The notes beneath the pieces were generated by a model. That model saw only the letters and a list, made by a program, of their open reading frames with translations. It did no database searches and had not been told where the DNA came from. 64,000 bases of DNA from Inediibacterium massiliense (lineage in GTDB: Bacteria > Bacillota > Clostridia > Peptostreptococcales > Thermotaleaceae): the NCBI RefSeq assembly GCF_001282725.1, contig NZ_LN876586.1, positions 335,009 to 399,008 of the forward strand, in the 5' to 3' direction. Made by a program: the position numbers and the translations under genes. This document shows positions 1 through 64,000 of the stretch, piece after piece. The first letter of the stretch is position 1, and each line of letters opens with the position of its first letter.

Positions 1-12
1 AGGGTGTAGTGT

Positions 13-369
13 TTGACCAAAAGGGAAAAATACATGCTTTATGTGATTCCTGTTCTTTTTGTTGTATTAATATGTAAATCTTTATTTTTAGATGAAGTGA
101 AAGTTAGTGGAGACGCTTTGCAATTTAAAAATTTTGTAGAAACAATAGTGGAAAATGATAAAAGATATAATGGACCATTCAAAGAAATAGGAATTGCTCA
201 TTATAAAGTTGTATCTATTAAAAAAATAAAGGATACAGGAACATCTGTAATTTCTAATGGAAAAGAAAATATAAAGATTGCAGGTGCTTATGAGGGAAAA
301 GTAAGAGGATATTTATTGTATATATTTCCTTATAAAGAATTTCGTATCAAAAGCAATTGGAAAAAATAA
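13..369 (+). CDS. Small single-span membrane protein, function unknown
   Basis: A 118-residue protein. Residues about 8-26 form one hydrophobic segment after a basic N-terminus (M-T-K-R-E-K), so it is probably anchored in the membrane with a C-terminal domain of about 90 residues outside. That domain is rich in Val, Ile, Lys and Gly and looks beta-like. The TTG start is supported by an SD-like AGGGTG at 1-6. Its stop lies 11 bases before thyX, and the thyX SD fills that gap, so the two are probably cotranscribed. I do not recognise a family. The gene may belong to the operon upstream of the window edge. Confidence 0.7.
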
Positions 370-380
370 GGAGGAACAAA

Positions 381-1142
381 ATGAAAGTAGAACTTATTCA
401 ATATACACCAGAGCCAGAAAAAGTGGTATCAGCAGCAGCAAAACTTTGTTATTCAAAAGTAGGCGTGGATGAAATTATGAAAGATTTAACAGATGAAAAA
501 ATAAGTAAATTTTTAAATATGTTAATGGGACTTGGGCATACATCCACTATTGAGCATGTAAATTTTACTTTTGCAGCAGAAGGAGTGAGTAGAGTACTTA
601 CTCACCAACTCGTAAGACATAGAATTGCATCTTATTCACAACAATCTCAAAGATATGTAAAACTAGATCAATTTGAATATATTATTCCTCCAAGTATAGA
701 GGACATTCCTGAGGCAAAGAAAATGTTTATAGAAGCTATGGAAGAGGATCAAAGAAAATATAATGAACTAGTAAAAATTCTTCAAAAACAACATTTTGAG
801 AATTTATTACAAAGTGGAAAATCAGAAAAAGAAGCAAAAAGATCATCAGAAAAAATGGCCATTGAAGATAGTAGATATGTATTTCCCAATGCCTGTGAAA
901 CAAAAATTGTATTCACAATGAATGCAAGAACTCTTTTGAATTTCTTTCATCATAGATGCTGTGAAAGAGCACAATGGGAAATTAGAGAATTAGCAACACA
1001 AATGTTAAAGCTTGTAAAACAAGTAGCTCCTACTCTTTTTAAATACGCAGGACCCGGGTGTTTGTATAAAACTTGTCCTGAAGGAAAAATGAGTTGTGGA
1101 AAAGCCGAAGAAGTAAGGGAGAAGTTTCATACATTATCATAA
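381..1142 (+). CDS. thyX: Flavin-dependent thymidylate synthase ThyX
   Basis: Makes dTMP from dUMP using FAD, NADPH and methylenetetrahydrofolate in the cytoplasm. The 253-residue protein has the ThyX signature [11 protein letters not shown] at residues 79-89 (RHR-x7-S), preceded by GHTSTIEH at 52-59, which belongs to the conserved N-terminal core. Length suits a clostridial ThyX. ATG 381 is chosen because AAGGAGG at 368-374 precedes it; an upstream in-frame start at 357 would overlap the previous gene and lacks an SD. No thyA is visible in the window, so this may be the main thymidylate synthase. Confidence 0.95.
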
Positions 1143-1182
1143 ACTGGGTAAAATAAATGAAAATGATAAAAAGAGGTGTATT

Positions 1183-1920
1183 ATGCTAGATAAAATAGAA
1201 GGAAGAAATCCAGTAATAGAAGTGTTAAAAGCAGATAGAGAAATAGATAAGATTATGATTTTAAAAGGGGCAGAAGGGTCTGCAAAAAAGATTATAGGTA
1301 TGGCAAAGGATAAAAACATAGTGATTTCATATGTAGAAAAGCAAAAGCTTGATCAAATTTCAGAGTCTCATGCTCATCAAGGGGTAATTGCTTTTGTGGC
1401 AGCACATAAATATTCTGATTTAGAAGATATTTTTAAGAAAGCAGAAGAAAAAGGTGAAGATCCTTTTATTATTATTTTAGATGAAATCACAGATCCTCAT
1501 AATCTAGGTTCTATCATAAGAACTGCAAATGCATCAGGTGCCCATGGAATCATCATTCCTAAAAGAAGAGCAGTAGGACTTACAGGTGTTGTTGCAAAAA
1601 CCTCTGCTGGAGCTATTGAATATGTTCCTGTATGTAAGGTATCTAATATTGCTCAAACAATAGATTCACTAAAGGATAAGGGAGTATGGATAGCAGGAGC
1701 AGATATGGATGGAAAGAAAAAATATCATGAAGAAAATTTAACGGGAAGTATTGCTTTAGTGATTGGAAGTGAAGGAAAAGGAATTTCAAGACTCATAAAA
1801 GAAAAGTGTGATTTTTTAGTCAATATACCTATGAAAGGAGAAGTTAGCTCTTTGAATGCATCCATTGCAGCTTCTATACTTATGTATGAAGTAGCTAGAC
1901 AAAGAGAGGGGAAAGAATAA
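1183..1920 (+). CDS. rlmB: 23S rRNA (guanosine-2'-O-)-methyltransferase RlmB, SPOUT family
   Basis: Uses S-adenosylmethionine to methylate the 2'-O of a guanosine in the peptidyl-transferase region of 23S rRNA (G2251 in E. coli). The 245-residue protein has the N-terminal L30e-like substrate-binding domain (about 1-75, ending in HQGVIA) and a C-terminal SPOUT knot domain. Visible SpoU motifs are DPHNLGSIIRT (104-114), IGSEGKG (194-200) and NIPMKGEVSSLNASIA (214-229). It sits between thyX and the YacP nuclease, the usual Firmicute order before sigH. A related TrmH-type target cannot be excluded, but the N-terminal domain favours RlmB. Confidence 0.93.
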   Translation: MLDKIEGRNPVIEVLKADREIDKIMILKGAEGSAKKIIGMAKDKNIVISYVEKQKLDQISESHAHQGVIAFVAAHKYSDLEDIFKKAEEKGEDPFIIILDEITDPHNLGSIIRTANASGAHGIIIPKRRAVGLTGVVAKTSAGAIEYVPVCKVSNIAQTIDSLKDKGVWIAGADMDGKKKYHEENLTGSIALVIGSEGKGISRLIKEKCDFLVNIPMKGEVSSLNASIAASILMYEVARQREGKE

Positions 1921-1932
1921 GGTGAGTAAGAT

Positions 1933-2448
1933 TTGAATAATTTTTTATTGATAGATGGATACAATGTCATTAATGCATGGCCAGATTTAAAAGAGATAGG
2001 GGAAAAAAATTTGGAAGATGCTAGAGATGTATTGATTCATAAACTTGTAGACTACAAACATTATACAGGATATCATGTGATGATTGTATTTGATGCCCAT
2101 TATGTAAAAGGAAATTACGGAAAAACTATATTTGTGAAAGAAATAGAAGTAGTTTTTACAAAAGAAAACCAAACTGCTGACTCTTATATTGAAAAAAAAG
2201 TAGAAGAACTTATGAAGCATAGAAAGAACAAAGTGCTTGTTGCAACTTCAGATTGGGCGGAGCAACAAGTGGTTTTAGGAAGTGGTGCCATAAGGATTTC
2301 TGCTAGAGAGTTGGGTATTGAATTAGATCGAGTAGTTCAAAAAATTCATAAAAAAACTTTAGAAGTAAAGCAAGTGAGATCTACCCTTCAAGATCGAATT
2401 GATGAAAAAATTGTAGAAAAACTGGAAAGATTGCGTAGAAATCAATGA
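1933..2448 (+). CDS. rae1: NYN (PIN-like) domain endoribonuclease, YacP/Rae1 family
   Basis: A 171-residue protein of the family whose Bacillus subtilis member, Rae1, cuts mRNA in the ribosomal A site. The N-terminus LLIDGYNVINAWPDL (residues 5-19) carries the first acidic metal ligand of the NYN fold; further acidic positions lie in TADSYIEK and in VATSDWAEQ. TTG 1933 is used, with SD-like AAGGTGAG at 1919-1926, so it follows rlmB by 12 bases and is translated from the same message. Its place immediately before sigH matches B. subtilis. Ribosome-dependent cleavage is inferred from the family, not seen here. Confidence 0.88.
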   Translation: MNNFLLIDGYNVINAWPDLKEIGEKNLEDARDVLIHKLVDYKHYTGYHVMIVFDAHYVKGNYGKTIFVKEIEVVFTKENQTADSYIEKKVEELMKHRKNKVLVATSDWAEQQVVLGSGAIRISARELGIELDRVVQKIHKKTLEVKQVRSTLQDRIDEKIVEKLERLRRNQ

Positions 2449-2453
2449 TTTCC

Positions 2454-2483
2454 TTGACGATTGTCTAGGTATTAAGTTATAAT
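2454..2483 (+). promoter_or_regulatory. Sigma-A type promoter for sigH
   Basis: TTGACG at 2454-2459 and TATAAT at 2478-2483 are separated by 18 bases, directly after the rae1 stop. Transcription would begin near 2490 and give a leader of about 80 bases before sigH. Confidence 0.75.
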
Positions 2484-2568
2484 GAATATACAATTTACAC
2501 TGAAAATTTTGTATTTTGTATATTATAAAATGATAGTGTAAAAGAAAAACGTTTTGGAGGAGATGTTG

Positions 2569-3216
2569 GTGGGAATAAGTGGGGTACATAACCAGCTGGG
2601 AGATAAAACGGAAATGCTAATTGATGAGGAAGTTGTGGAAGATGCTAGACGTGGAAGTATAAGAGCTCAGGAATATTTGATTAAAAAATATAAAAATTTT
2701 GTTCGAGCAAAAGCAAGATCTTATTTCTTAATTGGAGCAGATCGAGAAGATATTATACAAGAGGGTATGATAGGATTATTTAAAGCTATTCGTGATTTTA
2801 AACCGGACAAGCTTTCTTCTTTTAGAGCTTTTGCAGAACTATGCATTACAAGACAGATTATTACAGCCATTAAAACGGCTACAAGACAAAAACACATCCC
2901 TCTAAATTCGTATATATCTTTAAATAAGCCCATATATGATGAAGAATCAGATAGAACTCTTTTAGACATCATATCTGGAGCAAAGATTTCAGACCCAGAA
3001 GAATTGATTATATCTAGAGAAGAATTAGCTCACATTGAATCCAAAATAGGGGAAATATTGAGTGATCTCGAGTGGACTGTGCTTATGTACTATTTACAGG
3101 GGAAATCCTATCAAGAAATGGCGGTAGAATTAGATAGGCATGTAAAGTCTATTGATAATGCCCTGCAACGAGTGAAGAGAAAATTAGAAAGATATCTTGA
3201 AATAAGAGGGAGCTAA
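2569..3216 (+). CDS. sigH: RNA polymerase sigma factor SigH (sporulation/transition-state sigma)
   Basis: Sigma-70 family factor that directs RNA polymerase to early sporulation and stationary-phase genes. The protein (215 residues from GTG 2569) shows region 2 in EDIIQEGMIGLFKAIRDFKP and SSFRAFAELCITRQIITAIK, and region 4 as a C-terminal helix-turn-helix (SYQEMAVELDRHVKSIDNAL). The acidic EEVVEDARRGS segment before region 2 is typical of SigH. The start is uncertain: GGAGG at 2556-2560 fits GTG 2569 (spacing 8) or TTG 2566 (spacing 5), but not ATG 2563. It has its own sigma-A promoter and is followed by tRNA-Thr. Confidence 0.92.
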   Translation: MGISGVHNQLGDKTEMLIDEEVVEDARRGSIRAQEYLIKKYKNFVRAKARSYFLIGADREDIIQEGMIGLFKAIRDFKPDKLSSFRAFAELCITRQIITAIKTATRQKHIPLNSYISLNKPIYDEESDRTLLDIISGAKISDPEELIISREELAHIESKIGEILSDLEWTVLMYYLQGKSYQEMAVELDRHVKSIDNALQRVKRKLERYLEIRGS

Positions 3217-3255
3217 ACTTAGGCAAAAATAGAAATGAATACAAGACAAAAACTA

Positions 3256-3284
3256 TTGACTTCCTTAAAATAAAATAGTAAAAT
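3256..3284 (+). promoter_or_regulatory. Sigma-A promoter for tRNA-Thr and probably tuf copy 1
   Basis: TTGACT (3256-3261), a 17-base spacer and TAAAAT (3279-3284) lie 14 bases before the tRNA. No other strong promoter is seen before tuf, so the tRNA and tuf may share this transcript. Confidence 0.7.
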
Positions 3285-3298
3285 AAATATTGGTGAGT

Positions 3299-3375
3299 GC
3301 CCATGTGGCTCAGTAGGTTAGAGCGTCGCCTTGGTAAGGCGGAGATCGGCGGTTCGAATCCGCTCGTGGGCTCCA
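3299..3375 (+). tRNA. tRNA-Thr, anticodon GGU
   Basis: A complete cloverleaf can be folded. Acceptor stem is 3299-3305 with 3365-3371 (one T-G pair); the D stem uses GCTC/GAGC. The anticodon stem TCGCC/GGCGG closes the loop TTGGTAA, whose central bases GGT read threonine codons ACC and ACU. The T stem GGCGG/CCGCT closes TTCGAAT. The 3' CCA is encoded (3373-3375). It lies between sigH and tuf, a common arrangement in Clostridia. Confidence 0.97.
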
Positions 3376-3475
3376 AGAACATTTTGTGTATTTTATATAC
3401 ATAGATACACCCGGACGAGTTTACTGCAAAAATTTAAATAATAATTGAAATAAATCACATGAGGAGGAGAAAAAA

Positions 3476-4669
3476 ATGGCAAAAGCTAAATTTGAAAGAA
3501 GCAAACCTCACGTAAATATTGGAACAATCGGTCACGTTGACCACGGTAAAACAACTTTGACAGCAGCAATCACAACAACATTAAATACAAGATATGGAAC
3601 AGGTGGAGCAGTAGCATTTGACCAAATCGATAAAGCACCAGAAGAAAAAGAAAGAGGAATCACAATTTCAACATCACACGTTGAGTATGAAACACCAAAC
3701 AGACACTACGCACACGTAGACTGCCCAGGACATGCTGACTATGTAAAAAACATGATCACAGGAGCAGCACAAATGGATGGAGCAATCCTAGTATGTGCAG
3801 CAACTGATGGACCAATGCCACAAACAAGAGAACATATCCTATTATCAAGACAAGTAGGTGTACCATACATCGTAGTATTCCTAAACAAATGTGATATGGT
3901 AGACGACGAAGAATTATTAGATTTAGTAGAAATGGAAGTAAGAGAATTATTAGACGAATATGAATTCCCAGGAGATGATACACCAATCATCAGAGGATCA
4001 GCATTAGAAGCATTAAATGATCCAAATGGAGCATGGGGAGACAAAATTGTAGAATTATTCGAAGCAATTGACGAATATATTCCACAACCAGAAAGAGATA
4101 CAGACAAACCATTCATCATGCCAGTAGAAGACGTATTCTCAATTACAGGAAGAGGAACAGTAGCAACAGGAAGAGTAGAAAGAGGAATCCTAAAAGTACA
4201 AGATGAAGTAGAATTAGTAGGACTTACAGAAGCACCAAGAAAAGTAGTAGTAACAGGAGTAGAAATGTTCAGAAAATTATTAGATCAAGCGCAAGCTGGA
4301 GATAATATCGGAGCACTACTTAGAGGGGTACAAAGAGACGAAATCGAAAGAGGACAAGTTCTTGCAAAACCAGGAACAATCAACCCACATACAAAATTCA
4401 AAGCAGAAGTATACGTATTAAAGAAAGAAGAAGGTGGAAGACATACACCATTCTTTAACGGATACAGACCACAATTTTACTTCAGAACAACAGATATTAC
4501 AGGATCAATTGCATTACCAGAAGGAGTAGAAATGTGTATGCCAGGAGATAACATCACAATGGAAATCGAATTAATCAACCCAATTGCAATCGAAGAAGGA
4601 TTAAGATTCGCTATTCGTGAAGGTGGAAGAACAGTAGGAGCAGGTGTTGTTGCTCAAATTATTAAATAG
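3476..4669 (+). CDS. tuf: Elongation factor Tu, copy 1
   Basis: GTPase that delivers aminoacyl-tRNA to the ribosomal A site. The 397-residue protein shows G1 GHVDHGKT near residues 19-26, G3 DCPGH, and G4 NKCD, followed by the beta-barrel domains 2 and 3. SD GAGGAGGAG precedes the ATG. The encoded protein is identical to the second copy at 19746, and by eye the two DNA sequences differ at only five synonymous positions, while the flanks differ. Codon use is strongly biased, as in highly expressed genes. A terminator follows. Confidence 0.98.
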
Positions 4670-4681
4670 TGTGAAATATAC

Positions 4682-4716
4682 AGGACTAGGATTGAAACCC
4701 AAGCCTAGTCCTTTTT
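4682..4716 (+). terminator. Rho-independent terminator after tuf copy 1
   Basis: AGGACTAGG (4682-4690) pairs with CCTAGTCCT (4704-4712) and is followed by a short T tract. The remaining gap to rpmG (to 4955) is A/T-rich and holds a TTGACA at 4856-4861, but I cannot find a well spaced -10 for it. Confidence 0.85.
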
Positions 4717-4955
4717 AATCAATAGAAATAAAATGAAAAAAGTTGGCTATACTATTAGAAATAACCATAAAGAAAAAAGCATTTGACAATAGAGATGTTT
4801 TTTTCTATGTGGTTATATGCGTGTTAAATGCATGGAAAAACTATATTGACACAAGGAAAAAATTATGATAGCTTTATAAAGTGATGGTGTCATACTGAGA
4901 TAGTTGTGTCAAATTGCAATTTCGATAAAAGCTTTAATTTTGGGAGGTGTTAAGA

Positions 4956-5105
4956 ATGAGAGTAAAAGTAACTTTGGCATGTACAGAGTGCAAACAAAGA
5001 AATTATCATACTACAAAAAATAAAAAAAATGATCCAGACAGATTAGAAATGAAGAAATATTGTAAGTTCTGCAAAACACATACTTCTCACAAAGAGACAA
5101 AATAA
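4956..5105 (+). CDS. rpmG: 50S ribosomal protein L33, zinc-binding form
   Basis: A 49-residue protein beginning M-R-V-K-V-T-L-A-C. Two CxxC pairs (CTEC near residues 9-12 and CKFC near 36-39) form the zinc site of the C+ type of L33, which sits near the E site of the 50S subunit. The ATG follows the SD GGGAGGTG at 4942-4949. It heads the conserved rpmG-secE-nusG group. The product is short but matches the family length exactly. Confidence 0.95.
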
Positions 5106-5152
5106 TCCTTACAAGGATTTTGTATAATTACCATATAAGGATGTGAAAGATA

Positions 5153-5371
5153 ATGGCAGTACAAACTAATACAAACAAGGCAGCAACAACGAAGAGCCTT
5201 GGAAAATTCTTTAAAAATGTAAAGTCAGAACTTAAAAAAGTTATTTGGCCTGATAAAAAAGAATTAACATCATATACTACCGTTGTACTGACAACATGTG
5301 CAATTGCAGCAATTGGAATGTGGCTGGTAGATACAGCGTTTGGGAAGGCTCTTCAACTAATCATCAAATAG
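5153..5371 (+). CDS. secE: Preprotein translocase subunit SecE
   Basis: Small membrane subunit that clamps the SecY channel. The 72-residue protein has a charged amphipathic region with the SecE motif KKVIWPDKKEL (about residues 27-37) followed by one membrane span (about 42-62), the single-span form usual in Firmicutes. The SD is weak (AAGG at 5137-5140, spacing 12). It lies between rpmG and nusG, and secY is about 25 kb downstream in the spc region. Confidence 0.95.
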   Translation: MAVQTNTNKAATTKSLGKFFKNVKSELKKVIWPDKKELTSYTTVVLTTCAIAAIGMWLVDTAFGKALQLIIK

Positions 5372-5374
5372 TGA

Positions 5375-5420
5375 GGGAGGGACGAGTAGGAAAACTTATT
5401 ATTTTCTACTCTCGTATATG
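5375..5420 (+). promoter_or_regulatory. SD, hairpin and start codon of nusG: probable folded spacer
   Basis: The only good SD before nusG is GGGAGG at 5375-5380, which is 37 bases from the ATG at 5418 and too far to work in a straight chain. Between them GAGTAG (5384-5389) pairs with CTACTC (5406-5411), and AAAA (5391-5394) with TTTT (5402-5405), with one bulged G (5390) and a 7-base loop. With this hairpin folded, 3 bases before it and 6 after give an effective spacing of 9. No in-frame start lies nearer the SD. Confidence 0.6.
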
Positions 5421-5936
5421 TCTGAAAACCCTAAATGGTACGTTGTCCATACTTATTCAGGACATGAAAACAAAGTGAAAGCAAATATTGAAAAATTTGT
5501 TGAAAATAGAGGTATGGAAGATGTCATTACTGAAGTAATTGTACCCACAGAAGAAAAAGTTGAACTGAAGAATGGAAAGAAAAAGACAAAACAAAAAAAG
5601 ATCTTTCCAGGATATGTAATCGTTAAAATGATTATGAATGATGAATCTTGGTATGTAGTAAGAAATACAAGAGGAGTCACAGGATTTGTGGGACCAGGAT
5701 CTAAGCCGATTCCTTTAAGTGATGAAGAAGTGAAAAACATGGGCATTGAGCAGCCTATGGCTGAAATTGATATGGCTATAGGAGATAGCGTAAAAGTTAT
5801 ATCTGGACCCTTTGACGGCTTTATTGGAGTCATTGAAGGGATTAATCTAGAAAGACAAACTCTAAAAGTGCTTATTTCCATGTTTGGAAGAGAAACACCT
5901 GTAGAACTTGATTTTACACAAGTTGAGAATTTATAA
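5418..5936 (+). CDS. nusG: Transcription termination/antitermination protein NusG
   Basis: Elongation factor that binds the RNA polymerase clamp and modulates pausing. The 172-residue protein has the NGN domain starting at KWYVVHTYSGHENKV (residues 6-20), a central basic KKKTKQKKIFPGYV stretch, and a C-terminal KOW domain with GDSVKVISGPFDGFIGVIEG. ATG 5418 is the only start that gives the normal NusG N-terminus. It follows secE by 46 bases that hold an unusual SD-hairpin arrangement. It precedes rplK, as in most bacteria. Confidence 0.97.
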   Translation: MSENPKWYVVHTYSGHENKVKANIEKFVENRGMEDVITEVIVPTEEKVELKNGKKKTKQKKIFPGYVIVKMIMNDESWYVVRNTRGVTGFVGPGSKPIPLSDEEVKNMGIEQPMAEIDMAIGDSVKVISGPFDGFIGVIEGINLERQTLKVLISMFGRETPVELDFTQVENL

Positions 5937-6012
5937 TTTGTTTAAAAAGCTTATATGCTTTTAATATAAAAACATATATAATATAGATGTATGAAAATGA
6001 GGAGGTGTACCA

Positions 6013-6438
6013 ATGGCAAAAAAAGTTACAGGAATGGTTAAATTACAAATTCCAGCAGGAAAAGCAACTCCAGCACCACCAGTAGGTCCAGCACTTGGAC
6101 AACAAGGAGTAAACATTATGCAATTCTGCAAGGAATTTAATGCAAAAACTGCAGATCAAGCTGGATTGATTATACCAGTAGTGATTACAGTTTATCAAGA
6201 TAGATCATTTACATTTATTACAAAAACACCACCAGCAGCTGTTTTATTAAAAAAAGCAGCAGGTATTGAGAGTGCTTCAGGTGAACCTAATAGAACTAAG
6301 GTTGCAACTGTATCTATAGATAAAGTTAAAGAGATTGCAGAACTTAAAATGCCTGATTTAAATGCTGGTAGCTTAGAAACTGCTATAAGTATGATTAAAG
6401 GTACTGCTAGAAGCATGGGTATCATTGTTGAAGAATAA
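6013..6438 (+). CDS. rplK: 50S ribosomal protein L11
   Basis: Forms the GTPase-associated centre with 23S rRNA and the L10-L12 stalk. The 141-residue protein has the N-terminal Pro-rich segment [19 protein letters not shown] (residues 15-33) that contacts factors, then the rRNA-binding C-terminal domain. SD GAGGAGGTG precedes the ATG. The 76 bases after nusG hold a weak AAAAGC/GCTTTT inverted repeat and an AT-rich TATAAT-like stretch, so an internal promoter is possible. Confidence 0.97.
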
Positions 6439-6495
6439 TTACTTATGCTGAGGTGGGAGGTACAATAACCGTTATAACCACAAGGAGGGAAAGAA

Positions 6496-7194
6496 ATGGC
6501 AAAAAGAGGTAAAAAGTATCAAGAGAGTGCAAAGTTAATTAATAGAGAAACTTTATACGATCCAGAAGAAAGTTTAAAATTAGTAGTAGATACTGCAAAA
6601 GCAAAATTTGATGAAACAATAGAAGCTCATATTAGACTTGGGGTTGACTCAAGACATGCAGACCAACAAGTTAGAGGTGCCATTGTATTACCACATGGTA
6701 CAGGAAAAACTAGAAAAGTATTAGTTTTTGCAAAAGGTGAAAAAGCTAAAGAAGCTGAAAATGCTGGAGCAGACTTTGTTGGAGCAGAAGATATGGTTGA
6801 AAAAATTCAAAAGGAAAACTGGTTTGATTTTGATGTAGTAGTAGCTACACCAGACATGATGGGTCTTGTAGGAAGACTAGGTAGAGTATTGGGACCAAAA
6901 GGATTAATGCCTAACCCAAAATCAGGAACAGTTACTTTTGATGTAGAAAAAGCTGTAAAAGAAATAAAAGCTGGAAAAGTTGAGTATAGATTAGATAAAA
7001 CAAATATCATCCATGTTCCTATTGGAAAAGCTTCTTTTGGATCTGAAAAATTAGCGGATAACTTCCGTGTATTAATGGATGCAATTGTAAAAGCAAAACC
7101 AGCAGCTGCAAAAGGACAATACTTGAAGAGTATTGTTATAACAAGCACTATGGGACCTGGAATTAAAATTAATCCAGTAAAAGTAATGGCATAA
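6496..7194 (+). CDS. rplA: 50S ribosomal protein L1
   Basis: Forms the L1 stalk that moves deacylated tRNA out of the E site; in many bacteria it also represses its own L11-L1 message. The 232-residue protein carries the conserved segments [34 protein letters not shown] and the final TMGPGIKI region. It follows rplK by 57 bases with a strong SD (AAGGAGGGA). The downstream gap carries a new promoter and the L10 leader. Confidence 0.97.
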
Positions 7195-7212
7195 TCATAC
7201 AAATAAAGATCA

Positions 7213-7241
7213 TTGACATATACAATATGGAATGATATACT
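7213..7241 (+). promoter_or_regulatory. Sigma-A promoter of rplJ-rplL
   Basis: TTGACA (7213-7218), a 17-base spacer and TATACT (7236-7241): a near-consensus promoter just after rplA and upstream of the L10 leader. Confidence 0.88.
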
Positions 7242-7273
7242 ATATGATAGTGTGTAATAAAAGCGAATATTCA

Positions 7274-7373
7274 CCGTAGACAGTAGGTACCTTATGGTTT
7301 AAAGAAGCCTACCGAGGTCGTTCTATAGATTAAGATTCTAAGAGCCTCTCTATGTCTACGGTAGAGAGGTTCT
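7274..7373 (+). ncRNA. Ribosomal protein L10 leader with attenuator
   Basis: This leader has the organisation of the Firmicute L10 leader family. CCGTAGAC (7274-7281) is fully complementary to GTCTACGG (7354-7361), closing a multi-branched domain that includes GTAGG/CCTAC. Overlapping it, AGAGCCTCTCTA (7341-7352) pairs with TAGAGAGGTTCT (7362-7373) as a terminator-like stem whose loop contains the same GTCTACGG. The two folds exclude each other. By family knowledge, L10 or the L10-L12 complex would bind the leader and repress rplJL; only the pairing is seen here. Confidence 0.85.
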
Positions 7374-7427
7374 GTTATTGATATGACAGAATAGGAATTG
7401 CTAATTGCAGAGGAGGTGGACATCCAC

Positions 7428-7928
7428 ATGTCAAGCAACTTAGAGATGAAAAAACAAGTAGTTGAAGAAATTAAAGAAAAGTTTCAAAAAGCTCAATCAG
7501 CAGTGGTTGCAGATTATAGAGGACTAACAGTAGAAGAAGTAACAGAACTAAGAAGCAAAATGAGAGAAGCTGGCATTGAATATAAAGTATATAAAAATAC
7601 TTTAACTAGACTAGCTGTAAAAGGAACTGATTTTGAAGCTTTAACTGGAGATTTAACTGGACCAAATGCTGTTGCGTTTAGTTATGCAGATCCTGTAGTA
7701 CCAGCTAAAATCTTAAATGATTTTGCAAAAGATCATAAAAATCTTGAATTAAAATCAGCAGTAGTTGAAGGTCAATATTATGGTGTTGACACAATTAAGG
7801 AAATTGCTGAAATTCCATCAAGAGACGTATTACTTGCTAAATTCCTTGGAAGTATCAAATCACCATTATCAAATCTTGCATACTTACTTCAAGGCATTGC
7901 AGATCAAAAAGCGAGTACGGAAGCATAA
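7428..7928 (+). CDS. rplJ: 50S ribosomal protein L10
   Basis: Anchors L7/L12 dimers to the ribosome and is the probable autoregulator of this leader. The 166-residue protein starts MSSNLEMKKQVVEEIKEKF; the rRNA-binding part includes ADYRGLTVEEVTELRSKM and the C-terminal helix holds the L12 sites. ATG 7428 fits AGGAGGTG at 7411-7418; an earlier in-frame start at 7398 lies upstream of this SD and is unlikely. rplL follows after 30 bases. Confidence 0.96.
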   Translation: MSSNLEMKKQVVEEIKEKFQKAQSAVVADYRGLTVEEVTELRSKMREAGIEYKVYKNTLTRLAVKGTDFEALTGDLTGPNAVAFSYADPVVPAKILNDFAKDHKNLELKSAVVEGQYYGVDTIKEIAEIPSRDVLLAKFLGSIKSPLSNLAYLLQGIADQKASTEA

Positions 7929-7958
7929 ACTTTTAAATATTTTCGGAGGTGTAATAAA

Positions 7959-8321
7959 ATGACAAAAGATCAAATTATTGAAGCTATCAAAGGTATGACA
8001 GTACTTGAATTAAATGAATTAGTAAAAGCATGTGAAGAAGAATTTGGAGTATCTGCTGCAGCACCAGTTGCTGTTGCTGGAGGAGCTGCTGCTCCTGCTG
8101 CTGAAGAAAAAACTGATTTCGAAGTAGTATTAGCTAGTGCTGGTTCACAAAAAATCAAAGTAATCAAAGTTGTAAGAGAACTTACAGGACTTGGATTAAA
8201 AGAAGCAAAAGAATTAGTTGACGGAGCTCCTAAAACACTTAAAGAAGGAGTAGCAAAAGAAGAAGCTGAAGCAATGAAAGCTAAACTTGAAGAAGTTGGA
8301 GCAGGTGTAGAACTTAAATAA
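7959..8321 (+). CDS. rplL: 50S ribosomal protein L7/L12
   Basis: Flexible stalk protein that recruits translation factors. The 120-residue protein has the N-terminal dimerisation helix ([20 protein letters not shown]), an Ala/Pro-rich hinge near residues 35-52 and the C-terminal globular domain with [24 protein letters not shown] lies ahead of the ATG. A strong terminator directly after it separates rplJL from rpoBC. Confidence 0.97.
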
Positions 8322-8333
8322 TTCAAATTATAC

Positions 8334-8368
8334 AAAAGGGACTCTGGAGGAATCCAGAGTGCCTTTTT
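8334..8368 (+). terminator. Rho-independent terminator after rplL
   Basis: ACTCTGG (8341-8347) pairs with CCAGAGT (8354-8360), extended by the AAAAGG/CCTTTT flanks and ending in a T tract. Confidence 0.9.
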
Positions 8369-8401
8369 CTCATGTAAAGTTTATAATTTCTTCTATAAAC
8401 T

Positions 8402-8447
8402 AAAAAAGTCAACCTTGAAATTCTTCTAAAGGAGGACTTTTTTCTTT
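8402..8447 (+). terminator. Second terminator-like hairpin, probably bidirectional
   Basis: AAAAAAGTC near 8402-8410 is complementary to GACTTTTTT near 8435-8444, with an inner CCTT/AAGG pairing. The A and T flanks would allow termination on either strand. It follows the rplL terminator closely. Confidence 0.55.
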
Positions 8448-8515
8448 TGAAAATTAACATGTATCTATGAAATTTATAAAATATATCGAATCCATTATAC
8501 CATAAAAGCCAAGGG

Positions 8516-8544
8516 TTGACAACCAGTATAGTTTATGATAACAT
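8516..8544 (+). promoter_or_regulatory. Possible rpoB promoter (-35 only clear)
   Basis: TTGACA at 8516-8521 is perfect, but the -10 region (TATGATAACAT, 8534-8544) gives no hexamer at 16-18 base spacing. A promoter here is expected because two terminators separate rplL from rpoB. Confidence 0.4.
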
Positions 8545-8644
8545 TATATACTGCCATAAGAGGCAAAATTCTAAATAATTTGTATAGAATATGTTGAAAA
8601 TGGCAATATTAACAACTATGGAAAGAATAGCTTTTTTTAATTTT

Positions 8645-8747
8645 CAACTTTCAACATTTGAAAGTTGTTTATATAAAATTATGCATTAAAAGAAAAGACC
8701 TCATCTCACTAACAGCATATTTTTTTGTGTGATCCTAGAGGTTTTTT
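8645..8747 (+). promoter_or_regulatory. rpoB leader with two stem-loops, the second terminator-like
   Basis: First stem: CAACTTTCAA (8645-8654) and TTGAAAGTTG (8658-8667), a perfect 10-bp stem with a 3-base loop. Second stem: AAAAGACCTC (8693-8702) pairs with GAGGTTTTTT (8738-8747), with an inner ATC-CAC/GTG-GAT pairing, so it ends in six T residues like an intrinsic terminator. The rpoB start lies only 24 bases after it. Either the stem attenuates rpoBC transcription or it stops transcripts from rplL. No known leader family is recognised. Confidence 0.6.
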
Positions 8748-8771
8748 ATATTAGTACAAGGGGTGAATAAT

Positions 8772-11700
8772 ATGCCACATCCTATTCAGGTCGGAAGAAG
8801 AACCAGAATGAGCTATTCAAGAATTGAAGAAGTTATCGACATGCCAAACCTTATAGAGATTCAAAGAGAATCCTATGTATGGTTTTTGAAAGAGGGATTA
8901 AAAGAAGTATTTGAAGATATTTCCCCTATTCAAGATTATACAGGAAATTTGATTCTTGAATTTATTGATTATTCTTTAGATGGAGATCCAAAATACCATA
9001 TTGAGGAGTGCAAAGAAAGAGATGTTACATATGCTGCACCACTTAAGGTGAAGGTAAGACTAATCAATAAAGAAACTGGAGAAGTAAAAGAACAAGAAGT
9101 TTTTATGGGAGATTTCCCACTCATGACAGACAAAGGAACTTTTATCATCAACGGAGCTGAAAGAGTTATTGTAACGCAACTAGTTAGATCTCCTGGGCCA
9201 TATTATGCAGTACAAGTAGATAGAACAGGTAAAAGATTATATTCTACTACTGTAATTCCAAATAGAGGAGCATGGCTTGAATATGAAACAGATTCTAATG
9301 ATGTCATCTCTGTTAGGGTAGACAGAACTAGAAAACAGCCTTTAACTGTATTATTAAGGGCATTAGGTTTTGGTACAGATGCTGAAATTATTAATCTTTT
9401 AGGTGAAGATGAAAGACTTATGCATACCTTAGACAAGGACAGTACAAAATCTAGAGAAGAAGGTCTTTTGGAAATTTATAAAAAATTAAGACCAGGAGAA
9501 CCTCCTACTGTAGAAAGTGCAAAGTCTTTAATTGATTCTTTATTTTTTGATCCTAAAAGATATGATTTGGCAAAAGTAGGAAGATATAAATACAATAAAA
9601 AATTAGGCCTTTTTAATAGAATTATGGGGCAAAAAGCAGCAGAAAATATAGTGAATCCTTATACAGGAGAAATCTATGTTGAAGAAGGACAAAAGATCGA
9701 TAGAGAAGTTGCAAAAGACATTGAAAATGCAGGAATTAAGGTAGTACATGTACTTGGCGAAGAAGGAAAAATTGTAAGAGTGATTGGAAATCACTTTGTA
9801 GATATTAAAGAACATATATCCTTTAATGTAGACGATTTAAACATAGAATCAAGAGTACATTTTCCTGTATTAAAAGAGATTTTAGATACTTATGAAGATG
9901 AAAATGAAATTAAAGAAGCATTAAAGGAAAGAAGGAAAGATCTATCTCCTAAAAATGTGATTATTGATGATATTGTTGCATCTATAAGCTATGTTTTAAA
10001 TTTAGCTCATGGAATAGGAGAAGTAGATGATATAGATCATTTAGGAAATAGAAGATTAAGATCTGTTGGAGAGCTTTTACAAAATCAATTTAGAATTGGA
10101 CTATCTAGAATGGAAAGAGTAGTAAAAGAAAGAATGACCATTCAAGATATAGATGTAATTACTCCACAAGCATTAATTAATATTAGACCTGTAGCAGCTG
10201 CCATTAAAGAATTCTTTGGAAGCAGTCAGCTTTCTCAATTTATGGATCAAACCAATCCACTTGCAGAGCTTACTCATAAAAGAAGATTGTCTGCATTGGG
10301 ACCAGGAGGATTATCTCGTGAAAGAGCAGGATTCGAGGTAAGAGACGTGCATCATTCTCACTATGGTCGTATGTGTCCTATTGAAACTCCTGAGGGTCCG
10401 AATATCGGATTGATTGGATCGTTAGCCACTTATGGTAAAATCAACGAATATGGATTTATCGAAGCTCCTTATAGAAAAGTAGATAAAAAAAGAGGAGTAG
10501 TAACAGATGAAATTCATTATTTAACTGCTGATGAAGAAGATCCAGTAATTGTTGCACAAGCCAATGAACCTCTTGATGAAGAGGGAAAATTCATAAATAG
10601 AAGGGTTACTGCAAGAACGAAGAATGGAGATATTGATGTTGTACCAAGAGATGAAGTAGATTATATGGATGTAACACCAAAACAAATGGTATCTGTTGCT
10701 ACTGCGATGATTCCATTCCTTGAAAATGATGATGCCAACCGTGCATTAATGGGATCAAACATGCAACGTCAAGCTGTTCCGCTACTTAAAACAGATGCGC
10801 CTATTATAGGAACAGGTATGGAATATATAGCAGCTAAAGATTCAGGAGTAGTAGTACTTGCCAAAAATACAGGTATGGTAGAAAGAGTTGCAGCAGACGA
10901 GATTGTGATTAAAAGAGATTCAGATGGTGGACGTGATCGATATAAACTACTCAAGTTTAAAAGATCTAACCAAGGAACATGTATTAATCAAAGACCAATT
11001 GTCAATAAGGGAGAACATATAGAAAAAGGTGAACCTATTGCAGACGGTCCTTCTACAGACACAGGAGAAATTGCATTAGGAACAAATATCCTAATTGGTT
11101 TTATGACTTGGGAAGGGTATAACTATGAGGATGCTATCTTACTTAACGAAAAATTAGTTATGGAAGATGCCCTAAGCTCTATTCATATAGAAGAATATGA
11201 GTCAGAGGCAAGAGATACAAAGCTAGGGCCAGAAGAAATTACAAGAGATATTCCAAACGTAGGAGAAGACGCTTTAAAAGATTTAGATGAAAGAGGCATT
11301 ATTAGAATCGGAGCAGAAGTGAAATCTGGAGATATTCTTGTAGGAAAAGTTACACCAAAAGGAGAGACAGAGCTTACTGCAGAAGAAAGACTTCTAAGAG
11401 CAATCTTTGGAGAAAAAGCAAGAGAAGTAAGAGATACATCTTTAAGAGTTCCTCATGGAGAAAGTGGAATTATTGTAGATGTAAAAGTATTCACAAGAGA
11501 AAATGGGGATGAATTGCCACCAGGAGTTAATGTTTTAGTAAGATGTTATATTGCTAAAAAGAGAAAAATCATGGTGGGAGATAAAATGGCAGGGCGTCAT
11601 GGAAATAAAGGGGTTATTTCTAGAATATTACCTGAAGAAGATATGCCATTTTTAGAAGATGGAACACCTCTACAAATTGTTCTAAATCCTCTTGGAGTAC

Positions 11701-12485
11701 CATCTCGTATGAATATTGGTCAGGTACTTGAAGTCCATTTGGGTCTTGCAGCAAAAAAATTAGGATGGCACGTAGCAACTCCTGTATTTGATGGAGCAAA
11801 TGAGTATGATACTCAAGATGCCCTAAAGCTTGCTGGATATCCTGAAGATGGAAAGCTTCAATTATATGATGGAAGAACTGGAATGCCTTTTGATAACCGA
11901 GTAACAGTGGGATATATGTATATGTTAAAACTGCATCACTTAGTAGATGATAAAATCCATGCTAGAAGTACTGGACCTTACTCATTGGTAACACAACAAC
12001 CATTAGGAGGTAAAGCTCAGTTTGGAGGACAAAGATTTGGAGAGATGGAAGTTTGGGCTCTAGAAGCTTATGGAGCAGCTCATACTCTTCAAGAAATACT
12101 AACAGTAAAATCTGATGATGTAGTAGGACGTGTAAAAGCATATGAAGCTATTGTAAAAGGTGAAAATATTCCAGAACCAGGAGTGCCAGAATCATTTAAG
12201 GTATTAATTAAAGAACTTCAAAGTTTATCGTTAGATGTAAAGGTATTGACAGAAGAAGATACTGAAATTGAAATTAAAGAGTCTGTTGACGAAGAAGGAA
12301 ATGAATTGGATACAATTCTAGATGGTGATGAGTTCCAAATTCCTGATGAGCATCATGAAGAAGAAGTGGAAGAAGAAAATGAAAATGATGACAGTGAAGA
12401 TGCAGACATTGATGAATCAGAACTTAATTTTGAAGAAACGAATTATTCTGATTTCGAAGATGACTATGATGATTTTAAGCTTTAA
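8772..12485 (+). CDS. rpoB: DNA-directed RNA polymerase beta subunit
   Basis: Catalytic subunit of RNA polymerase. The 1237-residue protein begins [20 protein letters not shown]. The rifampicin region is clear around residues 484-520 ([17 protein letters not shown], then [13 protein letters not shown]), and the later [11 protein letters not shown] motif is present. ATG 8772 is chosen over GTG 8763 because AAGGGGTGA (8759-8767) is the SD. The C-terminus extends well past the usual end as an acidic tail of about 60 residues rich in Glu and Asp. rpoC follows after 42 bases. Confidence 0.98.
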
Positions 12486-12527
12486 AAAATTTGAGAGATT
12501 AAGTCATAATGAAGGGAGAGAAACCCC

Positions 12528-15500
12528 TTGTTTGAGCTAAATAATTTTGAATCCATAAAAATTGGTCTTGCTTCGCCAGAAAAAATTAGAAGCTGGTCAA
12601 AAGGAGAAGTTAAAAAGCCTGAGACTATCAATTATCGTACATTAAAACCAGAAAAAGAAGGGTTATTCTGCGAAAAGATTTTTGGACCTACAAAGGACTG
12701 GGAATGTCATTGTGGGAAATACAAAAGAGTAAGATATAAAGGTGTTATTTGTGATCGATGTGGAGTTGAAGTTACTAAGTCAAAGGTAAGGAGAGAGAGA
12801 ATGGGGCATATTGAACTTGCAGCCCCAGTATCTCATATATGGTATTTTAAAGGAATTCCAAGTAGAATGGGACTTCTTTTAGATATGTCGCCAAGGGCAC
12901 TTGAAAAAGTATTATATTTTGCATCTTATATAGTAACAGATGTAGGTGAAACATCATTAAGCTATAAACAGTTATTAAATGAAAATGAGTATAGAGAATA
13001 TAGAGATAAATTTGGAAATGCTTTTAAGGCTTCTATGGGAGCTGAAGCTATTAAAGACATCTTAAGTAAAATAGATTTAGAAAAATTATCTAAAGAACTT
13101 AGAGTAAAGCTTAGAGATAGCTCAGGACAAAAAAAGATAAGAGCCATTAGAAGATTAGAAGTAGTAGAAGCTTTTAGACAATCAGGAAATAGACCGGATT
13201 GGATGATTCTTGATGTAGTTCCTGTTATTCCTCCAGATTTAAGACCTATGGTGCAACTAGATGGAGGTAGATTTGCTACTTCAGATTTAAATGATTTATA
13301 TAGAAGAGTAATCAATAGAAATAATCGTTTGAAAAGATTACTAGATTTAGGAGCACCGGATATCATTGTAAGAAATGAAAAAAGGATGCTACAAGAAGCG
13401 GTAGATGCTCTTATTGATAATGGAAGACGAGGAAGACCTGTAACAGGACCTGGAAACAGACCACTTAAGTCATTATCAGATATGTTAAAAGGAAAACAAG
13501 GACGTTTTAGACAAAACTTACTTGGAAAACGTGTTGATTATTCAGGACGTTCTGTTATCGTAGTAGGACCAGAACTTAAGTTTTATCAATGTGGGCTTCC
13601 TAAGAAAATGGCACTAGAGTTATTTAAGCCATTTATCATGAAAAGACTTGTAAATGATGGATATGCTCATAATATAAAAAGTGCAAAGAGAATGGTAGAG
13701 AGAGTCAAACCAGAAGTTTGGGATGTATTAGAAGAAGTTATCAAAGAACATCCAGTACTTTTAAATCGTGCTCCTACCCTTCATAGATTAGGAATTCAAG
13801 CATTTGAGCCAATACTTGTAGAGGGAAAAGCTATTAAACTCCATCCATTAGTATGTACGGCTTATAATGCAGACTTTGATGGAGACCAAATGGCAGTACA
13901 CGTTCCACTTTCTGTAGAAGCACAAGCAGAAGCAAGATTTTTGATGCTTTCAGTGAATAATATATTGGCACCAAAAGATGGTTCTCCTATTACAACACCT
14001 ACTCAGGATATGATTTTAGGAAGTTACTATTTAACTGTTGAAGTAGAGGGCGAACGTGGAGAAGGTATGGTCTTTAAAGATTTTGATGAAATGCTTATGG
14101 CATATCAAAATGGTGTAGCAGGACTTCATGCAAGAGTAAAGGTAAGAAGAAAATTAAGTGAAGAAGATCCTGGAAAGATCGTAGAAAGTACTGTAGGAAG
14201 ATTTATTTTCAATGAAAGAATTCCACAAAATTTAGGTTTTGTAGATAGAAGTAAAGACTTATATAGCTTAGAAATAGATTTCCTTTGCGATAAGAAAAAA
14301 CTTGGAAAAATTATTGATAAATGTTTTAGAAGATTTGGAAATACCACTACTGCTATTATGCTGGATAATATTAAGCAAATGGGATTCCATTATTCTACTA
14401 TTGGTGCGATTACTATAGGAGTATCAGATATGGATATTCCTAAAGAAAAAGAAATCCTTCTTTCACAAGCGGATGAAATTGTAGATAAATATGAAAAAGC
14501 TTATAGAAGAGGATTAATATCTGATGAAGAAAGATATGAAAAGGTAATTAGAACGTGGGCAGATACTACTGAAAAAGTAACGGATGCCCTTATGGCTAAT
14601 CTTGGAAGACTTAATAATGTATTTATCATGGCCCACTCTGGAGCGAGAGGTAGCAAAAATCAAATTCGTCAGCTTGCAGGAATGAGAGGACTAATGGCAA
14701 ATGCATCAGGACATACAGTAGAGCTTCCTATTAAAGCTAATTTCCGTGAAGGATTATCTGTGTTAGAATATTTCATATCTACTCATGGAGCTAGAAAAGG
14801 TCTTGCAGATACAGCTCTTCGTACAGCTGACTCAGGATATTTAACAAGAAGACTTGTAGATGTCAGTCAAGATGTAATTATAAGAGAACTAGACTGTGGA
14901 ACTACAGAAGGAATTGAAGTAGAAGACTTTAAAGATGGAAATGAATTAATCGAACCATTATATGACCGTATTGTTGGAAGATATGCTCTAGAAGATATCA
15001 TTCATCCAGAAACAGGAGAAGTACTTGTAGAAGCAAAAACAGAAATCAAAGAAGACGATGCAGATAAAATTGTTGAAGCAGGAATTACAAAAGTAAAAAT
15101 AAGAACAGTACTTCATTGTAAAACAAGACATGGTGTTTGTGGACATTGTTATGGAAGAAACTTAGCTACAGGAGAATCTGTAAATGTAGGAGAGGCTGTT
15201 GGAATCATTGCAGCTCAATCTATCGGAGAACCTGGAACACAGCTTACAATGCGTACTTTCCATACTGGTGGAGTTGCAGGAAATGATATTACTCAAGGTT
15301 TACCAAGGGTTGAGGAACTATTTGAAGCAAGAAAACCAAAAGGATTAGCCATCATTACAGAAATTGCAGGAACTGTATCTATTAATGAAACGAAGAAGAA
15401 TAAAGAAGTAATGGTTACAGGAAATGATGGCGAACAAAGAGTATACTCTATTCCTTACGGATCAAGAATCAAAGTAAGAGAAGGACAAATTATCAAAGCT

Positions 15501-16010
15501 GGGGATGAGATTACAGAAGGATCTGTAAATCCTCATGATATTTTAAGAATCAAGGGTGTAGCTGGAGTACAAGAATATCTTGTAAAAGAAGTACAAAGAG
15601 TATACAGACTTCAAGGTGTGGATATCAATGATAAACATATTGAAGTCATTGTAAGACAAATGGTTTCTAAAGTAAAACTTGAAGATGCAGGAGACACAGA
15701 TTTATTACCAGGTGGACTTTGTAATCTTCATGAATTTGAAGAAGTAAATAAAGAAGTAGAAGAAAAAGATTTAATGCCTGCAATTGGAAAAAGAGTTTTA
15801 TTAGGAATTACAAAAGCATCTTTAGCTACAGAGTCTTTCTTATCAGCAGCATCATTCCAAGAAACTACAAGAGTTTTAACAGAAGCTGCTATTAAAGGAA
15901 AAGAAGATAATTTAATAGGGCTTAAGGAAAATGTAATTATTGGTAAACTTATTCCAGCAGGAACAGGAATGAGAAGATATAAAAGTATTGCTATTGAACA
16001 TGCAGAATAA
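12528..16010 (+). CDS. rpoC: DNA-directed RNA polymerase beta' subunit
   Basis: Holds the polymerase active centre. The 1160-residue protein starts from TTG: M-F-E-L-N-N-F-E matches the clostridial family start, with SD GGGAGAG at 12514-12520. Zinc site 1 is CHCGKYKR...CDRCG near residues 60-80; the catalytic Mg loop [10 protein letters not shown] lies near 446-455; zinc site 2 is [13 protein letters not shown] near 865-877. No large insertion is seen. It is cotranscribed with rpoB. Confidence 0.98.
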
Positions 16011-16027
16011 AAATCAAAAACTATTAG

Positions 16028-16056
16028 TTGACAGTGTAAAACTCTAATGCTAAAAT
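16028..16056 (+). promoter_or_regulatory. Sigma-A promoter of the str-type operon
   Basis: TTGACA (16028-16033), 17 bases, TAAAAT (16051-16056), immediately after rpoC and before the L7Ae-like gene. It would drive the L7Ae-like gene, rpsL, rpsG, fusA and perhaps tuf copy 2. Confidence 0.85.
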
Positions 16057-16101
16057 GTTATAGTGTGTAAAATAACAGATAGTGGACTTTTTGAATACTA
16101 G

Positions 16102-16131
16102 GAAAGATTATGTGAATTCACATAATCTTTC
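16102..16131 (+). repeat. 30-base perfect palindrome in the str leader
   Basis: Positions 16102-16116 are the exact reverse complement of 16117-16131, centred on GTGAATTCAC. It lies about 40 bases downstream of the promoter -10 and 13 bases before the SD of the L7Ae-like gene. It could be an operator for a dimeric regulator or an RNA stem; no T tract follows, so it is not a typical terminator. Confidence 0.8.
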
Positions 16132-16157
16132 AGGTGTTTAATAAAGGAGGAAACTAT

Positions 16158-16412
16158 ATGAATCATATGTTAGAAGAACTCAAAAAAAATAAAAAATTAG
16201 TAGTGGGTACCAAACAAGCATTAAAAGCAATCAAAGAAGATCAAGTAGAAACTTTATTTATTGCTAAAGATGCAGAGAAACATGTAATAAGAAACATAGA
16301 AGATGCAGCTAAACAAAAGAATGTTCAAATTGTTTATGCAGAGTCTATGCACAAGCTTGGGAAAGCTTGTGGAATTAATGTAAAAGCTGCTACAGCAGTG
16401 ATATTAAAATAA
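16158..16412 (+). CDS. ybxF: L7Ae/L30e family K-turn RNA-binding protein (YbxF type)
   Basis: An 84-residue protein of the archaeal/eukaryotic L7Ae fold. Firmicute members bind kink-turn RNAs and associate with ribosomes in growing cells. The GTKQALKAIKEDQVETLFIA segment and the late CGINVKAATAVIL strand fit the family. ATG 16158 is chosen for AAGGAGG at 16144-16150; an upstream in-frame GTG at 16134 precedes the SD. Its position between rpoC and rpsL is the same as B. subtilis ybxF. Confidence 0.9.
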   Translation: MNHMLEELKKNKKLVVGTKQALKAIKEDQVETLFIAKDAEKHVIRNIEDAAKQKNVQIVYAESMHKLGKACGINVKAATAVILK

Positions 16413-16495
16413 TTTACACATGTGATGGGTAGTAAGCATAGGAATTTCCTATGAAAAATAAACTAGTTTTTAAGTATTGGAAGGAGGTGTATAGT

Positions 16496-16909
16496 ATGCC
16501 TACAATTAACCAATTAGTGCGCAAATCAAGAGAAAAAGTTGAATACAAATCAAATTCTCCAGCACTTCAAAGAGGATTTAACTCATTACAAAGAAGAGCT
16601 ACAAAAATGAGTGCACCTCAAAAAAGAGGAGTTTGTACATCAGTAAAAACTGTAACTCCTAAAAAACCTAACTCAGCGTTAAGAAAGGTTGCCAGAGTAA
16701 GACTTACAAATGGTATAGAAGTAAGTGCTTATATACCAGGTATTGGTCACAATCTGCAAGAACATAGCGTTGTATTAATTAGAGGTGGAAGAGTAAAAGA
16801 CTTACCAGGGGTTAGATACCACATTGTAAGAGGTACTCTTGATACTGCAGGAGTAAAAGACAGAAACCAAGCAAGATCTAAGTATGGTGCGAAAAAACCT
16901 AAAAAATAA
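16496..16909 (+). CDS. rpsL: 30S ribosomal protein S12
   Basis: Decoding-centre protein and the classical site of streptomycin resistance. The 137-residue product has [14 protein letters not shown] at the start, the [15 protein letters not shown] segment and the [10 protein letters not shown] loop. ATG 16496 follows SD AAGGAGGTG (16481-16489); the longer reading from 16451 has no support. A 17-base inverted repeat (16437-16453) lies upstream. Confidence 0.97.
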
Positions 16910-16930
16910 TTGATCGTCGAGCGAGAATAT

Positions 16931-16950
16931 GCCCATCTTAGAGGGTGGGC
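16931..16950 (+). promoter_or_regulatory. rpsL-rpsG intercistronic hairpin
   Basis: GCCCATC (16931-16937) pairs with GGTGGGC (16944-16950), followed by TTTATATATAT. The 125-base gap also has a GC-rich patch (GCGCACGGCGGC). In E. coli the S12-S7 spacer is where S7 represses translation; whether this spacer does so is not known. The weak T tract may give partial termination. Confidence 0.5.
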
Positions 16951-16986
16951 TTTATATATATTTGAGCGCACGGCGGCAATCCATAA

Positions 16987-17505
<519 letters not shown>

Positions 17506-17521
17506 TTATTTCTTTTATGTT

Positions 17522-17549
17522 ATATTGTCTCCATTTTGGGGGACAATAT
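17522..17549 (+). terminator. Terminator-like hairpin between rpsG and fusA
   Basis: ATATTGTCTCC (17522-17532) pairs with GGGGACAATAT (17539-17549) with one G-T pair, then TTTT. As fusA needs the same transcript or a promoter within 40 bases, partial termination or RNA processing is more likely than a full stop. Confidence 0.6.
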
Positions 17550-17588
17550 TTTCTGTAGCAATACCGATACTAGAAAGGAGGAGAAATT

Positions 17589-19658
17589 GTGCCTAGACAG
17601 TTTCCGTTAGAAAAAACTCGTAACATAGGGATTATGGCTCATATTGATGCGGGAAAAACAACAACTACTGAGAGAATTCTATTCTATACAGGTAAAACTC
17701 ATAAAATAGGAGAAACACACGAAGGTGGAGCTCAAATGGACTGGATGGAGCAGGAACAAGAAAGAGGAATCACTATTACTTCTGCTGCCACAACTTGTCA
17801 ATGGAAAGATCACAGAATCAACATTATTGACACACCGGGACACGTGGACTTCACAGTTGAAGTAGAAAGATCACTTCGTGTACTTGATGGTACTGTAGCT
17901 GTTTTCTGTGCAAAAGGTGGAGTTGAACCACAATCAGAAACAGTTTGGCGTCAAGCTGAAAAATATGGAGTTCCTAGAATGGCATTTGTAAACAAAATGG
18001 ACATTATGGGAGCAGACTTTTATCATGTTGTAGACATGATGAAGGATCGATTAAAAGCAAATGCAGTTCCAATTCAATTACCTATAGGTGCAGAGGATAC
18101 CTTTGTAGGAATTATAGATTTAATTGAAATGAACGCAAGAATTTATAAAGATGATTTAGGAAAAGAAATAGAGGTTACTGAAATTCCTGAAGATATGAAG
18201 GATCAAGCTGAAGAATACAGAATGGAATTATTAGAAGCTGTAGCTGAAGCTGATGAAGAATTAATGATGAAATATCTTGAAGGAGAAGAATTAACTATAG
18301 AAGAAATCAAAAAAGCAATTAGAAAATTGACGATTGATGGAAAAATGGTTCCTGTATGTTGTGGAACAGCATACAGAAATAAAGGTGTGCAACCAATGCT
18401 TGATGCTGTAGTTGCATTTATGCCATCTCCGCTTGATATTCCAGCAATCAAAGGACTTCTTCCTGATAGTCAAGAAGAAGATGAAAGACACGCAGATGAT
18501 AAGGCACCATTCTCTGCATTAGCTTTCAAAATTATGGCAGATCCATATGTAGGAAAATTAGCTTTCTTTAGAGTGTATTCAGGAGTTTTACAATCAGGAT
18601 CTTATGTATACAACTCTACAAAAGGTAAAAAAGAAAGAATTGGACGTATTCTTCAAATGCATGCAAATACAAGAGCAGAAATCACAGAAGTATATGCTGG
18701 AGATATTGCAGCAGCAGTTGGTTTAAAAGATACAACAACTGGAGACACTTTATGTGACCAAGCACATCCAATTATATTAGAATCTATGGAATTCCCAGAG
18801 CCAGTTATTGAAATTGCTATTGAACCTAAAACAAAAGCAGGACAAGAAAAAATGGGTGCTGCTTTAGCAAAACTTGCTGAAGAAGATCCGACTTTTAGAA
18901 CTTTTACAAATACAGAAACAGGTCAAACAATTATTGCTGGAATGGGAGAACTTCATCTTGATATTATCGTAGATAGAATGCTAAGAGAATTCAAGGTAGA
19001 AGCAAATGTGGGTAAACCACAAGTTGCTTACAAAGAAACTATTACTACGCCTACAGATGTAGATACAAAATATGCTCGTCAATCTGGTGGACGTGGACAA
19101 TATGGTCACGTTAAACTTAGAGTTTCACCAAGAGAACCAGGTGAAGGATACGAATTTGTTAACTCTGTTGTTGGAGGAGCCATTCCAAGAGAATATATTC
19201 AACACGTTGATGCAGGTATTCAAGAAGCAATGAAAAATGGTGTGCTTGCAGGATATCCAGTAGTAGACGTAAAAGTTGAATTATATGATGGTTCTTACCA
19301 TGAAGTTGACTCATCTGAAATGGCATTTAAAATTGCTGGATCTATGGCTTTCAAAGAAGCTATGAGAAAAGCAAAAGCAGTAATTTTAGAACCATATTTC
19401 AAGGTTGAAGTTACTGTCCCAGAAGAATATATGGGAGATGTTATTGGAGATATCAACTCAAGACGTGGTAGAATTGAAGGTATGGAAGCTAGATCAGGAG
19501 CTCAAATTGTAAGAGGATATGTGCCACTATCTGAAATGTTTGGATATGCAACAGATCTTCGTTCAAAAACACAAGGTCGTGGAGTATATGTAATGCAATT
19601 TGATCATTTTGAACAAGTTCCAACAAGCATAGCTGAAAAAATTATCAATGGAAAATAG
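17589..19658 (+). CDS. fusA: Elongation factor G
   Basis: GTPase that drives translocation. The 689-residue protein has G1 [10 protein letters not shown] near residues 17-26, G3 DTPGH, G4 NKMD, then domains II-V, including the [10 protein letters not shown] segment of domain IV. GTG 17589 follows AAAGGAGGAG. It sits in the usual rpsL-rpsG-fusA-tuf order. Confidence 0.98.
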
Positions 19659-19660
19659 TT

Positions 19661-19686
19661 TGTTGTCAGACTTTTGTCTGACAACA
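19661..19686 (+). promoter_or_regulatory. Perfect hairpin between fusA and tuf copy 2
   Basis: TGTTGTCAGAC (19661-19671) and GTCTGACAACA (19676-19686) form an 11-bp stem with loop TTTT. No T tract follows immediately, so a processing or RNA-stabilising role is more likely than strong termination. Confidence 0.6.
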
Positions 19687-19745
19687 TAACAAATTTTAAT
19701 TATAGATGCAAAGAGATGCATCATACTTAAAAGGAGGAGAAAAAA

Positions 19746-20939
19746 ATGGCAAAAGCTAAATTTGAAAGAAGCAAACCTCACGTAAATATAGGAACAATTG
19801 GTCACGTTGACCACGGTAAAACAACTTTAACAGCAGCAATCACAACAACATTAAATACAAGATATGGAACAGGTGGAGCAGTAGCATTTGACCAAATCGA
19901 TAAAGCACCAGAAGAAAAAGAAAGAGGAATCACAATTTCAACATCACACGTTGAGTATGAAACACCAAACAGACACTACGCACACGTAGACTGCCCAGGA
20001 CATGCTGACTATGTAAAAAACATGATCACAGGAGCAGCACAAATGGATGGAGCAATCCTAGTATGTGCAGCAACTGATGGACCAATGCCACAAACAAGAG
20101 AACATATCCTATTATCAAGACAAGTAGGTGTACCATACATCGTAGTATTCCTAAACAAATGTGATATGGTAGACGACGAAGAATTATTAGATTTAGTAGA
20201 AATGGAAGTAAGAGAATTATTAGACGAATATGAATTCCCAGGAGATGATACACCAATCATCAGAGGATCAGCATTAGAAGCATTAAATGATCCAAACGGA
20301 GCATGGGGAGACAAAATTGTAGAATTATTCGAAGCAATTGACGAATATATTCCACAACCAGAAAGAGATACAGACAAACCATTTATCATGCCAGTAGAAG
20401 ACGTATTCTCAATTACAGGAAGAGGAACAGTAGCAACAGGAAGAGTAGAAAGAGGAATCCTAAAAGTACAAGATGAAGTAGAATTAGTAGGACTTACAGA
20501 AGCACCAAGAAAAGTAGTAGTAACAGGAGTAGAAATGTTCAGAAAATTATTAGATCAAGCGCAAGCTGGAGATAATATCGGAGCACTACTTAGAGGGGTA
20601 CAAAGAGACGAAATCGAAAGAGGACAAGTTCTTGCAAAACCAGGAACAATCAACCCACATACAAAATTCAAAGCAGAAGTATACGTATTAAAGAAAGAAG
20701 AAGGTGGAAGACATACACCATTCTTTAACGGATACAGACCACAATTTTACTTCAGAACAACAGATATTACAGGATCAATTGCATTACCAGAAGGAGTAGA
20801 AATGTGTATGCCAGGAGATAACATCACAATGGAAATCGAATTAATCAACCCAATTGCAATCGAAGAAGGATTAAGATTCGCTATTCGTGAAGGTGGAAGA
20901 ACAGTAGGAGCAGGTGTTGTTGCTCAAATTATTAAATAG
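19746..20939 (+). CDS. tuf: Elongation factor Tu, copy 2
   Basis: The same 397-residue EF-Tu as at 3476, here in the classical position after fusA. By eye I count five base differences between the copies, all synonymous (three in the first 100 bases, two mid-gene), and none in the last half of the gene. The immediate SD region is also alike, then the flanks diverge. Two tuf copies that stay identical suggest gene conversion. Confidence 0.98.
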
Positions 20940-20946
20940 TTTAAAA

Positions 20947-20969
20947 TAGCCGAGGGATTCCCTCGGCTA
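20947..20969 (+). terminator. GC-rich hairpin after tuf copy 2
   Basis: TAGCCGAGGG (20947-20956) and CCCTCGGCTA (20960-20969): perfect 10-bp stem, 3-base loop. AAAATATAAAATATTTT follows rather than a clean T tract, but position and strength suggest the end of the str transcript. Confidence 0.7.
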
Positions 20970-21033
20970 AAATATAAAATATTTTGTGGCATAAACTTAT
21001 AATTAAACCACAAAAAAAAATAAAAGTCAAGAC

Positions 21034-21062
21034 TTGTATAAAAAGCACAATTCTAATATACT
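21034..21062 (+). promoter_or_regulatory. Sigma-A promoter of the S10-spc-alpha supercluster
   Basis: TTGTAT (21034-21039), 17 bases, TATACT (21057-21062). It is the only convincing promoter before rpsJ and may drive many of the genes downstream. Confidence 0.75.
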
Positions 21063-21068
21063 ATAGTA

Positions 21069-21277
21069 GTGTGTTTTTCGGGACTGCGATGATGTGAAAG
21101 GTTGCCAAATGAATAGATTGGGGAAATTTTCGCTGAGAATGTCCGTTCAAGAATCGGGCGACGGAATATCAGAGGGCTCTCTTTGTCAAAAATAAATAGC
21201 AACACCCGGGAGAGTGTACTGAGGTTCTAGTCGTACGTAATGAATAGAATGCGTGCGATGAAAAGGAGGGAAATACA
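21069..21277 (+). promoter_or_regulatory. Long structured leader of the S10 operon
   Basis: About 205 bases from the inferred transcription start to rpsJ, clearly richer in G and C than the surrounding intergenic DNA. TCGTACGTA (21231-21239) pairs with TGCGTGCGA (21250-21258) as a 9-bp stem right before SD AAGGAGGG (near 21263-21270). Smaller pairings such as ACAC/GTGT around 21211-21227 and CCGT/ACGG are present. S10-operon leaders with L4-type control are known in other bacteria; homology to any of them is not established here. Confidence 0.65.
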
Positions 21278-21598
21278 ATGGCAAATAGCAATGGAAAACA
21301 AAAAATCAGAATTAGACTAAAAGCTTTTGATCATAAAATTTTAGATCAATCATCTGAAAAGATAGTTGAAACTGCAAAAAGAACAGGTGCGGATGTATCA
21401 GGTCCTGTTCCACTACCAACAGAAAAACAAATTATTACTATTTTAAGAGCTGTTCATAAATACAAAGATTCTAGAGAACAGTTTGAACAAAGAACGCACA
21501 AAAGATTAATTGATATTTTAAATCCAACACCAAAGACTGTAGATGCTCTAATGAGATTAGATTTACCTGCAGGTGTGGATATTGAAATTAAACTTTAA
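21278..21598 (+). CDS. rpsJ: 30S ribosomal protein S10
   Basis: 30S head protein, also part of NusB-S10 antitermination complexes. The 106-residue product has [18 protein letters not shown] and the tRNA-binding-like loop [15 protein letters not shown]. First gene of the S10 operon, after a long leader and a strong SD (AAGGAGGG). Confidence 0.97.
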
Positions 21599-21700
21599 TA
21601 AATACAACTGCTAAGACGTAGGTTTATATAGATGTTCATATACCTCTCTTAGTACGATTACTTTATGTAATCCGCTGTAAGAAAATTAGGAGGTGTAAAA

Positions 21701-22330
21701 ATGAAAGGAATTTTAGGAAAAAAAGTAGGGATGACACAAATCTTTACTGAAGAAGGAAGTGTAATTCCTGTAACAGTTGTAGCAGCTGGGCCAGTTTATG
21801 TAACACAAGTAAAAACTGGAGAAACAGATGGATACAACGCAATTCAAATAGGATATGAAGACAAAAAAGAAAATAAAGCCAACAAACCTGAAAAAGGACA
21901 TTTTGCAAAAGCAAATGTAGCACCTAAAAAATATGTTCAAGAATTCAGAGTAGAAAATGGTGCTGATTATACAATTGGTCAAGAAATTAAAGCAGATATC
22001 TTTGCAGAGGGTTCAAAAATAGATATCACAGGAATTTCAAAAGGTAAAGGAACACAAGGGCCAATTAAAAGACATAATCAAGCAAGAGGACCTATGGCTC
22101 ATGGTTCAAAATATCATAGAGGACCGGGTTCGCTAGGAGCAAGTTCATACCCAAGTAGAGTATTTAAAGGTATGAAAGGTGCTGGTAGAATGGGAAATGA
22201 ACAAATAACCATTCAAAATCTTGAAGTAGTAAGAGTAGATGTAGAAAGAAATATTTTATTAATAAAAGGTGCAATTCCAGGACCTAAAGGTGGAGTTGTT
22301 ACAATAAAAGAAAGCGTTAAAGCTGAGTAA
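21701..22330 (+). CDS. rplC: 50S ribosomal protein L3
   Basis: Early assembly protein that reaches the peptidyl-transferase centre. The 209-residue protein starts [19 protein letters not shown] and carries the family loop [20 protein letters not shown], whose Gln/Arg tip points to the active centre. It follows rpsJ by 102 bases, an unusually long spacer in this compact cluster; I see no clear motif there. Confidence 0.97.
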
Positions 22331-22359
22331 TAATCTAGCTACAGAAGGGAGGATGTAAA

Positions 22360-22983
22360 ATGCCAAAGGTTGATTTATATAATGTTTCAGGTCAACAAGT
22401 AGGTGAAATTGAATTAAATGAAGCTATCTTCGGAGCTGAAATTAATGGAAGTGTTATGCATGAAGTAGTAAAAAACTACTTAGCAAACCAAAGACAAGGT
22501 ACACAAAGTGCTAAAACAAGAGCAGAAGTTAGAGGTGGCGGTAGAAAGCCATGGAGACAAAAAGGAACAGGTAGAGCTCGTCAAGGAAGTATTAGATCAC
22601 CTCAATGGATTGGTGGAGGAGTAGTTTTTGCACCAAAACCAAGAGACTATAGATATACATTGCCTAAAAAGGTAAAAAGACTTGCTATGAAATCTGCTTT
22701 AAGTTCTAAAGTAAAAGAAAACCAAATGGTTGTTTTAGATGAATTGAAAATGGATTCATATAAAACAAAAGATATGGTAAATATTCTAAACAGCTTAAAA
22801 GTAGAGAAAAAAGCACTAATCGTTTTAGATATTAAAAATGATTGTGTAGTAAAATCTGCAAGCAACATCCCAGGAGTAACAACTACTCTTGTAAATACAT
22901 TAAATGTATATGATATTTTAAATCATGACAAGTTTATCGTAACGAAAGACGCGGTACACAAGATAGAGGAGGTGTACGCATAA
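22360..22983 (+). CDS. rplD: 50S ribosomal protein L4
   Basis: Lines the peptide exit tunnel; in some bacteria it also represses its own operon through the S10 leader. The 207-residue protein has the extended-loop motif [19 protein letters not shown] that reaches the tunnel constriction. Its TAA overlaps the ATG of rplW by one base. Confidence 0.97.
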
Positions 22984-23276
22984 TGATGACATCATACGAT
23001 ATCATTAAAAAACCTCTTATCAGCGAAAGAAGTATGGACGATATGGCTGATAAAAAGTATACTTTCATCGTAGATATGAGAGCGAATAAAACAGAAATTA
23101 AAAAAGCAGTAGAAGAAATCTTCGGTGTAACAGTAGAAAAAGTAAATACTGTACGTATGACAGGTAAAGTAAAGAGAATGGGAAAAAATGTTGGGAAAAG
23201 ACCTGACAGAAAAAAAGCAATTATTAAATTAACTCCTGATAGCAAAGAAATCGAGTTCTTTGAAGGAATGCAATAA
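22983..23276 (+). CDS. rplW: 50S ribosomal protein L23
   Basis: Sits at the tunnel exit and docks trigger factor and SRP. The 97-residue protein opens [18 protein letters not shown], with an internal [15 protein letters not shown]. Starts at 22983 or 22986 both fit AGGAGGTG (22967-22974); overlap with rplD suggests translational coupling. Confidence 0.96.
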
Positions 23277-23306
23277 GCATAAAGGAGAGAAAAGGAGGGA
23301 AAGATC

Positions 23307-24140
23307 ATGGGAATCAAAAAGTTTAATCCAACTTCTCCAGCGATTAGACAGATGACCGTTTCTACATTTGAAGAAATTACTAAAAAAGAACCAGAAAAGT
23401 CATTATTAGTACCACTTAAGAAAAGTGCTGGTAGAAATGCACAAGGAAAAATCACCATTCGTCATAGAGGTGGTGGACAAAAAAGAAAATACAGAATTAT
23501 TGATTTTAAAAGAAATAAAGACAATGTTCCAGCAAAGGTAACTTCTATAGAATATGATCCAAATAGAACTGCAAACATTGCACTATTGACATATGCAGAT
23601 GGAGAAAAAACATATATTTTAGCTCCTAACAAATTAAAAGTCGGAGATATAATTGTATCTGGAGATCAAGCAGATATCAAAATTGGAAACGCACTTCCAT
23701 TAAGAAGTATTCCAGTAGGTACAGTAATTCATAATATTGAATTGAAACCTGGAAAAGGCGGACAATTAGTAAGATCAGCAGGAAATTCAGCACAATTAAT
23801 GGCAAAAGAAGGGAAATATGCGCAAGTTAGATTACCTTCCGGAGAAGTTAGAATGATTAGTATTAACTGTAGAGCAACAATTGGTCAAGTAGGAAACTTA
23901 GATCATGAAAATATTACAATCGGTAAAGCAGGACGTAAGAGACATATGGGTATTAGACCTACTGTAAGAGGTTCTGTAATGAACCCTAACGATCACCCAC
24001 ATGGTGGTGGAGAAGGTAGAGCTCCTGTAGGTAGACCTTCACCAATGACTCCTTGGGGTAAACCGACTATTGGATATAAAACAAGAAAGAAAAACAAAGC
24101 ATCTGATAAGTTTATCGTTAAGAGAAGAAATCAGAAGTAA
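23307..24140 (+). CDS. rplB: 50S ribosomal protein L2
   Basis: Required for subunit joining and peptidyl-transferase function. The 277-residue protein has [19 protein letters not shown] in the N-terminal part and the conserved C-terminal [19 protein letters not shown] that carries the key histidine. SD AAGGAGGGAA precedes the ATG. Confidence 0.98.
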
Positions 24141-24166
24141 TAGAGGAAAAGAGGTCATGGAAGTAG

Positions 24167-24194
24167 CGAGGACCTTGGCCTCGTAGTCCTCGGG
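24167..24194 (+). promoter_or_regulatory. Hairpin between rplB and rpsS
   Basis: CGAGGAC near 24167-24173 is complementary to GTCCTCG near 24187-24193, inside an 88-base gap with unusual G/C content for this region. No T tract follows. Possible RNA processing or regulatory stem. Confidence 0.45.
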
Positions 24195-24228
24195 TCACAG
24201 ATAGTAACCGAAGGGAGGAAATAGTAGA

Positions 24229-24513
24229 ATGAGTAGATCGTTAAAAAAAGGACCTTTTATTGAGCCAAAACTTTTAAGCAAAATAGAAGAAATGAACGAT
24301 AAAAACGAAAAAAAAGTCATTAAAACATGGTCAAGAGCATCCACAATATTCCCACAAATGATAGGACATACAATTGCTGTTTATGATGGAAAAAAACATG
24401 TACCTGTTTATGTTACAGAGGATATGGTTGGTCATAAATTAGGTGAATTTGCACCTACAAGAACTTATAGAGGCCATGCTGACAATGATAAATCATCAAA
24501 AGTGAAGAAGTAA
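24229..24513 (+). CDS. rpsS: 30S ribosomal protein S19
   Basis: 30S head protein near the A-site finger. The 94-residue protein starts [19 protein letters not shown] and contains [20 protein letters not shown] and the [12 protein letters not shown] end, all typical. SD AAGGGAGG lies upstream. Confidence 0.97.
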
Positions 24514-24542
24514 TCACATAGATACGAAAGGAGGTTATCAAC

Positions 24543-24875
24543 TTGGAATCTAGAGCGATTGCAAAATACGTACGTATATCTCCAAGAAAAATGAAGCCAA
24601 TAGTTGATATGGTTAGAGGAATGAATACAGACGAAGCATTAGCAATTTTAGAATTCACACCAAGAACTGGTGCAGACATACTTTTAAAGGTAATTAAATC
24701 TGCAAGAGCAAATGCTGAAAATAACCACGAAATGGATACAGATAAATTATATATTGCAGAAGTTTATGCAAATCAAGCACCTACAATGAAGAGATGGAGA
24801 GCGGCTTCAATGGGGCGTGGAGTTAAAATTTTAAAGAGAACAAGTCATGTAGGAGTTGTTCTAAAAGAAAGATAA
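24543..24875 (+). CDS. rplV: 50S ribosomal protein L22
   Basis: Lines the exit tunnel opposite L4. The 110-residue protein starts from TTG 24543 (SD AAAGGAGG, spacing 7) as [17 protein letters not shown] and holds the tunnel hairpin region ending in [20 protein letters not shown]. Confidence 0.96.
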
Positions 24876-24892
24876 TAGAAGGAGGGATAGTA

Positions 24893-25660
24893 GTGGGTCA
24901 AAAAGTAAGTCCACACGGCTTAAGAGTCGGCGTCATTAAAGATTGGGACTCTAAATGGTATGCAAACAAAGCAAATTTTGCTGATCTTTTAATCGAAGAT
25001 AACAAAATCCGTAAGTATGTAAAAAAGAAACTTTATACTTCTGGAATTTCAAGAATCGTTATTGAAAGAGCTGCAAATAATAAAGTGAAAGTAAATCTGT
25101 TTACAGCAAAACCAGGTATGGTAATTGGAAAAGCTGGAGCAGGTGTTGAAGAATTAAAGGTTACATTAGAAAAATTAACAGGAAAAAGTGTTATCGTAAA
25201 TGTAAATGAAATCAAGAGAGCAGAAATGGAAGCACAATTAGTAGCTGAAAATGTTGCTTTTTCATTAGAAAGAAGAGTATCTTTCAGAAGAGCTATGAAG
25301 CAAGCTATTCAAAGAACAATGAAATCTGGTGCTGAAGGAATCAAAGTAATGGTTTCTGGAAGACTAGGTGGAGCTGAAATGGCGAGAAATGAAAAATATA
25401 GCGAAGGAAATGTACCTCTTCACACTTTAAGAGCGGATATTGATTATGGATTTGCAGAGGCAGATACAACTTATGGAAAGATTGGCGTAAAAGTTTGGAT
25501 CAATAAGGGAGAAATTCTTCCACAAACAAGTGAAGCAGTAAAAGAAATGAGAAGAGCAAATAGAGCAAAACAAGATTTTACTAAAAAGCCAAGAAGAGAC
25601 AATAGAGACAATAGAGAGAATAGATATAATAGAGACAACAGAAGACACGAAGAAAAATAA
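24893..25660 (+). CDS. rpsC: 30S ribosomal protein S3 with Arg/Asn repeat tail
   Basis: Part of the mRNA entry tunnel and helicase. The 255-residue protein starts from GTG 24893 ([20 protein letters not shown]) and has a KH domain with [15 protein letters not shown]. The last 30 residues are not the usual S3 end: they form a low-complexity stretch built on D-N-R and E-N-R units (from about 25595), strongly basic and probably disordered. Such tails vary widely among Clostridia. Confidence 0.96.
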
Positions 25661-25690
25661 TTTCTGTTGGAGGGAAGGAGGAAATAGACG

Positions 25691-26131
25691 ATGTTAATGC
25701 CTAAAAGAGTAAAACGTCGTAGAGTGCATAGAGGCAGAATGAAAGGCGTAGCACAAAGAGGCAATACAATCACTTACGGAGAATATGGATTGATGGCTCT
25801 AGAGCCTGCATGGATTACTTCTAATCAAATAGAAGCTGCCAGAATTGCAATGACTAGATCCATAAAAAGAGGGGGAAAAGTTTGGATTAAAATATTCCCT
25901 CATAAACCAGTAACTCAAAAACCAGCTGAAACACGTATGGGTGCTGGTAAGGGTTCTCCAGAATATTGGGTAGCTGTAGTAAAACCAGGTAGAGTAATGT
26001 TTGAATTAGCAGGTGTACCTGAAGAAAAAGCTAGAGAAGCTATGAGACTTGCAATGCATAAATTACCTATCAAATGTAAATTCGTAACACGTCAAGATAC
26101 AGAAAAGGGTGGTGAAGCGAATGAAAGCTAA
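25691..26131 (+). CDS. rplP: 50S ribosomal protein L16
   Basis: Positions A-site tRNA near the peptidyl-transferase centre. The 146-residue protein reads [19 protein letters not shown] and has [20 protein letters not shown], including the basic loop where some Firmicutes acquire evernimicin resistance. Its end overlaps rpmC by 11 bases. Confidence 0.97.
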
Positions 26132-26321
26132 TAAGCTTCATGAAATGACCGTACAAGAGTTAAATAATAAGTTAATGGAATTAAAAAATGAACTTTTCAA
26201 TTTAAGATTCCAATTGGCTACAGGACAACTTGAAAATCCTATGAAAGTAAAAAGTGTACGTAAAGATATAGCACGCACAAAAACCATCCTTAGAGAAAAA
26301 GAAATCAAGAAAAACGCATAA
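26121..26321 (+). CDS. rpmC: 50S ribosomal protein L29
   Basis: Helical protein near the tunnel exit. The 66-residue product [18 protein letters not shown]... with [15 protein letters not shown] is typical. ATG 26121 is preferred over an in-frame GTG at 26109, as the family starts here and AAGGGTGG lies just upstream. It overlaps the rplP end, so translation is probably coupled. Confidence 0.95.
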
Positions 26322-26349
26322 TTAAGGATATGGAAGGAGGGCTTTACTC

Positions 26350-26604
26350 GTGGAAAGAACAAGAAGAAAGACCAGAGTAGGACGTGTAGTGAGCGATAAA
26401 ATGGAAAAAACTATCGTTGTTGCAGTAGAAGATTTCGTACGTCACCCACTATATGGAAAAGCAGTAAAAAGAACTAAAAAATTCAAAGCGCACGATGAAA
26501 ATAATGAATGCAGAATCGGAGATCGCGTAAGAATCATGGAAACTAGACCATTAAGCAAAGATAAAAGATGGAGACTAGTAAACGTGGTAGAAAAAGCGAA
26601 GTAA
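26350..26604 (+). CDS. rpsQ: 30S ribosomal protein S17
   Basis: Primary 16S rRNA 5'-domain binder. The 84-residue protein starts from GTG 26350 ([20 protein letters not shown]) and has [20 protein letters not shown] and [17 protein letters not shown], both conserved. SD GGAAGGAGGG. Confidence 0.96.
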
Positions 26605-26630
26605 TTGTATAACTGGAAGGAGGTATAACT

Positions 26631-26999
26631 ATGATTCAACAGGAATCACGCCTAAAAGTTGCAGATAACTCAGGAGCAAGAGAATTATTATGTATACGTG
26701 TACTTGGCGGTTCAAAACGCAAATACGCGAGTATTGGCGATGTGATTGTTTGCGCAGTTAAAGATGCAACACCAGGCGGTGTTGTTAAAAAAGGACAAGT
26801 TGTAAAAGCTGTAGTAGTAAGAAGTAAACACGAAGTAAGACGTGTAGATGGAAGTTATATCAGATTTGATGAAAATGCTGCAGTAGTCATCAAAGAGGAT
26901 AAAACACCTGTAGGAACTCGTATTTTCGGGCCGGTTGCAAGAGAGTTAAGAGAAAGAGACTTTATGAAAATAGTTTCACTTGCGCCAGAAGTACTATAG
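26631..26999 (+). CDS. rplN: 50S ribosomal protein L14
   Basis: Interface protein that forms bridge B8 and binds silencing factor RsfS. The 122-residue protein starts [19 protein letters not shown] and has the [16 protein letters not shown] and [14 protein letters not shown] motifs. SD AAGGAGGT. Confidence 0.97.
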
Positions 27000-27017
27000 C
27001 TTGGGGAGGTGTAATGG

Positions 27018-27329
27018 ATGCATATTAAAAAAGGTGATACAGTAGTAGTAATTTCAGGAAAAGATAAAGGCAAAAAAGGAAAAGTATTGCAAGCTATGCC
27101 TAAAAAAAATAGAGTCATTATAGAAGGCGTAAACATGCTTACAAAACATCAAAAGCCAAATGCCAAGGTTCAACAAGGTGGAATTGTTCATCAAGAAGGA
27201 CCTATTCATGCTTCTAATGTAATGCTTTGGGATGCTAAAGCAAAAGCTCCTACAAGAGTAGGGTACAAAATATTAGAAAATGGAAAAAAAGTAAGAGTAT
27301 CTAAAAAGACCGGACAAGAAATCGAATAA
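27018..27329 (+). CDS. rplX: 50S ribosomal protein L24
   Basis: Assembly initiator with a KOW domain. The 103-residue protein reads [31 protein letters not shown]-like [12 protein letters not shown] and the late [15 protein letters not shown] fit the family. SD GGGGAGGTG. Confidence 0.96.
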
Positions 27330-27357
27330 TAGTTATGTTTGAAGGGAGGGTTAATCG

Positions 27358-27900
27358 GTGACAGCTAGATTAAAAGAAGTGTATAGCAAAGAAATCACAA
27401 AAGCGTTAATGGAGAAATTTGGCTATAAAAATGTGATGGAATTACCAAAACTAGACAAGATCGTTGTGAATATGGGTCTAGGAGAAGCAAAAGATAATGC
27501 AAAACTTTTAGAAGCAGCTACAGAAGAGTTAGCTTCCATTACAGGACAAAAGCCTGTTATTACAAGAGCAAAAAAATCTGTTGCGAACTTTAAACTTCGT
27601 GAAGGTATGCCTATTGGTAGCAAGGTAACCTTAAGAGGGGAAAGAATGTATGAATTTGCAGACAGATTATTTAATGTTGCCCTACCAAGAGTTAGAGATT
27701 TTAAAGGAGTAAATCCTAATTCATTTGATGGTAGAGGAAACTATTCACTAGGAATTAAAGAACAATTAATATTCCCTGAAATAGAGTATGATAAAGTAGA
27801 TAAGATAAAAGGAATGGACATAATCTTTGTTACGACTGCTAAAACTGATGAAGAAGCGCGTGAATTGTTAAGATTATTAGGAATGCCATTCGCTAGATAA
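27358..27900 (+). CDS. rplE: 50S ribosomal protein L5
   Basis: Binds 5S rRNA and P-site tRNA. The 180-residue protein starts from GTG 27358 and contains [36 protein letters not shown] and [26 protein letters not shown]; only 12 bases before rpsN. Confidence 0.97.
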
Positions 27901-27912
27901 GGAGGGAAAATA

Positions 27913-28098
27913 GTGGCTAAGAAATCTCTTGTAATTAAACAAAGCAGAAAACAAAAATTCTCAACTAGAGAATACAATAGATGTAGAATTTGTGGAAGAC
28001 CACATGCTTACTTAAGAAAATTTGGTATCTGCCGTATTTGCTTTAGAGAATTAGCATATAAAGGAGAAATACCAGGAGTTAGGAAAGCAAGCTGGTAA
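27913..28098 (+). CDS. rpsN: 30S ribosomal protein S14, zinc-binding type Z
   Basis: The 61-residue short S14 form with [20 protein letters not shown] (residues 24-43), two CxxC pairs that bind zinc. Firmicutes often also keep a zinc-free paralogue elsewhere; none is seen in the window. GTG start, with AAGGAGGG ahead. Confidence 0.96.
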
Positions 28099-28131
28099 GA
28101 TCAGGAATATAGGGAAGGAGGTATTTATACC

Positions 28132-28530
28132 ATGACGATGACAGATCCAATTGCAGATATGCTTACACGTATAAGAAATGCTAATGTAGTAAAACACGAG
28201 ACTGTGGATGTTCCTGCTTCAAACATGAAAAAATCAATTGCTGAAATTCTTCTTAATGAAGGTTTTGTAAAAGGATATGATGTAATAGAAGATGGAAAGC
28301 AAGGAATTATTAGAATTCAAATGAAGTACGGACAAAACAAAGAAAGAGTTATTAGTGGTCTTAAGAAAATATCCAAACCAGGATTAAGAGTTTACGTAAA
28401 AAGAGATGAAATCCCAAAAGTTCTAGGCGGATTAGGAATAGCAATCCTTTCAACTTCTAATGGTATCGTTACAGATAAGGAAGCTAGAAAGCTAGGAGCT
28501 GGAGGAGAAGTTATCTGCTACGTTTGGTAA
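28132..28530 (+). CDS. rpsH: 30S ribosomal protein S8
   Basis: Central-domain 16S rRNA binder and, in E. coli, the spc operon repressor. The 132-residue protein starts [18 protein letters not shown] and has the C-terminal [30 protein letters not shown]. Confidence 0.97.
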
Positions 28531-28561
28531 TAGATGATTTTAAGGTATAGGAGGTGCAGAT

Positions 28562-29101
28562 ATGTCAAGAATAGGTAGAATGCCGATCACGATTCCAGCA
28601 GGCGTAGAAGTAAAAGTTGATGATAAGAATGTTGTAATCGTGAAAGGGCCAAAAGGACAATTACAAGAAACTATTCATAGAGATATGAAGATCGTTATAG
28701 AAGAAAATGAATTAACAGTACAAAGACCTACAGACAATAAAAACCATAGATCATTACATGGATTAAGTCGTACACTTATCAACAATATGATTGTGGGTGT
28801 AACAAACGGATATGAGAAAAAATTAATCATAAATGGTGTAGGTTATCGTGCAGCAAAACAAGGAAACAAATTAAATCTTTCTTTAGGTTTTTCACATCCA
28901 GTTGAAATGGTAGATCCTGAAGGAATAACAACAGAAGTTCCTACTCAAACAGAAATTATCGTAAAAGGTATTGATAAGCAGATCGTAGGTAATTATGCTG
29001 CTAAAATCAGATCTTGGAGAGAACCTGAGCCATATAAAGGTAAGGGAATTAAATACGAAAACGAAGTAGTCCGTCGTAAGGAAGGTAAAGCAGGTAAATA
29101 G
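28562..29101 (+). CDS. rplF: 50S ribosomal protein L6
   Basis: Near the sarcin-ricin loop and factor-binding site. The 179-residue protein opens [19 protein letters not shown] and ends in the conserved [29 protein letters not shown]. Confidence 0.97.
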
Positions 29102-29121
29102 TAGGAAAGGAGTGAAATGAA

Positions 29122-29490
29122 GTGATCAAGAAGGAAAGCAAAAACTTAAAAAGACTAAAAAGACACTTAAGAATTCGTAAAAAAGTGTCTGGAACTCCTA
29201 ATCGTCCAAGACTTAGTGTATATAGAAGTTTAAACAATATGTATGCTCAAGTGATTGATGATATACAAGGAAATACATTAGTTGCTGCTTCAACTTTAGA
29301 TAAAGAAGTAAAAGAAAAAATAGGCCATGGTGGTAACAAGGAAGCTGCTAAGTTAGTAGGAGAAGTTGTTGCTAAAAAAGCTATTGAAAAGGGAATCAAG
29401 GAAGTTGTATTTGATAGAAGTGGATATATTTACCACGGAAGAGTAAAAGAATTAGCAGAAGGTGCTAGAGAAGCAGGACTTAAATTCTAG
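29122..29490 (+). CDS. rplR: 50S ribosomal protein L18
   Basis: 5S rRNA-binding protein. The 122-residue protein starts from GTG 29122 and has [37 protein letters not shown] and [31 protein letters not shown]. Confidence 0.96.
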
Positions 29491-29507
29491 TAGAAGGAGG
29501 GAAATGA

Positions 29508-30014
29508 ATGAAACGTCAACTTATTGATGCTAATAAACTGGACTTAAAAGAAACAGTTATTAATATTAGCCGTGTAACAAAAGTTGTAAAAGGTGGTAGA
29601 ACTTTTAGATTCAGTGCGACAGTAGTAGTTGGAGACGAAAACGGATACGTTGGAATAGGATCTGGTAAAGCACAAGAAATTCCTGATGCTATTAGAAAAG
29701 GAATTGAAGATGCAAAGAAAAATCTTATCTACGTTCCAAGAGTAGGTACAACTATTCCACATAGAATAGAAGGACGTTTTGGAGCTGGAAGAGTTTTAAT
29801 TATGCCATCTAAAGAAGGTACAGGAGTTATTGCAGGTGGTCCTGTACGTGCCGTATTAGAACTTGCTGGAATCAAAGATGTAACAGCAAAATCTTTAGGA
29901 ACAAATAATCCAAGAAACATGGTAAATGCAACAATTGCAGGATTAAAAGAATTAAAAACAGCGGAACAAGTTGCAAGACTTAGAGGAAAAACTGTAGAGG
30001 AATTATTAGGTTAG
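29508..30014 (+). CDS. rpsE: 30S ribosomal protein S5
   Basis: Decoding-fidelity protein at the mRNA entry. The 168-residue protein contains [20 protein letters not shown], the G-rich [19 protein letters not shown] and [17 protein letters not shown]. An in-frame ATG is absent upstream of the SD AGAAGGAGGG, so ATG 29508 is taken. Confidence 0.97.
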
Positions 30015-30028
30015 AGGGGGGAAAGACC

Positions 30029-30208
30029 TTGGCTAAATTAAAAATCACTTTAGTGAAAAGTACCATAGGGTCCAAGCCTCAACATAGAAAGACAATCGAA
30101 GCGCTAGGACTAAGAAAAATCAGACAAGTGGTAGAGCAACCAGACAATCCTCAAATTAGAGGCATGGTTGATCAAGTAAAACATCTTGTTGTAGTAGAAG
30201 AAATATAG
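30029..30208 (+). CDS. rpmD: 50S ribosomal protein L30
   Basis: Small 50S protein of 59 residues: M-A-K-L-K-I-T-L-V-K-S-T-I-G from TTG 30029, with GLRKIRQVVEQPDNPQIRGM in the middle and HLVVVEEI at the end. SD GAGGGGGGAAAG. It lies in its usual place between rpsE and rplO. Confidence 0.94.
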   Translation: MAKLKITLVKSTIGSKPQHRKTIEALGLRKIRQVVEQPDNPQIRGMVDQVKHLVVVEEI

Positions 30209-30225
30209 ACTAAGGAGGTGTAACC

Positions 30226-30666
30226 ATGAAGCTACATGAGTTAAGACCAGCTGAAGGATCAGTTAAAAATAGAAAAAGACTTGGAAGAGGAACTGCTACT
30301 GGTCAAGGAAAAACTGCTGGACGCGGACAAAAAGGACAAAAATCTCGTAGCGGTGGAGGTGTAAGACCAGGATTTGAAGGTGGTCAGATGCCTCTATACA
30401 GAAGACTTCCTAAGAGAGGTTTTACAAATATATTCAAGAAACAATGGGCAATTATCAATATTGATGCATTCAATCAATTTGATGAAGGTACTATTGTAAC
30501 TCCTGAACTACTTTTAGAAGCAGGAATCATCAAAAAAATTGCTGACGGCGTAAAAGTGTTAGGAGATGGAGAACTTCAAAAGAAAGTAACTGTACAGGCT
30601 CACAAATTCAGCCAGTCAGCTGTAGAGAAAATTGAAGCTGCTGGAGGAAAGGTAGAGGTGATCTAA
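30226..30666 (+). CDS. rplO: 50S ribosomal protein L15
   Basis: Late assembly protein. The 146-residue product opens [20 protein letters not shown], with [20 protein letters not shown] and a final [12 protein letters not shown]. Its stop is two bases before the secY GTG, so the two are probably coupled. Confidence 0.97.
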
Positions 30667-30667
30667 C

Positions 30668-31945
30668 GTGCTATCTACCCTAAAAAATGCTTGGAAAATT
30701 CCAGATTTAAGAAAAAGAATGTTATATACCCTAATGATGATGATCATCTTTCGTTTAGGGTCAGTGATTCCAGTTCCAGGAATCAATAGAGCGATATTAA
30801 AACAATTGTTCCAACAAGGAGAAAATGGTCTATTTGGACTATTCAATCTTTTTTCAGGAGGAGCATTTGGAAACTTTACTATATTTGCTTTAAGTATTAC
30901 ACCATATATTACATCATCCATTATCATGCAACTTTTGACCATTGCACTACCTAGTTTAGAAGCTATGGCAAAAGAGGGAGAAGAGGGTAGAAAAAAAATT
31001 GCCCAATATACTAGATATGGAACAGTTGTATTGGCTTTAATTCAAGCAATTGGTGTAAGCTTTGGTTTATTCCGACAAGCTTTAATATCACAGGCATTTT
31101 GGTCAGTGACTGTTGTTGTACTTACTTTAACAGCAGGAACTGCTTTCTTAATGTGGTTAGGTGAGCAAATTACTGAAAAAGGAATTGGAAATGGAATTTC
31201 CTTGATTATCTTTGCAGGAATCATTTCAAGAATTCCTGTAGAAATTACTCAGACTTTTCAAAAGATCAATGTAGGAGAAATTTCCTTCATTACTTTACTA
31301 TTATTTGCAGTAATTGCAATCGTAGTAATAACAGGAGTTGTTGCTATTCAGCAAGGAACAAGAAAAATTCCTGTACAATATGCAAAAAGAGTAGTTGGAA
31401 GAAAAATGTATGGTGGACACAGTACACATATTCCACTAAAAGTGAATCAAGCAGGAGTAATCCCTGTAATTTTCGCTGTTTCACTTTTACAATTTCCATT
31501 AACATTAACTTATTTCTTCCAAGGTGGTGCTTTTTCTAGCTTTGTGCAAAAATATTTATCACCAGCAGGAAGTCCTGGAATTTGGATTTATTCTCTTTTA
31601 GATATTGTACTAATTATATTCTTCACATACTTCTATACAGCAGTTACTTTTAATCCGATAGAAGTTGCTGATAATATGAAAAAATATGGTGGTTTCATTC
31701 CAGGAATTCGTCCAGGAAAGCCAACATCAGACTATTTAACAAGAGTGTTAAATAGAATTAGTTTAGCAGGAGCAATATTCCTTGCAATTATTGCAGTAAT
31801 GCCTACATTAGTTATGCAATTTACAAATCTTCCAATTAGATTTGGAGGAACTTCTTTGCTAATTGTAGTAGGGGTTGCATTAGAAACTATGAAACAAGTA
31901 GAAGCACAAATGATGATGAGACACTATCAAGGTTTCTTAAAATAG
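30668..31945 (+). CDS. secY: Preprotein translocase channel subunit SecY
   Basis: Ten-span membrane channel for protein export and insertion. The 425-residue protein has RLGSVIPVPGI after the first helix, the GIGNGISLIIFAGI and the cytoplasmic KRVVGRKMYGG and GIRPGKPTSDYLTRVLNRI loops used by SecA and ribosomes. GTG 30668 follows GGTAGAGGTGAT at the end of rplO. The partner secE lies at 5153. Confidence 0.97.
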   Translation: MLSTLKNAWKIPDLRKRMLYTLMMMIIFRLGSVIPVPGINRAILKQLFQQGENGLFGLFNLFSGGAFGNFTIFALSITPYITSSIIMQLLTIALPSLEAMAKEGEEGRKKIAQYTRYGTVVLALIQAIGVSFGLFRQALISQAFWSVTVVVLTLTAGTAFLMWLGEQITEKGIGNGISLIIFAGIISRIPVEITQTFQKINVGEISFITLLLFAVIAIVVITGVVAIQQGTRKIPVQYAKRVVGRKMYGGHSTHIPLKVNQAGVIPVIFAVSLLQFPLTLTYFFQGGAFSSFVQKYLSPAGSPGIWIYSLLDIVLIIFFTYFYTAVTFNPIEVADNMKKYGGFIPGIRPGKPTSDYLTRVLNRISLAGAIFLAIIAVMPTLVMQFTNLPIRFGGTSLLIVVGVALETMKQVEAQMMMRHYQGFLK

Positions 31946-31948
31946 ATA

Positions 31949-31987
31949 GAAGTATTCATGGGGGATACCCCATGGGCTGCTTCACTA
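31949..31987 (+). promoter_or_regulatory. Stem-loop between secY and adk
   Basis: CATGGGG (31957-31963) and CCCCATG (31968-31974) form a 7-bp stem with loop GATA; outer GAAG/CTTC pairing can extend it. It is GC-rich for this genome. No T tract follows. Possible processing or translational control site. Confidence 0.5.
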
Positions 31988-32007
31988 TAATTTAGGAGAT
32001 GATTATA

Positions 32008-32652
32008 ATGAGATTAATCTTATTAGGGCCTCCAGGGGCAGGTAAAGGAACACAAGCTTCATCCATTGTAGAAAAGTTTGCTATACCTCATATATCAACA
32101 GGAGATATTTTTAGAAAAAATATCAAAGAAGGAACGGATTTAGGTAAAAAGGCAAAAGAATATATGGATCAAGGGCTTTTGGTTCCAGATGAATTAGTAG
32201 TAGCTATTGTAGAAGATAGACTACAAGAACAAGATTGTAAAAATGGTTTCTTACTTGATGGATTTCCAAGAACAGTAAAGCAAGCGGAAGCATTAGATCA
32301 AGTCCTTGCAAAGATGAATGTAGCAATTGATAAAACTATCAATGTAGATGTAGATAAAGAAATGTTAGTAGAAAGAGCTGTGGGAAGAAGAATTTGCAAA
32401 AGTTGTGGAGCGACATTTCATGTGAAGTTTAATCCTCCTCAAAAAGAAGGAGTATGCGATAAATGTGGTGAAACTCTTCAACAAAGAGCAGATGATACAA
32501 AAGAAACTGTTTCAAGAAGAATTGAAGTATATTTAAATGAAACACAGCCTCTTATCGATTACTATAATAAAAAGCAAATTCTTGTTACCATTGATGGACA
32601 ACAAGAAATCAGCAAGGTATTTAAAGATATCTTAACTGCTTTAGGAGCGTAA
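32008..32652 (+). CDS. adk: Adenylate kinase
   Basis: Catalyses ATP + AMP = 2 ADP. The 214-residue protein has the P-loop GPPGAGKG (residues 7-14), [12 protein letters not shown] and a zinc-binding LID with two CxxC pairs (CKSC and CDKC near residues 130-151). ATG 32008 fits SD TTAGGAGA; a longer reading from 31999 overlaps that SD. Position between secY and map is standard for Firmicutes. Confidence 0.97.
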
Positions 32653-32656
32653 TAAA

Positions 32657-33406
32657 ATGATTATTATAAAGTCAAGTGAAGAAATTGAATATATGAAAGA
32701 AGCAGGAAAAATTGTAGCTTATACACATGAAGTTGTAAAAGAGGCTATACGTCCTGGGATTACAACGAAAGAATTAGATGAGATTGCAGAAAAAGAAATA
32801 AAAAAACATAAAGCGATCCCTACGTTTAAAGGCTATAATGGATTTCCCGCAAGTATTTGTGCTTCTATTAATGAAGAAGTTGTTCACGGAATACCCGGAT
32901 TAAAAACCTTAAAGGATGGCGATATTATAAGTATAGACATTGGAGCTCTCTATAAAGGTTATAATGGTGATTCAGCAAAAACTCATCCTGTAGGAAAAGT
33001 AAGTGATGAAGCTTTAAGGCTCATTGAAGTTACAAAACAAAGCTTTTATGAAGGATTGAAATTTTGCAGAGAAGGCTATAGGTTATCTGATATTTCTCAT
33101 GCAGTTCAATTATATGTAGAAAACAATGGATTTTCTGTAGTGAGAGACTATGTAGGACATGGAATTGGACAACAAATGCATGAAGATCCGCAGATTCCAA
33201 ATTTTGGACCTCCAGGAAAGGGACCTAGACTTCAAGAAGGAATGACTATAGCTATAGAGCCAATGGTGAATATGGGAACTCATAAAGTGAAGGTTTTACA
33301 AGATAATTGGACAGTTATTACTTTAGATCAAAAACCTTCAGCTCATTATGAGCATAGTATAGCCATTACAAAAGATGATCCAATCATCCTAACTACCCTT
33401 TCATAA
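32657..33406 (+). CDS. map: Methionine aminopeptidase, type I
   Basis: Removes the N-terminal methionine from new proteins. The 249-residue protein has all metal ligands of the family: D94, D105, H168, E201 and E232, plus H77 of the substrate pocket. It follows adk by 4 bases without a strong SD, suggesting coupled translation. Confidence 0.97.
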
Positions 33407-33424
33407 GGGCAAAGAGGTGAAAAA

Positions 33425-33703
33425 GTGAATAATATTCATGAAGTTTCAATAGGTCAGATTGTAAAATCTAAAGCCGGAAGAGATCAAGACAGATTATTTA
33501 TTGTGATAGACATTATAGATGATCAATATGTTTTAGTTTCTGATGGAGACCTTAGAAAAATTGATAAGGCAAAGAAAAAAAAGGTGAAGCATTTAGCAAA
33601 ATATAATATAATTAGTGAAGAAGTGAAAAACAGAGTTAAAAAAGGTGAAAAAATCACCAATCTGTTTTTAAGGCGTGAATTGGAAAAACTGGGTCTTCGC
33701 TAA
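33425..33703 (+). CDS. KOW-domain RNA-binding protein related to L14e
   Basis: A 92-residue basic protein from GTG 33425, with SD AGAGGTGAA. The N-terminal half (VSIGQIVKSKAGRDQDRLFI, then VLVSDGDLRKIDKAKKKKVK) is a KOW-like fold resembling eukaryotic/archaeal L14e. Firmicutes carry such a gene between map and infA. The role is unproven; an rRNA or ribosome-associated job is inferred from context. Confidence 0.85.
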   Translation: MNNIHEVSIGQIVKSKAGRDQDRLFIVIDIIDDQYVLVSDGDLRKIDKAKKKKVKHLAKYNIISEEVKNRVKKGEKITNLFLRRELEKLGLR

Positions 33704-33705
33704 CC

Positions 33706-33730
33706 TAGGAATGGGAGGTTTAATTTCCTA
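33706..33730 (+). promoter_or_regulatory. infA SD presented in a hairpin loop
   Basis: TAGGAA (33706-33711) pairs with TTCCTA (33725-33730), the last base touching the ATG at 33731. The SD GGGAGG (33713-33718) lies in the loop, 12 bases from the start codon. This fold could tune infA translation. Confidence 0.45.
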
Positions 33731-33949
33731 ATGGCAAAGAATGATGTTATAGAGGTTCAAGGTAAAGTCGTTGAAGCTCTGCCGAATGCCATGTTTAAAG
33801 TAGAACTAGAAAACGGACATGAGATACTAGCACACATTTCTGGTAAGCTTCGTATGAACTTTATCAGGATACTGCCTGGTGATATGGTAACAGTAGAACT
33901 ATCCCCTTATGATTTGACAAGGGGGAGAATTACTTGGCGAGGCAAGTGA
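33731..33949 (+). CDS. infA: Translation initiation factor IF-1
   Basis: Binds the 30S A site during initiation. The 72-residue OB-fold protein reads [20 protein letters not shown], then [20 protein letters not shown]. Its place between map/KOW and rpmJ is conserved. Confidence 0.97.
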
Positions 33950-33965
33950 TTAAGGAGGGATAACA

Positions 33966-34079
33966 GTGAAAGTTAGAGCATCCGTAAAACCTATATGTGA
34001 AAAATGCAAAATTATCAAAAGAAAAGGTAAAGTAATGGTAATTTGTGAAAATCCTAAACATAAACAAAAACAAGGTTAA
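33966..34079 (+). CDS. rpmJ: 50S ribosomal protein L36
   Basis: The 37-residue zinc ribbon protein [14 protein letters not shown] with a later C and H (residues 11, 14, 27 and 32) that complete the metal site. GTG 33966 follows SD AAGGAGGG. Confidence 0.95.
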
Positions 34080-34228
34080 TGGATAGGCTAGTATATAAAA
34101 AATTATTAGACAGCAATATTAGTTTATAGGTGTGCGGCTGTGTTTCAAAAGTTTGGAACAACTTATAACTAATATTCATATATAAATGTAATTTTATAGG
34201 AGCATAGATTTGGGAGGTGTAAAACAAA
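34080..34228 (+). other. Gap between rpmJ and rpsM
   Basis: A 149-base spacer in an otherwise compact cluster. A weak GTTTC/GGAAC pairing lies near 34141-34159. No promoter with good spacing was found. It could host an internal promoter or S4-type regulatory fold of the alpha operon, but nothing specific is supported. Confidence 0.3.
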
Positions 34229-34594
34229 ATGGCAAGAATCGCTGGTATTGACTTACCAAGAGATAAAAGAGTTGAAATAGGACTAACATATATCTTTGGT
34301 ATAGGCAGAAAAACATCTAATAAAATATTAGCAGAAGCAGGAGTGAATCCTGATACAAGAGTGAGAGATCTTACTGAAGATGAAGTAGGTAAATTAAGAC
34401 AAATTATAGACACATATCAGGTTGAAGGAGATCTTCGCCGTGAAATTTCCCTAAATATAAAAAGATTAAAAGAAATTGGTTGTTATAGAGGAATTCGTCA
34501 TAGAAAAGGTCTTCCAGTAAGAGGTCAAAAAACTAAAACAAATGCTAGAACTAGAAAAGGACCTAAAAAAACTGTTGGACGTAAGAAGAAATAG
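34229..34594 (+). CDS. rpsM: 30S ribosomal protein S13
   Basis: 30S head protein contacting P-site tRNA and the 50S. The 121-residue protein opens [20 protein letters not shown] and contains [20 protein letters not shown] and a basic tail. SD GGGAGGTG. First gene of the alpha group. Confidence 0.97.
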
Positions 34595-34613
34595 GTAAAG
34601 GAGGGCGAATGAC

Positions 34614-35015
34614 ATGGTAGCCAAAAAGGCAGATAAAAGAGGTCGTAGAAAAAGACGCGAACGCAAAAATATAGAACGCGGTCAAGCACATATTCAATCA
34701 ACATTTAATAATACAATTGTAACACTTACAGATTTACAAGGAAATGCTTTATCATGGGCTAGTGCAGGTGGACTAGGCTTTAAAGGATCAAGAAAATCTA
34801 CTCCTTTTGCAGCTCAAATGGCAGCAGAAGAAGCAGCAAAATCTGCTATGGAACATGGACTAAAAACAGTAGAAGTTTTTGTTAAAGGACCAGGAGCAGG
34901 AAGAGAAGCAGCAATTAGAGCACTTCAAACAGCAGGACTTGAAATTAACTCTATCAAAGACGTTACTCCAATTCCACACAATGGATGTAGACCACCAAAA
35001 CGTAGAAGAGTTTAA
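34614..35015 (+). CDS. rpsK: 30S ribosomal protein S11
   Basis: Platform protein near the E site. The 133-residue protein has the basic N-terminus [20 protein letters not shown], then [16 protein letters not shown] and the closing [29 protein letters not shown]. Confidence 0.97.
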
Positions 35016-35038
35016 TAAGATTAGGAGGTGTAAAAATA

Positions 35039-35659
35039 ATGGCAAGATATACAGGACCATCTTGCAGACTTTGTCGTAGAGAAGGACAAAAGCTGTATTT
35101 AAAAGGTGAAAGATGTTATTCAGATAAATGTGCAGTAAGCAAAAGAGGATATGCACCAGGACAACATGGGCAAGGAAGAAAAAAATTATCTAACTATGGC
35201 TTACAATTAAGAGAAAAACAAAAAGCAAAAAGATATTATGGATTGTTAGAAACTCAATTTAGAAAATATTTTGATAGAGCTGAAACGCTTGCAGGAATTA
35301 CAGGGGAGAACTTATTAAGACTTCTTGAAACAAGATTAGACAATGTAGTATACAGAATGGGATTCGGAACATCTAGAAAAGAAGCTAGACAATTAGTAAG
35401 ACATGGACATTTTACAGTAAATGGTAAAAAAGTAGATATTCCATCTTACGAAGTTTCTGTAGGAGATGTAATCAAAGTAAAAGAAAAAAGTGTAAGTTCA
35501 CCTAAATTTAAAGAAATGGCAGAAGCAGCTACAACTGTGCCAAAATGGATAGAAACAAATTCTGAAAATTTAGAAGGAAAAGTTGTTTCTCTTCCAGTAA
35601 GAGAAGATGTTGATCTTCCAATCTTAGAGCATTTAATTGTCGAGTTGTATTCAAGATAA
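35039..35659 (+). CDS. rpsD: 30S ribosomal protein S4, zinc-binding form
   Basis: Assembly initiator and mRNA helicase component. The 206-residue protein has cysteines C9, C12, C26 and C31, forming the zinc site of the C+ type, and an S4 RNA-binding domain ([20 protein letters not shown]). In B. subtilis S4 represses its own gene; here rpsD is in the alpha operon instead. Confidence 0.97.
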
Positions 35660-35725
35660 TAATGTTTAGAATCAGTTACCCTCATCAAGTATAAATAGAA
35701 AAGTTATAAGGAGGGTTAAAGAGGT

Positions 35726-36673
35726 ATGATTGAAATAGAAAAGCCTAAAATAGAATGCGTAGAACTAAACCCAGACAATACTTATGGAAAATTTGTAGTA
35801 GAGCCTCTAGAAAGAGGCTATGGAATTACGCTGGGAAATAGTTTACGAAGAATATTGCTTTCATCTTTACCAGGTGTTGCAGTTACATCTGTAAAGATAG
35901 ATGGTGTACTTCATGAATTTTCAACAGTTCCTGGAGTAAAAGAAGATATAACAGAAATTATATTAAACCTAAAGGAATTATCTGCAATGCTTTATTCTGA
36001 TGAACCAAAAATAGTTAGAATTGAAGCACAAGGACCTGGCAAAGTAACTGCTGGAGACATTATTGCAGATGCTGATGTGGAAATATTAAATTCTGATCTT
36101 CATATTGCCACTTTGGAAGATGATGCAAAGCTTGTGATGGAAATAACCCTTTCTAAGGGTAGAGGGTATGTTCCTGCAGAAAACAATAAAACACCTGGAA
36201 TGCCTATTGGTGTATTACCAGTTGACTCCATATACACACCAGTTAAAAAAGTTAGCTATCATGTAGAAAATACAAGAGTGGGTCAAGTAACAGACTATGA
36301 TAAACTTACATTAGAAGTATGGACGGATGGTAGTATTAAACCAGATGAAGGAGTCTCTCTAGGAGCTAAAATTATGAATGATCATTTAAGATTATTCATT
36401 GATTTGACAGATCATGTAGATAATGTAGAGATCATGGTAGAAAAAGAAGAAGATAAAAAAGAAAAAGTTATGGAAATGACTATTGAAGAACTTGAACTTT
36501 CTGTAAGATCTTATAACTGTTTAAAAAGAGCAGGGATCAATACAGTAGAAGAGCTAACGGATAAATCAGAAGAAGACATGATGAAAGTAAGAAATTTAGG
36601 TAAAAAATCCCTTGAAGAGGTACAGCAGAAACTAGAAGAACTTGGTTTAGGCTTAAAACCTAGTGAGGAATAG
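35726..36673 (+). CDS. rpoA: DNA-directed RNA polymerase alpha subunit
   Basis: Assembly scaffold of RNA polymerase and activator contact. The 315-residue protein has the N-terminal dimer domain ([20 protein letters not shown]) and the C-terminal HhH domain ([20 protein letters not shown]). SD AAGGAGGG. Located between rpsD and rplQ as usual. Confidence 0.98.
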
Positions 36674-36699
36674 TATAGTAGGTCAAAGGAGGGAAACAC

Positions 36700-37041
36700 A
36701 TGGCAGGACATCGTAAATTGGGCCGTCCAACTGCACATAGAAATTTGATGTTAAGAAATCTTGTTACAAGCCTGCTAAGAGAAGGGCGTATCAATACTAC
36801 TGAAACAAGAGCCAAAGAAATACGTAGACTTGCAGAAAAAATGATTACTCTTGGAAAAAGAGGAGATTTACATGCAAAACGTCAAGCTTTAGCTTATATA
36901 TTTGATGAAACAGTAGTAAAAAAAGTATTTGATGAATTAGCACCAAAATATGCAGAAAGAAATGGCGGATATACAAGAATTTTAAAGGTAGGACCTCGTA
37001 GAGGAGATGCCGCTGAAATGGTTATTATAGAATTAGTGTAG
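36700..37041 (+). CDS. rplQ: 50S ribosomal protein L17
   Basis: The 113-residue protein opens [20 protein letters not shown] and ends [19 protein letters not shown]. It closes the supercluster and is followed at once by a strong terminator. Confidence 0.97.
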
Positions 37042-37071
37042 GGATTAAGTATATACTTAATCCTTTTTTTT
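37042..37071 (+). terminator. Terminator of the S10-spc-alpha supercluster
   Basis: GGATTAAGTAT and ATACTTAATCC (37042-37063) form a perfect stem directly after the rplQ stop, followed by eight T residues. Confidence 0.95.
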
Positions 37072-37092
37072 GAGCATTTTATCATAAAGATA

Positions 37093-37121
37093 TTGACTTA
37101 TTCTATTGAATGGTTTATTAT
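37093..37121 (+). promoter_or_regulatory. Sigma-A promoter of the trpP T-box transcript
   Basis: TTGACT (37093-37098), 17 bases, TATTAT (37116-37121). Confidence 0.75.
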
Positions 37122-37150
37122 AAATAGTAACTAAAAAATGAAATTCAACG

Positions 37151-37402
37151 ATCAGGAGTAGTAATCAGAAAATCTAACTTATAGCGAGTCGGAGATAGTG
37201 AAAGTCCGATAGGATGATATCTGATGAATGGACCTGTAAGAAGCTAGGTGAAGTAAGAGTAGCCCATGCCGGGAGTTTCCCGTTATAGGAACAGGATATC
37301 GAGTAAACTCCGTATCTGTAAAGAGAGACATAATTGTCTAATTTGGGTGGTACCGCGGAATATAAACCTTTCGTCCCTATATGGGGATTGGAAGGTTTTT
37401 TT
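37151..37402 (+). ncRNA. T-box riboswitch, tryptophan specific (UGG specifier)
   Basis: A tRNA-sensing leader. The invariant T-box sequence TGGGTGGTACCGCGG is at 37344-37358, and a terminator stem (AACCTT/AAGGTT with TCCC/GGGGA, near 37364-37397) ends in seven T residues. Stem I pairs CAGG (37154-37157) with CCTG (37233-37236) and TCAGA (37166-37170) with TCTGA (37220-37224). The specifier loop between these holds TGG at 37229-37231 followed by A, as is usual. Uncharged tRNA-Trp would stabilise the antiterminator and switch on the downstream gene, which is a tryptophan transporter. Confidence 0.93.
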
Positions 37403-37475
37403 GTTATTTAGAAAATTATATAAATGAATAAATTGTGTATAATTTTAGAAAGAAAGATTTTCATCAAATTTTAAG

Positions 37476-37552
37476 CAACGGAAATTCTGAATGAAATGTA
37501 AGAATTTCGTTGGCGCCATGAGCAATTCCGATAGGAATATGAGAATTTTTTT
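37476..37552 (+). promoter_or_regulatory. Second leader element between T-box and trpP
   Basis: CAACG-g-AAATTCT (37476-37488) pairs with AGAATTTCGTTG (37501-37512), leaving one bulged G. A GGCGCC palindrome and a small ATTCC-GATA-GGAAT stem (37525-37538) follow, then AGAATTTTTTT ending at 37552. The AAATTCT strand could also pair with the later AGAATTT (37542-37548), so two folds compete. The T run suggests an attenuator, but no known family is recognised. Confidence 0.5.
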
Positions 37553-37577
37553 ATTTGTAAAAAAGGAGGTGATTGAT

Positions 37578-37621
37578 ATGTTGTGAACAGAAGAAGACTG
37601 GAAAATAGATCAAACAAATAA
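37578..37621 (+). other. Minimal upstream ORF behind a perfect SD
   Basis: AAGGAGGTGAT (37563-37573), a perfect match to the anti-SD, precedes ATG-TTG-TGA (37578-37586), a two-codon ORF. An overlapping GTG at 37583 would give a 12-residue peptide ending at 37621, with no Trp codon. Neither looks like an ordinary gene, yet a perfect SD in this position is striking. Confidence 0.4.
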
Positions 37622-37650
37622 AATAAAAAACAAAAAAGGAGATGTTTTAA

Positions 37651-38172
37651 ATGGGATTAAGAAAAAATATGATCACAGCATTATTAATTGCCTTAGGATT
37701 TATATTACGTCAGGTTGTACCAGGTTCTATTGGAGGAATGTCTTTTGATATTGTATTATCTATGATGTTTATTTGCCTAATCATAGATGAAAGTTTTAAA
37801 GGAGCATTGCTTACGGCTTTTTTAGGAGGAGTGATTACTGCTATGACTACTACTTTTCCAGGAGGGCAGATTCCTAATTTAATAGATAAAATAGTTACTT
37901 GCATTGTTTTATTTTTAGTGATAAAGATTATGGGACATTTGAAAAATAATATAATAGGAGTGGGAATATTAGCTTTTATAGGAACAATAGTAAGTGGAGG
38001 AGTATTTCTTTTATCAGCAAGCTATTTAGTAGGTCTTCCTGCCCCTCTTAAAGCTTTGTTTATAGGAGTAGTACTTCCGGCTACGATTATGAATATAGGG
38101 ATTACTGTTGTAGTATATAAAGCAGTAAAAGTGTCATTGAAAGCTTTAGGACTTCATTATATACATGAATAA
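37651..38172 (+). CDS. trpP: Tryptophan transporter TrpP
   Basis: A 173-residue integral membrane protein with about five to six spans. The TTTFPGGQIPNLIDK segment (about residues 69-83) closely resembles the TrpP/YhaG family of tryptophan transporters. The upstream Trp T-box independently supports tryptophan as substrate. SD AAAAGGAGATG. It stands before an ECF energising module and has the size of an ECF S-component; whether it uses that module is unknown. Confidence 0.88.
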   Translation: MGLRKNMITALLIALGFILRQVVPGSIGGMSFDIVLSMMFICLIIDESFKGALLTAFLGGVITAMTTTFPGGQIPNLIDKIVTCIVLFLVIKIMGHLKNNIIGVGILAFIGTIVSGGVFLLSASYLVGLPAPLKALFIGVVLPATIMNIGITVVVYKAVKVSLKALGLHYIHE

Positions 38173-38204
38173 ACTTAAAGGGATTTGTCAATCCCTGAGT
38201 TTGT
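38173..38204 (+). terminator. Terminator-like hairpin after trpP
   Basis: AAGGGATT pairs with AATCCCT around loop TGTC, with an outer AAACT/AGTTT match. The T run is short. The rest of the gap to 38321 is A/T-rich with nothing further recognised. Confidence 0.55.
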
Positions 38205-38321
38205 TACAATATACTTTGTTAACAGTCTGAGGGTTTTGTTGATTTTTCTAAATACAAGTTTATGTAAATTTAAAAAATTGGATTTTTGGTAAACTATATG
38301 AAATAAAAAAAGAACAATCTA

Positions 38322-38350
38322 TTGGTATTCTTATTTATACGAGGTATAAT
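38322..38350 (+). promoter_or_regulatory. Sigma-A promoter of ecfA1-ecfA2-ecfT-truA
   Basis: TTGGTA (38322-38327), 17 bases, TATAAT (38345-38350), 33 bases before ecfA1. Confidence 0.75.
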
Positions 38351-38383
38351 ATATAGGTATACTATAGGTGAAGGACGGATACT

Positions 38384-39220
38384 ATGAAGAACATTATTGA
38401 AATAAAAGACCTTATATATGAATATAGAAAAGATGAACATGAAAAGGTACAGGCACTTAAGGGTGTTACATTAAATGTAGAGCCAGGAGAATTTTTAGTA
38501 GTCATAGGTCACAATGGCTCAGGAAAATCTACTATGGCAAAGCATATTAATGCACTGCTCCTTCCTAGTGGAGGAAAAGTTTGTGTAAAAGGCTTAGATA
38601 CCTTAGATGAGTCAAAATTATGGAATATAAGACAAAGTGCAGGAATGGTTTTTCAAAATCCAGATAATCAAATAGTAGCTACTGTAGTAGAAGAAGATGT
38701 TGCCTTTGGTCTTGAAAATTTAGGAATTCCTCCAAGTGAGATAAGAGATAGAGTAGATCGGGCTCTAAAGGCTGTAGGGATGTATGGATTTAGGAAAAAG
38801 GGTCCTCATCTATTGTCAGGAGGACAAAAGCAAAGAGTAGCTATTGCAGGTGTCATTGCTATGAAACCAGAATGTATTATATTAGATGAACCTACAGCTA
38901 TGCTTGACCCATCTGGAAGAAAAGAAGTAATGGATACGATTCACAGACTCAATAAAGAAGAGGGAATTACTATTGTTCATATTACTCATTATATGGATGA
39001 GGCAGTATGTGCTGATCGAGTAATTGTTATGGAAGATGGAAATATGGTATTAGAGGGAAGTCCTAAGAAAGTTTTCTCCCAAGTAAATACTTTAAAACAA
39101 TTGGGCTTAGATGTGCCTCAAGTTACAGAGCTTGCTTATCAATTAAAAAAAGAAGGAATTTCAATTCCTACGGATATACTAACAATAGATGAGATGGTGG
39201 AATATTTATGTCAATTTTAA
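38384..39220 (+). CDS. ecfA1: ECF transporter ATPase EcfA1
   Basis: One of two ATPases of the energy-coupling-factor module that powers vitamin and metal S-components. The 278-residue protein has Walker [10 protein letters not shown] (42-50), the Q-loop [10 protein letters not shown], signature LLSGGQKQR and Walker [10 protein letters not shown]. It overlaps ecfA2 by 13 bases, so translation is probably coupled. Confidence 0.96.
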
Positions 39221-40062
39221 TAGAAAATTTAACTCATATATATAATCCAAATACTCCTTTTGAAACCACAGCTTTAAATAATGTAAATGTGGAGATAGAA
39301 AAGGGTGAGTTTATAGGTTTGATAGGACATACAGGATCAGGAAAATCAACACTGATTCAACATCTAAATGGACTTTTAAAGCCTTCATCAGGGAAAATTA
39401 TCATTAATGACTTTGATATTACAAAAAAAGGAGTATCTCTAAAAGAAATAAGGCAAAGAGTAGGTCTTGTTTTTCAGTATCCAGAGCATCAACTCTTTGA
39501 AGAGACTGTATATAAAGATGTAGCCTTTGGCCCTATGAATTTGGGACTTACAGAAAAAGAAATAGATAAAAGAGTGAAAGAATCTATAGAACTTGTAGGA
39601 CTTTCCTTTGAAGATGTAAAGGATAGATCTCCTTTTGAATTAAGTGGAGGTCAAAAGAGAAGAGTAGCTATTGCAGGTGTAGTGGCTATGAAGCCTGAGG
39701 TATTAATATTAGATGAACCGACTGCAGGCCTTGATCCTAAGTCAAGAGATGAAGTATTAAATCAAATTAAAATTCTTCATGAAAAATATAAAATAACCAT
39801 TATTTTGGTCTCTCATAGTATGGAGGATATTGCAAGATTAGTAGATAAAATCTTTGTTATGCATCAAGGAAATTTAGTTCTTACAGGAGAGCCTAAAGAA
39901 GTCTTTAGTAAGGCTGAGTATTTAGAAAGCTTAGGATTAGGAGTTCCACAGATTACAAATTTAATGAAGAAATTAAAAAAAATAGGTAAAGATATCACAG
40001 AAGATATTTTTACAGTTGAAGATGCAAAACATGAGATATTAAAGTTGATAAGGGGAAAATAA
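39208..40062 (+). CDS. ecfA2: ECF transporter ATPase EcfA2
   Basis: Second ATPase of the module, 284 residues. Walker [11 protein letters not shown]-loop [13 protein letters not shown], signature ELSGGQKRR and Walker [13 protein letters not shown] are all present. It ends one base before the ecfT start. Confidence 0.96.
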
Positions 40063-40063
40063 T

Positions 40064-40861
40064 ATGTTAAAGGACATTACTATAGGACAATATTATCCAG
40101 TAGATTCTATCATTCATAGATTAGATCCAAGGATAAAAATTCTTTCTACATTTGCTTATATTTTAGCTTTATTTATTGTAAAGGATTTTACAGCTTATTT
40201 ATATCCAGTAATTTTCTTAGGAGGAGTAGTGATTCTTTCGAAGGTACCACCTTCTTATATGTTAAGGGGACTCAAACCATTATTTTTAATTATTATTCTT
40301 ACTTTTAGCATTAATATATTTATGACCAAAGGAGAAGTTATATATGAGTTAGGGCCATTAGATATTACAAAAGAAGGATTACATCAAGCAATTTTTATGG
40401 CTTTAAGGCTTATATTATTAATTATAGGAACATCTCTTTTAACACTCACTACCTCTCCTATACAACTGACAGATGGAATAGAGAAACTTTTGAATCCATT
40501 TAAAAAAATAGGGGTTCCAGCTCATGAGTTATCTATGATGATGACTATTGCCTTAAGATTTATTCCTACTTTATTAGAAGAAACAGATAAGATCATGAAG
40601 GCACAAATGGCAAGAGGAGCTGACTTTGAAAGTGGAAATATATTAAATAGAGCGAAAAGTTTAGTACCTTTATTGGTCCCTTTATTTATTAGTGCTTTTA
40701 GAAGAGCAGATGAACTTGCTATGGCTATGGAAGCAAGATGCTATAGAGGAGGAGAAAATAGAACAAGAATGAAAGAATTGTCTTTTCATACGAGAGATTT
40801 TATTGCTTCATTTGTTACAATGAGTATGATTGTATTAATCATAGTAGATCGATTCATATAG
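40064..40861 (+). CDS. ecfT: ECF transporter transmembrane subunit EcfT
   Basis: Membrane scaffold that couples the ATPases to S-components. The 265-residue protein has about five to six hydrophobic spans and the coupling motifs MARGADFESG and, less typically, MEARCYRGG, where the more common Gly after Ala-Arg is Cys. This A1-A2-T-truA-rplM-rpsI order is conserved in Firmicutes. Confidence 0.95.
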   Translation: MLKDITIGQYYPVDSIIHRLDPRIKILSTFAYILALFIVKDFTAYLYPVIFLGGVVILSKVPPSYMLRGLKPLFLIIILTFSINIFMTKGEVIYELGPLDITKEGLHQAIFMALRLILLIIGTSLLTLTTSPIQLTDGIEKLLNPFKKIGVPAHELSMMMTIALRFIPTLLEETDKIMKAQMARGADFESGNILNRAKSLVPLLVPLFISAFRRADELAMAMEARCYRGGENRTRMKELSFHTRDFIASFVTMSMIVLIIVDRFI

Positions 40862-40872
40862 AAGGTGTGTAA

Positions 40873-41613
40873 ATGAAGAATGTAAAGATGATTATAGAAT
40901 ATGATGGAACAAATTTTTATGGATGGCAAAAACAAAAAAATGCAAGAACGGTACAAGAAGAAATAGAAAAAGCACTAGAGAGAATATTAAAAAAAAATGT
41001 AAAAATTAATGGATCTGGAAGAACAGATGCAGGGGTCCATGCACTAGGACAAGTGGCAAACTTTTGTGAAGATTTTACGATTCCTGTTGAAAAGATTCCT
41101 ATTGCTTTAAATTCTATTTTACCAGAGGATATTTCTATTACAGCTGCAAAAGAAGAAAATAAAAATTTTCATGCAAGATACGATGCTATAGGAAAAAAAT
41201 ATATATATAAAATATATAATGGTTCTGTAAGAAAGCCTATCTTTCGAAATTATTCTTATTTTGTTCCTCATTCATTAAATATAGAAGCTATGGAAAGGGC
41301 TTGTGAGTTTTTTATAGGAGAGTATGATTTTAAAGGATTTATGTCATCTGGAAGTAGCGTGATAGATACCAAAAGAATCATATATGAAATGAAATTATAT
41401 AAAAAAGATGAAATGATCATACTAGAAACAAAGGGAAATGGGTTTTTATATAATATGGTGCGTATTATAGCAGGAACTCTTATAGATGTAGGAAAAGAAA
41501 AAATAAATTATTTAGATATTTCAGATATTATAAAATCAGGGAATAGAAAAAAGGCAGGACATACAGCACCACCACAAGGATTGTATTTGTCAGAAGTTTA
41601 TTACAATCTTTAA
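40873..41613 (+). CDS. truA: tRNA pseudouridine(38-40) synthase TruA
   Basis: Modifies the anticodon arm of many tRNAs. The 246-residue protein has the catalytic aspartate in GSGRTDAGVHALGQ (residues about 48-61) and the later FLYNMVRIIAGTLIDVG motif. SD GAAGGTGTG precedes ATG 40873. Confidence 0.96.
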   Translation: MKNVKMIIEYDGTNFYGWQKQKNARTVQEEIEKALERILKKNVKINGSGRTDAGVHALGQVANFCEDFTIPVEKIPIALNSILPEDISITAAKEENKNFHARYDAIGKKYIYKIYNGSVRKPIFRNYSYFVPHSLNIEAMERACEFFIGEYDFKGFMSSGSSVIDTKRIIYEMKLYKKDEMIILETKGNGFLYNMVRIIAGTLIDVGKEKINYLDISDIIKSGNRKKAGHTAPPQGLYLSEVYYNL

Positions 41614-41620
41614 ATTTACC

Positions 41621-41649
41621 TTGACACACACGGGTCTATGTATTAAAAT
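41621..41649 (+). promoter_or_regulatory. Sigma-A promoter of rplM-rpsI
   Basis: TTGACA (41621-41626), 17 bases, TAAAAT (41644-41649), just after truA. Confidence 0.88.
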
Positions 41650-41663
41650 ATATTGGTGATATG

Positions 41664-41701
41664 TATATAACAAAATCCACTAGCCCCGGGTTTTTTATAT
41701 A
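41664..41701 (+). ncRNA. Ribosomal protein L13 leader-type hairpin
   Basis: TATATAA (41664-41670) and AAAATCC (41672-41678) pair with GGGTTTT (41688-41694) and TTATATA (41695-41701); the 9-base loop is ACTAGCCCC and C41671 is bulged. Its place between the promoter and rplM and its shape fit the Firmicute L13 leader family, which is thought to mediate autoregulation. Family membership is from memory and not tested. Confidence 0.7.
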
Positions 41702-41745
41702 TAGATGCGTGTGAATTTTGAAAAGTAGTGTTAGGAGGGAAATAT

Positions 41746-42174
41746 ATGAAATCATTTGTTGCAAAGCCACAAGAGGTTGAAAGAAAGTGGTACGTAGTAG
41801 ATGCTGAGGCAAAAACATTAGGTCGTTTAGCTTCACAAGTGGCATCGATTTTAAGAGGAAAAAATAAACCAACATATACACCACATGTAGATACTGGAGA
41901 TTTCGTTATTGTAATCAATGCAGACAAAATTGCTGTAACAGGTAAAAAAATGAATCAAAAAATGTATAGACATCATACAGGTTATGTAGGAAACTTAAAA
42001 GAAGTTGCTTTTAAGGATATGCTTGCTAAAAAGCCTGAAAGAATTATTGAATTAGCTGTAAAAGGAATGCTTCCAAAAAATAGTTTAGGAAGACAAATGT
42101 TCAAAAAATTAAAAGTATATAGTGGTTCTGAGCATAATCATGAAGCTCAAAGACCAGAAACTCTAGATATATAG
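41746..42174 (+). CDS. rplM: 50S ribosomal protein L13
   Basis: Early 50S assembly protein. The 142-residue protein has [20 protein letters not shown] near the start, [18 protein letters not shown], and [23 protein letters not shown] 41746 follows AGGAGGGA; a longer reading from 41728 lacks an SD. Confidence 0.96.
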
Positions 42175-42196
42175 TCTTAGGAGAGGAGGAAATATA

Positions 42197-42589
42197 ATGG
42201 CAAGTGTACAATACTATGGAACAGGAAGAAGAAAAACTTCTATTGCAAGAGTAAGATTAGTTCCTGGAGAAGGAAAAGTTACAATCAATGGAAGAGATAT
42301 AGATAATTACTTGGATTATGAAACATTAAAAAGAGAAGTAAGAATGCCTCTTGTATTAACTGAGACGGAAGGAAAATTTGATGTGATAGCAAAAGTTCAT
42401 GGTGGTGGATTCACAGGACAAGCTGGAGCATTAAGACATGGTATTTCAAGAGCATTATTAAAAGCTGAAGGAGAATTAAGACCTATTCTTAAAAAAGCTG
42501 GTTTCTTAACAAGAGATTCTAGAATGAAAGAAAGAAAGAAATATGGATTAAAGAAAGCAAGACGTGCACCACAATTCTCCAAAAGATAG
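42197..42589 (+). CDS. rpsI: 30S ribosomal protein S9
   Basis: The C-terminal tail touches P-site tRNA. The 130-residue protein reads [20 protein letters not shown], with [20 protein letters not shown] and the final [20 protein letters not shown]; 22 bases after rplM. Confidence 0.97.
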
Positions 42590-42625
42590 TATTTTCTGTG
42601 ATTATTTCATGGATCAAGATAGACC

Positions 42626-42661
42626 AAAAACACTACTTGGATATCCAAGTAGTGTTTTTTT
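42626..42661 (+). terminator. Terminator after rpsI
   Basis: CACTACTTGGAT and ATCCAAGTAGTG form a perfect stem flanked by AAAAA and TTTTTTT; it could work on both strands. Confidence 0.93.
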
Positions 42662-42732
42662 GTAATACATGTGAATTTTCGTACACAAAAGGATATAATG
42701 ATATATGATAAAGCTTAGTGGGGGGTGGTTGT

Positions 42733-43902
42733 ATGCGACACTGGTTTTCAAAGAAAGAATGGAAACGTTCTGTACATACTCTAATCATTATTATATTGTC
42801 TATTGTATTTTATAAATTTATGGACAATATGAATGGATTGTATTCTTCTATTTATGAAAAGCTAGTAATTTTCATAGATGCTTGCAAACCATTTTTATTA
42901 GCAGTAGTGATTGCTTATATTTTTAATCCTATTGTAAAATGGGTTGAAAGAAAAGTAGTGGGGCAGGTATTATCAAAGGAGCGTCAAAAATACAATCGAA
43001 TGATTAGTACCGTATGTGTATTTATCCTATTTATATTGATGATTGTACTTATATTGGTACATGGTATTCCAAGAATATCTATGAGTATAAAAGATCTTTT
43101 AAGTAGTTTACCTAATTTTGTTTATGATCATCAAAATAAAATTATTGATTGGGTACATAATCTTTATAAAAATGATGTGTACAATATAGCTCCAACCATT
43201 GAAAAAAATATTAATCATTTATTTTTAAATATTAGTAAAATTTTTCAAGGGATATTAAATAATATTTTAGATAGTGTCATTGAACTTACTTCAAAAACTT
43301 TAAATATATTTGTTACTTTGATTGCATCTTTTTATATTTTGATTGATAAAGATTCCTTGATCAAAGGATTAGAAAAAATTCTTAGAGCATTATTTAAGGA
43401 AGATCATATAGAAAGTCTTAAAAATTTTTCTAAAGAAGCAGATACTATATTTGTAAAATTTGTAATAGGAAAGTCTATAGACTCATTTATTATAGGTGTA
43501 ATGGCATTTGTAGGATTATCTTTGATGAAAAGTCCCTATATATTATTGATTAGTTTAATTGTAGGGATTACAAATATGATTCCTTATTTTGGGCCTTTGA
43601 TTGGAGAAATCGTAGGATTTATATTTGTCTCTTTTTATAGTCCTATAAAAGCTTTATGGGTACTATTATTTCTTGCGATTTTACAACAATTTGATAGTTT
43701 CTACTTGGGACCTAAAATACTTGGAGATAAAATGGGTATTAGTCCATTGTGGATTATTTTTTCTATTGCATTAGGTGGAAGTCTATTTGGAATCATTGGT
43801 ATGTTTTTAGGAGTACCAGCTATATCAGTGATTATTGTAGTAGTAAGAAGGTTTGTAGATAAAAGGTTGGAGATGAAAAATCAAATAAAATTACAAAAAT
43901 AA
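42733..43902 (+). CDS. AI-2E/PerM family membrane protein (YtvI-like)
   Basis: A 389-residue protein with about eight predicted spans: an N-terminal group near residues 15-90, a long soluble middle, and a C-terminal block with IVGITNMIPYFGPLIGEIVG, which is characteristic of the family. Members are proposed exporters; substrates differ and include signals or ions, so no substrate is assigned. ATG 42733 fits SD GGGGGTGG (42720-42727); an upstream GTG at 42718 does not. A terminator follows the stop codon. Confidence 0.85.
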   Translation: MRHWFSKKEWKRSVHTLIIIILSIVFYKFMDNMNGLYSSIYEKLVIFIDACKPFLLAVVIAYIFNPIVKWVERKVVGQVLSKERQKYNRMISTVCVFILFILMIVLILVHGIPRISMSIKDLLSSLPNFVYDHQNKIIDWVHNLYKNDVYNIAPTIEKNINHLFLNISKIFQGILNNILDSVIELTSKTLNIFVTLIASFYILIDKDSLIKGLEKILRALFKEDHIESLKNFSKEADTIFVKFVIGKSIDSFIIGVMAFVGLSLMKSPYILLISLIVGITNMIPYFGPLIGEIVGFIFVSFYSPIKALWVLLFLAILQQFDSFYLGPKILGDKMGISPLWIIFSIALGGSLFGIIGMFLGVPAISVIIVVVRRFVDKRLEMKNQIKLQK

Positions 43903-43929
43903 GCAAACATATATGTTTGCTTATTTTTT
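43901..43929 (+). terminator. Terminator after the AI-2E family gene
   Basis: AAGCAAACAT/ATGTTTGCTT stem that overlaps the stop codon, then ATTTTTT. On the minus strand it lies beyond the spo0E-like gene and may serve that gene too. Confidence 0.88.
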
Positions 43930-43974
43930 ATAACGCATATATGTATTTTAAAAAAATTTTTACTTATAGATTTT

Positions 43975-44139
43975 TCAAAGGAAGAATTTTTTACGCATAT
44001 AATCTACAATAAATTGATCTAATTTTTGGCTACATTGAATGATTTCATAGGTTTGGAGATCATAATCATTTTTACTCAATAAAACACATAATTCAGCATA
44101 AATAGCTTCTATTTTTTTCTTTTGTTCAATAGATGACAT
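43975..44139 (-). CDS. Spo0E-like aspartyl-phosphate phosphatase
   Basis: A 54-residue protein on the minus strand. The Spo0E family signature SQKLD is at residues 38-42, after a helix with EAIYAELCVLL, and the second helix has DQFIVDYMRK. These small helical-hairpin proteins dephosphorylate Spo0A~P and delay sporulation. The ATG follows SD AAAGGGGGATGAAC. Upstream on the same strand a CTCTTG/CAAGAG hairpin followed by T-rich DNA (about 44175-44205) may attenuate it. Which regulator it targets is inferred. Confidence 0.85.
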   Translation of the reverse strand: MSSIEQKKKIEAIYAELCVLLSKNDYDLQTYEIIQCSQKLDQFIVDYMRKKFFL

Positions 44140-44365
44140 GGTTCATCCCCCTTTTTAAAAACTGACAAAAAACTCAAAAAGTCTCTTGTATTTTCAAGAG
44201 ATTTTGTAAAAAATAGTAATTTAGTGACAAAAATGTAATTTAATGTAAAAGCTTTGCTTTTATTATATAAGAATCAAGATCAAAAAACAATACCATAAAA
44301 GGTTTTTTTATGATAAAAAAAAGTATAAAATATATAATAGAAAAGTAAAAGAAAGGAGCAATTCC

Positions 44366-44695
44366 ATGAAGCAATATACAACTTTTAAACAGATTAGCTT
44401 ACCTAAATTAAATAATTTACAACCAGGATTAGAATCCACTTGTTTAAAGCTTATGGAGGAAGCAGGAGAACTGGCACAAGCAATAGGAAAATTTAGAGGT
44501 TTAAATGGAGAAAAGATCAACATAGAAGAAGAAGAAGTCATTGAAATGATTTCGAAAGAACTTTTAGATGTAGCTCAAGTAGCCATATCCATGATGTTTG
44601 TTCTTGAAGAAGAATATCATATCAACATTAAAGAAAAAGTAGATGGACATATTCAAAAGTTAGTAGAAAAAGGATATATTAAATTAGAAAAATAA
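44366..44695 (+). CDS. MazG-like nucleotide pyrophosphohydrolase
   Basis: A 109-residue all-alpha protein with the MazG metal-binding motifs: LMEEAGELAQAIGKF (E-E-x-x-E) and KELLDVAQVAISMM (E-x-x-D). Such enzymes hydrolyse NTPs or dNTPs to NMPs, often as housecleaning. SD AAAGGAG precedes the ATG. It is followed by the duplicated terminator and palindromic element described separately. Confidence 0.85.
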   Translation: MKQYTTFKQISLPKLNNLQPGLESTCLKLMEEAGELAQAIGKFRGLNGEKINIEEEEVIEMISKELLDVAQVAISMMFVLEEEYHINIKEKVDGHIQKLVEKGYIKLEK

Positions 44696-44696
44696 G

Positions 44697-44718
44697 AACA
44701 GAGTAAGCACTTTGTTTT
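44697..44718 (+). terminator. Terminator-like repeat, copy 1
   Basis: AACAGAGT-AAGC-ACTTTGTTTT starting 2 bases after the mazG-like stop. Nearly identical (one base different) to 44924-44945; both form a stem with loop AAGC and a T tail. Confidence 0.75.
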
Positions 44719-44728
44719 AGCTTATAAA

Positions 44729-44896
44729 CAAAGTCATAAAAAGTGTCACTAAATTTTCAAATTTGGAAAATATATAGAAACGCTCGAAAATAGCATTACA
44801 AACTCGCTATGCTCAAACAGTGTAATGCTACGCATTTTCTCACTTATTCTATATTTTCACAAATTCTCAATAATTGTTCCGCTTTTTATGACTTTG
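44729..44896. repeat. Palindromic repeat element (MITE-like), about 170 bases
   Basis: The outer arms 44729-44743 and 44882-44896 are perfect 15-base inverted repeats (CAAAGTCATAAAAAG). Inner arms match with small gaps: GAAAATATATAGAA with TTCTATATTTTC, GAAAAT with ATTTTC, and AGCATTACA (44792-44800) with TGTAATGCT (44821-44829), closing a 20-base loop. There is no ORF. It lies exactly between two copies of a 22-base terminator repeat, as if inserted with duplication of the target. Confidence 0.75.
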
Positions 44897-44923
44897 CTAA
44901 AATATAGTTTGTTTTCAGTCTGA

Positions 44924-44950
44924 AACAGAGTAAGCACTCTGTTTTTATTT
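44924..44950 (+). terminator. Terminator repeat, copy 2
   Basis: AAACAGAGT-AAGC-ACTCTGTTT followed by TTATTTTTT. A stronger stem than copy 1 and with a better T tract. Confidence 0.8.
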
Positions 44951-45015
44951 TTTCATATATGATCATGACTATGAATAAAATAGATTATAAAAAATGTATA
45001 AAGGAGGAAGAAAGT

Positions 45016-45720
45016 TTGATTGTAGTCATGAAAAAAAAATGGATTCTTCGTTTTTTTGTATTATGTCTTGGATTATATATATTTAGTTTGTCTACACAAA
45101 TTTTAGAAGTTTCGAATAGGATTATGCTCAACAAAGTGATTATCATTGATGCAGGTCATGGAGGGGTAGATGGAGGGGCTGTATCTAAATCAGGTGTATG
45201 TGAAAGTCATATAAATCTTTCTATTGCATTAAAGGTAAGAAAGTTATTAGAGCAAGATGGAGCAATAGTCCTTTTAACAAGGAATCAAGATGTAGGCCTT
45301 TATACTGAAGATGGAAGTATTAGAAAGAAAAAAAATGAAGATTTAAGAAATAGAAAAAAAATGAGGGATGAAAGTGATGCAGATTTATTTGTGAGTATAC
45401 ATATGAATAGCTTTGGAGATTCTAAATATTATGGAGCACAAACCTTTTATCCTAAAGATTCAAAAGAAAGTAAAAAAGTATCAGAATATATACAAGAAGA
45501 ACTAATTAAAGTATTAGATAAAGGGAATACTAGAAAAGCTAAGGAAAAAAGTGATGTGTATCTTTTAAAAGAATCTAACATTCCCATGGTATTAATAGAA
45601 TGTGGTTTTTTATCGAATCAACAAGAAGAAAAGCTTTTACAAGATTCTAAATATCAAGAGAAAGTTGCATGGAGTATTTATACGGGAATCATGAAATATT
45701 TTCAGCAAGATAAAATATAA
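45016..45720 (+). CDS. cwlD: N-acetylmuramoyl-L-alanine amidase, CwlD type
   Basis: Zinc amidase of the Amidase_3 family; CwlD removes peptide from muramic acid so that PdaA can make the muramic-delta-lactam of spore cortex. The 234-residue protein has an N-terminal signal anchor (about 12-33) and the motifs IIDAGHGG (zinc His), GVCESHINLSIA (zinc Glu), SIHMNSF (zinc His) and LIECGFLSN (catalytic Glu). TTG 45016 is chosen because AAGGAGG (45001-45007) precedes it. Length matches CwlD (about 237). Confidence 0.9.
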   Translation: MIVVMKKKWILRFFVLCLGLYIFSLSTQILEVSNRIMLNKVIIIDAGHGGVDGGAVSKSGVCESHINLSIALKVRKLLEQDGAIVLLTRNQDVGLYTEDGSIRKKKNEDLRNRKKMRDESDADLFVSIHMNSFGDSKYYGAQTFYPKDSKESKKVSEYIQEELIKVLDKGNTRKAKEKSDVYLLKESNIPMVLIECGFLSNQQEEKLLQDSKYQEKVAWSIYTGIMKYFQQDKI

Positions 45721-45757
45721 AATCATTATAATGAGTGATTCAATAAGATGAATAGAT

Positions 45758-45987
45758 TGTGGATAAAATGTGGATAAAAAAAATAAAAAATTTAAAACAA
45801 AGTAAAGTCAACAGTTACATGCATGTTATGTTATCCACAGAATTATCCAGAGTCAAAAATGTATTTTAGAATAAATATGTGGAAAAAGAGGATAAAAAAA
45901 TAATATCTATGAAAAATCAATGTTTGTAGAGGGCATCATTTATTCACAAATATTATCCACATTTTTTAAAAAATGTGGATAATATTT
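45758..45987. other. DnaA-box cluster with a 40-base perfect palindrome
   Basis: Five perfect 9-mers TGTGGATAA/TTATCCACA occur at 45758-45766, 45769-45777, 45831-45839, 45953-45961 and 45974-45982. Near matches are at 45843-45851 (TTATCCAGA), 45878-45886 (TGTGGAAAA) and 45940-45948 (TTATTCACA). The first two are direct repeats one helical turn apart (11 bases). The last two face each other inside a perfect palindrome, 45948-45967 against 45968-45987. The DNA is very A/T-rich. No dnaA, dnaN or rpmH is present nearby. Confidence 0.8.
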
Positions 45988-46289
45988 TGATAAAAGTAAA
46001 AATATAAATATATATTTTATACCTAGTAAATTTACAGAAAATTATAAAAAATGATTCTAATTCGAAGAGATTGTTATTTTTCTAACAAGAAAATAGAACA
46101 AAAAATTTGTCTGAAAATTTATATTTATCTAACAAATACAGCGAATATCAGGGTTCTAATTTTTAAAACCATAAAAGGAAAATGTTTTCACCAAAAAAGA
46201 TATGCAATTTTTAATTCTTTTTCAAAGAAAAAAATGAATAAGAAAAAGGATAATGTTCCATTCTTGTATAAGAGTATACCTAATTAAAA
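45988..46289. other. A/T-rich intergenic DNA after the DnaA-box cluster
   Basis: About 300 bases of strongly A/T-rich sequence. An open frame (46051-46287, 78 codons) exists but has no SD and unusual composition, so no gene is called. Nothing else recognised. Confidence 0.4.
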
Positions 46290-46321
46290 CCTTTGCATAT
46301 AATGAATTATGCAAGGAGGGG
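46290..46321 (+). promoter_or_regulatory. SD-sequestering hairpin before the microprotein
   Basis: CCTTTGCATA (46290-46299) pairs with TATGCAAGG (46308-46316) with one bulged T. The AAGG of this arm is the first part of the SD AAGGAGGGG (46313-46321), so the fold would partly hide the ribosome site. A TATAAT at 46298-46303 overlaps the loop, so the same bases might instead be a promoter -10. Confidence 0.45.
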
Positions 46322-46323
46322 AT

Positions 46324-46404
46324 ATGTTGAAAAAAAGGGTATTATGGATACTTATGTGTATTTTTTGTATAGGGATATTGATAGGTGTAAATAGAATCAT
46401 ATGA
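46324..46404 (+). CDS. 26-residue single-span membrane microprotein
   Basis: ATG 46324 follows a strong SD (AAGGAGGGG). The peptide starts MLKKRVLWILMCIFCIGI and ends LIGVNRII: two lysines and an arginine, then one hydrophobic span with two cysteines. A perfect terminator follows one base after the stop, so the unit looks like a complete small gene. I do not recognise it. The TTG at 46327 is an alternative start. Confidence 0.6.
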   Translation: MLKKRVLWILMCIFCIGILIGVNRII

Positions 46405-46438
46405 AAAGATAGTATGTATATACATACTATCTTTTTTT
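46405..46438 (+). terminator. Terminator after the microprotein gene
   Basis: AAAAGATAGTATGTAT and ATACATACTATCTTTT form a long perfect stem ending in T residues, immediately behind the 46404 stop codon. Confidence 0.92.
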
Positions 46439-46576
46439 ATACTTATTAGAGAAGTGATAAGAATTTTAAAATTTAGAATCCATTTATTAATAAGATTCTA
46501 TATAAACAACATTTATGTAATAATATGGTAAAAATAAGTTTTTAACTTTTTAATTTTGAGAAAAACGTTATAAATC

Positions 46577-46605
46577 TTGATAAAATTTTAACATGATAGT
46601 ATACT
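46577..46605 (+). promoter_or_regulatory. Sigma-A promoter of the hydrogenase cluster
   Basis: TTGATA (46577-46582), 17 bases, TATACT (46600-46605), 41 bases before the first gene. The DNA from 46439 to 46576 is A/T-rich with no feature I can name. Confidence 0.8.
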
Positions 46606-46646
46606 AAAAGTAGAATATAAAAGGGTGAAAGAAGGGAGCGGAAGAG

Positions 46647-46892
46647 ATGATAACCATTCATGTATGTATTGGAAGTGCCTGTCATTTAAAAGGTGCATAC
46701 AATGTTATTCATGGCCTGCAAAAAATTGTAGAACAATATCATCTTCATGAACAAGTAACAATTAAAGCTGATTTTTGCCTTGGGGAGTGTACAAAAGCAG
46801 TATCTGTTAAAGTTAATGATGGCCCCATTATTTCAGTAAATGAAAAAAATATTGAGGAATTCTTTGAAGAAGCTGTTTTGAGGAGGTTATGA
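46647..46892 (+). CDS. [2Fe-2S] thioredoxin-like ferredoxin subunit (HydC/NuoE-like)
   Basis: An 81-residue protein with four cysteines in the NuoE-like pattern: CIGSAC (residues 7-12) and CLGEC (about 44-48), expected to hold a [2Fe-2S] cluster for electron transfer. ATG 46647 follows GAAGGGAGCGG. It is the first gene of a four-gene cluster resembling the hfsABCD arrangement of Thermoanaerobacterium, and its stop is next to the second gene. Confidence 0.85.
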   Translation: MITIHVCIGSACHLKGAYNVIHGLQKIVEQYHLHEQVTIKADFCLGECTKAVSVKVNDGPIISVNEKNIEEFFEEAVLRRL

Positions 46893-46894
46893 TC

Positions 46895-48613
46895 TTGAGC
46901 ATCTTAAACTTTTCAAAAGCAAATTGCAAAAATTGTTATAAATGTCTTAGAGCATGTCCAGTAAAAGCTATTCGAATTCAGAACGAACAAGCAGAGATTG
47001 TAGAAGATTTATGTATTGGATGTGGACAGTGTTTAATGATTTGTCCACAAAATGCTAGACAAATAAAAAGTGATCTACAACAAGTGCAAGATGCCATAAA
47101 ATCACAAAAAACAGTCATAGCAAGTGTAGCACCTTCGTTTCCAGGAGCGTTTGATATGGAGAGTGAAGAGCAACTTGTAACGGCTTTAAAAAAATTAGGA
47201 TTTTCTTATGTAGAAGAAGCTGCTGTAGGAGCAGATGTAGTAGCAGATTTATATAAAGAATATATAAAAAAAGAGAAAAAAAATAATTATATTACTTCTG
47301 CTTGTCCCAGTGTCAATGATTTAATTGAGAAATATTTTCCAGCTTTAATTGAATATTTGATACCTATTGTATCTCCTATGATTGCTCATGGGAAAATGAT
47401 TAAAAAAGAGTATGGGATGGATGGTCATGTAGTTTTTATTGGACCATGTCCATCAAAAAAAATAGAATCTATTCACTTTCAACACGATGGAGTAGTAGAT
47501 AGTGTTTTGACTTTTGAAGAACTTTATCAATGGCTAGAAGAAGAAAATATTCATCTCAAGAATTTAGAGAATACTCCTTTTGACAAAGAAGCTTTACAAA
47601 GTGGAAAAAGCTTCCCTATAGCAGGGAGTGTTTTAAAAAGTTTTTTGAAAGACGAAAAGGATTATGAAATGATTTATGTAGATGGAATTGATCAATGTAT
47701 GAAAGTATTTGAGTCTTTACAAAACGGAACAATTAACAATGCCTGTATCGAGGCAAATATCTGCTTAGGAAGTTGTATAGGGGGGGCAGGTATGCCTAAA
47801 GGAGAAAGAGATTTTTATAAAGATCAAAGAAAAATTAAAGATTATATTAAAGAAAAAAAATATACAAAAACTTACTCTCAACCAGAAATAAAAGAATTAA
47901 ATTTTTTTAAAAAGTTTTTAAATAAAGAAGTAATCAAACCAAAGGCTAATGAAGAACAGATCAAAGAAATACTCAAAAAAATTGGAAAATATCATATAGA
48001 AGATGAACTCAATTGTGGAGGTTGTGGTTATAATACTTGCAGAGAAAAAGCACAAGCTGTATTTGAAGGTATGGCACAAATTAATATGTGTATGCCTTTT
48101 ATGAGAAATAAAGCAGAAAGATTGACCAATGTAATTTTTGAACATACGCCAAATATTATTATTTTAGTAGATGAACAATTAAATGTGAAAGAATTTAATC
48201 CTACGGCAGAGAAAGTTTTTAAAATCAAAGCAGAGGAAATAAAAAATAAACAGGTTTCTATTATTTTAGATGAAAAGTTATTTTTACAAGTGAAAAATAC
48301 AAAAGAAAATATAACAGGATATAAGATGGCTTATTCTCAATATGAGGTAGTATTATTACAAAGTATTTTATATTTGGAAAAACAAAATGTTTTACTTGCA
48401 ATTATGACCAATACTACATCAGAGGAAAAACATCGAAAAGAACTTGTTCGAGTAAAAGAAAGAACTATAGATGCTGCACAAGAGGTTATAGAAAAACAAA
48501 TGAGAGTGGCACAAGAGATTGCAAGCTTATTAGGGGAGACTACAGCAGAAACCAAGATCATTCTTACAAAATTAAAGCAAATTGCTTTAGAGGAAAATGG
48601 TGATATAGAATGA
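46895..48613 (+). CDS. [FeFe]-hydrogenase-like sensor with FeS and PAS domains
   Basis: A 572-residue modular protein. In order: two [4Fe-4S] ferredoxin motifs ([24 protein letters not shown]), an H-cluster domain with TSACPS, GPCPSKK and CLGSCIGG (about 60-330), an extra FeS domain with CGGCGYNTC (about 370-385), a PAS domain (about 410-500) and a helical tail. In the first H-cluster motif Ala replaces the proton-relay Cys of catalytic enzymes (TSCCP), as in sensory HydS. H2 or redox sensing is therefore inferred. TTG 46895 fits SD AGGAGG with spacing 8; ATG 46889 is too close. Confidence 0.85.
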
Positions 48614-49779
48614 CTTATGTTATGGATGTATCTTCTGAAAGTTTAAATAAATATGGAGAAGAACTATGTGGGGATAAGGTAGAAATTAATCATACAAAGG
48701 ATGGAACAATTATTGTTTTGGCAGATGGATTAGGAAGTGGAGTAAAGGCAAATATTTTAGCAACTTTAACTACAAAGATTGCAGCTACTATGCTCACAGA
48801 GGGAGTAAGCTTAGATGAAACAGTAGATACCATTATGAATACTCTTCCTGTATGTAGTGTGAGAAAAATTGCTTATTCTACTTTTACGATTATAAAGGTA
48901 AGTCATGAGGGAAATGTATATGCAGTGGAGTATGATAACCCGCCATTTATTTTAATTCGAAATAATAGATATTGGGAAATAAAAAAAAGAGAGAGTAATA
49001 TTAATGGAAGAATTATAAAAGAGAGCAATTTTTCATTAAAGCCAGGAGACACCTTAACTATCGTAAGTGATGGAGTGATTCATGCAGGGGTAGGAGCTAT
49101 TCTTAATTTAGGATGGCAATGGGATAATGTGAAAGATTATTTAGAAAAAACATCATCAAAGGAAAAATGCTCTAAGAATATAAGTAAAAACTTAATAGAA
49201 GTTTGTCAAAATTTATATGAGAATAAACCTGGAGATGATACAACCGTTGTAACCATAAAAATGAGAAAAGGAGAAGAAATAGATCTCTTTACAGGACCGC
49301 CAAAGGATAAATCTAATGATCCTATGGTTATTAAAAGTTTTATGGAAGGGGAAGGCAAAAAAGTAGTCTGCGGAGGAACGGCAGCTAATATTGTGGCAAG
49401 AGAATTAAAAGAAGAATTAGTAGTCAATATGGATTTTTATGATCCTGATATACCTCCTACAGCGACTATAAATGGAATAGAACTTGTTACAGAGGGTGTA
49501 CTTACATTGTGTAAAGTAGTGGAGAAAATAAAAAAATATATGAATACGTTAGATATCAATACAGTTTATAAGCCAAGGGACAAAGATGGGGCTTCAAAAC
49601 TTGTAAAAATGCTTATAGAAGATTGTACGCATCTTCACTTATGGGTTGGAAAAGCTATCAATCCAGCACATCAAAATACTGATTTTCCTATAGACTTGAC
49701 CATCAAATTAAAAGTAGTAGATGAATTGGTAGAATTGATGAAAAAATTAGGGAAACATGTAAAAATAACATATGTATAA
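48610..49779 (+). CDS. SpoIIE-type PP2C serine phosphatase
   Basis: A 389-residue protein with a PP2C/SpoIIE domain: metal-binding aspartates appear in [25 protein letters not shown] and GDDTTVVTI. The last 170 residues form a second domain of unknown role. It overlaps the sensor hydrogenase by 4 bases (ATGA), so the two are coupled in translation. The likely role is to pass the sensor signal by dephosphorylating an unknown protein; its target is not visible here. Confidence 0.88.
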
Positions 49780-49790
49780 GGAGAGCTGTG

Positions 49791-51248
49791 ATGAGAAAAT
49801 TTGAAAATAATGTTCAGATGATTAAATATAAAGTTTTAAAAGAAGTATCTAGATTTGCCATGGAAGGAAAATTACATGAAAACCTAGGCAATATTCCAGA
49901 TATTGTTTTAGCAGATCCAAATACAAGAAATAGATGTTGCATCTATAAGGAAAGAGCTATTGTCACAGAGAGGGTCAATCTTGCTATTGGAGGAGATAAA
50001 AATAATTCTAATATTATAGAAGTTTTAGAAAGTGCTTGTGATGAATGTCCTATAGATCGATTTACAATTACTGAGGCGTGCAGAGGATGTCTTGCACATA
50101 GATGTTCAGAGGTGTGTCCTGTAGGAGCTATTTTTCATGTGGGACAAAGGGCATACATCAATCAAGAAAAATGTATTGAGTGTGGAAGATGTAGAGATGC
50201 TTGTCAGTATAATGCAATTTCAGATGTAATGCGTCCTTGTAGAGGGGCATGTCCTACAAAGGCTTTATCTATTGATGAAAATAGAAAAGTAGTGATAGAC
50301 AATGATAAATGTATACAATGTGGTATATGTATCATACAATGTCCTTTTGGAGCTTTAATGGATAAATCTTTTGTAATAGATGTGATTGAACTTTTAAAAA
50401 ATGAAAAAGAAGAGACTCATGTATATGCTGTGATTGCACCGGCTATTGCCAGTCAATTTACAGAAGTAAAAATAGAGAAGATGATATCAGCCATTAAAAA
50501 ATTAGGATTTCATGATGTAGTAGAAGCTGCTTTAGGAGCAGATATGGTAGCTTTACATGAGGCACATGAATTTAAAGATACAATAAAAGAAAAAGAATTT
50601 ATGACAACTTCTTGCTGTCCTTCTTTTGTAGAGTATATCAAAAAAGAGTATCCTACTCTTTTAGATCATGTGTCTAGTACTGTATCTCCAATGATTGCTA
50701 TATCAAGGCTTATCAAAAAAACTGATCCTATGGCGAAGGTAGTATTTATAGGTCCATGTACTGCAAAAAAGGCTGAAATTCAAAAGGAAGATATAAAGGG
50801 CAGTACAGATTATGTACTGACTTTTGAGGAACTTTGTGCTATGATTGACGCAGCAGAAATAAATGTAGAGGAATGTGAAGAAGATGTACTCAACAATGCT
50901 TCTTTCTTTGGAAGAATTTTTGCTAGATCAGGAGGAGTAACACAAGCTGTGAGCCATATTATAGAGGAAGAAGGAATGAATGTAGAGTTAAATCCTGTAT
51001 GTTGTGATGGAATTAAGGAATGTGATAAAGCTTTAAAATTAGCAAAGTTAGGAAGAGTCCAAGGAAATTTTATAGAAGGAATGACATGTATTGGAGGATG
51101 TATCGGAGGAGCTGCATCACTTCATCATGGATCAAAGGATAAAAAAGAAGTAGACAAATATGGAGAAAAAGCATTAGAAAAGAAAATAAAGGATGCATTA
51201 AGAGTATTTGAAATGAATGATATTGATCTTCATACAACACATAAATAA
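49791..51248 (+). CDS. [FeFe]-hydrogenase catalytic subunit, group B type
   Basis: A 485-residue enzyme for reversible H2 formation from reduced ferredoxin. Several ferredoxin motifs lie in the first 200 residues (CRGCLAHRCSEVCP, CIECGRCRDAC, CIQCGICIIQCP). The H-cluster motifs are complete: TTSCCPSF with the proton-relay Cys, GPCTAKKAE and EGMTCIGGCIGGAA. ATG 49791 fits SD AAGGAGAG; GTG 49788 is too close. It ends the cluster before a strong terminator. The HydEFG maturases are not in the window. Confidence 0.92.
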   Translation: MRKFENNVQMIKYKVLKEVSRFAMEGKLHENLGNIPDIVLADPNTRNRCCIYKERAIVTERVNLAIGGDKNNSNIIEVLESACDECPIDRFTITEACRGCLAHRCSEVCPVGAIFHVGQRAYINQEKCIECGRCRDACQYNAISDVMRPCRGACPTKALSIDENRKVVIDNDKCIQCGICIIQCPFGALMDKSFVIDVIELLKNEKEETHVYAVIAPAIASQFTEVKIEKMISAIKKLGFHDVVEAALGADMVALHEAHEFKDTIKEKEFMTTSCCPSFVEYIKKEYPTLLDHVSSTVSPMIAISRLIKKTDPMAKVVFIGPCTAKKAEIQKEDIKGSTDYVLTFEELCAMIDAAEINVEECEEDVLNNASFFGRIFARSGGVTQAVSHIIEEEGMNVELNPVCCDGIKECDKALKLAKLGRVQGNFIEGMTCIGGCIGGAASLHHGSKDKKEVDKYGEKALEKKIKDALRVFEMNDIDLHTTHK

Positions 51249-51279
51249 ACCACCTATTTCTTATAGGTGGTTTATTTAT
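51242..51279 (+). terminator. Terminator after the hydrogenase cluster
   Basis: AAATAAACCACCTAT and ATAGGTGGTTTATTT form a long perfect stem around loop TTCTT, overlapping the stop codon. Confidence 0.93.
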
Positions 51280-51349
51280 GTATTAGAATAGAAAAAATCA
51301 ATTTAGCAAATAATACTGTAAACTATATAAGGATGTAGAGGGTGTTTAT

Positions 51350-52894
51350 ATGTTTAGGATCCTAAAAAATAAACTTTTCGGACAAGATCACACAAATAGA
51401 AATAATTTATATCAACCTACTTATCTTACAAAATCTCTAGATGAAAATATTTCTATATTCCAAAATATTTTTAAGCATGATGAGACTATTATTTTTAGGA
51501 AAATAGAAAGTAGAGAATGGCAAAGTTTAAAATGTTGTTTGATTCTTGCTGATGGAATGGTAAAAAAAGATGATATTCATGAATTTATTATTCAGCCTAT
51601 TGTAGAAAGTAAAGATCCAAAAGAAAATATCAATATTTTAGATTTATTGTCTAATAAAATTATAACTACAGCAGAAATAGAGAAGCAAAAGGATATAGAT
51701 GATTTAGTAGAAGCTATTTTATCAGGAAATAGTGTTCTTTTAATAGAAGGAATGAAAGAAGCTCTTATATTAGATACAAAGGGATGGGCATTTCGTGCCA
51801 TTACTGAGCCTTTATCAGAACAAGTTGTAAGGGGACCTAGAGAAGGATTTACAGAGACTTTAATTGTGAACTTATCTTTGCTTCGAAGAAGAATTTTAAC
51901 TTCTGACTTAAAATTTCAGTTTAAAAAAATAGGAACAAGAACAAATACCAAAGTATGTATATGCTATATTGAAAGCTTAGTCAATGAAAAAATACTAAAA
52001 GAACTTCATAAAAGACTAGATGATATAGAGATAGATGGAATTTTAGAGTCAGGATACATAGAAGAATTTATAGAAGATGCTCCTTTGTCTCCATTTTCTA
52101 CGGTAGGACATACAGAAAGACCAGATATTATTGCAGGAGGGTTATTAGAAGGGAGAATTGCTATTTTAGTAGATGGTACTCCATTTGTATTAAGTATACC
52201 CCATTTATTTATTGAAGATTTTCAAGCAAATGAGGATTATTACAATCGATCTTTTTATGCAACTATCAATCGGATGCTTAGAATTTTATCATTTTTTTTG
52301 ACAACCAGTGTACCAGCTGTTTATGTAGCACTCGTTACCTTTCACCAAGAAATGATTCCAACGCCTTTGATTCTTAGTATATCTGCAGCGAGAGAAGGAG
52401 TCCCATTTCCTACTATTGTAGAAGCTTTATTAATGCTATTAGCCTTTGAGCTTTTAAGAGAAAGTGGAGTTCGTCTTCCTGCTCCTGTAGGAACTACTAT
52501 AGGCTTTGTGGGAGCTATTATTCTAGGACAGGCTGCAGTAGATGCAAAATTTGTAAGTGCACCTATTGTGATTGTAGCAGCTTTGACTGGAATTACAAAT
52601 TTTTTAATACCTAAAATGATTGGACCTGTTATTGTCATAAGATTTACTTTTTTAATGCTTTCTGCATTCTTAGGATTATATGGGTATATTTTTGGAGTCA
52701 TTGGATTATTTATTCATCTTATGTCTTTAAGATCTTTTGGAATTCCTTATATGTCTCAGATAGGAAGTGTAAAGCTTCAAGATATGAAAGATACTAGTAT
52801 TAGAGCTCCTTGGTGGTATATGTACTACAGACCTAAGCTTTTATCTCACAATCCTATTCGAAAGAAGGATTCTCAGATTCCTGAAAAGAGGTAA
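51350..52894 (+). CDS. Spore germination receptor A subunit (GerAA/GerKA family)
   Basis: A 514-residue inner-spore-membrane protein that, with B and C subunits, forms the germinant receptor and ion channel. The N-terminal soluble region (about 1-280) has GPREGFTETLIVNLSLLRRR, a family hallmark; four to five spans follow, including PVGTTIGFVGAIILGQAAVD. SD-like AGAGGGTG precedes ATG 51350. It is followed by a C subunit at 4 bases instead of the usual B subunit. Confidence 0.93.
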   Translation: MFRILKNKLFGQDHTNRNNLYQPTYLTKSLDENISIFQNIFKHDETIIFRKIESREWQSLKCCLILADGMVKKDDIHEFIIQPIVESKDPKENINILDLLSNKIITTAEIEKQKDIDDLVEAILSGNSVLLIEGMKEALILDTKGWAFRAITEPLSEQVVRGPREGFTETLIVNLSLLRRRILTSDLKFQFKKIGTRTNTKVCICYIESLVNEKILKELHKRLDDIEIDGILESGYIEEFIEDAPLSPFSTVGHTERPDIIAGGLLEGRIAILVDGTPFVLSIPHLFIEDFQANEDYYNRSFYATINRMLRILSFFLTTSVPAVYVALVTFHQEMIPTPLILSISAAREGVPFPTIVEALLMLLAFELLRESGVRLPAPVGTTIGFVGAIILGQAAVDAKFVSAPIVIVAALTGITNFLIPKMIGPVIVIRFTFLMLSAFLGLYGYIFGVIGLFIHLMSLRSFGIPYMSQIGSVKLQDMKDTSIRAPWWYMYYRPKLLSHNPIRKKDSQIPEKR

Positions 52895-52898
52895 AAAA

Positions 52899-54047
52899 AT
52901 GAAAAAAATAATGGGTGTGATATTGAGTATAATTTTTTTATCAGGATGTTGGAATTACAGAGAAATTAATAATACATCTATAGCAGCAGGATTAGCAGTA
53001 GATTATGATAAAAATAAAAAACAAGTGATTTTAAATGCAGAAATTATTTATCCCACTATTGCAGGAGGAGAAACTACTTTAAAAAGTCAGATCGTAAGAG
53101 GTGAGGGGCGAAATAGTTTCGATGCTATTAGAAATATGATTCAGACAACAGGGAAAAAAATATTTTGGGCTCATGCAAAAATTATTGTGATCGGTGAAGA
53201 AGCAGCTAAAAATGAAAAGGTACTTATTAGTCTGATAGATTTTGCTAAACGAGATGCAGAAGCTAGAGATGATTTATGGGTACTAGTATCTAAAGAAAAA
53301 ACAGCAGAGGAAATACTAACTATGAATCCTTTAATTCAAGATATCTCGTCTTTTCAAATAGAAGATATTCTAAAAAATGAAAAGGGGATATCAAAGTATG
53401 TAGCTACTCCCCTTTGGAAATTTGTTGATGACTTATCTTCAGAAGGTATTTCACCTGTTCTTCCTACAGCAAGTACAAATATATTTGAAGGAAAAAAAAT
53501 TGTAGAGATATATGGCACAGAAGTTTTTAAAAAAGCAAAACCAGTAGGATGGTTAAATGGAAATGAAACAAAGAGTTTATTATTTGTTTTAGATAAGTTA
53601 AAAGGAGGGGCATTAGTAATTGATCAAAAACAAGAAAAAAGCTATCAAAAAATTGCACTAGAGATTCTTAAAAACAAGACAAAAATTGAACCTATTGATA
53701 AGGATGGACAGATAATTATAAATATTTCTACAAAGACTACTGTAAATATTAATGATTTAGAAAGTAAAATCAATTTTATGGATAAGAAGATTATGAGTGA
53801 AATTCAAAAAACAGCAGAAAAAAAAATAGAAGAAGATATTCAAAAAGTAGTAGAAAAAGTTCAAAAAGAATATAATAGTGATATTTTTGGATTTTCACAA
53901 AGTATAGAAAGAAAATATCCAAAACTTTGGACAGAAATGAAACCAAATTGGGATAGGGTTTTTAAAAATTTAAAAGTAAATGTACACTCAGATGTTTTAA
54001 TTCGAGGAAGTGCACTAAGATCAAAACCAATTGAGGTGAAAAAATAA
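52899..54047 (+). CDS. Spore germination lipoprotein, GerAC/GerKC family, copy 1
   Basis: A 382-residue secreted lipoprotein with lipobox FLSGC (Cys near residue 17) followed by WNYREIN. The conserved WAHAKIIVIGEE segment and the C-terminal helix-rich part (YNSDIFGFSQSIERKYP) fit GerC. It is expected on the outer face of the inner spore membrane. The ending GSALRSKPIEV closely resembles that of copy 2, so the two are paralogues. Confidence 0.92.
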   Translation: MKKIMGVILSIIFLSGCWNYREINNTSIAAGLAVDYDKNKKQVILNAEIIYPTIAGGETTLKSQIVRGEGRNSFDAIRNMIQTTGKKIFWAHAKIIVIGEEAAKNEKVLISLIDFAKRDAEARDDLWVLVSKEKTAEEILTMNPLIQDISSFQIEDILKNEKGISKYVATPLWKFVDDLSSEGISPVLPTASTNIFEGKKIVEIYGTEVFKKAKPVGWLNGNETKSLLFVLDKLKGGALVIDQKQEKSYQKIALEILKNKTKIEPIDKDGQIIINISTKTTVNINDLESKINFMDKKIMSEIQKTAEKKIEEDIQKVVEKVQKEYNSDIFGFSQSIERKYPKLWTEMKPNWDRVFKNLKVNVHSDVLIRGSALRSKPIEVKK

Positions 54048-54049
54048 AT

Positions 54050-54259
54050 ATGGTGATTTTGATTATATTAGCATATTTGATTATTGGGGTATTAGAGATT
54101 GTACCTCTTGTTAAAAAGAAACAAAAAAAAGAGCTCATTCTTTACATGACTTTGTTTTTAACAGCTTTTGTAATGAGTATATTATTAAGTTTAGGAGTTA
54201 AGATTCCTAGTCCTGCTAAGCCTATAGAAAGAGTAGTAAAAGCAGTTATAGGAGGATAG
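54050..54259 (+). CDS. Two-span small membrane protein of ger operon (D-subunit-like)
   Basis: A 69-residue protein with two hydrophobic spans (about 2-19 and 29-50) separated by KKKQKKE. Small two-span proteins of this kind are found in many ger operons and have been proposed to modulate receptors. It lies 2 bases after one GerC gene and one base before the next, so it is clearly part of this operon. Homology to known D subunits is inferred from size and place. Confidence 0.7.
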   Translation: MVILIILAYLIIGVLEIVPLVKKKQKKELILYMTLFLTAFVMSILLSLGVKIPSPAKPIERVVKAVIGG

Positions 54260-54260
54260 T

Positions 54261-55406
54261 ATGTTAAAAAAAATTTTATTAATAAGTATCCCTTTATTAT
54301 TGTTAAGTGGGTGTTGGAATTACAAAGATATCAATACTACTAGATTGGTATCAGGAATGGCAATAGATTATGACTCAAAGAAGGATGAATATATTACTAC
54401 CATTGAAATAGTAAATTTAAAAGCAGGAAAAAGAGGAGTGATGAAAGGACAATATTACCAAAGCAGAGGATCTCTTCCTTTTGAAGGAGTGCGAGATATT
54501 ATTATGAAAACAGGAAGAAGATTATATTGGACACATGCAAAGGTTATTATTATTAGTGAAGAAATAGCAAAGAAAAAGATGATGCCTATTTTAGATTATA
54601 TGCATCGAGATGCAGAGTTTAGAGAAGAAATTTATTTTATTGTTTCAAAAGAAAAAACTGCACAAGAGATTTTAGAAAAATATACAGCAGAAGAATTTAG
54701 TCCTATTCTTTCTTATCATATGTATGAAGGGATTCAATCAGAAAAAAATCTACCTAAATATATTGGAACAGAGTCTTGGCAATTTATTAAGACATTGTAT
54801 GAAGAAGGAGCCTCTACTGTTCTTCCTACTGTTGAAAACGTAGAAAAAAATGAAGAAATATATCCTATTTTAGGAGGAGTGGCAGTATTTCAAAAAGACC
54901 ATTTTGTAGGATATCTTACAGAATCAGAAACAACAGCATTTTTATGGGCAGTAGATCGCATAAAAGGAGGGCTAGTTACAGTAGATCCAAAAGTAGATAA
55001 TCAAAAGGTCAATGTAACCTTAGAAATACTAAAAAACAAAACAGAGCTTAAGCCTATTTATAAAAATGGAGAAATCATTATGAATATAGAAATTATGACA
55101 GATGTAAATATAGCTGAAATTGATGGATCTATAGATGTAATTGGAAAGAAGGGAAGAACTGTCTTAGAGAAAGAAGCCGAAAAATATATTCAAAATCAAG
55201 TAGAAAGGGTAATACATAAGGTACAAAAAAAATATAATAGTGATATATTTCAATTTAGTAAAAAAATTAAAAATACTATGCCTCATACATGGAAAAATAT
55301 TTACAAAGAGTGGGATAAAATATTTAGTGAAATAAAAGTAAATGTAGAAGTAAAAGTACATATACAGGGCAGTGCTTTGCAATCAAAACCTATTCAAATA
55401 AGATAA
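54261..55406 (+). CDS. Spore germination lipoprotein, GerAC/GerKC family, copy 2
   Basis: A 381-residue lipoprotein with lipobox LLSGC followed by WNYKDIN, paralogous to the gene at 52899 (shared WTHAKVIIISEE, YNSDIFQFSKKI, GSALQSKPIQI). Two C subunits beside a single A subunit suggest alternative receptor assemblies. It is the last gene of this unit; no clean terminator is seen before the chemoreceptor gene. Confidence 0.92.
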   Translation: MLKKILLISIPLLLLSGCWNYKDINTTRLVSGMAIDYDSKKDEYITTIEIVNLKAGKRGVMKGQYYQSRGSLPFEGVRDIIMKTGRRLYWTHAKVIIISEEIAKKKMMPILDYMHRDAEFREEIYFIVSKEKTAQEILEKYTAEEFSPILSYHMYEGIQSEKNLPKYIGTESWQFIKTLYEEGASTVLPTVENVEKNEEIYPILGGVAVFQKDHFVGYLTESETTAFLWAVDRIKGGLVTVDPKVDNQKVNVTLEILKNKTELKPIYKNGEIIMNIEIMTDVNIAEIDGSIDVIGKKGRTVLEKEAEKYIQNQVERVIHKVQKKYNSDIFQFSKKIKNTMPHTWKNIYKEWDKIFSEIKVNVEVKVHIQGSALQSKPIQIR

Positions 55407-55502
55407 AAAACATTCTAAAAATAAAAAATATACTGACTAAATATGATAGAATAATAGATGGGAATATACTTTTGGATGATGGAAAAAAGGGGGATAAAGC
55501 CA

Positions 55503-57470
55503 GTGAGAGTAAAAGCAAAATTAATTATGATCCTGGTAACACTGTCAAGTATTGCATTAATTGTAGTTTCATCTTTAGGATTTATGAGTATGAAAAAGGA
55601 ATTAATGGAAGATATACATCTACAAATGACCAACACTCTAAAAGATACAAGTACTTACTTAGATCAATGGGTATTGACAAAAGGAAAAGCAGTAGAAACC
55701 ATTAAAAACATACTAGAAAATATCAATCAAGATGAAATTTCTTATAAAGAATATCTTCAATCTTATAAGGATGATGAGGATATATTTTCTGTATATATGG
55801 GTTTTGAAGATGGAAATTATGTAGATGGAGGAGATTGGATTCCAGAAAAAGATTGGGATCCTAGAAAAAGGCCTTGGTATGAGAAGGCAATCAAAAAAGG
55901 AGAAAAAATATATACAGTTCCTTATATAGATGCTGAGTATAAGGAATATGTAGTCTCTGTAGCACTTCCTGTAAAAAATAAGGAAGGAAAATTTAAAGGA
56001 GTTATTTCACAAGATATTATTTTAAGATCTATTGTAGAAGCAGTCAATCATATTCAGGTAAAGGGATATGGATATGGAATGCTTATGGATGAGGATGGAG
56101 TTATATTTTCTTATCCAGATGAAAAGCTATTAAATACCAATATAGTAGAAAATGAAGAATTAAAAGAAGTTGGAAAAGATATGCTCATCAAAGATTATGG
56201 AACAGCTCAGTTTTTAGCAGAGGGTCAAAATAAATTAATGGTTTATAAAAAGTTGCCGACAACAGGATGGGTTTTAGGTGTAGTAGTTTCAGAATCAGAT
56301 GTGTATAAGCCTCTTTTAGCACTAAAAATAAAATATCTGTGCATCAATACAATTGCAATACTTTTTATTATATTATTTGCTTTATATTTTTCTAAAAAGT
56401 TAACTACTCCTTTGACTCAGCTTACTCATTATGCAGAAAAATTAGGAAATGGAGATTTATCTATAAAAACTAATATAAAAGGAAATGATGAAATTGGTTT
56501 ATTGTGTAAAGTATTTAATACAATGGGCAATAATATAAAAGCAATGATACAAAAAAACCAAGGAATTGCTAAAGATGTTACAAAAGAATTTAATATGGTT
56601 ACAAGTTCTATAAGAGAAATTAATATAGCAAACAAAGAAGTTGTAAAGGCTATTGAAGAAATTGCATCAGGAGCAAATCATCAAGCTATAGAAAGTAGTC
56701 ATGGGTTTGAATTAACAAATCATTTAGCACAAAGGATAAAAGATATGAATATGCAAATTGAATCTGTCAATAAACAAGCTGTACATATGCATAAAAAAAA
56801 TGAAGATGGAATTTTGTCTATGATGGATTTAAAAGATAAATTTCAGCAAAATATGGATGCCTGTGAAAGAGTAGAAAAATTCATTATGGAATTGGCAGAA
56901 AAATCAAAGTCTATTGATCAGATTATAGAAACTATAAGAAATATTGCACAACAAACAAATCTTTTGGCTTTAAATGCTGCTATTGAGGCTGCAAGAGCAG
57001 GAGATTCGGGAAGGGGATTTGCAGTAGTTGCAGAGGAGGTAAAAAAATTAGCAGAACAGTCCTCAAACGCTACAGGAGAAATACAAAATATTATAGAAAA
57101 AGTTATTTATGTGATTGAACAAGCAAATTCAGAAATGAAAAATTCTCAATCAGTTGTAAAAAATGTGAATGACTCTTTAAAGGAAAGTACAGAGATATTT
57201 ACAAAAATGAAGATTTCTTCAGATGATGTCATAAAAGAAATTAAATTGTTGAATGAAAATATTGATCATATAGATGGATTAAAAGAAAATGTGGTGACTG
57301 CTATTGAAGCGATTGCTTCTGTGGCACAACAAGCAGCTGCATCTACAGAGGAAATGAATGCATCTACACAGGAACAAACTAATGCCATAGAAGATATAGC
57401 CCATACCATAGAAGAATTAGATAAGATGATGCAAGTTCTTGTAGAATCTATGAATATTTTTAAAGTGTAA
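55503..57470 (+). CDS. Methyl-accepting chemotaxis protein with dCache sensor
   Basis: A 655-residue transducer. Order: first span (about 5-27), extracellular dCache domain with [20 protein letters not shown] and [20 protein letters not shown], second span (near 275-297), HAMP, and a cytoplasmic signalling hairpin with [20 protein letters not shown] and [18 protein letters not shown]. The WxxxxRPWY motif is typical of amine or amino acid binding Cache domains, but the ligand is unknown. GTG 55503 fits SD AAGGGGG; earlier in-frame ATGs (55458, 55476, 55479) do not. Confidence 0.92.
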
Positions 57471-57471
57471 G

Positions 57472-57497
57472 AGTCTGGTAGATTGCCAGACTTTTTT
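57472..57497 (+). terminator. Terminator after the chemoreceptor gene
   Basis: AGTCTGG (57472-57478) pairs with CCAGACT (57486-57492), then TTTTT. Confidence 0.9.
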
Positions 57498-57509
57498 ACA
57501 CATATTAGA

Positions 57510-57549
57510 TGCAAATGACTTGCATTTGCACTATGTTTTTGCATATAAT
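57510..57549 (+). promoter_or_regulatory. znu promoter with overlapping inverted-repeat operator
   Basis: TTGCAT (57520-57525) and TATAAT (57544-57549) are 18 bases apart. The -35 is covered by the inverted repeat TGCAAATG-ACTTG-CATTTGCA (57510-57530). This is the expected geometry for a repressor such as Zur or MntR; it does not match the B. subtilis Zur box as I know it. Confidence 0.65.
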
Positions 57550-57581
57550 AAGAATAGACAAAAATGGAAGGGAGTATGTAT

Positions 57582-58445
57582 ATGAAAAAAATTCTATATA
57601 TTCTATGTATGAGTTTTATAGTTGTAATGTTTATAGGTTGCAGTCAAGAGACAAAGAACAATGACAAAATAAAAGTAGCTGTATCTATTGTTCCACAAAA
57701 GACTTTTGTAGAAGCTGTGGGGGGGGATTTAGTTGAAACAATAGAAATGATTCCTCCAGGAATGAGTCCTGAAAATTATGCACCTTCTCCTAAGGAGTTA
57801 AAAATGCTTAGTGAGTCTTCAGTGTATTTTTCTATAGGGGTTCCAGCAGAAAAAGAAAATATTTTGCCCAAATTAAAAGATATAAATAAAGATATTCAAT
57901 TGATATCTTTAGAAGATGAGGTATCAAAAGTTTATAAAGATAGAGAATTTGCACCAAACAAAAGAGATCCTCATATATGGTTGTCTCCTAAAAGGGCAGT
58001 CGTAATGATTGCAGTGATTAAAGATGAGCTTATAAAAATTGATCCGAAAAATAAACAAATTTATGAAGATAATGCCAATCAATATATAAAAGAATTAAAG
58101 GAAATAGATGTAAAAATAAAAAAATCTATTGAAAAACTTCCTAAAAAATCTTTTATTGTATATCATCCAGCTTTTGGGTATTTTGCAGATGATTATGGGC
58201 TAGATATGATATCCATTGAAGAAGAGGGAAAGGAAGCAACCATAGAAGATATTAAAAGAGTAATTGATTTTGCAAAGAGTGAAAATATAAAAGTTATATT
58301 TTATCAAGCGGAAATTGACTCTAGACAGTCTAGAACCATTGCAGAAGAAATAGGAGGACAAACAAAAGAAATTGAACCTTTAGCAAAAGAGTATATAAAG
58401 AATTTAAAGGATATGGCGAAAACTTTTACAGAGGTTCTAAAATAG
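57582..58445 (+). CDS. znuA: Metal ABC transporter substrate-binding lipoprotein (ZnuA/TroA family)
   Basis: A 287-residue lipoprotein with lipobox MFIGC (Cys near residue 20). Candidate metal ligands are the His in RDPHIWLSP, the His in VYHPAFGYFADDYG, and an acidic residue in QAEIDSRQS. There is no long His-rich loop, so zinc against manganese cannot be settled. ATG 57582 fits SD AAGGGAG (57568-57574); earlier ATGs at 57564 and 57576 overlap it. Confidence 0.88.
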   Translation: MKKILYILCMSFIVVMFIGCSQETKNNDKIKVAVSIVPQKTFVEAVGGDLVETIEMIPPGMSPENYAPSPKELKMLSESSVYFSIGVPAEKENILPKLKDINKDIQLISLEDEVSKVYKDREFAPNKRDPHIWLSPKRAVVMIAVIKDELIKIDPKNKQIYEDNANQYIKELKEIDVKIKKSIEKLPKKSFIVYHPAFGYFADDYGLDMISIEEEGKEATIEDIKRVIDFAKSENIKVIFYQAEIDSRQSRTIAEEIGGQTKEIEPLAKEYIKNLKDMAKTFTEVLK

Positions 58446-58455
58446 AGGTGAGAAT

Positions 58456-59217
58456 ATGATGGATGTATTAAAGCTTGAAAATGTAAATGTTTTTTATGAT
58501 CAAGTACATGCTCTTTCAGATATTTGTTTGAGTGTTAAGGAGAAAGATTTTTTAGCTATTATAGGACCCAATGGAGGAGGAAAAAGTACTCTTTTAAAAA
58601 CTATACTAGGATTATTAAAACCTACATCTGGTAAAATTATGTTATATGGAAAAAGAATTCAAGAAAACTTAGGGATGATAGGATATGTTCCTCAATTTAC
58701 AAAATTTAATAAAAAATTTCCCATTTCAGTAGAAGAGGTAGTACATTTAGGGTTTTTAAAAAATAAGAATCATCCTTTTATAAAGTTGAAAGAAGTAAAT
58801 AAAAAAAAAGCTGAAGATATTATGAAAGAATTAAATATTTTTGAGCTTAGAGACAGGCAAATAGGACAATTATCGGGAGGACAATTACAAAGAGTATTGA
58901 TTGCTAGAGCTTTAGTGGTAGAGCCTAAACTTCTTCTTTTAGATGAACCTACTGCTAGTTTAGATGCAAATGCCAAAACCCAAATTCATGAAATATTACA
59001 AAGGCTCAATAAAGAAATGACTATTGTTATGGTTACTCATGATATGAGTGCTGTATCCACTTATGTAAAAAATATTGCTTGTTTAAATCAAAAACTATTT
59101 TATCATGGACAACCAAATTTAACAGAATCTATATTAGGGCAAGTATATGGATGTCCTATTGATATGATTGCCCATGGAGTATCTCATAGAGTATTGCATG
59201 AGCATGAGGAGGAATGA
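58456..59217 (+). CDS. znuC: Metal ABC transporter ATP-binding protein
   Basis: A 253-residue ATPase with Walker A GPNGGGKST, Q-loop YVPQFTKFNK, signature QLSGGQLQR and Walker B LLLLDEPTA. The C-terminus ends in HGVSHRVLHEHEEE, a histidine- and glutamate-rich stretch. It lies 10 bases after the binding protein and overlaps no gene; SD GAGGTGAG. Confidence 0.95.
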   Translation: MMDVLKLENVNVFYDQVHALSDICLSVKEKDFLAIIGPNGGGKSTLLKTILGLLKPTSGKIMLYGKRIQENLGMIGYVPQFTKFNKKFPISVEEVVHLGFLKNKNHPFIKLKEVNKKKAEDIMKELNIFELRDRQIGQLSGGQLQRVLIARALVVEPKLLLLDEPTASLDANAKTQIHEILQRLNKEMTIVMVTHDMSAVSTYVKNIACLNQKLFYHGQPNLTESILGQVYGCPIDMIAHGVSHRVLHEHEEE

Positions 59218-59218
59218 T

Positions 59219-60043
59219 ATGTTAGAAGAAATCTTTCGTTATGAATTTTTACAACATGCTATTTTAAGTGCTATTTTTGCAAGTATTGCATGTGGGATCA
59301 TTGGAACAATTATTACAGAAAAAAATTTAATTATGATGAGTGGAGGAATTGCACATACGGCTTTTGGAGGAATTGGAATGGGTTATTTTATAGGAGTTGA
59401 ACCTATATTTGGAGCTTTGGTATTTTCTATTGCAGCAGCTTTGGGAGTAAACAAAATCCATAAAAAAACTCATACAGGAGAAGATGTATTAGTAGGTATG
59501 TTCTGGTCGTTAGGAATGGCCATTGGGATTTTATTTATATGGTTAACACCTGGATATCCCCCAGAGTTATCTTCTTATCTTTTTGGAGATATATTGACAG
59601 TTTCTAAAATAGATTTGTATATGATTATTCTAGTAGATTTGATAATTTTAGGTATAGTAGGAGCTTATTTTCAACAATTTAAAGCATATTTATTTGATGA
59701 AGAGTTTGCAGCAGTAATTGGGATAAAGACTAGTTATTTAGAAAAAATAGTTTTTATTTTAATTGCTTTAACCATTGTAATTTTAATAAGGGTAGTAGGA
59801 ATTATTTTAATTATAGCACTCCTTACAGTACCTACAGCTATTGCAAAGGAATTTACTTATGATTTAAAAAAAATTATGATTTTGTCAAGTTTAGTAGGAA
59901 TTTTATTTTGTCTTTTTGGTCTGTTTGTTTCCTATATATTACAAATACCTTCAGGTGCAAGCATTGTAATTTCATTAGTCATATCTTATTTTATCCTTTG
60001 TATGATAAAAAATAAGACAAAAAAAGAAAAACTTTCTATTTAA
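59219..60043 (+). CDS. znuB: Metal ABC transporter permease, ABC-3 family
   Basis: A 274-residue membrane protein with about eight spans and MMSGGIAHTAFGGIGMGY near the start, a family hallmark. ATG 59219 follows SD GAGGAGG (59206-59212); a longer reading from 59168 would overlap the ATPase gene heavily. It completes the znuA-C-B unit. Confidence 0.94.
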   Translation: MLEEIFRYEFLQHAILSAIFASIACGIIGTIITEKNLIMMSGGIAHTAFGGIGMGYFIGVEPIFGALVFSIAAALGVNKIHKKTHTGEDVLVGMFWSLGMAIGILFIWLTPGYPPELSSYLFGDILTVSKIDLYMIILVDLIILGIVGAYFQQFKAYLFDEEFAAVIGIKTSYLEKIVFILIALTIVILIRVVGIILIIALLTVPTAIAKEFTYDLKKIMILSSLVGILFCLFGLFVSYILQIPSGASIVISLVISYFILCMIKNKTKKEKLSI

Positions 60044-60056
60044 AGAAAGTTTTTTT
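60027..60056 (+). terminator. Terminator after znuB
   Basis: AAAACTTTC and GAAAGTTTT form a stem overlapping the stop codon, followed by a T run. Confidence 0.88.
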
Positions 60057-60218
60057 GTTCTTTAGAAGATTATGTATTTGATAAAATTGTGTTTTTTTTG
60101 TCTTTCATAAAATTGTAAAGTATCTTTCAAAATAAAATACATATACTAAAAGTCAAAAGGAAGTAAAAATTCCAGTAAAAATATGCAGATCAATAAGAAA
60201 TGGTGTGAGATGCTCATC

Positions 60219-61388
60219 ATGAAAAAAATAAAATGGTATATGTTATTGATTATTTTTTTGTTTCCAATAAAATGCTTTGGAATGGATGAAGATATAGATC
60301 ATATGGTTTATATTGTAGTAAATGACCAGTTGATAAGTTTTGAAGAAACTTATCCTGTCATTCAAAATGGAACTACTTATGTTCCTATTAGATTTTTAGC
60401 ACAACATTTAAAGGTAAAAATAAAGTGGGATAAAAAAAGCAATAATATTTTTCTCACAAAAGGGAGCAAACAGATTATACTGGATCTAAATTTAAATGCT
60501 TTATTTACCAATCAAGGACAAGTTATTATAGATAGTATTTTTTTAGAAGATGGAAGAACAATGGTGCCTTATAAGTTCATAGCTAAATATTTTGGATATG
60601 AAGTAAGTTATATTGATAAAGGCCCTATTGCAAGAGCTACCAATGAAAGTTTATGTGTAGAAGATAAAGATTTATTTAATATACTTCAAAATAAAATTCT
60701 ACAGGAAAAAGAAAAAATTTTGACTCAAATAAAAAGAAAAAAAGAAGAACAAATAGCAAAAGAAAGAATTGAAATGAGAAAAAATCTTAAAGTTGTATAT
60801 ATTACTTTTGATGATGGGCCTACTCCTTATACAAAAGAAATATTAGATATACTCAATCAATACGATGCTAAAGCTACTTTTTTTATGCTTTCCGATAGAA
60901 TTAGAAGCTATAAATCTGTAGTAAGAGAAATGATTTCTCAAGGAAATAGTGTAGGGCTTCATGGAGTCAGTCATAATGTAAAACAAATTTATCAGTCTGA
61001 ACATACAGTAATTAAAGAAATGAATGAGTGTAATGACCAATTACAAGAAGTAGTAGGCATAAGAAGCAATTTAATTCGTGTTCCTTATGGAAGTGTTCCC
61101 CATATGAAGAAGAATTATGTAGATGCTGTAAAAACAGCTGGATATAGAATGTGGGATTGGAATGTGGATAGCAAAGATAGTTGTGGAAAAAATATTCTAC
61201 CTAATGAGATAGTAGAAAATGTAAAAAAACAAGTAAAAAATAAAAAAGTTGCAGTCATATTACTTCATGAAAGAAAATCTACAGTCAAAGCACTTCCTTA
61301 TATTTTGCAATACTTAAAAGATCGAGGATATATTACAGTTCCTATTGATTATAGAGAAGAACCTATAAATTTCTGGAATAAAAAATAA
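60219..61388 (+). CDS. Polysaccharide deacetylase with N-terminal copper-amine-oxidase-like domain
   Basis: A 389-residue secreted enzyme. Signal peptide at about 1-21; then a CuAO-N1-type repeat domain (YVPIRFLAQHLKVKIKWDKK and MVPYKFIAKYFGYEVSY, about 30-140) that may bind cell wall; a charged helical linker; and a NodB domain with TFDDGPTP (catalytic Asp), HGVSHN (two metal His), RVPYGSVP and LLHE. It probably deacetylates peptidoglycan. The start is uncertain: ATG 60219 has a weak GGTGTGAG ahead; 60210 and 60183 are alternatives. Confidence 0.85.
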   Translation: MKKIKWYMLLIIFLFPIKCFGMDEDIDHMVYIVVNDQLISFEETYPVIQNGTTYVPIRFLAQHLKVKIKWDKKSNNIFLTKGSKQIILDLNLNALFTNQGQVIIDSIFLEDGRTMVPYKFIAKYFGYEVSYIDKGPIARATNESLCVEDKDLFNILQNKILQEKEKILTQIKRKKEEQIAKERIEMRKNLKVVYITFDDGPTPYTKEILDILNQYDAKATFFMLSDRIRSYKSVVREMISQGNSVGLHGVSHNVKQIYQSEHTVIKEMNECNDQLQEVVGIRSNLIRVPYGSVPHMKKNYVDAVKTAGYRMWDWNVDSKDSCGKNILPNEIVENVKKQVKNKKVAVILLHERKSTVKALPYILQYLKDRGYITVPIDYREEPINFWNKK

Positions 61389-61412
61389 GACTATTTATAG
61401 TCTTATTTTTTA
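61381..61412. terminator. Bidirectional terminator between convergent genes
   Basis: AAAAAATAAGACTAT and ATAGTCTTATTTTTT are complementary, with A and T flanks that serve both the deacetylase (plus) and the SNF transporter (minus). Confidence 0.92.
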
Positions 61413-61417
61413 ATGAT

Positions 61418-62746
61418 TTATCCAATTCCTCCATAAATGACTCCTAAAATTAAAACAATTCCTGCTATAAATACAAATATATATTTAGCAAAGAACTCCC
61501 ACCACTTTCCTAAAGGATTTTTTGCTCCTTTGTTGATTTCTTCTCTTGCATTTTCAATTCCATAAATCCAAAAAAATGTAATTGCAGCTAAAACAGCACT
61601 AAGAGGAAGAAGGTAGATGGAAATAAAATCTGCAAAATTACCAAACCAATTCATATTTAGATCAAGAGGAATTCCAAAGATAAAACCTATTCCTGCAGCA
61701 ACAAATACGCTTTTTTTCCGATTCCAAGAGAATTGATCCATAAAAGATTCTACTAAAACTTCCATCAATACAATTTCAGTAGAAATAGCAGCAAATAAAA
61801 TACATAAGAAAAATAATATACCAAATAAATATCCACCAGCCATTTCCTTAAATATGTGAGGCATAGTGATAAATAACAAAGGGGGTCCAGCTGTTACATC
61901 TAAGTGAAATGCAAAAGAAGCAGGAATAATAATAAATGCAGCTAAAAGAGCAGCAAAAGTATCAAAAAAAGCTGTATGAACAGCAGAAGAAGGAATATCT
62001 TCGTTTTTTGGAAGATAGCTTCCTAGTACTACCATACCTGCTCCCCCTAAGGATACAGTAAAAAATGCTTGGCCTAGTGCCATAATCCAAGTTATAGGTT
62101 TTGTAAGATAAGACCAATCAGGAACTAAAAGATATTTTACTCCTTCTATAGAACCAGGTAGTGATAAAGAACGGATCATAAGGAATAGAAACAAAATAAA
62201 TAATGAAGGCATCATAATTTTATTCATTTTTTCAATTCCTTGTTTGATTCCTAGAATAACAATGCTTACGGTAATGGAAATAGCTAAAAAGTTCCAAATT
62301 ATACTTTCTGGTTGCCCTACAAAACTATCAAATGAACGTGTAATATCAATATGATAAAAATCTCCTTTTATGGCAAATGAAAAATATTTGAGTACCCAAC
62401 CTACTACTACTGAATAAAAGATCAGTACACCTGTTTGAGCAATAACAGGAATGCTTCCAACACATGTACCAAAGGGAAGATTTCTTTTTTGAAATACCTT
62501 TTTAAAGGCACCCATAGAGCCTCTTTGTTGAGATCGTCCAAAAGCAAATTCTCCCATAAGTCCTGTAGTTCCTAATCCAAATACAAATAATAAATATGGA
62601 ATTAAAAAGGCAGCTCCTCCAAATTGGCCAAGTCTCCAAGGGAACATCCAAATATTACCTAATCCTATGGCAGAACCAATACAAGCCAAAATGAAACCTA
62701 GTTTACTTGTCCACGTTTCCCTTTCTATTTCATGAAAATTTTTCAA
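61418..62746 (-). CDS. Sodium-dependent transporter, SNF/NSS family
   Basis: A 442-residue membrane protein with 11 to 12 spans. The first helix has the sodium-site sequence GSAIGLGNIWMFPWR, followed by GGAAFLIPYLL and FAFGRSQQRGSMGAF. Bacterial members are amino acid symporters (for example MhsT and LeuT); the substrate is not evident. TTG at 62746 is preferred, because AAAGGATGG lies 8 bases ahead and it gives the family N-terminus before RETWTSKLGF; the longer reading from 62788 lacks an SD. A long leader with an attenuator-like stem precedes it. Confidence 0.88.
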   Translation of the reverse strand: MKNFHEIERETWTSKLGFILACIGSAIGLGNIWMFPWRLGQFGGAAFLIPYLLFVFGLGTTGLMGEFAFGRSQQRGSMGAFKKVFQKRNLPFGTCVGSIPVIAQTGVLIFYSVVVGWVLKYFSFAIKGDFYHIDITRSFDSFVGQPESIIWNFLAISITVSIVILGIKQGIEKMNKIMMPSLFILFLFLMIRSLSLPGSIEGVKYLLVPDWSYLTKPITWIMALGQAFFTVSLGGAGMVVLGSYLPKNEDIPSSAVHTAFFDTFAALLAAFIIIPASFAFHLDVTAGPPLLFITMPHIFKEMAGGYLFGILFFLCILFAAISTEIVLMEVLVESFMDQFSWNRKKSVFVAAGIGFIFGIPLDLNMNWFGNFADFISIYLLPLSAVLAAITFFWIYGIENAREEINKGAKNPLGKWWEFFAKYIFVFIAGIVLILGVIYGGIG

Positions 62747-62810
62747 ATAATATACCATCCTTTCTAAAGTTATCCACAGTGTATTCATTTATATAATTTC
62801 CTAAAGAGTA

Positions 62811-62945
62811 AAAAAAACTCTCCGTAGGAGAGTTTTTTTATACTAAAAATATCATTAGTAATAATTATATATTTTCTACTCAACTACGATCCTACTATTA
62901 TAACTGCTATTTTTAAATTGATTTCCTACTAGGCTACCATCTACT
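62811..62945 (-). promoter_or_regulatory. Attenuator-like leader of the SNF transporter gene
   Basis: On the minus strand a 13-bp terminator stem (AAAAAAACTCTCC/GGAGAGTTTTTTT, plus positions 62839-62827 and 62823-62811) with loop TAC ends in T residues, 65 bases before the start codon. Two upstream copies of GTAGGA (62929-62924 and 62895-62890), plus CGTAG-TT-GAG near 62888-62879, are complementary to the TCCTAC/CTCCTACG part of the stem (62831-62824). They could form an antiterminator. No known aptamer is recognised. Confidence 0.55.
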
Positions 62946-62951
62946 TTTTTC

Positions 62952-62980
62952 ATTTTATCTAAAAAATTTTTCACTGTCAA
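62952..62980 (-). promoter_or_regulatory. Sigma-A promoter of the SNF transporter gene
   Basis: Read on the minus strand: TTGACA (62980-62975), 17 bases, TAAAAT (62957-62952). A perfect -35 and good spacing; the transcript would carry a leader of about 200 bases. Confidence 0.82.
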
Positions 62981-63072
62981 TATAACTTTATAAATAAGGG
63001 AAAATAGAAATAAAATAATTTGGTTAAACTATATGATACAACTTGAAAAATAAGGATTGGAGAGGAAAAGTA

Positions 63073-64000
63073 GTGAATAAAGAAGTCATTTCAGATGGCC
63101 AAGGAATATCTATTGCTGTTTTATTTCTTTCAGGAACATCTACCATATTAGTAATGGCATTATGTGCCAAAGGTGATTTCTGGATTGCTATTATTTTAGC
63201 TGTTTTATTGGGCTTAATTATGTCGTTTGTATTGACTAAGTTAAATCATCAATTTCCAGGAAAAAATTTATATGATATCCATGAAATTTGTTATGGGAAA
63301 TTTTTAGGAAAAATAATTAGCTTTTTATATATGTATTTTTTATTTGAAGAGGGAATTGCAGTTTTTTCTAATACAAAGCAATTTATTACAGAAACTAGTA
63401 TTTTAGAGACTCCTCAGATCATTACTATTATTCCCTTAGCTTTACTATGTGTTTGGGCAGTAAAATCAGGAATAGAGGTAATTGGAAGATGGGCAAAATT
63501 ATTTATCATTTTATTTGTGATTGTAGTGACTTGTATGTCTATTCTTTTATTACCTAAAATAGAACTAAGCAATATGGAGCCTATCTTATATAATGGAGTA
63601 AAGCCTGTTTTAGAAGGTACATTGATGGCTTTTGCTTTTCCATTTGGAGAGATAATTATATTAGCTTTTGTTTTTGAAAATTTTCAAACAAAGAAATCTC
63701 CTAAAAAAATTTATGTATGGGGGTTAATTTTGGCAGGGATTATTGCAATGAATAATTCAGTAATTACTGTTTTGTTTTTAGGTATTGATATTTCCACTAC
63801 TTCTTATTTTCCTGTATTTCATGCAGCGGCAGGAATAGATGTAGGAGAGTTCATACAAAGGTTAGAGGTTTTTACAGTATTAATTGGTGTATTAGGAGCT
63901 TTTTTAAAAAATAGTATCTTGCTATTATGTGTTTGCAAAGGAATAGGAAAAATATTTAATATATTAGATTATAAATTATTCTCTCTGCCTGTAGTTTTAA
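63073..64000 (+). CDS. Endospore germination permease, GerAB/GerKB family (partial, runs off the edge)
   Basis: An open frame from GTG 63073 (SD GGAGAGG at 63059-63065) continues to the window end, 309 codons so far. It starts MNKEVISDGQGISIAVLFLS and has many spans; helix pairs such as GTSTILVMAL and the FAFPFGEIIILAFVFEN segment fit the GerB branch of the APC superfamily. B subunits recognise amino acid germinants. It is a stand-alone B gene here, about 8 kb from the A-C-D-C group that lacks a B subunit. A second ger operon may begin here beyond the edge. Confidence 0.85.
   Translation, partial: MNKEVISDGQGISIAVLFLSGTSTILVMALCAKGDFWIAIILAVLLGLIMSFVLTKLNHQFPGKNLYDIHEICYGKFLGKIISFLYMYFLFEEGIAVFSNTKQFITETSILETPQIITIIPLALLCVWAVKSGIEVIGRWAKLFIILFVIVVTCMSILLLPKIELSNMEPILYNGVKPVLEGTLMAFAFPFGEIIILAFVFENFQTKKSPKKIYVWGLILAGIIAMNNSVITVLFLGIDISTTSYFPVFHAAAGIDVGEFIQRLEVFTVLIGVLGAFLKNSILLLCVCKGIGKIFNILDYKLFSLPVVL

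Follow-up and report, generated by a model that had tools for sequence, protein, structure and literature searches.

The window analysed here, a stretch of 64,000 nucleotides, carries between cwlD and a microprotein gene a compact group of DnaA boxes, away from dnaA itself. Why so many boxes should stand together at this place is the question that the locus raises. The initial annotation counted five exact and three near boxes in about 230 bases, held that such density would not be expected by chance, laid weight on a perfect palindrome at one end of the group, and proposed a titration or regulatory site or an accessory origin element.

The DnaA-box array downstream of cwlD

The box word searched was TTATCCACA, and words with one mismatch were taken as near boxes. 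All eight boxes were recovered (Table 1), with the first two in tandem as had been described, and a search of Rfam at the array gave no match. The palindrome containing the last two boxes is indeed perfect in this genome, with arms at 45948-45967 and 45968-45987 and no spacer. That part of the description stands, but its emphasis does not, because the palindromy is not conserved in relatives: box 8 is itself variable (Table 1), and in the same-genus relative G001 the centre of the palindrome is imperfect. The palindrome is a local detail, and the conserved features are the order and spacing of the boxes.

Table 1. Positions in the window of the DnaA boxes, the array and the flanking genes
Feature	Position	Strand	Remarks
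DnaA box 1	45758..45766	-	exact
DnaA box 2	45769..45777	-	exact; in tandem with box 1, 11 nt
DnaA box 3	45831..45839	+	exact; same letters in 12/12 family arrays
DnaA box 4	45843..45851	+	TTATCCAGA, one mismatch; 12 nt past box 3
DnaA box 5	45878..45886	-	TTTTCCACA, one mismatch; the other 11 family arrays have TTGTCCACA
DnaA box 6	45940..45948	+	TTATTCACA, one mismatch
DnaA box 7	45953..45961	+	exact; in tandem with box 6, 13 nt
DnaA box 8	45974..45982	-	exact; absent from 4/12 family arrays
Perfect palindrome, 40 nt	45948..45987		contains boxes 7 and 8; palindromy itself not conserved
Whole array, 225 bp	45758..45982		near-mirror, boxes 1, 2, 3 against 7, 6, 5; axis about 45859
cwlD, N-acetylmuramoyl-L-alanine amidase	44959..45720	+	TIGR02883 above cut-off; PF01520; the neighbour that remains linked
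Microprotein ORF, about 25 aa	46327..46404	+	downstream of the array; linked to it in some genomes only

The exact box occurs six times in the window, five of them in the array, against a mean of 0.85 and a maximum of four in 100 shuffles. With up to one mismatch allowed, the densest 230-bp stretch of the window holds eight boxes, the maximum in 200 first-order Markov shuffles being four. Across the whole genome (3,497,276 bases in 14 contigs) there are 67 exact boxes and 76 copies of a reversed control word, so that the boxes are clustered rather than over-represented; when 67 boxes were placed at random in 20,000 trials, never more than three fell within 225 bp. Five places in the genome have at least three exact boxes with gaps of at most 300 bp, and one further place has two. 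Two of the five flank dnaA and represent oriC (four boxes before the gene and three after it), the others being the array at cwlD (five), a cluster before hpf-secA (three) and a cluster after tsaD (three). The array is the densest of these places, and the claim that its density exceeds chance is borne out by the genome-wide ranking as well as by the shuffles. Boxes grouped beyond chance and away from dnaA are what would be expected of a cluster of the kind found outside oriC in Bacillus subtilis.

Two simpler signatures were tried across larger samples. A pair of boxes 60-70 nt apart was rejected as the sole signature because it is not specific, being present in 102 of 393 genomes of the order, including instances of a different element in family f11 and of clusters beside tsaD. 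A three-box pattern was found in this genome alone among 391 genomes of the class, which speaks for rarity and not for range since that sample lacked the other members of this family (f1) and the f6 and f9 genomes used here.

Conservation of box order and spacing

Sixteen f1 genomes, this one included, entered the search of relatives, and 14 were assessable after cwlD, G002 having no match and G004 ending 17 nt past the gene. They were scanned with an eight-box template that allowed each box at most one mismatch and a place within 3 nt of that expected, over about 3.41 million positions, a figure that includes overlapping loci. The full set of eight boxes is in register in eight genomes (G000, G001, G003, G005, G010, G012, G014, G015) and seven are in register in four (G006, G007, G008, G011), which gives 12 of the 14 an array of seven or eight boxes; the array is degenerate in G013, with four boxes kept, and absent from G009, where there is a single near match. 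Template scores of five or more were found only at these arrays, on either strand, and at those of family f6, and the best score in 100 shuffles of the window was two. Read backwards, the array scores six on the forward template (five in G005) because its layout is nearly mirror-symmetric.

Across the 12 arrays the mean pairwise identity of boxes 1 to 8 is 97, 93, 100, 90, 98, 86, 95 and 59%, a measure that is partly a product of construction because the boxes were located by match, so that the template scan and the spacing are the fairer tests. The four long spacers are 58, 49, 54 and 62% identical, and the 100 nt past the array 52%. Measured from start to start, successive boxes are 11, 62-63, 12, 34-36, 61-63, 13 and 21-22 nt apart, distances that are thus fixed to 1-2 nt over 12 genomes while the spacers have diverged, a combination that would be expected of a locus resembling datA or DARS. 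The mirror layout <11< 62 >47< 62 >13> is present in all 12, boxes 1, 2 and 3 pairing with 7, 6 and 5 at distances of 11, 62-63, then 46-48 over the axis, then 61-63 and 13; the symmetry takes in neither box 4 nor the variable box 8. This layout suggests that DnaA could form a symmetric complex on the array. A stretch near AGTAAAATCAA, 20-30 nt before box 3 (window 45775-45831), is also more conserved in the 12 arrays than the rest of its spacer and might be a putative site for a second protein.

Related clusters outside the family

The genomes of the wider group (sets of 40 and 36) were hand-picked to spread over families. Sister families keep three to five boxes of the array: in f6 this applies to all five genomes assessed, G020, G042 and G059 having five in register, G067 four and G031 boxes 3-5. 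In f9 it applies to all three, since G023, G034 and G045 each have four in register, nearly all of these boxes with a mismatch. Four or more boxes with another spacing form a cluster that starts 15-22 nt past cwlD in eight of 12 f3 genomes (present in G017, G028, G077, G082, G092, G106, G122 and G130; absent from G039, G049, G056 and G064), and f3-like clusters also follow cwlD in Anaerovirgula multivorans (L160) and in a metagenome-assembled genome (MAG L166). In family f2 a cluster lies directly 3' of the AmmeMemoRadiSam A/B fusion gene in seven of the ten genomes with that gene (G063, G109, G121, G125, G133, G154 and G169, with G048, G081 and G142 lacking it), and the f12 genome G026 likewise has a cluster directly after it. 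Three boxes follow cwlD in the f11 genome G279 and two in G036. Five or more boxes within 300 nt were found at six of 80 named cwlD loci, beside the gene in L160, L161, L162, L164 and L166 and 1.5 kb past it in L159.

No cluster was found after cwlD in any of six f4 genomes, three of which had less than 500 nt readable, nor past cwlD or the fusion gene in the f8 genome G022, nor past the fusion gene in families f5 (two genomes), f7 (one) and f10 (one), and none of 11 cwlD loci from Bacilli has three boxes. Taken with its absence from G009 and its degenerate form in G013, this indicates that the array is dispensable over longer times.

Family f11 also has an element of another design. At loci L078-L098 (from position 1501) two DnaA boxes spaced 73-75 nt stand on either side of a TTGACA-like hexamer and a TTGAAATTTCAA-like dyad. 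Two conserved genes often enclose this arrangement, and in G279 one copy lies past cwlD. It is apparently a separate, undescribed element.

Partner clusters and chromosomal position

The other two clusters of this genome, after tsaD (gcp) and before hpf-secA, lie at L063 3358-3507 and L062 5521-5709. In all 20 genomes examined tsaD is followed by four or more boxes within 250 bp, and the same density is found no more than 700 nt upstream of hpf in 17 of 20; in G007 and G017 the hpf cluster lies about 600-870 nt upstream, and G008 has no cluster before hpf. Each partner cluster has a spacing of its own that is repeated across relatives. By place the tsaD cluster corresponds to the gcp-ydiF region of B. 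subtilis, which is reported to bind DnaA strongly (PMC4447404).

The distance from cwlD to dnaA is 387 kb in G006, 402 kb in G008, 593 kb in G015 and 921 kb in G011, or 0.127, 0.146, 0.129 and 0.159 of the chromosome in these four genomes of 2.76-5.79 Mb. In the same four, tsaD lies at 0.103-0.218 and hpf at 0.099-0.212 of the chromosome from dnaA. Four genomes cannot separate conservation of relative distance from oriC from synteny.

Neighbouring genes and alternative roles

The order cwlD, fusion gene, array, radical SAM gene is found in G007, G010, G011, G020, G023 and G034, with the fusion and radical SAM genes identified by NCBIfam in G010 and by eye elsewhere. In this genome, G006, G008, G012, G014 and G015 these two genes are not at the locus and a hydrogenase-like module follows the array; in the window, positions 46647-51248 encode consecutively a thioredoxin-like ferredoxin, an iron hydrogenase-like protein with a PAS domain, a SpoIIE-type phosphatase and then another iron hydrogenase-like protein. 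The microprotein, which is conserved in 11 of the 14 family genomes, contains a single hydrophobic stretch and has no Pfam match. Upstream of it lies a conserved CATATAATGAA...GGAGGGG stretch which we take to resemble a sporulation-type -10.

Such a setting might suggest a DnaA-controlled promoter or operator, with the array regulating the microprotein, the hydrogenase-like module or read-through from cwlD in the manner of sda, and there is a promoter-like TTGATA-18-TATATT after the palindrome. The microprotein was moreover found within 1.5 kb of cwlD only in the eight genomes then known to have a full array nearby, and DnaA is described as a transcription factor in B. subtilis in the part of PMC4447404 available. 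However, promoter-like sites are no commoner than in shuffles (16 against 17.2), and the gene past the array varies (microprotein and hydrogenase-like module, AmrS, others), whereas a promoter of the sda type should keep the same target gene beside it across genomes. More than 1 kb separates the microprotein from the array in G003 and G011, and in G010 the gap is 5.9 kb. The module lies directly past cwlD where the array is absent (G009) or degenerate (G013), and the DNA read in G001, G003, G005, G007 and G011 has the array without the module. Furthermore, 10 of the 13 loci with a cluster directly past cwlD, all of the f3 type, have a convergent holin-family gene opposite (PF04020 in L160), the three without it being L161, L162 and L164. 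A promoter role does not fit an array that persists as its neighbours change, nor f3 clusters that lie between convergent gene ends, and we consider it unlikely; an intergenic position independent of any single target gene, as seen here, is what would be expected of a cluster of the B. subtilis type. The narrower idea that the array is the promoter of the microprotein was dropped when longer flanks revealed the microprotein elsewhere and arrays 1.5-1.6 kb from cwlD (G003, G007, G010, G011).

An array that is 76% A/T and holds several DnaA boxes might equally be an accessory or former replication origin. However, a bipartite oriC with a DnaA-trio already flanks dnaA, the dnaA-dnaN gap carrying the run TAGTAGTAATAGTAGTAG, and no DnaA-trio run was found in the array and the 300 nt around it, although on this loose measure other 840-nt pieces of the window, which are coding, match the oriC count. 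An origin should also coincide with a switch of GC skew, and the skew is positive in all 32 of the 2-kb steps of the window, array included. With dnaA located and the skew computed over the window, the accessory origin proposed in the initial annotation was rejected on the skew and the missing trio, and the origin reading as a whole is exceedingly improbable. A DnaA-bound structural site, acting in chromosome folding or in placement of the origin region with no effect on initiation, could account for the rigid, mirror-like geometry and for a location that in four genomes is 0.13-0.16 of a chromosome length away from dnaA. Nothing in the analysis ties the array to folding or segregation, though, and we know of no precedent for a structural role at DnaA-box clusters, which makes this explanation quite improbable too. 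As a separate observation, the GC skew declines towards the window's end (60001-64000), from about 0.25 to 0.03.

A proposed role in the control of initiation

The array is probably a chromosomal DnaA-box cluster of the B. subtilis kind, predicted to bind DnaA and to restrain or time initiation at oriC. A control site is probable because the boxes and their exact distances have been kept in related clostridia while the intervening DNA changed. The titration or regulatory site first proposed thereby gains indirect support, from the conserved boxes and spacing, the independence of neighbouring genes and the parallel in B. subtilis. DnaA would assemble on the array in a fixed order, and the array would withdraw it from oriC, perhaps also altering its state, until a second copy of the site has been made by replication; with less free DnaA, initiation at oriC would be restrained or timed. 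We infer all three elements, that is, DnaA binding, its order and the change of initiation, from sequence comparison. Distances that are fixed and mirror-like are in keeping with an ordered complex; a plain sink would need boxes and not fixed distances.

In B. subtilis, removal of six clusters is followed by early initiation (PMC5295017, PMC13220808), an effect that is strong only when all six are gone and is partly relieved by one cluster, and the review PMC5295017 plays it down as not a significant role. DnaA overproduction of about 10-fold gives no over-initiation in B. subtilis (PMC13220808). On these accounts the effect of the B. subtilis clusters is modest. No match to YabA was found in this genome by a search in which B. 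subtilis and Lactococcus lactis were positive, and homologues of YabA and Rok are reported not to have been identified in Clostridioides difficile either (PMC7561715). DnaA-box clusters may carry more of initiation control in this clade. A bolder and rather doubtful extension is that, without YabA, the mirror array and its partners at tsaD and hpf-secA would be the main chromosomal device that counts or resets DnaA, the symmetric complex acting on DnaA activity or nucleotide state as an independently evolved counterpart of datA and DARS.

For the control of initiation in Firmicutes without YabA, an array with spacing fixed across genera offers concrete DNA to delete, move and re-space, by which a plain DnaA sink could be told apart from a complex that is ordered and active, and because one partner cluster shares its place with B. 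subtilis the same question can be asked across the phylum.

Comparison with known systems

In the literature searched, which was covered in part and included few subscription papers, no account of DnaA boxes clustered at cwlD was found. The clostridial bipartite oriC of C. difficile is similar in having DnaA-box clusters, but its oriC2 contains a DnaA-trio (PMC7561715, in the part available), whereas the cwlD array has no trio, lies away from dnaA and is without a skew switch. The sda promoter of B. subtilis likewise has a DnaA-box array near a small-protein gene; the cwlD array, unlike it, has no constant adjacent target gene. In Escherichia coli, datA, DARS1 and DARS2 are non-coding DnaA-box loci whose sites and relative distances from oriC are conserved (parts of PMC4585315 and PMC5010248), and in being a non-coding locus with a conserved site the array is alike. 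However, datA and DARS depend on IHF or Fis and work through the nucleotide state of DnaA, and they are not homologous by place to the cwlD array.

DnaA-box clusters outside oriC, gcp-ydiF for example, were reportedly described in B. subtilis by Okumura in 2012. The array shares with them an intergenic position outside oriC, and its tsaD (gcp) partner stands at the same place as one of them. The likeness is one of place, and cwlD is not among the high-affinity DnaA regions of B. subtilis given in the available part of PMC4447404. The best reading is that the cwlD array is a new chromosomal DnaA-box cluster of this known B. subtilis kind.
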